This document shows, one piece after another, positions 1-37,264 of a stretch of DNA of 37,264 nucleotides. The translations under genes were made by a program, and so were the position numbers. The first letter of the stretch is position 1, and each line of letters opens with the position of its first letter. Source of the DNA: Alphaproteobacteria bacterium (lineage in GTDB: Bacteria > Pseudomonadota > Alphaproteobacteria > Micropepsales > Micropepsaceae); the NCBI GenBank assembly GCA_013697055.1, contig JACCXK010000133.1, positions 1-37,264 of the forward strand. Direction: 5' to 3'. The notes beneath the pieces were generated by a model, which had not been told where the DNA came from, ran no database searches, and was given only the letters and a program-made list of their open reading frames with translations.

Positions 1-17
1 AACAAAAGGTTACCGCG

Positions 18-416
18 ATGAACCTGCCCGATGTGCCACTGCTCTCCAAGCTGCGCGAGCGTATGACCTGGCTCAACCAGCGCCAGGACTTGTTGTCCCA
101 GAACGTCGCCAATGCCGACACGCCCGGCTATGTCGCCAAGGATCTCAAGGCGCTGGATTTTGACAAGGCGCTGCGCCAGTCCGGCTCTAGTTCTTCGATG
201 CTGACCACCAATTCGCGTCACATCGCGCTGTCGGGCGCCCGCGCCAGCAAGTTCGAAGAACATGAGTCCCCCGACCAGGCGTCGCTTCCCAATGGCAATG
301 CCGTGTCGCTGGAAATGGAAATGATCAAGGTGGCGGACACCCAGGCCCAGTTCCAGGCTGCCGCCAATCTCTACGCCAAGGCCATGACGCTGATGAAAAC
401 AGCGATCGGACATTAA
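18..416 (+). CDS. flgB: Flagellar proximal rod protein FlgB
   Basis: This 132-residue protein matches FlgB, one of the proximal rod proteins joining the MS ring to the distal rod in the periplasm. The N-terminal segment has the rod/hook pattern (SQNVANADTPGYVAKDL, residues about 28-44), and the helical C-terminus (QAQFQAAANLYAKAMTLMKTAIG) is typical of the family. Length is normal. Rod proteins leave through the flagellar export apparatus, so no signal peptide is expected and none is seen. An AAAGG Shine-Dalgarno lies about 9 bases before the ATG. It is the first gene of a plus-strand run flgB-flgC-fliE-fliQ-fliR-flhB. Its promoter lies left of the window, since only 17 bases precede it. Confidence 0.95.
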   Translation: MNLPDVPLLSKLRERMTWLNQRQDLLSQNVANADTPGYVAKDLKALDFDKALRQSGSSSSMLTTNSRHIALSGARASKFEEHESPDQASLPNGNAVSLEMEMIKVADTQAQFQAAANLYAKAMTLMKTAIGH

Positions 417-420
417 ATTA

Positions 421-450
421 AGGAGCGTCGGCGCGAGCCGGAGCGACCAA
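421..450 (+). repeat. Stop-codon-adjacent dispersed repeat, copy 1
   Basis: This 30-bp GC-rich element begins AGGAGCGTCGGCG and ends GAGCCGGAGCGACCAA. It starts 4 bases after the flgB stop codon. Near-identical copies lie at 26472-26501 and, more diverged, at 1312-1340, each just after a stop codon. The element carries GGAGCG twice. It lies immediately upstream of the flgC ribosome binding site (AAAGGAG), so it forms most of the flgB-flgC spacer. Confidence 0.7.
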
Positions 451-467
451 CCTAAAGGAGAAAGACG

Positions 468-878
468 ATGGACTTTTCCAAATCCATGGCGGTCGCCGCG
501 TCCGGCATGCGCGCGCAAGGCGAGCGCATGCGGGTCATCGCGGAGAATATCGCCAACGCCAACTCCACTTCGCCCGTCAAGGGCGGCGATCCCTATCGCC
601 GCAAGATCGCGACCGTCACCGCCAGCTTCGACCGCGAACTGGATGCCACTTTGGTCAACTCCGCCAAGCCTATGCCCGACAAAAGCGACTTCAGGAGCCA
701 GTATGACCCGGGCAATCCCAATGCCGACAAGCAGGGCTATGTGAAGCTGCCCAATGTCGACAGCCTGGTGGAAATCATGGACATGCGCGAAGCGCAGCGT
801 TCCTACGAGGCCGACCTGTCGGTGATGGAATCGACCAAGCAGATGCTGGCCAAGACCGTCGATCTTTTGAATAAGTGA
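468..878 (+). CDS. flgC: Flagellar proximal rod protein FlgC
   Basis: This 136-residue protein is FlgC, a proximal rod component. It has the N-terminal rod/hook signature (MAVAASGMRAQGERMRVIAE then NIANANS, residues about 7-33). The C-terminal helix is also typical (VEIMDMREAQRSYEADLSVM, then ESTKQMLAKTVDLL). Length is standard. The start is fixed by AAAGGAGAAAGACG directly before the ATG. It lies 51 bases after flgB, a spacer largely filled by a short dispersed repeat. A palindromic block follows before fliE. Confidence 0.96.
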   Translation: MDFSKSMAVAASGMRAQGERMRVIAENIANANSTSPVKGGDPYRRKIATVTASFDRELDATLVNSAKPMPDKSDFRSQYDPGNPNADKQGYVKLPNVDSLVEIMDMREAQRSYEADLSVMESTKQMLAKTVDLLNK

Positions 879-887
879 ACCCCCTCC

Positions 888-974
888 GGTTTCAGCTTTC
901 TCTCGGCTCGCTAACGCTTCGCCTCGAACGCTGAAACCACCTCCCCCTTGCCATGCTTCGCATGAAGGGGGAGG
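888..974. repeat. Two adjacent palindromes between flgC and fliE
   Basis: The first inverted repeat pairs GGTTTCAGC (888-896) with GCTGAAACC (930-938) around a GC-rich loop. The second pairs CCTCCCCCTT (940-949) with AAGGGGGAGG (965-974), with a further ATGC/GCAT pairing inside. Both arms are perfect. No T-run follows, so they do not look like intrinsic terminators. They resemble REP-type intergenic palindromes inserted within the flagellar operon and could alter the flgC to fliE expression ratio (inference). Confidence 0.75.
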
Positions 975-996
975 CGGACCTGAGAAGGAATAAAGG

Positions 997-1311
997 ATGA
1001 CCATTCCCGCCGCCGCCGCCGCCGCCTACCGCGCCGCCGCCCAGATCGCCACCCCGGGCGCGTCCTCCGCCATCACGCCGGCCAATGTGCCGGGCGGAAA
1101 TTTCTCGGACTTCCTGTCCGGCGCGATCAAGGATTCCATCGGCACCATCCGCCAGGGCGAACAGGCCGCCACCCAGCAAGTACAGGGCAAGGCCAACCTG
1201 GTGGACGTGGTCCAGTCGGTGAACGCTGCCGAAATCACCTTGGATACGGTGGTGGCCGTGCGCGACAAGGTCGTGGCCGCCTACCAGTCCATCATGAACA
1301 TGCCCATTTAA
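997..1311 (+). CDS. fliE: Flagellar hook-basal body protein FliE
   Basis: This 104-residue protein matches FliE, the small rod component that links the MS ring to the FlgB/FlgC rod. The Ala-rich N-terminus is variable. The conserved C-terminal part is clear: FSDFLSGAIKDSIGTIR, then QGKANLVDVVQSVNAAEITL and VVAVRDKVVAAYQSIMNMPI, with the usual family ending. Length is normal. The ATG is preceded by GAAGGAATAAAGG. The order flgB-flgC-fliE is widely conserved, here followed by the export genes fliQ, fliR and flhB. Confidence 0.95.
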   Translation: MTIPAAAAAAYRAAAQIATPGASSAITPANVPGGNFSDFLSGAIKDSIGTIRQGEQAATQQVQGKANLVDVVQSVNAAEITLDTVVAVRDKVVAAYQSIMNMPI

Positions 1312-1340
1312 ACGGAGCGTCGGCGAGGTCCGTAGCGACA
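1312..1340 (+). repeat. Stop-codon-adjacent dispersed repeat, diverged copy
   Basis: This is a diverged copy of the element at 421-450 and 26472-26501. It starts CGGAGCGTCGGCGAG immediately after the fliE stop codon, then reads GTCCGTAGCGACA where the other copies read AGCCGGAGCGACC. It fills much of the fliE-fliQ spacer. Confidence 0.5.
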
Positions 1341-1382
1341 GCGCACGGACGAGCGACAATTCAAAAAAGCATAGAGAGCAAC

Positions 1383-1646
1383 ATGGATCCTGCCACGACC
1401 ATCGACTTCGCCCGCTCCGCCATCCTGGTGCTGCTGGAAATCATCGCCCCCGCCATGATAACCGCCCTTGTGGTCGGCCTCGGCATCGGCCTGTTGCAGG
1501 CCGTGACCCAGATCCAGGAACAGACCCTCGTGTTTGTTCCCAAGATCGTCGCCACCTTCGTGGTGCTGTTGATCTGCCTGCCCTTCGCCGGCGCGGCCAT
1601 GAATGGACTGATGACCGATATCGCGGGCCGTATTGCAGCCTATTAA
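1383..1646 (+). CDS. fliQ: Flagellar export gate protein FliQ
   Basis: This 87-residue membrane protein is FliQ, part of the FliP-FliQ-FliR core of the flagellar type III export gate. Two hydrophobic helices are visible, at about residues 10-40 (ILVLLEIIAPAMITALVVGL) and 50-75 (VFVPKIVATFVVLLICLPFA). They are joined by the conserved loop GLLQAVTQIQEQTL. Length is standard. GAGAG precedes the ATG. The stop codon abuts the fliR start directly, so the two are probably translationally coupled. fliP and fliO are not in the window. Confidence 0.96.
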   Translation: MDPATTIDFARSAILVLLEIIAPAMITALVVGLGIGLLQAVTQIQEQTLVFVPKIVATFVVLLICLPFAGAAMNGLMTDIAGRIAAY

Positions 1647-2411
1647 ATGACAATTCACCTTCCCGCGCTGTCCGGCATCATCCTCACCTACCTGCTGGTG
1701 TTTTCCCGCGTGGGCGCGATGGTGATGCTGTTGCCGGCGATCGGGGAAATGGGCGTGCCGTCTCGCGTCCGCCTGGTGCTGGCGCTGGCCATCGCCTTTG
1801 CCCTGACGCCGCAGGTTCAGGCCAATTATCCCGCCGTGGCGCCGCAATCGACGGTGGCGCTAGTGATCATGATCGCGCAGGAAGTCACCGCCGGCATACT
1901 GGTGGGCGCCATGGCGCGCATCATCATGAGCGCGTTGCAGGTGGCCGGTTACCTGATCGCTACCCAGACGGGCCTGGCGTATGCCCAGACCATCGATCCC
2001 ACCCAGAATACGCAAGGCGCCGTGGTCGGCAACTTCATGATGCTGCTCGGCACCACGCTGATCTTCCTCACCAACCTGCATCACATGGCGATCGGCGCCA
2101 TCGCCGGCAGCTACCGCATGCTGCCGCCGGGCGGGCATCTGCCGACCGGCGACATGGCGCAGCTGGTGATCCAGTTGACCTCTTCGTCTTTCGCGCTGGG
2201 CTTCCAGCTCGCGGCGCCCTTCCTGGTGTTCGGCTTTGCCGTCTATGCCGGGCTGGGCGTGCTGGCGCGGCTGATGCCGCAGTTGCAGATCTTCTTTGTC
2301 GCGGTGCCGCTCAACATCATGTGCGGCTTTCTGATCATGCTGGCGCTGATCGGCTCGCTGATGACGGTGTTCCTGAACTATTACACCAATTCCATGGCGG
2401 TGTTTCTCTAA
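1647..2411 (+). CDS. fliR: Flagellar export gate protein FliR
   Basis: This 254-residue polytopic membrane protein matches FliR. Several hydrophobic segments run through it (LSGIILTYLLVFSRVGAMVM near the N-terminus, FLVFGFAVYAGLGVLARLMP and a C-terminal LNIMCGFLIMLALIGSLM). The segment VAGYLIATQTGLAYAQTIDP is the conserved central FliR block. FliR forms the export channel with FliP and FliQ in the inner membrane. The ATG follows the fliQ TAA with no spacer, and the stop codon abuts the flhB ATG, so fliQ-fliR-flhB form a coupled block. Confidence 0.96.
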   Translation: MTIHLPALSGIILTYLLVFSRVGAMVMLLPAIGEMGVPSRVRLVLALAIAFALTPQVQANYPAVAPQSTVALVIMIAQEVTAGILVGAMARIIMSALQVAGYLIATQTGLAYAQTIDPTQNTQGAVVGNFMMLLGTTLIFLTNLHHMAIGAIAGSYRMLPPGGHLPTGDMAQLVIQLTSSSFALGFQLAAPFLVFGFAVYAGLGVLARLMPQLQIFFVAVPLNIMCGFLIMLALIGSLMTVFLNYYTNSMAVFL

Positions 2412-3494
2412 ATGGCTGACGACCAGGACAAGTCGCAGCAGACCGAAGAACCGACAGCCAAGCGGCTCGAACAGGCGCGCGAAAACGGCGATGTCGTCAA
2501 GTCCGGCGAGGTCAACACCTTCATTCTTCTGGGCGGCGGCACCCTGGCCATCGCCATGTTCGGCAAGCAGACCGCTTTGGGCCTGGGCCATGCGCTGAGC
2601 CTGTTCCTGGAACAGCCCGAAACCATGAGCGTGGACGGCGCCGGCCTTGCCGCCATTTTCCGCGCCCTGTTGCCGCAAGTCGCGCTGGTGCTGGGACCGT
2701 TCTTTGCGCTGATGATCGTGGCGGGGGTTGCGGGGCATGTGCTGCAAAGCCGGCCCAGCCTCTCCTTCGACAAGATCATCCCGGATTTTTCCAAACTCTC
2801 GCCCATGGCCGGCTTCAAGCGTCTGTTCGGCGCCGAAGGCTGGATGAACCTGGTCAAGGGCTTGGCCAAGATCGCCATTGTCGGTGTCGCCATCTGGACC
2901 CAGCTCTGGCCCGAGCGCGGCGGGTTGGAAGCCATTCTCAACCAGACCGCCGGCGCGGTGGTGGGCGACATGACGCGCCTGCTGTTCAAGGTGCTGATGG
3001 CCTCGCTGTCGGCGCTGGCCGCGATTGCCGCGGCCGATTACTTCTGGCAGCGCATGCGCTTCTTGTCGCGCAACCGCATGTCCAAGCAGGAGATCAAGGA
3101 AGAGTATCGCCAGAATGAAGGCGATCCCGCCATCAAGGCCAAGATTCGCCAGCTTCGCCATGAGCGGGCCAGCAAGCGCATGATGGCGGCGGTGCCGGGC
3201 GCCACCGTGGTGATCATGAACCCCACCCACTTTGCCGTGGCGCTTCGCTATGAAAGCGGCAAGACCGCCGCCCCGGTCTGCGTCGCCAAGGGCGTCGATG
3301 CCCTGGCGCTCCGCATCCGCGCCGTGGCCGAGGAAAACGATGTGCCGGTGGTGGAAAATGCGCCGCTGGCGCGCGCGCTGCACGCCGCCATCGAGATCGA
3401 CGATCCGGTGCCGCCGGAGCATTTCAAGGCGGTGGCGCAGGTCATCGGCTACGTCATGCGGCTGCAGGGCAAACTGCCCGCCCGCGCGAGTTAG
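2412..3494 (+). CDS. flhB: Flagellar export switch protein FlhB
   Basis: This 360-residue protein is FlhB, the substrate-specificity switch of the flagellar export apparatus. The N-terminus shows the family motif (QQTEEPTAKRLEQARENGDV), followed by four membrane segments. The cytoplasmic domain contains the autocleavage motif N-P-T-H at residues 270-273, within VVIMNPTHFAVALRY. Self-cleavage between N and P permits the change from rod/hook to filament export. The C-terminus ends MRLQGKLPARAS. The start directly follows the fliR stop. The stop codon lies inside the left arm of a long palindrome (3490-3599), which probably marks the end of the operon. Confidence 0.97.
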   Translation: MADDQDKSQQTEEPTAKRLEQARENGDVVKSGEVNTFILLGGGTLAIAMFGKQTALGLGHALSLFLEQPETMSVDGAGLAAIFRALLPQVALVLGPFFALMIVAGVAGHVLQSRPSLSFDKIIPDFSKLSPMAGFKRLFGAEGWMNLVKGLAKIAIVGVAIWTQLWPERGGLEAILNQTAGAVVGDMTRLLFKVLMASLSALAAIAAADYFWQRMRFLSRNRMSKQEIKEEYRQNEGDPAIKAKIRQLRHERASKRMMAAVPGATVVIMNPTHFAVALRYESGKTAAPVCVAKGVDALALRIRAVAEENDVPVVENAPLARALHAAIEIDDPVPPEHFKAVAQVIGYVMRLQGKLPARAS

Positions 3495-3599
3495 GCGCGG
3501 TCCTTTTGCGTCCTGAGTGCGTCGCGAGGTCGCTCATGGGCTCAAGTGCCCACTTCGCTCCTCGCCCCTTCTCAGGCCACAAAATCCCTCGCGCCTAAC
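3490..3599. repeat. Multi-arm palindromic element at the flhB 3' end
   Basis: The outer arms are GTTAGGCGCG (3490-3499) and its exact complement CGCGCCTAAC (3590-3599). Nested inside are CCTGAG (3512-3517) with CTCAGG (3571-3576), GCGAGG with CCTCGC, and TGGGC with GCCCA near the centre. The left arm contains the flhB stop codon, so the element is part of the 3' end of the mRNA. There is no terminal T-run on the plus strand. It could act as a folded mRNA end, a Rho-associated boundary or a REP-like element. Confidence 0.7.
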
Positions 3600-3637
3600 G
3601 AGCTGATTCGACACTGTTAACTTTCTGTCCTCGGAAG

Positions 3638-3715
3638 CCGAACAGCGTTCGGAAGCCCTCAAAATTCATCAAGAAAAACAGCCATTTAGTGGCTGGAAAC
3701 CTTTGGTTAACCAAA
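3638..3715. promoter_or_regulatory. Palindromic leader upstream of cckA
   Basis: Three dyads occupy the 100 bases before cckA: CCGAAC-AGC-GTTCGG (3638-3652), CAGCCA-TTTAG-TGGCTG (3679-3695) and a perfect 14-bp palindrome TTTGGTTAACCAAA (3702-3715), 18 bases upstream of the ATG at 3734. The last contains TTAACCA on both strands, which is like a CtrA half-site (TTAACC), but the full TTAA-N7-TTAA spacing is not present. A GANTC site (GATTC) lies at 3605-3609. Binding by CtrA or another dimeric regulator is inference. Confidence 0.45.
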
Positions 3716-3733
3716 TCTTGTATTGTGGCGTTA

Positions 3734-5878
3734 ATGAACGCTTCCAGATCCCTTTCCACGAGCAGTGTGGGGGTGCCTACCGGCGCCTGGCGCTGGGCGG
3801 CCTTGGGCTTTGTCCTGCTCGCCCTGGCTGCCGCCGGACTGGCCATCGCGGCGCCGCAGGTTGCGGGCCTGGCCGGCTATGCCCTGCTGGTCGGCATCGC
3901 CCTGGTGGCGGTTCTTTTCCTCTTTGCGGTGTGGCCGCGTATGGGCCGCGCCACCCAGGATGCGCTGCGCGTCGCCGAGGCTGCCGGCAAGGCCAACATC
4001 GCCTGGGCCATCACCGGCGAAGACGGCGCGGTGCTGGACTGCAATCCCGTCTATCGCCGCATGGCCGGTGTGGGCGAACAGGAATCGCCGCCGCCGCCCG
4101 AGCTGGCGCTGTCGGGTGAGCCCAGCGCGGCGGTTCTTTATCGCCTATCGCGTGATGCCGCCGAAGGCCGCGCCCGCGAGGAAACATTCGTCGTGGTGCC
4201 GGGGCTGGAGATCGTCGCCGCCGTGCGTCCCTTGCCCGACCGTCAGGCCGCCTGGTGGTTCACGCCCAGACTGGCGGCCAGTTCATCGCCTCAGCCGGTG
4301 CTGGCCCGCGCCGCCGCGGCGCCCGCGCCGGCTGTCACCGCCCCGGTGCCGGCCGCCATCGCGCCCATCCAGAATATCGGCGACCTGTTCCGCGACGCGC
4401 CCATGGGCGTGGCCTTTGCCGATGCAAAGGGCGTGGTCAGCGACGCCAATGCCGCGCTGGCCAAGTTCTTCGGGGCGTCCGGCCCGCTGGTGGGCAAGGA
4501 TTTCGGTTCATTGGTCGAGACAAGCGACCGCGCCCAGGTGATGGCGCTGATCGCGCGGACGGCGTCCGGTGAAACAGGCTCAAAGGCCGTGGAGCTGCGC
4601 GGCGCCAAATCCGCCAATGGCGAAGAGCGCATGGCCGAGCTGTTCGCCAGCCCCATGCCGGACGGCAAGGCCATTCTCTATCTGGTGGATGTCTCCGAGC
4701 AGAAGGCGCTGGAGACCAAGTTCGCCCAATCGCAAAAGATGCAGGCGGTGGGCCAGCTCGCAGGCGGCGTGGCGCATGACTTCAACAACCTGCTCACGGT
4801 CATCATCGGCAATTGCGAATTCCTGTTGATGCGCCACCAGGCCGGCGATCCGTCATTCAAGGAAATCAACGAGGTTCACCAGAACGCGCTGCGCGCTGCG
4901 GCCCTTGTCAGCCAGCTCCTGGCCTTCAGCCGCAAGCAGACCATGCAGCCCAAGGTGCTGGCGCTGGGCGATGTGGTGGGCGAACTCGCCCAGATGCTGC
5001 GCCGCCTGGTGGGCGAAGGCATCACCCTGAATGTGGAGCGCGAGCCCGACCTGTGGGCGGTGCATGCCGACGAGGCCCAGCTGGGCAACGCCATCATCAA
5101 CCTGGTGGTCAATGCCCGCGACGCCATGCCGTCCGGAGGCACGGTCACCATCCGCACTTCCAACCAGAGCGTGAATGCCAGGGCGCTGGGCACCGCGGTG
5201 ATGCCGGCCGGCGACTATGTCCGCATCGAGGTGACCGACACAGGCACTGGCATGTCCAAGGAAATCCAGAGCAAGATCTTCGATCCCTTCTTCACCACCA
5301 AGCCGGTGGGTCAGGGTACGGGTCTGGGTCTCGCCACCGTGTACGGCATCGTCAAGCAGTCGGGCGGCTTTATCGATGTGGAGAGCGAGCTGGGCCGCGG
5401 CACCGCTTTCAATATCTATCTGCCGCGCCGCATGATCGAGGCGTCCGATGCCGCGCCGGTGGAAATGGCGCAGCCTGCGGCGCGCGACGTCACCGGCCAG
5501 GACACCATTCTTCTGGTGGAAGACGAGGAAGCGGTGCGCGCTTTCGCGGCGCGGGCCTTGCGCATGCGCGGCTATAATGTGCTGGAAGCCGGCGGCGGCG
5601 AGGAAGCGCTGGAGATCGTCAAAAGCGACGGCGTCAAGATCGACCTGATCATCACCGACGTGGTGATGCCCAACATGGACGGGCCCACCATGGTGCGCCA
5701 TGTTAAGCAGTTGAAGCCCGACCTGCCGGTGATCTTCATGTCCGGCTATGCCGAGGAAGCCTTCCGGCGCAACGACCAGAATTCCGAGGATATCCACTTC
5801 CTGCCCAAGCCGTTCGGCCTCAAGCAGTTGGCCGCCAAGGTCAAGGAAGTGCTGGCGGGCCACCCCACGGGCGGCTGA
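3734..5878 (+). CDS. cckA: Hybrid histidine kinase CckA
   Basis: This protein has about 714 residues from the ATG at 3734; an in-frame GTG at 3689 is less likely because it would sit within the palindromic leader. Two N-terminal membrane helices (about residues 17-65) are followed by PAS-like regions (about 80-170 and 215-330). The kinase core has its H-box at His348 (GGVAHDFNN), N-box ([11 protein letters not shown]), [19 protein letters not shown] and [14 protein letters not shown] receiver domain completes it, with phospho-acceptor Asp642 ([11 protein letters not shown]) and the conserved KPF lysine. This is the CckA layout. In alphaproteobacteria CckA sends phosphate through ChpT to CtrA and CpdR; ChpT is not in the window. 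The neighbouring flagellar operon and ctrA fit the role. Confidence 0.9.
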
Positions 5879-5916
5879 GGTTGCAATGTGGGCGCGTGGC
5901 ATTATGTTCGCGCCTT

Positions 5917-6225
5917 ATGAGAAAGCCCCTGACCCTGATCGCCTGTCTTTTGCTGGCCGGCTGCACCGATGCCGACTGGAACCGCATCGCCAATTATGGC
6001 GGCGGCGGGGATGATGAGGCCGAACTCGAACCCGAGGCCGTGGCCACGCACGTGCCCGTGACCCAGGTTCCCGCGCCGCAGCCCGTGGCGGCCGCGCCCG
6101 CCAACAGTGACTTCTGCCAGTCGCTTGCGACCCAGGACGCCACCGCCAACAGCTTTGATCCGGCGACGCAGCAGCGCGTTCTGCGGCAGAGCTATGCGCA
6201 GTGTCTCACAATATATTCGCGCTAG
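5917..6225 (+). CDS. Small lipoprotein, function unknown
   Basis: A 102-residue protein starts MRKPLTLIACLLLAGCTDAD, a clear lipoprotein signal peptide with lipobox LLAGC, so the mature protein should be anchored through Cys18. The middle is acidic then Pro/Ala/Val-rich (low complexity, about residues 32-65). The C-terminal part (SDFCQSLATQDATANSFDPA, then QRVLRQSYAQCLTIYS) has two cysteines that could form a disulfide in the periplasm. I do not recognise a family. It lies 38 bases after cckA on the same strand and could be co-transcribed. It meets the mutarotase-like gene tail to tail, with 3 bases between the stops. Confidence 0.7.
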   Translation: MRKPLTLIACLLLAGCTDADWNRIANYGGGGDDEAELEPEAVATHVPVTQVPAPQPVAAAPANSDFCQSLATQDATANSFDPATQQRVLRQSYAQCLTIYSR

Positions 6226-6228
6226 GCC

Positions 6229-7335
6229 CTACGGACTCACGCTAAAGCGGTATTCCGTCACTTCGTTATATTGTTCATCCCGTTGGATCAGCGTGCTGGG
6301 GAAGCTGGGAATGTTGGGCGCGTTGGGAAAGCCTTGCGCCTCCAGCGCCACGGCGCTGTGAACCTGATAGCCCTTGGCCAACCCCGCCGGCGGCGGCGAA
6401 TAGTTGGCGCTATAGACCTGCAGGCCCGGCTGCGTGGTCCATTCCTCCAATACGCGGCCTGACTTGGGATCGTGCAGCCGCGCCGCCAGCCGCAACGTAC
6501 CGGGCGCGCCGTTGATGGCGTAATTCTGGTCAAAGCCCTTGGCGCGCTGGATCACCGGATCGGGATCGTTGATGTGCACGCCGATCGGCGTGGGTCTGCG
6601 GAAATCGAACGCTGTGCCCGCGACGGGTTGCATCGCGCCGGTGGGCACATTCTTGTCGTCCACCGCGGTGATGGTATCGGCGTTCACCGTCAGCAACTGA
6701 TCCAGCACCGGCCCGGACAGATCGCCCGCCATGTTGAAATAGGCATGGTTGGTGAGGCTGACCACCGTCTCCTTGTCGCTGACGGCGCGATAGGCGATGC
6801 GCAGGACATTATTTTTCGTCAGCGTGTAGGTCACCGTCACCCGCAAGGTGCCGGGAAAGCCCATGCTGCCGGCCCGGTCGAGCAGCGACAGGATCAGTTG
6901 CGGTTCATCGCCGTCATTGGTGCGCGCGTCCCATACCCGCTCGTCATAGGGCTTGTTGCCGGGCTCCTTCGGCTTATAGGGATCGCGGGCGATGTGATAG
7001 TTGACCCCGCCGATCATGAAACTGTTGTCCTTGATGCGGTTGGCGAAGCGGCCGATCAGGGCGCCATAGCGGCCCTTGTAATCGTCAGCGGTGTAATCAT
7101 TCAGACTGTCAAAGCCCTGCACCACATTGGCCTTGATCCCGTCCTTGCCCGGCACCCGGATGGCGGTGATTACACCGCCGTAATTCGTGATCTTCGCTTC
7201 CATGCCTTTGGCATTGGTCAGGGTGAAAAGGTCCACACCTTTGCCGCCCACCCCGCCCCAGGCCTGGACGGTGATGGCGGCCTGTGTTGGCAGGGTCAGC
7301 GCCAGCAAAGCGGCGGCAGCGCAGATGATTTTCAT
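6229..7335 (-). CDS. Periplasmic aldose 1-epimerase-like protein (first copy)
   Basis: This protein has about 368 residues from the ATG at 7335, preceded by AAGGAG. A signal peptide (MKIICAAAALLALTLPTQAA) predicts export. The galactose-mutarotase fold is recognisable: ITNYGGVITAIRVPGKDG, IGRFANRIKDNSFMIGG, then LTNHAYFNMAG with the catalytic-acid type His197, FDQNYAI with Asp269, and ALEAQGFPNAPN with the catalytic-base type Glu332. The usual N-x-x-H-G-G substrate-binding motif after the first third is missing; a Lys/Pro-rich stretch (ARDPYKPKEPGNKPYDERV) stands there. It may act on an unusual sugar, or may not be a standard mutarotase. The second copy at 9486-10595 keeps the motif. It diverges from the aldolase gene at 7493 across a 157-bp shared promoter region. 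Confidence 0.85.
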   Translation of the reverse strand: MKIICAAAALLALTLPTQAAITVQAWGGVGGKGVDLFTLTNAKGMEAKITNYGGVITAIRVPGKDGIKANVVQGFDSLNDYTADDYKGRYGALIGRFANRIKDNSFMIGGVNYHIARDPYKPKEPGNKPYDERVWDARTNDGDEPQLILSLLDRAGSMGFPGTLRVTVTYTLTKNNVLRIAYRAVSDKETVVSLTNHAYFNMAGDLSGPVLDQLLTVNADTITAVDDKNVPTGAMQPVAGTAFDFRRPTPIGVHINDPDPVIQRAKGFDQNYAINGAPGTLRLAARLHDPKSGRVLEEWTTQPGLQVYSANYSPPPAGLAKGYQVHSAVALEAQGFPNAPNIPSFPSTLIQRDEQYNEVTEYRFSVSP

Positions 7336-7414
7336 GGGATTCTCCTTGGGCGGAACACTACAAAGCACCTTGCGGCAGCGCCATATTGCGGGCGCGAAGT
7401 GCGTTTTGCGCGGT

Positions 7415-7443
7415 TTGACCCTTTTGGCGATGTGCTGTCATAT
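7415..7443 (+). promoter_or_regulatory. Possible promoter of the exported aldolase
   Basis: TTGACC (7415-7420) is a good -35 match and is followed after 17 bases by TCATAT (7438-7443), a weak -10. The pair lies 50 bases before the ATG at 7493, in the divergent region shared with the mutarotase-like gene. This is based on consensus matching only. Confidence 0.3.
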
Positions 7444-7492
7444 CATGCCAAACCGGGCCGCAGGACGCGGGTACGGAAGGGGAGGAATTTCC

Positions 7493-8518
7493 ATGAAAAG
7501 CTTGATGTTCTCGGCCGCGATCGTCGCGGCTGTCGGTCTTGGCGCGGTTGCCGCGTTCGGCCAGGCCAATGAAGACGATGTCGCCGCCCGCCAGGCGAAA
7601 TATCCCCTGGCCGCCAAGGCCGGCGAGGATAGCCACGCCATCGACAAGGCGCCCTCCGGCGCCCTCAACCAGGGCAAGTTCGACGACAAGACCTGGAAGT
7701 TCGGCAAGGCCTATGATGCACCGGCGGGCTCCAAGCTGTGGAATCCGGTGAAGATCAAGATGATGAAGGGGGAGAAGGTCACCGGCGGCACCTTGTTCAC
7801 CGCCACCGATCCGGAAATCTACTGCTCCTTCGCCAATGCCGGCTACGACTTCATCTGGGTCGAGCATCAGCACAATGCCCGCGACTGGAAGACCACTGAG
7901 CGCATGTGGTCGGCCTGCCCCTATACCAAGGCGGTGCCGGGGGTTCGCGTGGCCTATACCGACGAGCGCGAGGAACAGCATGCGCTGGACGCCGGCGCGC
8001 TGGTGCTGGTGGTGCCGACGGTGCGCTCCTATGAGGAAGCTCTCAGGGCGCGCGACTGGGCCTTCTTCCCGCCGCTGGGACGCCGTTCCAATGGCGGCGG
8101 TCAGGCATTTGCCCTTTACAACAATGTGCCGGGCGGTTACCGCGCCACCATCAACGACAATCTGGTGCTGATCCTGATGATCGAGACCCTGGCGGGCCTG
8201 AAAGATGCCGACCGTATCGCCAAGATCCCCGGCGTTACCGCGATCTTCGCGGCGAGCGGCGACCTCGGCAATCACTCCGGCTACAAGCAGAACGATCCGG
8301 ACTATGAGCGCGAGATCAACATCGTCCATGACGCCGCCATCAAGGCAGGTGTGCGCTTGTGCGGGCCTTATGCCTGGGTCGATCGTCCGGACTTCACCTG
8401 CTTCCAGGCCGGCGGCGAAACGGGCGCCATCGCCCGCGGCGTGAAGGACGAGCTGGGCAAGCTGTGGAATACCCAGCCGGTGCCGGAAATCGGTCCCTGG
8501 GCTGCCGCGAAGAAGTAG
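7493..8518 (+). CDS. Exported HpcH/HpaI-type aldolase
   Basis: This 341-residue protein starts at the ATG after GGGGAGGAATTTCC. The N-terminus is a signal peptide (MKSLMFSAAIVAAVGLGAVA, cleavage probably after AAFGQA). The remainder is an HpcH/HpaI aldolase/citrate lyase TIM barrel: WVEHQHN (His125 likely catalytic), GVRVAYTD (Arg152), LMIETLAGL (Glu231, metal ligand), FAASGDLGNHSG (Asp257, metal ligand). These correspond to the metal and catalytic residues of HpaI, a divalent-metal class II pyruvate aldolase. Most family members are cytoplasmic; periplasmic location is unusual. The substrate is unknown. A terminator follows. Confidence 0.85.
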   Translation: MKSLMFSAAIVAAVGLGAVAAFGQANEDDVAARQAKYPLAAKAGEDSHAIDKAPSGALNQGKFDDKTWKFGKAYDAPAGSKLWNPVKIKMMKGEKVTGGTLFTATDPEIYCSFANAGYDFIWVEHQHNARDWKTTERMWSACPYTKAVPGVRVAYTDEREEQHALDAGALVLVVPTVRSYEEALRARDWAFFPPLGRRSNGGGQAFALYNNVPGGYRATINDNLVLILMIETLAGLKDADRIAKIPGVTAIFAASGDLGNHSGYKQNDPDYEREINIVHDAAIKAGVRLCGPYAWVDRPDFTCFQAGGETGAIARGVKDELGKLWNTQPVPEIGPWAAAKK

Positions 8519-8536
8519 CCCCCGACCATCGAAATG

Positions 8537-8570
8537 AAAAAGGCGCCGGAAACCCCGGCGCCTTTTTTGT
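8537..8570 (+). terminator. Intrinsic terminator after the aldolase gene
   Basis: The stem GGCGCCGG (8542-8549) pairs with CCGGCGCC (8555-8562) around a 5-base loop and is followed by six T's. It is preceded by A's, so it may also work in reverse. It separates the aldolase from the lipocalin gene. Confidence 0.85.
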
Positions 8571-8634
8571 TTTCGGGCCGGCCGGGCACGTTAACCGCCG
8601 GGCGGAGTTTCATGTCTGCCTATGGAGAGATGAA

Positions 8635-9171
8635 ATGAAAACCGCCGCCCTGATAACCGCCCTGGCCTTGAGCACCAGCCTCGCCTTTGCTGCCGAAGCG
8701 CCCAAGGCGCCGGAGCCGGCCAAGCCGGTCGATGCCGCCAGCTTCTATGCCGGGCGTTGGTATGAAATCGGACGCACGCCGATGAGCCTGACCGATGGCT
8801 GCGTCGCGGGATATACCGACTATCAGACCAACGCCAAAGGCCTGTACGAGCGCGATGCCTGCCGCGACAAGACACCGGCCGGTGAGGAAAAAGTGATCGG
8901 CGGGCGGCTGGAAATCCTCAATCCCGGGCAGAATACCAAGGTTCACGTCACCTATCATGTGTTCCTGGGGCTGATTCCGGTGAACCGGGAATACTGGATG
9001 CTGGATCACACCGATGGCTGGTTCCTGATGGCGACGCCGGACATGAAAATGGTCAACCTCTATACCCGCGATCCCCATCCCGCGCCGGCGCTGGTGGACC
9101 GTATGACCAAACAGATCAAGGATATGGGTTACACCGGCTTGCTGGAATTTCCGGCCCGGGCGGCGACGTAA
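8635..9171 (+). CDS. Exported lipocalin-family protein
   Basis: This 178-residue protein starts at the ATG preceded by GGAGAGATGAA. A signal peptide (MKTAALITALALSTSLAFAA) precedes an Ala/Pro/Lys linker and a lipocalin domain. The lipocalin G-x-W motif is in FYAGRWYEIGRTP (about residues 37-49). The strands GGRLEILNPG, YHVFLGLIPV and REYWMLDHTDGWFLMATPD resemble bacterial lipocalins of the Blc type, which bind lipids or other hydrophobic molecules in the envelope. There is no lipobox, so it should be soluble in the periplasm. It meets the gamma-glutamylcyclotransferase-like gene tail to tail. Confidence 0.8.
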   Translation: MKTAALITALALSTSLAFAAEAPKAPEPAKPVDAASFYAGRWYEIGRTPMSLTDGCVAGYTDYQTNAKGLYERDACRDKTPAGEEKVIGGRLEILNPGQNTKVHVTYHVFLGLIPVNREYWMLDHTDGWFLMATPDMKMVNLYTRDPHPAPALVDRMTKQIKDMGYTGLLEFPARAAT

Positions 9172-9174
9172 GCC

Positions 9175-9489
9175 TCACGCCTTCACATAGACCCAGGCGG
9201 TAAGCCCGGAGGCGAGCTTGGCCGCCACTCGCTTGTAGTCGGCGACTTCATAGCGGTCGGCGGCGGCCAGTTCTTCGGCCGTGATCTCGAATACCATGCC
9301 GGGCACGCGGTCTGCAGGACCGCCCGGCATGACGATGGGGTGATGGCGCTTGCCGCTCTTGGCCGGTACCTCCGGTGATCTGCACCATCTCCTGCTTCCA
9401 GCCCACCAGCGCGTCAGCAAGCGGCCGAACGAAGATCGGTGCACCTCGTCCTGCTGCAGGGTGCCGTAAGAGAAAAGCCGCTCACTCAC
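9175..9489 (-). CDS. Gamma-glutamylcyclotransferase (AIG2-like), internally frame-shifted
   Basis: This 104-residue ORF starts at a GTG that overlaps the stop of the upstream mutarotase gene (GTGA), with start MSERLFSYGTLQQDEV. YGTLQ is the GGCT/AIG2 substrate loop, and the end (MVFEITAEELAAADRYEVAD, then YKRVAAKL) carries the family's catalytic-type Glu region. The middle does not fit: residues about 25-38 read TRWWAGSRRWCRSP. The neighbouring frame encodes LADALVGWKQEMVQIT, the expected AIG2 sequence, after which PEVPAKSGKRHHPIV returns to the first frame. Two compensating shifts therefore seem to replace about 15 residues. The gene may be damaged, or the assembly may contain two indels. 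Confidence 0.7.
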   Translation of the reverse strand: MSERLFSYGTLQQDEVHRSSFGRLLTRWWAGSRRWCRSPEVPAKSGKRHHPIVMPGGPADRVPGMVFEITAEELAAADRYEVADYKRVAAKLASGLTAWVYVKA

Positions 9490-10595
9490 TTCGCCGTGCT
9501 GAACTTGAACGAGGTCACTTGGTAGAAAATCTGTCCCGGCTTCAGCTCGGTGGTGGGGAAGGCCGGAATGTTGGGCGCATTGGCGAAATGCTGGGTCTCC
9601 AGGCAGAAGGCGCCGCGCTTGATGTATTGCGCCCCGCCCTTGCCGGTCAGCGGCTTCTCATTGTTGGGCAGGTAAAGCTGGATGCCCGGCTGGGTGGTCC
9701 ACACATCCATTACCCGGCCCGATTCCGGTTCCACCACATGGGCGGCGGGGCGCAGCAGGCCCGGCTTGCCGCGCACGATGAAGTTGATGTCATAGCCCGG
9801 CGTCGCCACGATGGCCGGATCGGGGCCGTTGATATCCTTGCCCAGCCGCTTGGACTTGGTGAAGTCGAACCCGGTGCCCGCCACCTTCATCACTTCGCCT
9901 GTCGCCATGTGGTTGGCGTCAGTCGGCGTGACAGCGTCGGACAGGATCTGCACCTGGTGGTTCAGCACATCGCCTTTGCCGGCGCCCTTGAGGTTGAAAT
10001 AGGAATGGTTGGTGGGGTTCAGCACCGTCGGCTTGTCGGTGGTGGCGCGGTAGTCGATCCGCAGCGCGTTGCTGGCGGTGAGGGTATAGATCACCGTGAA
10101 GTTCAGATTGCCGGGAAAACCCTGGTCGCCGTCGGGGCTGATCATCTGCAGGATCAGGCTGGGCGATTTTCCGTCCAGCATGGTGGCGTTGTAGACATGA
10201 TAGGAAAAGCCGACCGGTCCGCCATGGATGTTGTTGGGCGCGGCATTGGCCTTCAGGTGATAGGTCTTGCCGTCCAGCGCGAACTGGGCGCCGCCGATAC
10301 GGTTGGCGAAGCGTCCGATCACCGCGCCGTACGTCGTGCCGTGGGTGTATTCTTCCAGCTTGTCGTAGCCCAGCACCACGTCCGCCATCTTGCCCTTGCG
10401 GTCGGGCACATTCAGGCTGACCAGGAAGGCGCCGTAATTGGTGATGCGGGCGCTCATGCCGCGCGCATTGGTCAGGGTGTAGATGTCCACCTTCTGGTGA
10501 TCGGCGGTTTCGCCCCAGGACGCTTTTTCGATTTTCGCTTCGGCAGGTGCGGCAAAGCACAGGCAAACAAGCGCGATTGCAATCTTCTTCATCAT
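9486..10595 (-). CDS. Periplasmic aldose 1-epimerase (galactose mutarotase), second copy
   Basis: This 369-residue protein has a signal peptide (MMKKIAIALVCLCFAAPAEA). Residues typical of active mutarotases are present: NNIHGG (His124), PTNHSYFNLKG (His197), PGYDINF (Asp269) and CLETQHFANAPN (Glu333). It should interconvert alpha and beta anomers of aldoses in the periplasm. The ATG is preceded by ATTAGGATTTCC. It lies 7 bases after the PEBP gene and overlaps the GGCT-like gene by GTGA, so the three form one minus-strand operon. It is related to the protein at 6229-7335 but keeps the H-G-G motif that copy lacks. Confidence 0.92.
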   Translation of the reverse strand: MMKKIAIALVCLCFAAPAEAKIEKASWGETADHQKVDIYTLTNARGMSARITNYGAFLVSLNVPDRKGKMADVVLGYDKLEEYTHGTTYGAVIGRFANRIGGAQFALDGKTYHLKANAAPNNIHGGPVGFSYHVYNATMLDGKSPSLILQMISPDGDQGFPGNLNFTVIYTLTASNALRIDYRATTDKPTVLNPTNHSYFNLKGAGKGDVLNHQVQILSDAVTPTDANHMATGEVMKVAGTGFDFTKSKRLGKDINGPDPAIVATPGYDINFIVRGKPGLLRPAAHVVEPESGRVMDVWTTQPGIQLYLPNNEKPLTGKGGAQYIKRGAFCLETQHFANAPNIPAFPTTELKPGQIFYQVTSFKFSTAK

Positions 10596-10602
10596 GGAAA
10601 TC

Positions 10603-11184
10603 CTAATTATATTCGCGCGCGAACAGGCCGCCGATGGTGGCGCTGCTCAGCAGATGACCCTTGGCGGCGGCCAGGAATTGGTCGCGGGTCAGACCAGCAG
10701 AAAGTGTGGGCTCAAGCTCGGTGGCCATGACCGTGATCAAATAGTGGTGTGGCCCGTCGCCCTGCGGCGGGCAGGGACCGATATAATTGGGATTGCTGCG
10801 GGTGCCGGCGCCGCCGGTAAAGCCGGTGCCGGCGGTGCCGTCGCCTTCCTTCAGCTCGGTGGTGGTGGCCGCGATGTTGTAGGCCACCCAGTGCGACACG
10901 CCGGCGCCATACTGGCCGTCCACGTCATACATCAGGATGGCAAAGCTCTTGGTGCCGGCCGGCGCATCGTGCCAGGCGAGTTCAGGCGAGACATTCTTGC
11001 CGGGGCAGGGGCAGATGGCGGGATTGCGGGGGCTACAGGCGCGCTTCTGGTCGTCGCCGCCAAAGCGCACCGGGATGCGGGCGCCGTCCTTGATCGAGGT
11101 CGAGGTCAGGGTCATCCACGGCGCCGCCCAGGCGGTGGAGGCAGTCACCAGGGCCGCCGTGAGCCCCAAAGCGAGTATTTTCAT
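10603..11184 (-). CDS. Exported PEBP / YbhB-YbcL family protein
   Basis: This 193-residue protein is read from the ATG at 11184 (GGGGAACG upstream). A signal peptide (MKILALGLTAALVTASTAWA) is followed by a phosphatidylethanolamine-binding-protein fold: NVSPELAWHDAPAGTKSFAI, LMYDVDG, VSHWVAYNI, and GTRSNPNYIGPCPPQGDGPH followed by HY, the last a hallmark of bacterial YbhB/YbcL proteins. The segment before NVSP is enlarged and Cys-rich (RACSPRNPAICPCPGK) where the family usually has a short CDG-type turn; disulfides are likely in the periplasm. The biochemical role of this bacterial family is poorly defined. It is the first gene of the operon with the second mutarotase and the GGCT-like gene. 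Confidence 0.88.
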   Translation of the reverse strand: MKILALGLTAALVTASTAWAAPWMTLTSTSIKDGARIPVRFGGDDQKRACSPRNPAICPCPGKNVSPELAWHDAPAGTKSFAILMYDVDGQYGAGVSHWVAYNIAATTTELKEGDGTAGTGFTGGAGTRSNPNYIGPCPPQGDGPHHYLITVMATELEPTLSAGLTRDQFLAAAKGHLLSSATIGGLFAREYN

Positions 11185-11252
11185 GACGTTCCCCATTTTG
11201 GCGGGGAGCCTAGCCGCCACGGGCCGGGCTTGGAAGGGGGCGGAACCGAGGG

Positions 11253-11453
11253 CTATGCGGCGCCCGACTTGCACTCGGTATGGACGACACGTTCGCCGTC
11301 GAAGACTTCGAGCGAGGCATAACGATCCTGCATGATGCTGCGCGCCCGCTCGACAGCAACGGCATCTTCTGGACATTGCATGAAGGTGGATCGGATAACG
11401 CCGCCCATCTCATCGGCATAGCGGAATAGATAATCGCGCTTGGCCTGTTTCAT
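11253..11453 (-). CDS. Small hypothetical protein
   Basis: This 66-residue protein is read from the ATG at 11453 (MKQAKRDYLFRYADEMGG); AAAGGACC lies about 10 bases upstream. The frame stays open further upstream, but that part is low-complexity and lacks a ribosome binding site. The pattern (a strand with RYADEMGGVIRSTFMQC, a helix with EDAVAVERARSIM, a strand with ASLEVFDGERVVHTE) looks like the small alpha/beta orphan proteins common in alphaproteobacteria. No function can be given. It lies 68 bases upstream of the PEBP gene on the same strand. Base composition around it is less GC-rich than in the neighbours. Confidence 0.55.
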   Translation of the reverse strand: MKQAKRDYLFRYADEMGGVIRSTFMQCPEDAVAVERARSIMQDRYASLEVFDGERVVHTECKSGAA

Positions 11454-11530
11454 ATCCCGTCGGTCCTTTTCACAAGCGGCGGCCCATCCGACCGTCGGCA
11501 TATTTGTGACGCTTGGCGGGTGAATGCCAC

Positions 11531-11734
11531 ATGAATGGTTGGTGGCGGAAATGGGGCGCGCAACGCCGCGGAGTCTCGTTTCGGCCAACTTGGAAAAGCC
11601 TTCGCGTGACCCCTGCCATGCAAGCTGGTGTGATCGACACGCTCATGACCATGAGTGACGTGGTGCGCTTGGTGGATATAATGGCCGAGCCGCCTAAGCC
11701 GCGCGGGCCTTACAGGAAGCGTAGCCCCGTTTAG
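11531..11734 (+). CDS. Small basic hypothetical protein, possible transposase tail
   Basis: A 67-residue basic protein starts from the ATG at 11531 (MNGWWRKWGAQRRG); an upstream in-frame TTG at 11513 is possible. The C-terminal half (LRVTPAMQAGVIDTLMTMSD, then VVRLVDIMAEPPKPRGPYRK) reminds me of the C-terminal segment of some alphaproteobacterial transposase-like proteins. I cannot confirm this and see no terminal repeats or catalytic domain. If correct it is a remnant of a mobile element. It overlaps the stop of the receiver gene tail to tail over four bases. Confidence 0.4.
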   Translation: MNGWWRKWGAQRRGVSFRPTWKSLRVTPAMQAGVIDTLMTMSDVVRLVDIMAEPPKPRGPYRKRSPV

Positions 11735-12108
11735 TGGGTCGCCTTTCGCGCGGCTAGAATTTCGCGGATATGTACCGCGACTTTCTCCACATCGTACGGC
11801 TTGGCAAAGAACGCCTCATGGGCGCAAAGTTCTTTCGCCAGATCGACCTTAGTGGCGTCCGCTGAAGCTAGAAAGATGGGAAGTCTGGGGTGGTTCTGCT
11901 TCACCCATTTGGCAAGCCCGACACCGTCCATTTCGCCCGGCATCCGAACATCGGAAAACACCAAGTCGATCGCTCCAGCTTTGGCCTCCATCAGCTTAAC
12001 GGCCTCCGCGGCATTGGCGGATTCAAGGGCGCGGAAACCACACTCTTCCAAATGGTCGACAAGGGACATCCTGATGAGGGACTCGTCCTCGACAATCAGT
12101 ATCGTTGC
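11731..12108 (-). CDS. Stand-alone response regulator receiver, no canonical start codon
   Basis: A single CheY-like receiver domain. The recognisable domain runs from ATILIVEDESLIRMSLVDHL to the C-terminus, with the acidic pair (VEDE), phospho-acceptor Asp (LVFSDVRMPG), a switch Ser (LASAD) and the conserved Lys (FFAKPYD). The first in-frame ATG is at 12069, which would remove beta-strand 1 and the acidic pair, so translation must begin earlier. Between that ATG and the in-frame TAA upstream there is no ATG, GTG or TTG. Candidate starts are ATA at 12102 or CTG at 12099, behind a GGCAGG. The gene may use a rare start, or may have lost its start by mutation. There is no output domain. Confidence 0.6.
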   Translation of the reverse strand, partial: ATILIVEDESLIRMSLVDHLEECGFRALESANAAEAVKLMEAKAGAIDLVFSDVRMPGEMDGVGLAKWVKQNHPRLPIFLASADATKVDLAKELCAHEAFFAKPYDVEKVAVHIREILAARKATH

Positions 12109-12353
12109 CTGCCGCCCGAAATCTGGCGGCGGGCTATCGTCTTACGGCCCATTGGTCCCCCCTCGGACACTTGAGCCCTGTAAAGGCCAAGCAATCCGAA
12201 CGGTTCCGTACTAAGCCGAATAAACGAAGTATCTCAATAGTTTGGTACGGTGCGTACAAATGTGCGTTTTATCGGTGTAGGTCCGCCAAAGGGCAAGACG
12301 TGGGAATTAGTCCTGTCCAAATTGAAACTGAGACACCGCCCCTGAATCCTTGG

Positions 12354-12368
12354 GAACAGTGTGAGAAC
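12354..12368 (+). promoter_or_regulatory. LexA (SOS) box, GAAC-N7-GAAC
   Basis: GAAC at 12354-12357, seven bases, then GAAC at 12365-12368, an exact match to the direct-repeat LexA site of alphaproteobacteria (GTTC-N7-GTTC on the other strand). It overlaps a possible promoter (TTGGGA at 12350-12355 with TAGTAT further on). It lies about 140 bases before the recA start. LexA repression of recA is the established arrangement in this class. Confidence 0.8.
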
Positions 12369-12412
12369 AAGATGTAGTATTTATTCTCTATTTCAACGCG
12401 TTAGGCAGTATC

Positions 12413-12440
12413 TTGCCAAAGAGAACAAAACGCGTACATT
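12413..12440 (+). promoter_or_regulatory. Likely recA promoter with a second, imperfect LexA site
   Basis: TTGCCA (12413-12418) and TACATT (12435-12440) form a reasonable sigma-70-type promoter with a 16-base spacer, about 70 bases before the recA ATG. Between them lies GAAC-N7-GTAC (12423-12437), one base away from the LexA consensus. A LexA dimer here would block RNA polymerase. The second site is inference. Confidence 0.45.
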
Positions 12441-12509
12441 TGCGACTTCTCGTCGCCGTGGGATTCGCTTGGGGATCAGCGGGCGCCGTGAAATAACGGG
12501 AGACATCTC

Positions 12510-13589
12510 ATGTCACAGGCGGCTTTGCGGGTGGTTAGCAAGGAACAGAATTCGGACCGGAAGCGGGCGCTGGACGCCGCGCTGAGCCAGATCGACCGTG
12601 CTTTCGGCAAGGGCTCGGTGATGAAGCTGGGCAGCCGCGATCTGGGCCTGGCGACGGACGCCGTGTCCACCGGCAGCCTCGGTCTGGATATCGCGCTGGG
12701 CATCGGCGGGTTGCCCCGCGGTCGTGTCATCGAGGTCTATGGTCCGGAATCCTCCGGCAAGACCACCCTGGCGCTGCATGTCATTGCCGAGGTTCAGAAG
12801 AAGGGCGGCACCGCCGCCTTCGTGGACGCCGAACATGCCCTGGACCCCGTCTATGCCGGCAAGCTGGGCGTGGACATCAACGAATTGCTGGTCTCCCAGC
12901 CGGACACCGGCGAACAGGCGCTGGAAATCACCGACACGCTGGTGCGGTCGGGCGGCGTGGACATCGTGGTGATCGATTCGGTCGCCGCGCTGACGCCCAA
13001 GGCGGAACTCGAAGGCGAAATGGGCGATTCCCTGCCCGGCCTGCAGGCGCGTCTAATGAGTCAGGCGCTGCGCAAGCTGACCGGCAGCATCTCCAAGTCC
13101 AACACCATCGTGCTGTTCATCAACCAGATCCGCATGAAAATCGGCATCATGTTCGGCAATCCGGAAACCACCACCGGCGGCAATGCGCTGAAATTCTATG
13201 CCTCGGTGCGCCTGGACATCCGCCGCATTGGCGCCATCAAGGACCGCGATGAAGTGATCGGCAACCAGACCCGCGTGAAGGTGGTCAAGAACAAGGTTGC
13301 CCCGCCCTTCAAGCAGGTCGAGTTCGACATCATGTATGGCGTGGGCATCTCCAAGGTCGGCGAGCTGGTCGATTTGGGGGTCAAGGCGGGCATCGTCGAG
13401 AAATCCGGCTCCTGGTACTCCCATGACGGCAACCGCATCGGCCAGGGCCGGGAAGCCGCCAAGACCTTCCTGACCCAGAACCCCGACATCGCCGACAAGA
13501 TCGAAACTGCCATCCGCGCCAATGCCGGCCAGATCGGCCAGAACCTGGTTCTGGACACCTCGGAAAAGGCGGAAGCCGAAGACGAATAG
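12510..13589 (+). CDS. recA: Recombinase RecA
   Basis: This 359-residue protein matches RecA along its whole length. RecA forms ATP-dependent filaments on single-stranded DNA, catalyses strand exchange and stimulates LexA self-cleavage. The Walker A motif is GPESSGKTT (residues 78-86), and [18 protein letters not shown], the Walker B region [17 protein letters not shown] and loop 2 ([20 protein letters not shown]) are intact. The acidic C-terminal tail ends SEKAEAEDE. The ATG is preceded by GGGAGACATCTC. LexA-type sites upstream indicate SOS induction. A terminator follows, separating it from alaS. Confidence 0.99.
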
Positions 13590-13644
13590 GCCGAAAGGCT
13601 CATCCCAAAGCTGAAATCCCTGCCATGGGGTTCAGCACCTCGGC

Positions 13645-13682
13645 AAAGGGCGTCCGTGTGAATGCGGGCGCCCTTTGTTTTT
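13645..13682 (+). terminator. Intrinsic terminator after recA
   Basis: AAAGGGCG (13645-13652) pairs with CGCCCTTT (13669-13676), followed by GTTTTT. The 16-base loop can pair further inside (CCG with CGG). It stands 56 bases after the recA stop. Confidence 0.75.
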
Positions 13683-13684
13683 CC

Positions 13685-13764
13685 ATGGGCGGGCTTGACC
13701 CGCCCATCCAGGGTGAGAAGCACCGTGCTTGCGGCTCTGGATGGCCGGCTCGGAGGCCGGCCAT
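13685..13764. repeat. Paired palindromic intergenic element upstream of alaS
   Basis: Two perfect hairpins: ATGGGCGGG (13685-13693) with CCCGCCCAT (13699-13707), and ATGGCCGGC (13741-13749) with GCCGGCCAT (13756-13764). Between them CCAGGG and GCAC/GTGC short pairings bring the two together. The GGCGGGCTTGACCCGCC-type sequence is a style of intergenic palindrome common in alphaproteobacterial genomes. It may have been inserted between the recA terminator and alaS. Confidence 0.65.
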
Positions 13765-13859
13765 GGTGATGAGGGGGAGAATCTCGCACCATTCCGCGGC
13801 CCTGCCGCGCGAAAAGGCAGGGATGACAAGGTTTTTTGGAGCCGTTACAAACTAACCCC

Positions 13860-16514
13860 ATGAAAAGCCTTTCCGACGTCCGCACCGGATTCCTCGATTT
13901 CTTCGCAAGCCGCGGCCACACCGTGGTCCCGTCCTCGCCGCTGGTGCCGCGCAACGACCCCACCCTGCTGTTCACCAATGCGGGCATGGTCCAGTTCAAG
14001 AACCTGTTCACCGGCGCGGAAAAACGCCCCTACAGCCGCGCCACCACGGTGCAGAAATGCGTCCGCGCGGGCGGCAAGCACAACGACCTGGACAATGTCG
14101 GCTACACCGCCCGGCATCACACTTTCTTCGAGATGCTGGGCAACTTCTCGTTCGGCGATTACTTCAAGGAAGACGCCATCACCTTCGCCTGGGACTTCAT
14201 CACCAAGGTGGTGGGGCTCCCTGCGGACAAGCTGCTGATCACGGTCTATCCCACCGATGACGAGGCGCGCCGGCTTTGGAAGAAGATCGCCGGTTTCAGC
14301 GACGATCGCATTATCGGTCACGAGAGCAACCTGTGGGCGATGGGCCCCACCGGCCCTTGCGGCTTTTGCTCGGAAATCTTCTACGACCAGGGCCCCTCGG
14401 TGGCGGGCGGCCCGCCCGGTTCGCCGGACGAAGATGGCGACCGCTACCTGGAATTCTGGAACCTGGTCTTCATGCAGTTCGAGCAGGTGGACGAGAACAC
14501 CCGCCTGGATCTGCCCAAGCCCTCCATCGACACCGGCATGGGGCTGGAGCGCATCGCCGCCATCCTGCAGGGCGTTACCAACAACTACGATGTGGACCTG
14601 TTCCGCCATTTGATCGCAGCCTCGGAATCGGCCAGCGGGGTCGCCAGCAGCGGCGAAGCCACCTTCAGCCACCGCATCATTTCCGACCATCTGCGCGCCA
14701 CCTCCTTCCTGATCGCCGATGGCGTGCTACCCTCGAATGAAGGCCGCGGCTATGTGCTCCGCCGGATCATGCGTCGCGGCATGCGCCACGCGCATCTGCT
14801 GGGCACCAGGGATCCGTTGATGCACCGGCTGGTGCCGGCGCTGGTGGGCGAGATGGGCTCGGCCTATCCCGAACTCAAGCGCAGCGAGCCGTTGATCGCC
14901 GAAACCCTCAAGCTGGAAGAAATCCGCTTCCGCGAAACCCTGGCGCGGGGCCTCAAGCTCTTGGACGAAGCCACTATTGGCCTGAACAAGGGCGACCAGC
15001 TCAAGGGCGATGTCGCTTTCAAGCTCTATGACACCTACGGCTTTCCGCTGGACCTGACCGAGGAATCCCTGCGCGCGCGCGGCATCACCGTCGACACCGA
15101 CGGCTTTGCCGCGTCGATGCAGAAGCAGAAACAGGAAGCGCGCGCCTCCTGGACCGGCAATGCGGACGCCGCCAGTGAAGCCAAATGGTTCGCGGTGCTG
15201 GACGAAGTCGGCCGTACCGAATTCCTGGGCTATGACACCGAAGAAGCCGAAGGCGTGGTGCTCGCCATCTTCAAGGATGGCGGCCGGGTGATGGGCGCGT
15301 CCGCCGGCGAGGCAGTGGACATCGTCACCAACCAGACGCCCTTCTATGGCGAATCCGGCGGCCAGGCCGGCGACAGCGGCCATATCCAGTCCACCAAGGC
15401 CAAGGGGCAGGTCACCGACACCCAGAAAAAGCTGGGCGCGCTGCATGTCCATAGCGTGCGCCTCACCGAAGGCAGCATCGCGCCCGGCGATGCGGTCGAT
15501 CTGAAAGTGGATACCGAACGGCGCCGCGCCACCCGCGCCAATCACAGCGCCACCCATCTGCTGCATGCCGCGCTGAAGCGCGTGTTGGGAAACCATGTCA
15601 GCCAGAAGGGTTCGCTGGTGAATGCCGAGCGCCTGCGCTTCGACTTCTCGCATCCCAAGCCGGTATCGCCCGAGGAACTGGAACGCATCGAGGCGCAGGT
15701 GAACGCGGTGATCCGCCAGAACTCCGACACCTCCACCCGCCTGTTGCCCACCGACCAGGCCATCGCCGCGGGCGCCGAGGCGTTGTTCGGCGAGAAGTAT
15801 GGCGATGAAGTGCGTGTGCTGACCATGGGTTCTGACTTGGAGGCTTCGAAGGCTTTCTCGGTCGAACTGTGCGGCGGCACCCATGTCCATCGGTTGGGCG
15901 ATATCGGACTGTTCACCATCCTGGCGGAAAGCGCTGTCGCCGCCGGCGTGCGCCGTATCGAGGCGCTGACCAGCGAACATGCCCGCCGTTATCTGTCGGG
16001 CCAAGCCGAAATCGCCCGCGAGGCGGCCTTCGCCATCAAGACTCCCATCGGCGAACTTGCGGGCCGGGTGGCGCAGCTTTCGGAAGAACGCCGCAAGCTG
16101 GAACGCGAATTGGCCGAAGCCAAGAAGCAGCTCGCCTTGGCCGGCCCCGCCAAGAGCGGCGATGACGGCCAGGAAAGCATCGCGGGCCTGAAAGCCGTGC
16201 TGCGGCTGGTGGAAGGCGTGGCGCCCAAGGATCTCAAGAGCCTGGCCGACGGCGCCAAGGGCCAAGTCGGCAGCGGCGTGGTGGCGTTCGTCACTGCTGC
16301 GGACGGCAAGGTCTCCATCGTGGCCGGTGTCACCGAGGACCTGACATCGCGCATCAGCGCCGTGGACCTGGTTCGGGTGGCGGCGGAAGCCTTGGGCGGC
16401 AAAGGCGGCGGCGGCCGTCCTGACATGGCGCAGGCGGGCGGGCCGGACAATGGCAATCCGCAGCTCGCACTGGATGCCATTCGCAAGAAGCTGGGCGAGT
16501 TGGCTCCGGCTTAG
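13860..16514 (+). CDS. alaS: Alanyl-tRNA synthetase AlaS
   Basis: This 884-residue protein is read from the ATG at 13860; [20 protein letters not shown] is the standard AlaRS start. The N-terminal class II catalytic domain has [20 protein letters not shown] and [16 protein letters not shown]. The editing domain has the zinc-binding elements NHSATH (His562, His566) and CGGTH (Cys671, His675), which remove mischarged Ser and Gly. The C-terminal coiled coil and DHHA1 domain end at [20 protein letters not shown]. Full length. It follows recA, a gene order common in alphaproteobacteria, but a terminator lies between them. Confidence 0.99.
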
Positions 16515-16520
16515 CCCCAC

Positions 16521-16710
16521 CCTCTCCCCTGTGGGAGAGGACGCAAAATCTTGCGCTTGGCGAAGCGCAGCGAAGCCAAGTGCTTAGATTTTGCTAGGTG
16601 AGGGGTGCGTTTGTGCCCAACTCACCCCTAACCTGAAAAATCAACGGGTTGAGCGTCGCTATCGCGCCGCTAACCCGGTGATTTTTCTTCCTCTCCCACA
16701 AGGGGAGAGG
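16521..16710. repeat. MITE-like palindromic element after alaS
   Basis: The ends are CCTCTCCCCTGTGGGAGAGG (16521-16540) and, at 16690-16710, its reverse complement with a single extra A; each end is itself a hairpin. Inside are GCAAAATCT (16543-16551) with AGATTTTGC (16586-16594), enclosing CTTGGC with GCCAAG. A central arm pairs AGGTGAGGGGTG (16596-16607) with CACCCCTAACCT (16623-16634, one mismatch). A right arm pairs GAAAAATCA (16635-16643) with TGATTTTTC (16679-16687), enclosing GGGTT with AACCC. The whole is a roughly 190-bp mirror-organised element without coding capacity, like a miniature inverted-repeat element or compound REP. Confidence 0.75.
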
Positions 16711-16733
16711 GGAAGAAGAACGCGCTTCCTGTC

Positions 16734-16949
16734 CTAAGCAATAATATCCGGCAGCAGCCCGTTGTTGATCTCGGTGATTTCGTCTTTCAACTGAAGCTTG
16801 CGCTTCTTGAGCCGCGCCAGCGCCATCAGGTCGGTATTGCCCGTTTGCACCATGGCCTCGATGGCGGCGTCCAGGTCGCGATGTTCCTGCGTCAACTGGG
16901 TCAGCTTGGCGCGCGCGGCGACTTCATCGGGGCCGACAACACCGGTCAT
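16734..16949 (-). CDS. DUF465 / YdcH-family small protein
   Basis: This 71-residue helical protein has the YdcH (DUF465) signature: LTQEHRDLDAAIEAMVQ, then LARLKKRKLQLKDEITEI (about residues 46-63). The family forms short helical hairpins; its function is not established. The ATG overlaps the ubiX stop (ATGA), so it is co-translated with ubiX. A second DUF465-type gene lies on the other side of ubiX at 17727-17900, on the opposite strand. Confidence 0.82.
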   Translation of the reverse strand: MTGVVGPDEVAARAKLTQLTQEHRDLDAAIEAMVQTGNTDLMALARLKKRKLQLKDEITEINNGLLPDIIA

Positions 16950-17566
16950 GTTTTTGTCTTCCGCCGCCCTTTGGCCAATTCCTCGCCCCAGCGTTTGACG
17001 TCGGGCCAGTCATAGCCGAACAAATCCAAACAACGTCCTACCATCTGGTCCACCAAGTCGGACAAATTCTTGGGCTCGGCATAAAAGGCTGGCACCGGTG
17101 GCAGGATGATGGCGCCCATTTCGGCCAGCGCCGTCATGGTGCGCAGGTGCCCCAGATGCAGCGGCGTCTCGCGCACCATCAGCACCAGCGGCCGGCGTTC
17201 CTTCAGCATCACGTCGGCGGCGCGGGTCAGAAGGCTGGTGGTCACGCCGGTGGCGATCTCGCTCATGGTGCGCACGCTGCATGGCGCCACGATCATGCCT
17301 TTGGTCTTGAAGCTGCCGCTGGCGATGGGCGCGGCGATGTCGGCGATCGCGTAACTGTAATCCGCCTTGGCGGCGACCTGGCGGGGCGACAATTTTGTTT
17401 CGTAGCCGATGGTCATTTCCGCAGGCTTGGTCATAACCAGGTGTGATTCTATCCCCAACTCCCGCGCCGCTTCCAGCAGGCGGATGCCATAGGCAACGCC
17501 CGACGCCCCCGACAGGCCGATAACCAGCCGTTCTGCTTTGTCTTTTGGGTTCCCGTCGCGTGTCAT
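16946..17566 (-). CDS. ubiX: Flavin prenyltransferase UbiX
   Basis: About 206 residues from the ATG at 17566; the frame stays open further upstream but without family similarity. UbiX makes prenylated FMN, the cofactor of UbiD-type decarboxylases in ubiquinone synthesis. The FMN-binding start (LVIGLSGASGVAYGIRLLEA), the segment GMIVAPCSVRTMSEIATGVT and the conserved region VLMVRETPLHLGHLRTMTAL identify it. The C-terminus (VDQMVGRCLDLFGYDWPDVK) is standard. The 4-base overlap with the DUF465 gene indicates an operon. No ubiD is in the window. Confidence 0.95.
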   Translation of the reverse strand: MTRDGNPKDKAERLVIGLSGASGVAYGIRLLEAARELGIESHLVMTKPAEMTIGYETKLSPRQVAAKADYSYAIADIAAPIASGSFKTKGMIVAPCSVRTMSEIATGVTTSLLTRAADVMLKERRPLVLMVRETPLHLGHLRTMTALAEMGAIILPPVPAFYAEPKNLSDLVDQMVGRCLDLFGYDWPDVKRWGEELAKGRRKTKT

Positions 17567-17726
17567 GGGCCACCCGTTAGCATTTCTTAAGGCAAGCACA
17601 AAGAGTTTCGGTTCCCGCCCCCTTTTGGGGATGACAGGCCCCCGGTTTGGTGCTTCACTTTTGGCGCCAGGCGCGTGTGCAAGCCGCGCGCGCCAGCCGA
17701 CCGAAATCCAACGATGAGGTGCATGC

Positions 17727-17900
17727 ATGGCGCTACAAGGACACATTAATCATCTGTCCAACCAGCATAAGAAAATCCAGGACATCATCGAGCACGAGAT
17801 GGCCAACCCCGACTGGGATGAAATCCGGGTCGTGGCGCTGAAAAAGCAAAAACTTCGAATCAAGGACGAGCTCGAACGACTGAGAAACGCCGTTAACTGA
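17727..17900 (+). CDS. Second DUF465 / YdcH-like small protein
   Basis: A 57-residue protein read ATG to TGA, starting MALQGHINHLSNQHKKIQDI and ending LRIKDELERLRNAVN. The pair of helices and the motif ALKKQKLRIKDEL match the YdcH (DUF465) family. GATGAGG lies about 8 bases upstream of the ATG. It diverges from ubiX. The 3' end faces the acyl-CoA synthetase gene. It is easy to miss because of its size. Function is unknown. Confidence 0.8.
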   Translation: MALQGHINHLSNQHKKIQDIIEHEMANPDWDEIRVVALKKQKLRIKDELERLRNAVN

Positions 17901-17953
17901 GCCGACCGCATCCCCGCCGGGCCGCGCCTTGTGCGCGCGGCCGCGGGGATCGC

Positions 17954-19609
17954 TTACAGACTTTTCGCCATTTCGCGCAGCAGGAACTTCTGGATCTTGC
18001 CCGTCGATGTCTTGGGCAGGTCTGCGAATACAATCGTACGCGGCAGCTTGAATTTCGCCAGCCGCGCCCGCGCGAACTCCGCGATCTCTGCTTCGCTGAC
18101 GTTCGCTCCGGGGCGCAGTTCGACAAAGGCGCAAGGATGCTCGCCCCACTTGGCATCGGGCCGCGCCACCACCGCCACGAACAGCACCGACGGATGCTTG
18201 GCGATGGCGTCTTCCACTTCGATGGACGAGATGTTCTCGCCGCCGGAAATGATGATGTCCTTGCTGCGGTCCTTGAGCTGAATATAGCCGTCCGGATACA
18301 TCACCCCCAAGTCGCCGGAATGAAACCAGCCGCCTTTCAGCGCGTCTTTGGTCGCCTTGGGATTCTTGAGGTAGCCGCGCATCACGATATTGCCGCGGAA
18401 CATCACCTCGCCGATGGTTTTGCCATCGGCCGGCACCGGTTTCATGGTTTTGGGATTCAGCACCGCCAGCGCTTCCAGCGGGACATAGCGTACGCCCTGG
18501 CGCGCCTTCCTGGCGGCGCGGTCGGCGCTGTCGAGCGCGTTCCATTCCTCATGCCATTCATTGACCACCGCGGGGCCATAGACTTCGGTCAGGCCATAGA
18601 CATGCACCACATCGAATCCCGCCTCGGCCATCGCCGCCAGGGTGGATTCCGGTGGTGGCGCGGCGGCGGCCATGAAGCGTACTTTCAGCGGAAAGCTTTT
18701 GCGTTCCGTGTCTGAAGCATTGACCAGGGTGCTCATGACAATGGGCGCGCCGCACAGATGGGTCACGCCGTGCTCGGCCAAGGCGTCGAAGATCGCGCCC
18801 GCCCGCACCCAGCGCAGGCAGACATGGGTGCCGGCGACCGCCGACAGCGACCAGGGCATGCACCAGCCGTTGCAGTGAAACATCGGCAGGGTCCAGAGCA
18901 GCACAGGATGCTCGACCATGGTGCCGGCCAGGGCATTGCCGTAGCACATCAAGGCGGCGCCGCGATGATGATAGACCACGCCCTTGGGATTGCCGGTGGT
19001 GCCGGAAGTATAGTTCAGGGCGATGGCGTCCCATTCATCATCGGGCATCTTCCAGGCGAAATCCGGATCGCCGCTCTTGAGGAATTTCTCGTAGTCGATC
19101 TTGCCGAGGCGCGCGCCGCTTTGCGGAAATTCCCTGTCGTCATAATCGATCACCAGCGGCTTTTTCTTCAGCAGCTTCAACGCCGCCGCGACCGTGGCGG
19201 AAAATTCGCGGTCGGTGATCAGGATTTTGGCGCCACCATGTTCCAGCATGAAGGCAAGGCTTGCCGCATCCAGCCGCGTGTTCAGTGCATTCAGCACCGC
19301 GCCCAGCATGGGGATGCCGTAATGGGCTTCCAGCATGGGCGGGGTGTTGGCCAGCATCACCGCCACCGTGTCGCCCTTGGCTATGCCCTGCTTCGCCAGT
19401 GCCGAGGCCAGCCGGCGGCTCCTCGCATAAAAGGTGGCGTAATCGGTGCGCTGCCGGCCATGGATGATGGCGGTGTGCTTGGGGAAGGTCCTGGCGGTGC
19501 GTTCCAGGAAGGACAGCGGCGTCAGCGGCTGGAAATTGGCCGCAGTACGGTCCAGCCCGGTCTCAAACGGCTTTGTGACGGTTTTGCGGTTGGTCTTTTG
19601 GGCGGCCAT
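17954..19609 (-). CDS. AMP-forming acyl-CoA synthetase
   Basis: This 551-residue member of the adenylate-forming family activates a carboxylic acid through acyl-AMP to acyl-CoA. The ATP-binding loop YTSGTTGNPKGVVYHH begins at residue 200. VYGLTEVYGP, LKDRSKDIIISGGENISSIE (hinge) and KTSTGKIQKFLLRE (with the catalytic Lys) are intact. The overall resemblance is to medium/long-chain or methylmercaptopropionate-type ligases (AlkK/DmdB-like); the exact acid cannot be read from sequence. No signal peptide, so cytoplasmic or membrane-associated. It diverges from the YqaA-type gene at 19685 across 75 bases. Confidence 0.93.
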   Translation of the reverse strand: MAAQKTNRKTVTKPFETGLDRTAANFQPLTPLSFLERTARTFPKHTAIIHGRQRTDYATFYARSRRLASALAKQGIAKGDTVAVMLANTPPMLEAHYGIPMLGAVLNALNTRLDAASLAFMLEHGGAKILITDREFSATVAAALKLLKKKPLVIDYDDREFPQSGARLGKIDYEKFLKSGDPDFAWKMPDDEWDAIALNYTSGTTGNPKGVVYHHRGAALMCYGNALAGTMVEHPVLLWTLPMFHCNGWCMPWSLSAVAGTHVCLRWVRAGAIFDALAEHGVTHLCGAPIVMSTLVNASDTERKSFPLKVRFMAAAAPPPESTLAAMAEAGFDVVHVYGLTEVYGPAVVNEWHEEWNALDSADRAARKARQGVRYVPLEALAVLNPKTMKPVPADGKTIGEVMFRGNIVMRGYLKNPKATKDALKGGWFHSGDLGVMYPDGYIQLKDRSKDIIISGGENISSIEVEDAIAKHPSVLFVAVVARPDAKWGEHPCAFVELRPGANVSEAEIAEFARARLAKFKLPRTIVFADLPKTSTGKIQKFLLREMAKSL

Positions 19610-19684
19610 GGGAGGCGCACGCTAGAGAAACGGGCCCCACGCGGCAAGGTTGGATGAAGCCGGCGGTAATGTTAGAAGCCGCTC

Positions 19685-20302
19685 ATGACCATCATCGATC
19701 AGCCTGCCAAAAAGCCGCGCGGATTGCGCGCCGTCTATGCCTGGATGCTGGCCAATGCCGGCGGCAAAAATGCCTGGGCGCTGGTGGCGGTGTTCGCCTT
19801 TGCCGAAGCCTGCTTCTTTCCCATTCCCGCCGATGTGATGGTGCTGCCCATGATGCTGGCGGACCGCAAGCGCGTGTTCCGGCTGGGCGCCTGGGTGGCC
19901 TTCTGGTCGGTGGCGGGCGGCATGCTGGGTTATGCCATCGGCGCGCTGTTCTGGGAGACGGCGGGTCAGTGGTTGATCCATGCCCTGCATATTCCGCTGG
20001 CCAAGGTGGAATATTACCGCGCCGAATACAGCCAGAACGCCTACTACATCATGTTGCAGGGCGCGACACCGATCCCCTACAAGCTGGTGACCATCGCCAG
20101 CGGGCTGGCCGGGGTCAGCTTCCCGCTTTTCATGCTCTATTCGGCCATCACCCGCAGCATTCGCTACATCGTGATCGAGGCGATGCTGGTCTATTTCTTC
20201 GGTGAACGCGCTCAGGCGCTGCTCGAGAAATATCTCGAGGTGGCGTTGATCGCTTTCCTGGCAGTCGTCGTGCTGGGGATCGCCGCCGCGATCTACCTTT
20301 AG
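19685..20302 (+). CDS. YqaA/DedA-type (VTT domain) membrane protein
   Basis: This 205-residue polytopic inner-membrane protein resembles YqaA-type members of the SNARE-associated/VTT superfamily. Features include AEACFFPIPADVMVLPMMLA (the E-x-x-x-x-P-I-P type motif), a GGMLGYAIGALFWE segment, and QGATPIPYKLVTIASGLAGV, which is the second conserved half. A C-terminal helix (LEVALIAFLAVVVLGIAAAI) ends the protein. DedA-superfamily proteins affect membrane lipid flipping and envelope stability; the specific job here is unknown. The stop codon overlaps the stop of the DUF1013 gene by four bases (TTAG), tail to tail. Confidence 0.88.
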   Translation: MTIIDQPAKKPRGLRAVYAWMLANAGGKNAWALVAVFAFAEACFFPIPADVMVLPMMLADRKRVFRLGAWVAFWSVAGGMLGYAIGALFWETAGQWLIHALHIPLAKVEYYRAEYSQNAYYIMLQGATPIPYKLVTIASGLAGVSFPLFMLYSAITRSIRYIVIEAMLVYFFGERAQALLEKYLEVALIAFLAVVVLGIAAAIYL

Positions 20303-20997
20303 TCCTGCTCCAACTCGCTCGACAGCACCGCGTCATCCGGCGCGGGCGCGCCTTCCGACGGCGCATCTTCGCGCGCCGGCAATTCCACCAAGGGTTCACC
20401 GGTGGTTTCGGCGATGGTCTTCAGCGACGCGCCCTTGCGGGCGGCGCGCTTCTCGGCGCGTTCGCGCTTGGCGTTGACGCGGCTCACCGCCAAGTCCAGT
20501 TCCAGCTGCGAGCACAGGCCCAACGTCACCGGGTCGACCGCCTTGATGTTGGCGGCGTTCCAGTGCGAACGCTCGCGGATCTTGGCGATGGTCGCCTTGG
20601 TGGTGCCGATCAGCTTGATGATGTCGCTGTCGGAAAATTCCGGATGGTTGCGGATGATCCAGTACACCGCGTCGGGCTTGTCCTGGCGCTTCGACACCGG
20701 CGTGTAACGCGGGGCGCGCTTCTGGCGCACATTGGGCATCTTGTGCTTGGGCGCCGCCATCTTCAGGCGCTTCTTGGGATCTTTTTCCGCGTCGGCGATC
20801 TGTTCGCGGGTGAGCTGGCCGGTGGCCACCGGGTCCTGGCCCTTGATGCCCTTGGCGACGTCTTCGTCGGCGATGCCTTTCACTTCCAGCGGATGCAACC
20901 CGCAGAAGTCGGCGATCTGTTCAAAGGACAGGCCGGTATTGTCCACCAGCCAGACGGCGGTGGCCTTGGGCATCAGGGGTTTGTTCTCGACGGCCAT
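20299..20997 (-). CDS. DUF1013 cell-cycle regulator (TrcR-type)
   Basis: This 232-residue protein belongs to DUF1013, a family confined largely to alphaproteobacteria and often named cell cycle transcriptional regulator TrcR. It starts MAVENKPLMPKATAVWLVDN, followed by helix-turn-helix-like segments TGLSFEQIADFCGLHPLEVK (about residues 28-47) and HPEFSDSDIIKLIGTTKATI. The body is basic (APKHKMPNVRQKRAPRYTPV), and the tail is Pro/Glu/Asp-rich. GGGAGAG precedes the ATG. It sits among other conserved alphaproteobacterial genes (DUF1192, rcdA, rpmE), which fits a core cell-cycle role. Function at this locus is inferred from the family name only. Confidence 0.85.
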   Translation of the reverse strand: MAVENKPLMPKATAVWLVDNTGLSFEQIADFCGLHPLEVKGIADEDVAKGIKGQDPVATGQLTREQIADAEKDPKKRLKMAAPKHKMPNVRQKRAPRYTPVSKRQDKPDAVYWIIRNHPEFSDSDIIKLIGTTKATIAKIRERSHWNAANIKAVDPVTLGLCSQLELDLAVSRVNAKRERAEKRAARKGASLKTIAETTGEPLVELPAREDAPSEGAPAPDDAVLSSELEQD

Positions 20998-21071
20998 GAT
21001 AATTCTCTCCCGTTGAGCGGGGGCCGTATCCGAGCCCGCCGCCCCTCGTCAGGTTAATCCTTTCGAGGAAT

Positions 21072-21144
21072 GCGGTCTTTTAGCGAGGTCGCCCCTCGAC
21101 CGCAAAGACTTTCAGGCCCCTCCCCCCATTTTTTGGGGGTGAGG
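21072..21144. repeat. GC-rich hairpins between the quinone oxidoreductase and DUF1013 genes
   Basis: GCGGTC (21072-21077) pairs with GACCGC (21098-21103), enclosing CGAGG with CCTCG. A second structure pairs CCCCC (21123-21127) with GGGGG (21135-21139) across ATTTTTT. They lie in the 208-base gap between two minus-strand genes, immediately downstream of the oxidoreductase. They may help end its mRNA or be another intergenic palindrome. Confidence 0.5.
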
Positions 21145-21205
21145 CGGGCGGCCAAGCCAGCCGAACGCCGAAGCACCGATCAGGTGCGAAGGCCGGAGGG
21201 GGGCA

Positions 21206-22180
21206 CTAAAAAGTCAGCAAGATTTTGCCGATATGGCCGGTTTTGGCCATGAATTCATGGGCCTGTTGGGCCTCCGCGAGAGGAAAAACCCGGGCGATGA
21301 CCGGTTTGACCCGGCTTCCAAGCAGGGGCCAGACCTCCTGCAGCAGGACGTCGCGGATGGCGCGTTTCTGTTCGGGGTCACGCCCGCGCAGGGTGGTCGC
21401 GGCCAAGGTCAGACGCTTGGTCAGCACGGGCGCGAAATTCACTTCGGCCTTGCTGCCCTTCTGGTAGGCGATGTTGACGATGCGGCCCCAAGTGGCGGCG
21501 GCCTCGATGTTGCGCTGGATATAATCGCCGCCGACCATGTCCAGGATCACGTCCACGCCTTTGCCGCCGGTCTCCTGTTTGACCACGCCAACGAAATCCT
21601 CGCGGGTATAATTGATGGCGCGCGTGGCGCCGAAGCTGCGCGCCGCTTCGCACTTGGCGTCGCTGCCGGCGGTGGTGAACACCCTGTGCCCGCGTGCGGC
21701 GAACATCTGGATGGCAAGGCTGCCGATGCCGGAGGTGCCGCCATGGATCAGCAAACTCTCGCCGGACGCCAGCCGCCCGGTGTCGATGATGTTGGTCCAG
21801 GCGGTGAAGGCCGCTTCCGGCAAGCCCGCTGCCTCCATCAGGTCCACCGCATCCGGCACCGGCAACACACTGCCGGCATCGGCCAATGCGAACTGGGCAT
21901 AACCACCGCCCGGCAGCAGGGCGCAAACCTTTTCGCCCAACCTCCAGCCAGCCACGCCATCGCCCAACTCTGCAATCGTGCCCGAGACCTCCATGCCCAG
22001 GATGGGGGAGGCGCCCGGCGGCGGCGGATAATGGCCCCGGGCCTGCAACAGGTCGGCATTGTTCAGGCCGGCGGCAGCGACCGTGATTAACACCTGGCCG
22101 GGGCCGGGCGCGGGCCGAGGCTCGGAGCCCAGCACCAGCCGGTAGTCCCGGCCGGAATTTTCCACATGGATAATTTTCAT
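21206..22180 (-). CDS. NADPH:quinone oxidoreductase, PIG3 family
   Basis: This 324-residue medium-chain dehydrogenase/reductase lacks the structural-zinc cysteines, as quinone reductases do. The N-terminal GroES-like domain (VLITVAAAGLNNADLLQARG, HYPPPPGASPILGMEVSG) is typical of the PIG3/TP53I3 type. The nucleotide-binding motif is LLIHGGTSGIGSLAIQMFAA, followed by DVILDMVGGDYIQRN. The end KTGHIGKILLTF is also the family's. It should reduce quinones with NADPH in the cytoplasm. It is divergent from the DUF1192 gene, with 59 bases between the starts, a common alphaproteobacterial arrangement. Confidence 0.93.
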   Translation of the reverse strand: MKIIHVENSGRDYRLVLGSEPRPAPGPGQVLITVAAAGLNNADLLQARGHYPPPPGASPILGMEVSGTIAELGDGVAGWRLGEKVCALLPGGGYAQFALADAGSVLPVPDAVDLMEAAGLPEAAFTAWTNIIDTGRLASGESLLIHGGTSGIGSLAIQMFAARGHRVFTTAGSDAKCEAARSFGATRAINYTREDFVGVVKQETGGKGVDVILDMVGGDYIQRNIEAAATWGRIVNIAYQKGSKAEVNFAPVLTKRLTLAATTLRGRDPEQKRAIRDVLLQEVWPLLGSRVKPVIARVFPLAEAQQAHEFMAKTGHIGKILLTF

Positions 22181-22239
22181 ATCTTGCGCGGCTTTCCTGG
22201 TGGGAACAGACTAAACGCGAAATTGCCAAAGTCGAAACC

Positions 22240-22425
22240 ATGGACTTGGACGAGCCACGCAAGAAGCTTCCCGATATCGTGCTAGGCGAGGATATTTCCA
22301 CCCTGTCGGCGCATGAACTGGAAAAGCGCATTGCCCGGCTTGAGGCGGAAATCGCCCGCTGCAGCGAGGCGATAACGCACCGCAACGCCACAAAAAGCGC
22401 GGCGGAGAGTTTCTTCAAAAAGTGA
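22240..22425 (+). CDS. DUF1192 small protein
   Basis: This 61-residue protein belongs to DUF1192. It starts MDLDEPRKKLPDIVLGEDIS, followed by LSAHELEKRIARLEAEIARC, a short coiled-coil helix, and ends KSAAESFFKK, all as in the family. No activity is known. It is divergent from the quinone oxidoreductase gene and lies upstream of rcdA on the same strand, with 148 bases between them. Confidence 0.88.
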   Translation: MDLDEPRKKLPDIVLGEDISTLSAHELEKRIARLEAEIARCSEAITHRNATKSAAESFFKK

Positions 22426-22573
22426 ATGCGTTAATTTGCACAACAGGAATAAGCATAAGCGCCGATATCGGGGTCATTTACCAACCAATTGGCTTTGCGG
22501 ACGCGCAGCGGCTTGCTAGCGTCCCGCCAAGATTTCAAGAATGGGCCCAGCGAACGGGCCTCTCGGGGACGAA

Positions 22574-23062
22574 ATGCCGATGAACGATATCGAGACCACG
22601 TCCTTCACCGACGGGGCCATGTTCGACAAGACTTTTGACGAAGGCATGGCGCTGGTGGAGGAAACCGCACGCTATCTCGACGGCAAGGGCCGCGAGGAAG
22701 CCCGCGTCCTGCCGCGCAAGGCTGCGATGCTCTATGCCGGCGAAAGCATGCGTGTCACCACCCGCCTGATGCAGGCGGCAAGCTGGCTGTTGGTGCAGCG
22801 CGCGGTGCGCGACGGCGACATGGAACGCGACGACGCCTTGAATGACCGGTACCGCCTTGGCAGCCGCGAAATCTGCCTGGGCTCCTGCGCCGAGGATACC
22901 GCGCCGTTGCCGGGGGAACTGAGGGATCTGTTGTCGCGCAGCGATAGCCTCTATCGCCGCATCGCCCGGCTGGACGATATCCTGTTCGGCCAAGGCGAAG
23001 CCGCGCCATCAGGCGCGCGGGGGCAGATGGACGCTTTGGCTCAGGCCTTCGGCGGTAACTGA
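22574..23062 (+). CDS. rcdA: DUF1465 protein, RcdA-type CtrA-degradation adaptor
   Basis: About 162 residues from the ATG at 22574 (GGGGACGAA upstream); an in-frame ATG at 22541 lacks a ribosome binding site. The helical core FDKTFDEGMALVEETARYLD, then RVLPRKAAMLYAGESMRVTT, RLMQAASWLLVQRAV and RYRLGSREICLGS match the DUF1465/RcdA family. In Caulobacter RcdA joins CpdR and PopA to bring CtrA to ClpXP at the swarmer-to-stalked transition. Sharing a 37-kb window with ctrA and cckA supports the same role here. The flexible C-terminal tail is present. A strong terminator follows. Confidence 0.87.
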   Translation: MPMNDIETTSFTDGAMFDKTFDEGMALVEETARYLDGKGREEARVLPRKAAMLYAGESMRVTTRLMQAASWLLVQRAVRDGDMERDDALNDRYRLGSREICLGSCAEDTAPLPGELRDLLSRSDSLYRRIARLDDILFGQGEAAPSGARGQMDALAQAFGGN

Positions 23063-23080
23063 CTTTCAGACTGCACAAAC

Positions 23081-23110
23081 AAAACGCCGCCGGGTGACCG
23101 GCGGCGTTTT
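23081..23110. terminator. Bidirectional terminator between rcdA and rpmE
   Basis: AAAACGCCGCCGG (23081-23093) pairs with CCGGCGGCGTTTT (23098-23110) around GTGA. The T-run exists on both strands, so it can end rcdA from the left and rpmE from the right. Confidence 0.85.
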
Positions 23111-23190
23111 GGTATTCGGATGAAAGAGCTTTAGCCCTTCACGAAGCCGTCGCTAGCGACAGCGTAGTGCGACGGGTGAGCAAAGGCCGA

Positions 23191-23415
23191 TCAGGCCTTT
23201 ACGAACCCAGCGAACTTTTTGTTGAAACGGGTAAGTCTGCCACCGCGGTCCATCAGCTTGGCGTCGCCGCCGGTCCAGGCCGGGTGGGTGCTGGGATCGA
23301 TGTCCAGGGTGATCTTCTGGCCGGCGGTGCCATAGGTGGTGCGCGTCTTGTAGGTGGTGCCGTCGTTCAGCTGAACTTCGACAAAATGATAGTCAGGGTG
23401 GATGCCCTTTTTCAT
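23191..23415 (-). CDS. rpmE: Ribosomal protein bL31
   Basis: This 74-residue protein is bL31 from [20 protein letters not shown] to [31 protein letters not shown] is the conserved centre. There is no CxxC zinc pair, as is usual for alphaproteobacterial bL31. The frame is open upstream of the chosen ATG, but those residues are not part of the family. After the TGA the same frame continues for 19 sense codons and ends in GFVKG-stop, echoing the GFVKA-stop of the gene itself. It is divergent from the ABC exporter gene. Confidence 0.95.
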
Positions 23416-23586
23416 GACGCGAACCTTCTCATCGGCGGCCCATTTCTGACGGGCCGCGGGAGGCGGGCTTATACGGGAGGCCAAAAGCCCCCGCAAGCGC
23501 CCCCGACCGGCCCCGGCGGCAATAGTTCCTTTGGCGCTGACCCGGGGGCCCTATATACAGCCCAGTGTTAACAAAAGGCGGCCCGC

Positions 23587-25401
23587 TTGGCCCGGAATGA
23601 CAGCGATTTTGCCAAGGAAACCGCCAGGGTGGCGGCGGGAAGGCCCAAGGCCAAGTCCCTGGGGCCCCTGAAGGCGCTGCTGCCCTTCCTGCGCCCCTAC
23701 CGGGGCCGCATCCTGGTGGCTGTCATAGCCCTGCTGGCCTCCTCCACCGCCACCCTGATCCTGCCCCAGTTCGCGCGGGGGCTGATCGACGCCCGCGGGC
23801 TGTCTCAGGCCCAGGCCCATGCCCTGACCGGCTTCTATGCCGCCTTCATCGTGGCCGCGGCCGCGCTGGGCGTGGCTTCGGCCATACGATTCTATGCCGT
23901 AACCTGGCTGGGCGAGCGAGTGGTGGCCGATATCCGCAAGGCCGTGTTCAACAATGTGCTGGGCCTGTCGCCTCAATTCTTCGAAGTCACCCGCACCGGC
24001 GAAGTGCTGTCGCGCATGACCGCCGACACCACCCTGATCCAGACGGTGGTGGGCAGCTCCGCCTCGCTGGCGCTGCGCAACCTGGTGACCCTGACCGGCG
24101 GATTGGCGCTGATGTTCTTCACCAGCGTGAAGCTGACCCTGCTGGTGGTGGGGGCGGTGATGGTGGTGATGCTGCCGCTGCTGCTGTTCGGCCGCTGGGT
24201 GCGCAAGCTCTCCCGTGCCAGCCAGGATTCCATCGCCGACACAGCCGCGCGCGGCGCCGAGACATTGAACGCCGTGCCCACGGTGCAGGCCTTCACCCAG
24301 GAAAATTACGAGCGCCGCGCCTTTGGCGATGCGGTGGAGCGCGCCTTTATCTTTGCCAGAAGCCGCACCAAGGCGCGCGCCATCCTTACGGCCATCGCCA
24401 TTTTCACGGTCTTTGCGGGCCTGGCCACGGTAGGATTGATCGGGCTGCATGATTTCATCGGCGGCCGCATCTCGGCGGGGCAGTTGGTGGCTTTCATTTT
24501 CTACGGCGCTCTCACCGGCGGCGGCGTCGGCGCCCTGTCGGAAGTGTGGGGCGATCTGCAACGCGCCGCCGGCGCTTCCGAGCGGTTGATGGAATTGCTG
24601 CATGAAGTGCCGGCGATCCGCCCGCCCGCCCGTCCGCTGCAATTGCCGGCCAGGCCCAGCGGCGCGGTTCGCTTTGAGGACGTGACGTTCCGCTATCCCA
24701 CCCGCCCCGACTTCAAGGCGCTGAATGGTTTCTCGCTGGATGTGGCGGGCGGCGAGGCGGTGGCGCTGGTGGGTCCCAGCGGCGCCGGCAAGTCCACCGT
24801 GTTCCAGTTGATGCTGCGCTTTTTCGACGCCCAGGCGGGCGGCATCCGATTCGACGGTGTGGACATTACCCAAGTCGATCCGGTGGCGTTGCGCCAGAAG
24901 ATCGCGGTGGTGTCACAGGAGCCGGTGATCTTCTCCGGCAGCATCGCCGCCAATATCCGTTATGGCCGCGAAGAGGCCACGGAGGAACAGGTGCGCGCCG
25001 CCGCCGATGCCGCCGCCGCGACCGAGTTCATTGAAAAGCTGCCTTATGGTTTTGATACCCTGGTAGGCGAGCGCGGCGTCACCTTGTCGGGTGGGCAGCG
25101 CCAGCGATTGGCGATCGCCCGCGCCATTCTGCGCGATGCCCCGCTGTTGCTGCTGGACGAGGCGACCAGTGCGCTGGATGCCGAAAATGAGCGCCTGGTG
25201 CAGACCGCGCTGGGCAATCTGATGGTGGGCCGCACCACCTTGGTGATCGCCCACCGTTTCTCCACCATCCAGCGCCTGAAGCGCATCGTGGTGATGGACG
25301 AGGGCAAGGTGGTGGCGCAAGGCAGTCATGCCGAGTTGATGGCCGGCGGCGGGCTTTATGCGCGGCTGGCCTCGCTGCAATTTGCGGACTCACCGTCTTG
25401 A
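23587..25401 (+). CDS. ABC exporter, fused permease and ATPase
   Basis: This 604-residue half-transporter starts with TTG (AAAGGCGG upstream; MARNDSDFAKETARVAAG). Residues about 30-320 form a six-helix ABCB/MsbA-type membrane domain. The ATPase domain has Walker A GPSGAGKST (396-404), the signature LSGGQRQR (from 500), Walker B LLLLDEATSALDAENE and the H-loop in VIAHRFSTIQ. As a homodimer it should export lipids, drugs or peptides across the inner membrane; the substrate cannot be told. The gene lies next to rpmE, as in many alphaproteobacteria. Thirteen bases separate its stop from the paraoxonase-like gene, so they are likely co-transcribed. Confidence 0.93.
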   Translation: MARNDSDFAKETARVAAGRPKAKSLGPLKALLPFLRPYRGRILVAVIALLASSTATLILPQFARGLIDARGLSQAQAHALTGFYAAFIVAAAALGVASAIRFYAVTWLGERVVADIRKAVFNNVLGLSPQFFEVTRTGEVLSRMTADTTLIQTVVGSSASLALRNLVTLTGGLALMFFTSVKLTLLVVGAVMVVMLPLLLFGRWVRKLSRASQDSIADTAARGAETLNAVPTVQAFTQENYERRAFGDAVERAFIFARSRTKARAILTAIAIFTVFAGLATVGLIGLHDFIGGRISAGQLVAFIFYGALTGGGVGALSEVWGDLQRAAGASERLMELLHEVPAIRPPARPLQLPARPSGAVRFEDVTFRYPTRPDFKALNGFSLDVAGGEAVALVGPSGAGKSTVFQLMLRFFDAQAGGIRFDGVDITQVDPVALRQKIAVVSQEPVIFSGSIAANIRYGREEATEEQVRAAADAAAATEFIEKLPYGFDTLVGERGVTLSGGQRQRLAIARAILRDAPLLLLDEATSALDAENERLVQTALGNLMVGRTTLVIAHRFSTIQRLKRIVVMDEGKVVAQGSHAELMAGGGLYARLASLQFADSPS

Positions 25402-25414
25402 AGAGAGGCGCGCC

Positions 25415-26470
25415 ATGAGGTTGGGACGCCCCCGGCGCATCGGCCGGGCCCTGGCGACTTTGGCGATCGTGGCGCTGGTCAGCGCTGCGGCGCGCGCTGT
25501 CTGGTCGAATGGCGTGTTTTCGTCGGTGCCGACAGGCTTTCTGGGAAGCTGCAAGGTCGCTGGGACTGTGCCTGGCGTGCAGGACATCGAAGCCGCCAAC
25601 GGCATGGCGTTTGTCTCGGTCTCCAATGCGCGCGGACCCAATGCGGCGGACGGCATTTACGCTTCGCCACTGGCAGGGGGAGAATTGCGCAAGCTTTCCG
25701 GAAGCCCGCGCGATTTTCATCCGCGCGGCATCGGGCTTTACCGCACCCCGGACGGCAAGGGCCTGTTCCTGATGGCGGTGAACAAGCGTTCCACCGGACG
25801 TTTCAGCATCGACAGTTTTGAAGTGACCGATCCGGCCGGCACGCCGGCGCTGGTGGCGCAGGGCACCATCGAAGGCGGCATGCTGATCAATCCGCAGGAC
25901 GTGGCCCCGGCCAGCCCGGTCAGCTTCTATGTCGCCAACGGCACGGCGGGCAAAAATCCGCTGCTCCATATTCCCCAGACTTACGGCGTCATTCCCGGCG
26001 GCAACGTGCTGTTCTTCAACGGCATGATGTTCAAGGAGGCGGCCGACGGGCTGTACGGCACTCGCAGCCTGATCCTGACCGGCGGCGGCACGCACCTGGT
26101 GGTGGGCGGGTTGCTCAGCCGCTCGCTCACCAGCTTCAGCCGCGAACCCTTTAGCGGCGACCTGACCGAGGCGGGTACCTTGCTGGTTGGAGCCGGCCCG
26201 GAAAAGCTCAGCCTGGATGCGCAGGGGCAATTGTGGGTGGCGGGTCACGCCAATCTGGCGGACTGGCGCGCTTACAATGCCGACCCAGCCAAGCGAAGCC
26301 CCTCCCAACTTTTCCGCGTCAGCCTGCTGAACGGCGTGCCGCAGGAAGCCGAGCAGATCTATGGTAATGACGGCCGCGAGTTGGCCGGCGCCAGCGTGGG
26401 CGTTTCCGCCGGCAAGCGCCTGCTGATCGGCTCCAGCCTGGATGGCAAGCTGCTGGACTGCACGCAGTAA
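25415..26470 (+). CDS. Paraoxonase/arylesterase-like beta-propeller protein
   Basis: About 351 residues from the ATG at 25415, with GAGGCG just upstream. The N-terminus is basic then hydrophobic (RALATLAIVALVSAAARAVW), a signal peptide or anchor. The rest resembles the PON/arylesterase six-bladed propeller: VQDIEAANGMAFVSVSNARG, FHPRGIGLYRTPDGKGLFLM (equivalent to the NPHGIS motif), LINPQDVAPASPVSFYVANG and EKLSLDAQGQLWVAGHANLA. PON enzymes are calcium-dependent lactonases; the Asn/Asp pattern is partly present, but activity is unproven. It lies 13 bases after the ABC exporter on the same strand. A short dispersed repeat and a terminator follow the stop. Confidence 0.75.
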   Translation: MRLGRPRRIGRALATLAIVALVSAAARAVWSNGVFSSVPTGFLGSCKVAGTVPGVQDIEAANGMAFVSVSNARGPNAADGIYASPLAGGELRKLSGSPRDFHPRGIGLYRTPDGKGLFLMAVNKRSTGRFSIDSFEVTDPAGTPALVAQGTIEGGMLINPQDVAPASPVSFYVANGTAGKNPLLHIPQTYGVIPGGNVLFFNGMMFKEAADGLYGTRSLILTGGGTHLVVGGLLSRSLTSFSREPFSGDLTEAGTLLVGAGPEKLSLDAQGQLWVAGHANLADWRAYNADPAKRSPSQLFRVSLLNGVPQEAEQIYGNDGRELAGASVGVSAGKRLLIGSSLDGKLLDCTQ

Positions 26471-26471
26471 A

Positions 26472-26501
26472 AGGAGCGTCGGCGAGAGCCGGAGCGACCA
26501 A
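26472..26501 (+). repeat. Stop-codon-adjacent dispersed repeat, copy 3
   Basis: The element AGGAGCGTCGGCGAGAGCCG then GAGCGACCAA differs at one base from the copy at 421-450. It starts one base after the stop codon region of the paraoxonase-like gene and ends just before the terminator stem. Confidence 0.7.
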
Positions 26502-26503
26502 AT

Positions 26504-26529
26504 AAAAAGGCGCCCGAAGGCGCCTTTTT
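26504..26529. terminator. Bidirectional terminator between the paraoxonase-like gene and ctrA
   Basis: AAAAAGGCGCC, loop CGAA, GGCGCCTTTTT. The stem is perfect and the T-run is present on both strands, so it can end transcription of both convergent genes. Confidence 0.88.
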
Positions 26530-26548
26530 CAATTCACTCTCAAATCGC

Positions 26549-27250
26549 TTAAGCGACTTGGACAATCTCTTCGCCGTTGGGATCGCGCAGCACATAGCCG
26601 CGGCCCCAGACGGTTTCGATGTAATTGGCGCCTTCGGTGGCGGCGGCCAGCTTCTTGCGCAGCTTGCAGATGAAGACGTCGATAATCTTCAGCTCCGGCT
26701 CGTCCATGCCGCCATACAGGTGATTGAGGAACATTTCCTTGGTCAGGGTGGTGCCCTTGCGCAGCGAGAGCAGCTCCAGCATCTGGTATTCCTTGCCCGT
26801 CAGGTGGACGCGGGCGCCGTCGACTTCCACGGTCTTGGCGTCCAGGTTGACGGTGAGCTTGCCGGTGGTGATGACCGACTGGCTGTGGCCCTTGGAACGG
26901 CGGACGACAGCCTGGATGCGGGCGACCAGCTCGTCCTTGTGGAAGGGCTTGGTCATGTAATCGTCGGCGCCGAAGCCCAAGGCCTTGACCTTGGCTTCGA
27001 CAATGGCGTTGCCGGACAGGATCAGCACCGGCGTCTGCACCTTGGCGACGCGCAGGGCCTTCAGAACCTCGAAGCCGCTCATGTCGGGTAGCTGCAGGTC
27101 CAGCACGATGATGTCGTAATCGTAAAGCTTACCGAGATCGATACCCTCTTCACCGAGGTCGGTTGTGTAGACGTTAAGGCCTTCGCTGCGCAGCATCAGC
27201 TCGATGCTGCGCGCCATGGCGCTGTCGTCTTCGATCAGGAGTACGCGCAT
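26549..27250 (-). CDS. ctrA: Master cell-cycle regulator CtrA
   Basis: This 233-residue OmpR-type response regulator is close to Caulobacter CtrA throughout. The receiver starts [20 protein letters not shown]; the phospho-acceptor is Asp51 ([13 protein letters not shown]) and the switch lysine lies in [12 protein letters not shown]. The winged-helix DNA-binding domain includes [20 protein letters not shown] and [20 protein letters not shown]. It ends EEIVQVA; Caulobacter CtrA ends in Ala-Ala, used for ClpXP recognition, so the penultimate residue differs. AGAGGGG precedes the ATG. CckA and an RcdA-type protein are encoded nearby. It is divergent from fliI, with a 298-base intergenic region holding TTAA-type boxes. 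Confidence 0.97.
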
Positions 27251-27269
27251 ATCAGGCCCCTCTCTTCAC

Positions 27270-27307
27270 GTTCCCACCGGTCCCACACGGTGTGGGAACG
27301 GTTAACC
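27270..27307 (-). promoter_or_regulatory. Nested dyads in the ctrA leader
   Basis: CCCACAC-G-GTGTGGG (27282-27296) lies inside a wider pair GTTCCCAC (27270-27277) / GTGGGAAC (27292-27299). They cannot both form fully at once, so two alternative hairpins are possible. Immediately upstream of ctrA's leader lies the palindrome GGTTAACC (27300-27307), a CtrA-like half-site. The dyads are 20-50 bases before the ctrA ATG and could be a protein-binding operator or a folded mRNA leader. Confidence 0.5.
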
Positions 27308-27332
27308 AGTTTCCGTAAGGTAAGCGCAAATA

Positions 27333-27350
27333 GTTAACAGCAGCTTTAAC
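27333..27350 (-). promoter_or_regulatory. Candidate CtrA box upstream of ctrA
   Basis: On the minus strand, TAAA-N7-TTAAC (equivalently TTAA-N8-TTAAC) lies 83-100 bases before the ctrA start. The consensus is TTAA-N7-TTAAC, so there is one mismatch, or one extra spacer base. CtrA autoregulation is established in Caulobacter; here it is inferred. Confidence 0.45.
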
Positions 27351-27440
27351 AATCGGACCTGGCTTCAGCCCTTCGTCATCCCGGATTAAGGGCTGGAAAG
27401 GACCTTGGGCCGGCTAAGGCCCTTGATTCGATTTGTTAAG

Positions 27441-27455
27441 TTTACCGCCATTTAA
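27441..27455 (+). promoter_or_regulatory. Candidate CtrA box upstream of fliI
   Basis: TTTA-CCGCCAT-TTAA matches TTAA-N7-TTAA at seven of eight fixed positions and lies about 95-108 bases before the fliI ATG. An extra TTAA (27436-27439) and a GANTC methylation-type site (GATTC, 27425-27429) are adjacent. This fits CtrA control of an early flagellar operon, as in Caulobacter, but is inferred. Confidence 0.5.
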
Positions 27456-27548
27456 ATTCTTGCCCGCAATATGAGGCGGCAGAGGGGCGACGCGTCCTTC
27501 AAAAAATATCGCTCCGGGGCCGCAAAAGGCTTCTAGATAGGGACTTTT

Positions 27549-28883
27549 ATGCGCGCTTTGCTCAAGGAAATTGAGGCTATTTCCATCCTGACCCGCTTCG
27601 GCCGGGTCGCCCGCATCGAAGGGCTGGCGGTGGAAGTGACCGGCGCGCAGGGGGCGGTCAGCCTTGGCGGCCAATGCCGCATAAGTATTGGAAAAGATAA
27701 GACAATTCCCTGCGAAGTGATCGGCTTTCGCGACGGCAGGGCCTTGGTGATGCCACTGGGTCCGCTGGACGGAATCACCCTGGGCGCCCGCGCCGATTTC
27801 GAGGACCGCCCCGCTTCGATCTATCCCTCCACCGCCTGGCTGGGCCGGGTGATCGACGGCTTCGGCCAGCCGATGGATGGCAAAGGCCCGCTGCCGCTGG
27901 GCATGACGCCGTATGCGCTGAAGGCCGCGCCGCCGCCGGCCACACGCCGCGGCCGCGTGGCCGGCAAACTGGATCTGGGCGTGCGCGCCCTCAATGCCTT
28001 CGCCACCTGCTGCGCCGGCCAGCGCATGGGCATTTTCTCCGGTTCCGGTGTCGGCAAGTCCACCTTGCTATCGATGCTGGCGCGCAACTCCGATGCCGAT
28101 GCCATCGTGATCGGATTGATCGGCGAGCGTGGCCGCGAAGTGAAGGAATTCATCGAGGACGATCTGGGCGAAGAAGGCCTGGCACGTTCAGTGGTGGTCG
28201 CCGCCACATCCGACGAGGCGCCGCTGGTGCGCCGCCAGGCGGCCTATGTCGCCATGACGGTGGCCGAGCAGTTGCGCGACGCCGGGCTCAATGTGCTGCT
28301 CTTGATGGATTCGGTTACCCGCTTCGCCATGGCCCAGCGCGAGATCGGCCTGTCGGCGGGCGAACCCCCGGCCTCCAAGGGTTATACCCCCACCGTGTTC
28401 GCCGAGTTGCCCAAGCTGCTGGAACGCGCCGGACCCGGCATGGACGGGCAGCAGGGCTCTATTACCGGCCTGTTCACCGTGCTGGTGGAAGGCGACGACC
28501 ATAACGAACCGGTGGCCGATGCGGTGCGCGGCATCCTGGACGGTCATATCGTTTTGGAACGTGCCATTGCGGAACGGGGCCGCTTCCCGGCCATCAACAT
28601 CCTTAAGAGCGTCAGCCGCGCCATGCCCGGCTGCAACACCGATGAGGAACAAAAGCTGGTTTTGCGGGCGCGCCTGCCCCTGACCATTTACGAAGATATG
28701 GCGGAGCTGATCCGGCTGGGCGCCTACCGGTCTGGCACGAATCCTGAAGTGGACAATGCTGTGAGGCTCTACCCGCAGCTCGAGGCCTTCCTGGCCCAAA
28801 CCAAAACCGAGCAGGCGTCGTTGAGCGAAGGCTATGACGCGCTGTCCGCCATCATGGGCACCGCTGAAGGGAGTGGGCGATGA
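27549..28883 (+). CDS. fliI: Flagellar export ATPase FliI
   Basis: This 444-residue F1-beta-like ATPase energises flagellar protein export at the base of the basal body. Walker A is SGSGVGKST (residues 164-172). [20 protein letters not shown] and the Walker B region [20 protein letters not shown] are typical of FliI, as is [20 protein letters not shown]. Length is normal. The ATG is preceded by a GATAGGGA, somewhat weak. The stop overlaps the fliJ ATG by four bases (ATGA). Its partners FliH and FliN are encoded in the minus-strand operon further right. Confidence 0.97.
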
Positions 28884-29305
28884 ACCGGACCGATACGCTG
28901 CTGCGCCTCAAGCGCTTCCGCGTTGATGAAATGAAACGCCGCATTGCTGCGATCGACGCCATGAAGGCGGATCTGGAACGCAAGTTGACGGATCTGGACG
29001 ACAATGTGACGCGCGAAAAACAGCGTGCCGGCGATTCCGATATCGGCCGCCTGGCCTTCCCGTCTTTTCTGCGCTCCATCGAGGCGCGCCGCGAAAACCT
29101 GCGCAACACGCTCAAGGAAATCGAGCGCGAATACACCTCGGCGCAGATGGACATGGAAAACGCTTTTCATGATCTCAAGTCGCTGGAAGTGGCCACCGAA
29201 CAGCAGGCCAAGCGCCTTGCGGAGATGCAGACTCGCCGTGCCCAGTCCCGTTTGGACGAAATGGCGCTGGTACGCCACTTGCGTAAGCACGCCTTGCGCG
29301 CTTGA
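28880..29305 (+). CDS. fliJ: Flagellar export chaperone FliJ
   Basis: This 141-residue protein is almost wholly alpha-helical and charged ([60 protein letters not shown]), predicting a two-helix coiled coil like FliJ. FliJ couples the FliI ATPase ring to FlhA. The 4-base overlap with fliI is the conserved arrangement. Sequence conservation in this family is low, so the call rests partly on position. Confidence 0.9.
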
Positions 29306-29309
29306 TCGC

Positions 29310-29489
29310 TCAGATCACGATCGCCAGGGATGCGCTGGCCAGAATGACCACGACGAGGGCACGCATGATCAGCGTGGTCCAAGGCAGAAGCGGTTCGACC
29401 CGGTCTTCCCATTCCCTGTTCCGCAAGGTCAGCGATTGCTGACGCTCGAAAAACAGTTGCTCATGCCGGACATCGGCATAGGCGGACAT
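29310..29489 (-). CDS. Small tail-anchored membrane protein, unknown
   Basis: This 59-residue protein is read from the ATG at 29489 (AAAAGG eight bases upstream): MSAYADVRHEQLFFERQQSL, a charged helix, then one C-terminal membrane segment (LIMRALVVVILASASLAIVI). A start at 29534 (AAGGT upstream) would add 15 residues, and the extended N-terminus then contains M-S-A three times, so the start is uncertain. I do not recognise it. It faces fliJ tail to tail with a 4-base gap. The 225 bases to its right hold no gene that I can support. Confidence 0.55.
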   Translation of the reverse strand: MSAYADVRHEQLFFERQQSLTLRNREWEDRVEPLLPWTTLIMRALVVVILASASLAIVI

Positions 29490-29759
29490 CGCAAAACCTT
29501 TTCCGCGCTGGGCGGACATTCCAATCGCAGACATCTCAATAGACCTTCACTTCAGGTCCCTCCGGGGCCAATAACCCGCTGCCCTTTTGGTCGTTCCCTT
29601 CTTCGGTGACGCAGCAGCCTCGCCTGTGACCCAAAAGACGCGGCAGCGTCGGTTTCCCCGCCGAACACCTCAGTTCCGCAACCGGTTGAACGCCAAAGCG
29701 GCTGGCCTATGATTCCGGCAGGTGAGTCGCGGGCTGCGGCTTTGGGGGGCATCACGGCC

Positions 29760-30185
29760 ATGTCATTTTCAGAAACAATCTCGCCCTTTTTCGGGCGCTG
29801 CGCCTTTGTCTGGTTCTACATATCGGCGGCGGGCGACATCCTGGCCAACTTCCATGGCCTCGCGGCCGAACTGGGCGCCAAGCATGTGCCGATCCCGCCT
29901 TTGGTGCTGGTGGTGGCGCTGGTCTTCATTTTCATGGGGTGCATCTCGCTGTTGTTCGGCTGGCACACCCGCTATGGCGCCGTGATGCTGTTCGGCATGA
30001 CCATCGTGTCCGCTTTCGCGCTGCATGATTATTGGCATCAACCCGATGCGGGGGCGCGTGCCGCCGAGTTCAGTATCTTTATCCGCGATTTCGCGATCAG
30101 CGGCGGGCTGTTGCTGATGATGGGGATGGGACCGGGACCCTTCTCGATAGACAATCGTCCCAAAGGCGGTGGCAAAAAGCGCTAG
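29760..30185 (+). CDS. DoxX-like membrane protein
   Basis: About 141 residues from the ATG at 29760 (MSFSETISPFFGRCAFVWFY); a start at 29709 is possible but adds an unlikely leader. Four hydrophobic helices (FYISAAGDILANFHGLAAEL, LVLVVALVFIFMGCISLLFG, YGAVMLFGMTIVSAFALHDY, FAISGGLLLMMGMGPGPFSI) with HDYWHQ and a basic tail match the DoxX/SURF4-like family. Function is not defined. Its TAG overlaps the stop of the FlhF-like gene tail to tail (CTAG). Confidence 0.75.
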   Translation: MSFSETISPFFGRCAFVWFYISAAGDILANFHGLAAELGAKHVPIPPLVLVVALVFIFMGCISLLFGWHTRYGAVMLFGMTIVSAFALHDYWHQPDAGARAAEFSIFIRDFAISGGLLLMMGMGPGPFSIDNRPKGGGKKR

Positions 30186-30889
30186 TGCGCCGAGACGTCC
30201 AGCATCTGGGCGGCGAGGGTGCCGGGTTCCAGCATCTCCAACGCATCCTCGGGCCGGGGACTGTATGCGACATGGGCCAGCTGCGCCCCCGACATGCAGG
30301 CCGCCAGGGCGGCGCCAAGACGGCGGGTGCGATCCATATGGGTGACGATCACCCGGCGGAAGCGGAAAGCGCACACGATGTCGCTGACGTCTTCGGCATC
30401 ATTCAGCGCTGAGACGACGCCGATGGTTTCCACGCCTTCGATGTCGCCCAGGGCGGAGAAGGCGGACGCGGCGCGGGCGTTCAAGGGATTAAAGCCGTCG
30501 GCTTCCATCACCGTCAGAAGGTCGGGCGGATTGGTGCCGGTGCGAAACAAGGCAAGGCCCCCGTCGGCGCGACTGAAAGTGGTGCGACGGCCCACCAAAG
30601 TTGCGGCATGCAGGATCTTGGCGGCCACGGCGCTTTTGCCGGCGCCGCCGGGACCCACCAGCAGGATCCCGCGGGCTTTTTCGTAATCGATCGGGGCAGG
30701 CACCATGCGCCGGGCCAGCGCGAGGCTCAGCGCCGCATCGACGCTGACCTCCGGGAAGTAGGCGGCTTCGCGTACCAGCGCCTGGGCCAGGGCTTCGGGC
30801 AGGCGGTGGCGTTTCATTGCAGCGCCCAACGCGGAACGCAGGTCCGCGCGCGGGAAGGCGACGAGGTTGGTGGCTTGGGTCAGCGCCAT
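30182..30889 (-). CDS. FlhF-like protein with degenerate GTPase motifs
   Basis: This 235-residue protein follows flhA by 3 bases. It resembles the NG domain of SRP-type GTPases such as FlhF: a helical N-part (residues about 12-65), P-loop ILLVGPGGAGKSAVAAKIL (G1, GPGGAGKS at 79-86), a THMD segment (183-186) where FlhF has TKLD, and RRLGAALAACMSGAQLAHVA before the end AQMLDV. The DTYR-type G2 and DTAGR-type G3 motifs are not recognisable; SRADGG and ADGFNPLN occupy those places. It could bind nucleotide without normal hydrolysis. It is much shorter than typical FlhF, lacking the B domain. Confidence 0.7.
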   Translation of the reverse strand: MALTQATNLVAFPRADLRSALGAAMKRHRLPEALAQALVREAAYFPEVSVDAALSLALARRMVPAPIDYEKARGILLVGPGGAGKSAVAAKILHAATLVGRRTTFSRADGGLALFRTGTNPPDLLTVMEADGFNPLNARAASAFSALGDIEGVETIGVVSALNDAEDVSDIVCAFRFRRVIVTHMDRTRRLGAALAACMSGAQLAHVAYSPRPEDALEMLEPGTLAAQMLDVSAH

Positions 30890-30892
30890 CGA

Positions 30893-32995
30893 TCAGACCT
30901 GGCCAAGCGTGCGCAGGCGCACCGAGGCGTGGATTTCGTTCTGGCTCATCACCACCGTCTGGGGACGGAAGCGCTCGATGATGGAGCGCACAAAGGGACG
31001 GATCTGGGGCGAGGTCAGCAGCACCGGCACTTCATTCTTGGCGCTGGCTTCGTCAAAGGCTTCGCGCACCTGCTGGATGAACTGCTGCAGTTGCGACGGC
31101 GCCATGGCGAGCTGGCGTTCCTCGCCGGTGCCGACGATGGATTCGGCAAAGGCCTGTTCCCAAGTGGGCGACAGCGCCACCAGCGGCAGGTAACCGCCGG
31201 GCGAAAGATTGGCGTGGCAAAGCTGGCGGGCCAGGCGCGCGCGCACATGCTCGGTGATGTAAAGCGCGTTCTTGGTGTGGCCGACAGCTTCGGCGACGCC
31301 TTCCAGCACCGCGGGCAGGTCGCGGATGGAGACGCGTTCGCCCAGCAGGGTCTGAAGCACGCGCTGCAACCCGGTGACGGAAATCTGCGACGGGATGATT
31401 TCGTCGACCAGCTTCTTGTTCTCCGGCGGCAGATCGTCCAGCAGCTTCTTGGTCTCCGCATAGGAGAGGAGCTCTGACATATGGCTCTTGAGAACTTCGG
31501 TCAGGTGGGTGGTCAGCACCGTGCCGGGATCGACCACGGTGAAACCGCGGAAAGACGCTTCTTCCTTCAGGCTGCCGGACACCCAGGTGGCGGGCAGGCC
31601 AAAGGCCGGCTCGGTGGTGTGGGTGCCGGGCAGGTCGATGGGCAGGCCCTTTGGGTCCATGATCAGGAAAGAGCCGGGGAAGAGCTCGCCCTTGCCGGAA
31701 TCGAATTCCTTGATGCGGATGCGATACTCGTTGGCGCCCAACTGCATGTTGTCGAGAATCCGCACGGCGGGCATGACAAAGCCCATCTCCTGCGCCAGCT
31801 GGCGGCGCAGCGCCTTGATCTGATCGGTGATGCGGTGGCCTTGCACATCGTTGATCAGCGGCAACAGGCCATAGCCCAACTCGATGCGCAGAAGATCCAG
31901 CGCCAGGGCCGAGGAGATCGGTTCTTCCTTGGGCGGGCCTTCGGCGTGCGCCACATCGGCGGCGGCTTGGGCGGAGCGCGCGTCCTTGCGCTTGTGGGCG
32001 TAATAGGCGAGCGAACCGGTGCCGACGGCCAGGCCGCCGAACGCCAGGGTCGGCATGCCCGGCAGCACCGCGACAATGCCCATCACGGCGGCGGCCATGC
32101 CCAGCGCCTGGGGATAGAAGGAGAGCTGGTTGATCAGCGCCTTGTCGGTGGCACCTTCGACGCCGGCCTTGGAGACCATAAGACCCGCGGCGGTGGACAC
32201 GATCAGGGCGGGCATCTGCGACACCAGGCCGTCACCCACGGTCAGCAGGGTAAAGGTGTGGCTGGCGTCCATGAAGCTCATGCCCTTCTGGGCCACGCCG
32301 ATGATGATGCCGCCGACGATATTGATGCCGACAATGAGCAGGCCGGCGATGGCGTCGCCGCGCACGAATTTGGAGGCGCCGTCCATGGCGCCGAAGAAGT
32401 TGGACTCCGCCTCGATGGTCTTGCGGCGCTGCTTGGCTTCCTTTTCGTCGATCAGGCCGGCCGACAGATCGGCGTCGATCGCCATCTGCTTGCCGGGCAT
32501 GGCGTCCAAGCTGAAGCGAGCCGCGACTTCGGCGATGCGGCCCGAACCCTTGGTGATGACGATGAAGTTCACAATCACCAGGATGGCGAAGACGATCAGG
32601 CCGATGACGAAATTGCCCTGCATGATCAGCTTGCCGAAGGCCTGGATGACATAACCGGAGGCGGCGGTGCCTTCGTTGCCATGGCCCAGGATCAGGCGGG
32701 TGGAGGCGAGGTTGAGCGCCAGCCGCATCATGGTGGTGAGCAGCAGGATGGTGGGAAAGGAGCTGAATTCCAGCGGCTTGCGAATGAACACCGCCGTCAT
32801 CAGGATCAGGATCGAGAAGCTCAACGAAAAGGCCAGGCTCACGTCCAGCAGCCAGGTGGGCAGCGGCAGGATCAGGACCACCAGGATGGCCATGATGCCG
32901 ATGGCCAGGCCCAGATCCGACTTCTTGAGGAAGTCGAAAATCTTCGCGGGCGAGAAATCAAGGCCCGTGGTGGTGGTGGTGCCGGTGCTGGACAT
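30893..32995 (-). CDS. flhA: Flagellar export protein FlhA
   Basis: This 700-residue protein matches FlhA. The N-terminal half has about eight membrane helices, with the family signature in RFSLDAMPGKQMAIDADLSA (residues 160-179) and PTILLLTTMMRLALNLASTR before it. The C-terminal cytoplasmic domain (from about 350) forms the nonameric substrate-docking ring. FlhA is the export gate's major component and proton-driven engine. The ATG lies 5 bases after the flbD stop. The FlhF-like gene follows directly. The end VRLRTLGQV is usual for the family. Confidence 0.97.
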   Translation of the reverse strand: MSSTGTTTTTGLDFSPAKIFDFLKKSDLGLAIGIMAILVVLILPLPTWLLDVSLAFSLSFSILILMTAVFIRKPLEFSSFPTILLLTTMMRLALNLASTRLILGHGNEGTAASGYVIQAFGKLIMQGNFVIGLIVFAILVIVNFIVITKGSGRIAEVAARFSLDAMPGKQMAIDADLSAGLIDEKEAKQRRKTIEAESNFFGAMDGASKFVRGDAIAGLLIVGINIVGGIIIGVAQKGMSFMDASHTFTLLTVGDGLVSQMPALIVSTAAGLMVSKAGVEGATDKALINQLSFYPQALGMAAAVMGIVAVLPGMPTLAFGGLAVGTGSLAYYAHKRKDARSAQAAADVAHAEGPPKEEPISSALALDLLRIELGYGLLPLINDVQGHRITDQIKALRRQLAQEMGFVMPAVRILDNMQLGANEYRIRIKEFDSGKGELFPGSFLIMDPKGLPIDLPGTHTTEPAFGLPATWVSGSLKEEASFRGFTVVDPGTVLTTHLTEVLKSHMSELLSYAETKKLLDDLPPENKKLVDEIIPSQISVTGLQRVLQTLLGERVSIRDLPAVLEGVAEAVGHTKNALYITEHVRARLARQLCHANLSPGGYLPLVALSPTWEQAFAESIVGTGEERQLAMAPSQLQQFIQQVREAFDEASAKNEVPVLLTSPQIRPFVRSIIERFRPQTVVMSQNEIHASVRLRTLGQV

Positions 32996-33000
32996 TCAGA

Positions 33001-34392
33001 TCAGCCGGCGAGCTTTTGTTCGTAAGGACGCTGTTCGCCATGGCTGGGAATGCTCAGCCCAGAGTCCGAATATTCCCGCAGCTTGTTGCGCAAGGTGCGG
33101 ATCGAGATGCCCAGGATGTTGGCGGCATGGGTGCGGTTGCCCAGGCAATGGTCCAAGGTATCCAGGATCAGGTCGCGCTCGACATCGCTGACGGTGCGGC
33201 CGACAAGGCCGCGGGTGACGGCGGTGGCCGAAACCACGGCGCTTTGCACCGACGTGTTCTGGGGGCTCACATTCTGTGCGGCGCCCACCGCGCTACCGTC
33301 CGGCAGGCGAATGGCTTCGGGCGAGATGTCGGGACCGGTGGCCAGCAGCACGGCGCGATGGATGGTATTTTCCAGCTCGCGGACATTGCCCTTCCAGTAA
33401 TGCCCCAAGAGCAGCCGCTCGGTCGGGGAGGAGATGACGCGATAGGGCACGCCATTGGCTTCGGCATATTTGCGGGCGAAGTGGTGCGACAAGGCGCGAA
33501 TGTCCTTGGGACGCTCACGCAGGGCGGGAATGCGCAGGTTCACCACGTTGAGGCGATAGAGAAGGTCTTCGCGGAAGGTGCCGTGCTTGACGGCTTCGGC
33601 GAGGTCGCGGTTGGAGGTGGCGATGATGCGGATGTCGACCTTGACCGGCTTGGTGCCGCCGACGCGGTCGATCTCGCGTTCCTGGATGGCGCGCAACAGC
33701 TTGGCCTGCAGGCGGGCGTCCATCTCGCTGATTTCGTCCAGCAGCAGGGTGCCGCCATTGGCTTCTTCGAACTTGCCGATGCGCCGGGCGATGGCGCCGG
33801 TGAAGGCGCCCTTCTCATGGCCGAACAATTCGGATTCCAGCAGGTTTTCCGGGATGGCGGCGCAGTTTACCGAGATGAAGGGCTTGTCGCTGCGCTGCGA
33901 CTTCCTGTGGACGTAGCGCGCCAGCACTTCCTTACCCGTGCCGCTTTCGCCGGTGACCAGGATCGAGGCTTCGCTGCCGGCGATCTGGTCGGCCAGGCTC
34001 AGCACCGCGGTCATGGCTTCGTCTTCATGCACCAGCTGGTGGGTTTCGTCGGCCACCGCCGCCAGCACCGCCGCGATCAGTTCGGCGTCGGCGGGCAGGG
34101 GCAGATATTCCTTGGCGCCGGCGCGGATCGCGTCCACGGCGCGGCGGGTGTCGGTGCCGATGCCGCAGGCGACCACCGGGGTGCAGATGCGTTCGTTGGC
34201 CAGGCCGCGCACGAGGCTGGCGATGTCCAGGCTCACATCGCAGAACACCAGGTCGGCGCCCACGCCGCCACGCAGCGAGGCCAGCGCCTGCTCGATATCC
34301 GCGGCATGGGTGACTTTCGCCCCCTTGTCCATGGCGATTTTGGTGGCCAGGCCGATCTGGCCCTGCAGGCTGCCGACGATGAGAAGGCGCAT
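33001..34392 (-). CDS. flbD: Sigma-54 flagellar regulator FlbD
   Basis: This 463-residue protein has an N-terminal receiver-like domain starting [20 protein letters not shown]. It keeps an Asp at 52 (FCDVSLDIA) but lacks the usual acidic pair, as in Caulobacter FlbD. The AAA+ domain has Walker A GESGTGKE (148-155), the sigma-54 contact loop GAFTGA (195-200) and [21 protein letters not shown] Fis-type helix-turn-helix ([20 protein letters not shown]) ends the core. FlbD activates late, and represses some early, flagellar genes with the trans-acting partner FliX, which is not in the window. Its position between fliN and flhA is as expected. Confidence 0.95.
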
Positions 34393-34418
34393 GGCAATAA
34401 TCCTTTAAAAAACGGGCC

Positions 34419-34778
34419 TTACGAGCCGGAGCCGGCCTTGATAATTTCCGTCATGGTGATGCCGAGGCGATCCTCGACCAGCACCACTTCACCGCGCGCG
34501 ACCAGGCGGTCATTCACATAGATGTCGATGGCTTCGCCGACCTTGCGGTCCAGCTCCACCACGGTGCCCTTGCCCAGCTTCAGGAGCTGGCTGACTTCCA
34601 TCGAGCTTTTGCCCAGCACGGCGCTGACCGTGACCGGCACATCGAACACCGCTTCCAGGTCGACGGCGGAATGTTTGGGCGTGGCTTCGGCCGGCGTGTC
34701 CATATTGAGCAGCGCGGCGGCGGTGCCGGGGGGGGCTTCCTGGCTCAGATCGGGCAGATCGACATTGTCGGTCGCCAT
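34419..34778 (-). CDS. fliN: Flagellar motor switch protein FliN
   Basis: About 119 residues from the ATG at 34778. A variable N-terminus (MATDNVDLPDLSQEAPPGTA) precedes the SpoA domain: LEAVFDVPVTVSAVLGKSSM, then VSQLLKLGKGTVVELDRKVG, IDIYVNDRLVARGEVVLVED and RLGITMTEI. FliN forms the lower C ring, contributing to switching and export docking through FliH. The start lies 5 bases after the fliH stop. The open frame upstream of this ATG belongs to fliH sequence in another frame. Confidence 0.96.
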   Translation of the reverse strand: MATDNVDLPDLSQEAPPGTAAALLNMDTPAEATPKHSAVDLEAVFDVPVTVSAVLGKSSMEVSQLLKLGKGTVVELDRKVGEAIDIYVNDRLVARGEVVLVEDRLGITMTEIIKAGSGS

Positions 34779-34783
34779 GGGAG

Positions 34784-35422
34784 TTATCCTTTCACTTGGG
34801 TAGCGGAGAAACGGTGGGCGATCAGCGCGGTCAGCGCGTCTTCGATGATCTTTTCGCTGCGCTCGGCGCCGCCGCCGCGCCATTCGATGCGGCAGTCGCC
34901 GCCGGTCATGGCGGGATCGGCGGCCATGGCGAGGCGGCCTTCATAACCTTCTTCATGGGCGATAGCGGCCAGGCGCGGCTCCAGCACTGCGGCCACGGCG
35001 GGGGCGGCGCGCAGGGTGATGCGCGGCTCGCCGATGGCCTGGTGCATCGCCTGGCGCAGGGCGATCTCGACATCGCCTTCGGGCAGGGCGGCGAGCGCGG
35101 CGGGGGCGATTTTCTTGGCCATGGCCAATGCGAGACGCGCGGCTTCATCGCGCAGGGCCTCAATCTCGGCATGGCTGGTGTCCAGGGCGGCGCGCACCGA
35201 GATGGTCAGGGCGGCGATGGACCGCTCCAGGGCCTCGGCGGCGCGGGCCTGGGAATTGTTTTCGCCTTCGCTGCGGGCCACGGTCTTGAGCGCGTCCAGT
35301 TCCTCGTTGGTGAGGGTCTGCTTCTGGCGCGCACGCGCGGCCGGGGCCGGGCGGTTTTCCGCGCCACTGAACTCGGTGTCGAAGGTGAACTTGTGGGCGG
35401 CTTTGTTGTTGGAAGGGGCCAT
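34784..35422 (-). CDS. fliH: Flagellar export regulator FliH (FlbE)
   Basis: About 212 residues from the ATG at 35422, which overlaps the fliG stop by one base (TGATG). The N-terminus is low-complexity ([20 protein letters not shown]). A long helical, Ala/Glu-rich region follows (ARAAEALERSIAALTISVRA). The C-terminal part (KIAPAALAALPEGDVEIALR, GYEGRLAMAADPAMTGGDCR, IEWRGGGAERSEKIIEDALT) matches FliH, where D-P-x-x-x-x-G-D-C-R-I-E-W is characteristic. FliH restrains FliI and tethers it to FliN. In Caulobacter the same position is named flbE. Confidence 0.93.
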   Translation of the reverse strand: MAPSNNKAAHKFTFDTEFSGAENRPAPAARARQKQTLTNEELDALKTVARSEGENNSQARAAEALERSIAALTISVRAALDTSHAEIEALRDEAARLALAMAKKIAPAALAALPEGDVEIALRQAMHQAIGEPRITLRAAPAVAAVLEPRLAAIAHEEGYEGRLAMAADPAMTGGDCRIEWRGGGAERSEKIIEDALTALIAHRFSATQVKG

Positions 35423-36456
35423 CAATACACCAGCTCGTCTTCGGCGCTGCCGCCGGCGATCATGATTTCGCCCTTGTTGGCCAAATCCTTGGCGACATTG
35501 ACCATGCGCATCTGCGCTTCGTCCACGTCCTTGAGGCGCACCGGACCCATGGCTTCCATGTCGTCGCGCAGGATCTTGCCGGCGCGCTCGCTCATGTTGG
35601 AGAAGAACACGTCGCGCAACCCGTCGGTAGCGCCCTTCAGGGCCAGGCCCAGCTTGTCCTTCTCGACATTGCGAAGCAGGGTCTGGATCGAACCCGGATC
35701 CAGCTTGGAAAGGTCTTCGAAGGTGAACATCAGCGCCTTGATGCGCTCGGCGCTGTCGCGGCTGCGTTCTTCCAAAGCGGTAATAAAGCGGCTTTCGGTC
35801 TGGCGGTCGAAATTATTGAAGATTTCGGCCATCTGCTCATGGGCGTCGCGCTTGGCGGTGCGCGCCAGGTTGGACATGAATTCCACGCGCAGGGTCTGCT
35901 CGACCTTGTCCAGGATGTCCTTCTGCACGCTTTCCATGCGCAGCATGCGCTGCACCACTTCCAGGGCAAACTCCTCGGGAAGGGCGCCCAGCACGCGCGC
36001 GGCATGTTCCGACTTGATCTTGGACAGCACGACGCAGACGGTCTGGGGATATTCGTTCTTCAGATAGTTGGCCAGAACGGTTTCGTTCACATTGGCCAGC
36101 TTGTCCCACATGGTGCGGCCGGCGGGGCCGCGGATTTCTTCCATAATGTTGCCGACCTTCTCGCCCGGCAACATGCGGGCGAGCAGGCGCTCGGTGGATT
36201 CGTAAGAGCCCATGATCGAGCCGGTGCCCGACATCTGGCCGACGAAATCCACCAGCAGCTTTTCGATCACCGTGGAGGAGACCGAGCCGAGATTGGACAT
36301 CACCTGGGAGATTTCCTTGATCTCCTCCTCGTCCATCATCTTCCAGATCTGCTCGGAATTTTCCTCGCCGAGGGAGAGCATGATGACGGCGGCGCGCTCG
36401 GCCCCCGAGAGGGAGCGGATGTCGTCTTTGACGGCGGGTTTGCTGGCTTTTGACAT
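35422..36456 (-). CDS. fliG: Flagellar motor switch protein FliG
   Basis: This 344-residue protein matches FliG. The N-terminal domain has [20 protein letters not shown] and [20 protein letters not shown]. The middle domain includes [20 protein letters not shown] then [20 protein letters not shown]. The C-terminal domain contains the charged torque helix ([20 protein letters not shown] followed by [20 protein letters not shown]). FliG couples the MS ring to the stator. The ATG follows the fliF stop by 3 bases. Full length. Confidence 0.97.
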
Positions 36457-36459
36457 GGT

Positions 36460-37264
36460 TTAGACCGGTTGATGCAGCCAGGTGCGGATGATCGCCAGCG
36501 CTTCTTCGGGATGCGCGGAAACCACTTCACCGACTTTCTTGACGGAGTTGTCGCGCACCTGGTTGTCGATGCGACTGATATCGATGGACGAGGGCGGGGG
36601 CAGAGCGGGCGTGCCATCGGCTTGCGGGGCGCCTGGCTCGGCGCCGGGCGCGGGCAGGGCGCCGGCGACCGGAGAGGCATTGGCGATCTGCGACGGGCCG
36701 TTGGCGGCCGCGGTTTGGGCCGTGAAGACCCGGTTTATCAGGGGTTTTGCGACGAACAGGCCGATCAGCAGGGCGCTGATGCACAGGATCGCCGCCTCGA
36801 TGATCTTGAACCAATAGGACGCGTCCAGGCCCAGCAGCGGCTTGGGCGCTTCGCTGCCGACCGCCTGGTCCATGCGCGCGAAAGCCATGTTGGTGACCTG
36901 CACCTGGTCGCCGCGCGCTGCATCAAAGCCCATGGCCGATTTCACCAGCGCGGTGATCTTGGCCATTTCCTCCGGCGTGCGCGCCTTGTAGGCGGCGGCA
37001 GTCTCGCCCGATCCGTCCACCACCACCGCGACCGACAGCTTCTTGACGTCGCCGCCGTCCACCGTGGAGGTCGTGACCTTCTTGGAGATTTCGTAGTTGG
37101 TGGTTTCCTCGGTGCGGCCCGAAGTGTCCTTGGCCGGATCGCTGCCGCCGGATGCCGCACCGCCCGGCAGGGCATTGGCGACCGACACGGCCGCGCCGCT
37201 GCCGCCACCGCTGGTGTTCAAGGCGTTCTGCTCCACGGTCTGGGTCGAGCGCACCACCTTGGAG
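36460..37264 (-). CDS. fliF: MS-ring protein FliF, C-terminal part (cut by window edge)
   Basis: The last 267 or so residues of FliF; the N-terminal half lies beyond the right edge and the frame is open to the last base. Visible are SKVVRSTQTVEQNALNTSGG near the boundary, TEETTNYEISKKVTTSTVDG (the beta-collar/RBM3 region), LSVAVVVDGSG, the second membrane helix (FKIIEAAILCISALLIGLFV) and the cytoplasmic tail. The C-terminal segment (HPEEALAIIRTWLHQPV) is the FliG-binding motif. FliF forms the MS ring in the inner membrane and is the first gene of the operon fliF-fliG-fliH-fliN-flbD-flhA. Confidence 0.96.
   Translation of the reverse strand, partial: SKVVRSTQTVEQNALNTSGGGSGAAVSVANALPGGAASGGSDPAKDTSGRTEETTNYEISKKVTTSTVDGGDVKKLSVAVVVDGSGETAAAYKARTPEEMAKITALVKSAMGFDAARGDQVQVTNMAFARMDQAVGSEAPKPLLGLDASYWFKIIEAAILCISALLIGLFVAKPLINRVFTAQTAAANGPSQIANASPVAGALPAPGAEPGAPQADGTPALPPPSSIDISRIDNQVRDNSVKKVGEVVSAHPEEALAIIRTWLHQPV

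Follow-up and report, generated by a model that had tools for sequence, protein, structure and literature searches.

The window, by which we mean the whole stretch of DNA that was analysed (37,264 nucleotides), contains behind alaS a gene-less palindromic element. It probably belongs, at a rough probability of 0.6, to a family of very small mobile elements carrying a DUF559 gene, as a non-autonomous miniature that the nuclease of this gene would mobilise in trans. That the DUF559 gene and the palindromes at its ends form one unit is well supported; gene and ends are inherited together, in many genomes and places, and they are therefore regarded as a mobile element. The role of the DUF559 nuclease as the enzyme that moves the element is read from the sequences and is proposed here as the likely one. 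A candidate DUF559-bearing parent for this repeat is new.

The preliminary description of the element had proposed a compound inverted repeat without coding sequence, with terminal arms of 20 and 21 bases that are inverted copies of each other and each a hairpin, and with three further inverted repeats inside. All these parts were found where it had placed them (Table 1). It had also called the element mirror-organised; the arms are indeed symmetric, but the symmetry is that of a reverse complement (the element and its reverse complement are 72% identical) and not that of a mirror. The terminal palindromes, T and T', each form a perfect 8-bp hairpin (CCTCTCCC/GGGAGAGG), with loops of 4 and 5. 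No ORF of at least 60 aa touches the element, and the five ORFs of at least 20 aa that overlap it code for 22 to 48 aa.

Table 1. Positions in the window of the element, its component palindromes and the two adjacent genes.
Feature	Position	Strand	Remarks
alaS	13836..16514	+	putative start; 3' end 6 bp before the element
Whole ORF-less element	16521..16710	+	190 bp; order T-A-M-B-T'
Left terminal palindrome T (CCTCTCCCCTGTGGGAGAGG)	16521..16540	+	
Hairpin A (GCAAAATCT ... AGATTTTGC)	16543..16594	+	arms 16543-16551 / 16586-16594
Hairpin M (AGGTGAGGGG ... CCCCTAACCT)	16596..16634	+	arms 16596-16611 / 16619-16634; site of the DUF559 gene in ORF-bearing relatives
Hairpin B (GAAAAATCA ... TGATTTTTC)	16635..16687	+	arms 16635-16650 / 16672-16687
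Right terminal palindrome T' (CCTCTCCCACAAGGGGAGAGG)	16690..16710	+	
DUF465-type gene (named in the preliminary description)	16734..16949	-	convergent; stop 23 bp past the element

The minimum free energy (MFE) fold of the element is a four-way cloverleaf, in which T pairs with T' over the full length as the outer stem and hairpins A, M and B stand on the junction; in the alternative, T and T' are each folded on themselves. The MFE is -122.5 kcal/mol; 200 dinucleotide shuffles average -61.9 (sd 4.6), and none of them reaches the value of the element (RNA z = -13.2).

The element is one of a dispersed family of repeats. Its own genome (G000; 3.77 Mb in 256 contigs, 97% complete) has seven full copies that are 86-93% identical to the copy in the window, which disposes of the objection that it might be present only once. 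A search of 100 genomes, i.e., its own, 59 others of the genus and 40 of the class, gave matches at E <= 0.001 in 28, of which 25 are among the 60 genomes of the genus; few candidates were scored per genome and copy numbers from this search are lower bounds. Altogether, 44 full ORF-less copies were gathered from nine genomes, each from a different species of the genus: 15 in G035, 7 each in G000 and G054, 4 each in G008 and G033, 2 each in G056, G007 and G049, and 1 in G031. By length, 29 are short (169-199 bp) and 15 long (230-241 bp). Two copies of G008 are chimeric and have a different B hairpin; in this genome, three elements, two full and one partial, lie within approx. 4 kb at locus L144 (G008:C8:1256-9372), and one of the three has a chimeric B hairpin.

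The predicted folds of 37 copies are cloverleaf-like, with one clear exception by MFE (L158). With the two chimeric copies excluded, and with shuffles that ignore relatedness, the 27 short copies show standard pairs in 1790 of 1828 pair cells (shuffle mean 1736, maximum 1747) and two-sided changes at 12 of 68 pairs (shuffle mean 6.4, maximum 10). In the 15 long copies standard pairs fill 1044 of 1080 cells (shuffle mean 1024, maximum 1036), and the two-sided changes, at 10 of 72 pairs, do not go beyond the shuffles (mean 6.3, maximum 10). Covariation across copies therefore supports the stems of the cloverleaf and reveals that the fold of a single strand matters; RNA and single-stranded DNA are indistinguishable by it. 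The paired columns are 91% identical, versus 66% (short) and 48% (long) for the unpaired ones. The loops of T and T' are complementary in 18 of the 44 copies versus 9.3 after shuffling, a difference that shared ancestry can also produce.

Within G054 the apical loops of the long-class copies (L026, L167-L171) diverge strongly while the stems hardly do so. The apical loops of M have a similarity of 0.47 (0.41 shuffled) on near-invariant stems, and those of A and B reach 0.62 versus 0.45 and 0.49 shuffled, B being represented by 3 of 7 copies. This pattern would, at least in part, fit several old lineages with constrained stems and not the gene-less relics of recent bursts. Some copies do look old, judging from these loops and from at least one case of shared descent, in which a G054 copy (L171) corresponds to a degraded one in the same position in G033 (L228).

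A comparison of the genes that flank the copies brought up a small gene that is itself flanked by palindromes. In the own genome (G000:C162:5413-5874) the order is T, a hairpin, GGGTGAGGGG, an ORF of 113 aa, CCCCTCATCC, a hairpin and T'. The encoded protein belongs to DUF559 (PF04480, E 6.5e-39), and a solved relative is 3hrl (E 7.4e-21), described as an 'Endonuclease-Like Protein'. The same architecture, with the DUF559 gene within the M hairpin, is present in G031, G002 and G019. Both flanks of the G002 gene match the window element (84% for query positions 1-87 and 76% for 1-85), and those of the G019 gene match ORF-less elements (88% over 106 bp, 83% over 77 bp); in both genomes the gene is surrounded by the modules of the window element itself. 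Since window-type modules flank DUF559 genes, M of the ORF-less element corresponds to the place of the gene, and the full-length form of approx. 430-720 bp can be written as T - A - M left arm - DUF559 gene - M right arm - B - T'. The window copy kept the ends and the hairpins and lost the gene, hence M closes on a short loop. With many dispersed non-coding copies, and terminal inverted repeats in common with a gene-bearing DUF559 parent, it has two of the features of a MITE; as its T, A, M and B modules are those of the DUF559-bearing copies, it is placed in a proposed class of DUF559 palindrome elements.

DUF559, a Vsr-like family, has been a predicted PD-(D/E)XK nuclease since 2005; for the E. 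coli member YcjD, this assignment and the similarity to Vsr are published (PMC1189080). In the literature that our search covered, outside of which lie most subscription papers, no link of DUF559 to mobile elements or to palindromic repeats was found.

The coupling of gene and palindromes was evaluated at 50 high-scoring DUF559 loci of the genus (30 automatically chosen and 20 chosen by hand, from 88 with E below 1e-20 among the matches listed) and at 20 low-scoring loci, hand-picked, one per genome. Pyrimidine-armed hairpins of the same type stand on both sides of the gene at 28 of the 50 high-scoring loci, at none of the 20 low-scoring ones, and at 2 of 1000 random windows taken from the same loci. 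Counted by side, 35 of the 50 have an upstream and 37 a downstream hairpin; one low-scoring locus has a downstream hairpin. These counts keep L249, L253, L254 and L258, where the domain coordinates are off by one base, and L235, which has an in-frame stop. Homology of the flanks to ORF-less elements over at least 30 bp was detected at 25/50 versus 0/20 loci; the best ORF-less match, within the subset of copies compared, comes from the same genome in 4 of these 25, all from G053. This genome has, as a second family, abundant ORF-less copies with ACCTCCCC ends (L210-L219), and it also carries DUF559 elements with identical ACCTCCCC ends. An active-site-like motif, D..ExDG..H, is present in 49 of the 50 high-scoring loci (in any frame of the locus). 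The low-scoring subfamily (L284-L303; in the own genome, G000:C71:5596-5883), with neither the motif nor two-sided palindromes at any of its 20 loci, is possibly domesticated.

Outside the genus, the best locus of each of 29 genomes was inspected, out of 93 genomes of the class with a match; both sides agree at 12 of the 29 and at least one hairpin is present at 26, versus 0 of 580 random windows. As a point against the DUF559 reading, the strict hairpin test fails at 22/50 loci of the genus, 17/29 of the class and 9/13 named records including E. coli, and it is passed by the other 4 of the 13, this set of records being drawn from Azospirillum, Shinella, Sphingomonas, Sinorhizobium, Deinococcus, Synechocystis, Methylobacterium and E. 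coli. In Sphingomonas parapaucimobilis the DUF559 gene with its palindromes lies between sufB and sufC. A score of inverted repeats between the two flanks was used initially; in 23 loci (7 of them motif-less) real pairs, from 7.5 to 37.5, were not clearly above swapped pairs (mean 10.5, maximum 31.5), because ends of the same type pair across loci and the ORF ends were misplaced, and the hairpin test was used instead. On this score, 6 of 12 named plasmid records exceed the 95% level of swapped pairs.

A tree of the nucleases (42 rows, L235, L253 and L312 excluded) requires 15 changes of end type versus a mean of 25.7 after shuffling, and none of 200 shuffles is as low. G008, G023, G028, G053 and G054 each have nucleases of two or three end types, which cluster by end type and not by genome; likewise, the nuclease of the own genome clusters (support 100/99) with the G002, G008, G023 and G031 nucleases, the ends being of the CCTCTCCC type in all of these. 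A strong DUF559 match is present in 21 of the 25 genomes with the window-type element versus 13 of the 35 others (Fisher p 0.0005); the Y1 transposase, another family searched, is present in 7/25 versus 11/35 (p 1.0), both comparisons being made regardless of genome size and kinship.

On the other hand, co-inheritance of nuclease and ends is also expected if the gene is cargo that something else moves. According to this explanation the T-A-M-B-T'/DUF559 unit is real, DUF559 is a passenger, retained as a nuclease for defence, repair or addiction, and a different enzyme, or template switching and recombination at hairpins, moves the palindromes. It agrees with a report on the Vsr-like DUF559 protein VsrA of Caulobacter, described there as a SOS-linked endonuclease of the mismatch-repair type that leads to DNA damage responses when a cytosine methylase is absent (PMC12907096). 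It also agrees with the position of most ORF-less copies, which are not near a DUF559 gene, and with G029, where seven element matches occur with no DUF559 match; in G036, G045 and G056 the DUF559 matches are low-scoring only. We nevertheless consider it rather unlikely, given that the gene sits in the same hairpin across independent end-type lineages and that nuclease and end type stay coupled on the tree. As for another mover, the transposase family searched, Y1, is absent from the own genome and its distribution is unlinked to that of the element, and mobilisation by RAYT/Y1 was rejected on these grounds.

The position of the element in the window was compared among relatives. By alaS, the record closest to the window among named ones is JAFKFF010000315.1, at 79% identity. 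Thirty alaS-DUF465 loci were inspected, nine of them without such a neighbourhood within the examined stretch; the neighbourhood is present in 20 relatives besides the own genome, and the element is at this place in none of the 20. It is thus a dispersed repeat and not a fixed RNA gene, and conservation of its position across relatives, named in the preliminary description as the sign of the contrary, is not what was found. The gaps of the relatives measure from 2 bp to 615 bp, often with other palindromic repeats, and their unrelated sequence yielded no base-exact empty site, a result that counts against a classical MITE. The gap (L115-L142) appears as a repeated landing place for palindromic repeats: REP-like dimers with ATTCCCGC stems in L122 and L124, CTTCGACAGGCTCAG repeats in L116 and L118, and another compound palindrome in L125 and L130; in L117, L120, L131 and L135 it is just 2-12 bp. 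In Brevundimonas bacteroides, which belongs to another family (L099, 5648-5817), a compound palindrome of the same plan lies directly 3' of alaS, with a CCTTCTCCC hairpin and GGATGAGGGG ... CCCCTCATCC.

Among the 44 copies, 21 lie between convergent genes, 18 between tandem genes and 1 between divergent genes, 2 are inside a called gene and 2 at a contig edge; most are within 25 bp of a stop codon, as determined with a purpose-built gene caller. This distribution, and the covariation of stems with variable loops, could be taken to indicate a structured RNA or DNA useful to the host at gene ends, such as an mRNA stabiliser, a terminator or a supercoiling site, domesticated from an old repeat. 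Such a role is improbable for this element: it is missing from all 20 syntenic relatives, Rfam gives no match at gathering threshold in the whole window, and insertions that avoid promoters yield the same gene context. The two alternatives of the preliminary description, a non-autonomous mobile element and a structured RNA, therefore fared differently. The mobile one stands, on the seven copies, the 44 copies in nine species, the lack of sharing among the 20 syntenic relatives and the modules homologous to nuclease-bearing versions; for the RNA the Rfam match was not found, and a fixed structured RNA or a regulatory site of alaS was rejected on the same synteny and Rfam results. The element is preceded by a pyrimidine (C or T) in 36/37 copies and followed by a purine (A or G) in 37/37; the 5' flank is T-rich (21-23/37 at -4 to -2) and the 3' flank A-rich (24/37 at +2, 19/37 at +3). 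This bias may reflect outer bases of the element or a preference for the target. A T-rich sequence before and an A-rich one after are, in base composition, the opposite of the tail of an intrinsic terminator, a candidate that was discarded.

No target-site duplication was detected in 37 ORF-less copies nor in 28 ORF-bearing elements. Exact direct repeats of 3-10 bp are absent at the 37 copies, one of 2 bp was present (0.26 shuffled), and the longest common words of the flanks amount to 115 versus 124.5 in shuffles. The element is therefore not filed as a classical DDE-type MITE; the lack of target duplications, for which the preliminary description had suggested looking, speaks against that class. 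Derivation from a DDE insertion sequence that shares its inverted repeats is very improbable, in spite of the inverted ends, the length of approx. 190 bp and the many gene-less copies, given the lack of duplications and that DUF559 is the sole gene met between such ends at the loci examined.

Mobilisation by the DUF559 nuclease could proceed as follows. The element would extrude as hairpins or as the cloverleaf in single-stranded DNA, e.g., on the lagging strand, the folded strand thus being DNA. The nuclease, supplied by any ORF-bearing copy, would recognise end palindromes with pyrimidine arms, provided that they are of its own type, and would cut there or close by. The element, released or copied, would then be inserted into a new break with no duplication of the target, and insertions would be tolerated mainly behind stop codons.

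Several known repeats resemble this family. REP/REPIN elements moved by RAYT share with it the pairs of inverted, hairpin-ended palindromes in many extragenic copies, no expected target duplication and a dedicated enzyme of the single-strand type (PMC3733652). They differ in that Y1_Tnp is absent from the own genome and present in 18/60 of the genus with no link to the window-type element, and in that the ends of the latter are pyrimidine-armed, with a DUF559 nuclease inside the element as the candidate enzyme; by eye, the GTAG tag of REPIN/RAYT is not seen beside T in the aligned copies. CGTC REPs of Alphaproteobacteria are reported to consist of two inverted palindromes separated by a structured spacer, to lie between convergent or tandem genes and to lack a dedicated transposase (PMC3733652). 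As in these, the left end is followed by GACG (CGTC on the other strand) in 30/44 copies; however, CGTC precedes T' in 0/44, the 8-9 bp stem of that report has A-T at positions 1-2 whereas the present one starts with C-C, and the internal hairpins are new.

The PIT/TM 'intrastrand triplex' repeats (TMECO) are built of the same CCCTC-NCCC palindromes with pyrimidine arms, frequently in inverted pairs (PMC4666352). The third strand of their triplex is absent from the ORF-less copies of the window family, 0/44 of which fit TMECO at <=2 mismatches. The authors of PMC4666352 report no association with mobile elements. TM-like motifs occur near DUF559 at 14 of the 29 class loci (a raw count with no random baseline) and also beside E. 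coli ycjD. RIME, Bru-RS and CIR are likewise intergenic palindromic repeats of approx. 100-200 bp with an unexplained mechanism of mobility (PMC2229807, PMC2573895, PMC2267715), RIME and Bru-RS being likened to the window family by description only. CIR is described in these sources with two arms and a linker, no pairing of the 5' and 3' ends and GANTC at the arm loop; in contrast, the ends of the window family pair around three inner hairpins, and GANTC is found in 12/44 copies and not in the window copy.

Homing endonucleases with a Vsr fold (EDxHD family, I-Bth0305I) are likewise small Vsr-like nucleases by which their own DNA is spread. Homing copies an allele into a matching site, whereas the window family has unrelated insertion sites and abundant ORF-less derivatives.

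Few features of bacterial genomes are as common as palindromic intergenic repeats, and for many families, CGTC REPs (PMC3733652) and CIR (PMC2229807) among them, the papers name no enzyme that spreads them. A nuclease gene in the central hairpin, co-inherited with matching ends in several lineages, is a concrete candidate that can be tested; it would explain how a common class of bacterial palindromic repeats is spread and would give DUF559 a role. More tentatively, and with somewhat less than even odds, Vsr-like DUF559 nucleases might be the mobilisers of a separate, widespread class of elements that have palindromic ends with pyrimidine arms, duplicate no target, carry the nuclease gene in the central hairpin's loop and give rise to numerous ORF-less miniatures. 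Several unexplained palindromic repeats of bacteria, among them the PIT/TM repeats of enterobacteria and alphaproteobacterial ones like the present family, would be miniatures or relics of this class, and the motif-less, single-copy DUF559 subfamily would be its domesticated offshoot.

In E. coli, at least 80% of the sapF-ycjD-fabI stretch is present in 3361 of 5426 genomes, and in genomes without ycjD another operon occupies the place (see also PMC12817139). A clean empty junction was not found at this stretch; the one deletion inspected ends inside ycjD. In strain KE47 (L316) the first of two TM 'triplex' repeats (1519-1553 and 1725-1759) overlaps the 3' end of ycjD and the second lies 200 bp further, a different palindrome is found to the left of the gene, and ycjD varies among strains. 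Lastly, DUF559 elements are located directly before a carB-like gene at L333, L334, L336 and L339, under three family codes, and directly before an alaS-like gene at L253 and L255, in two genomes (both genes named by eye); these spots are possible preferred sites.
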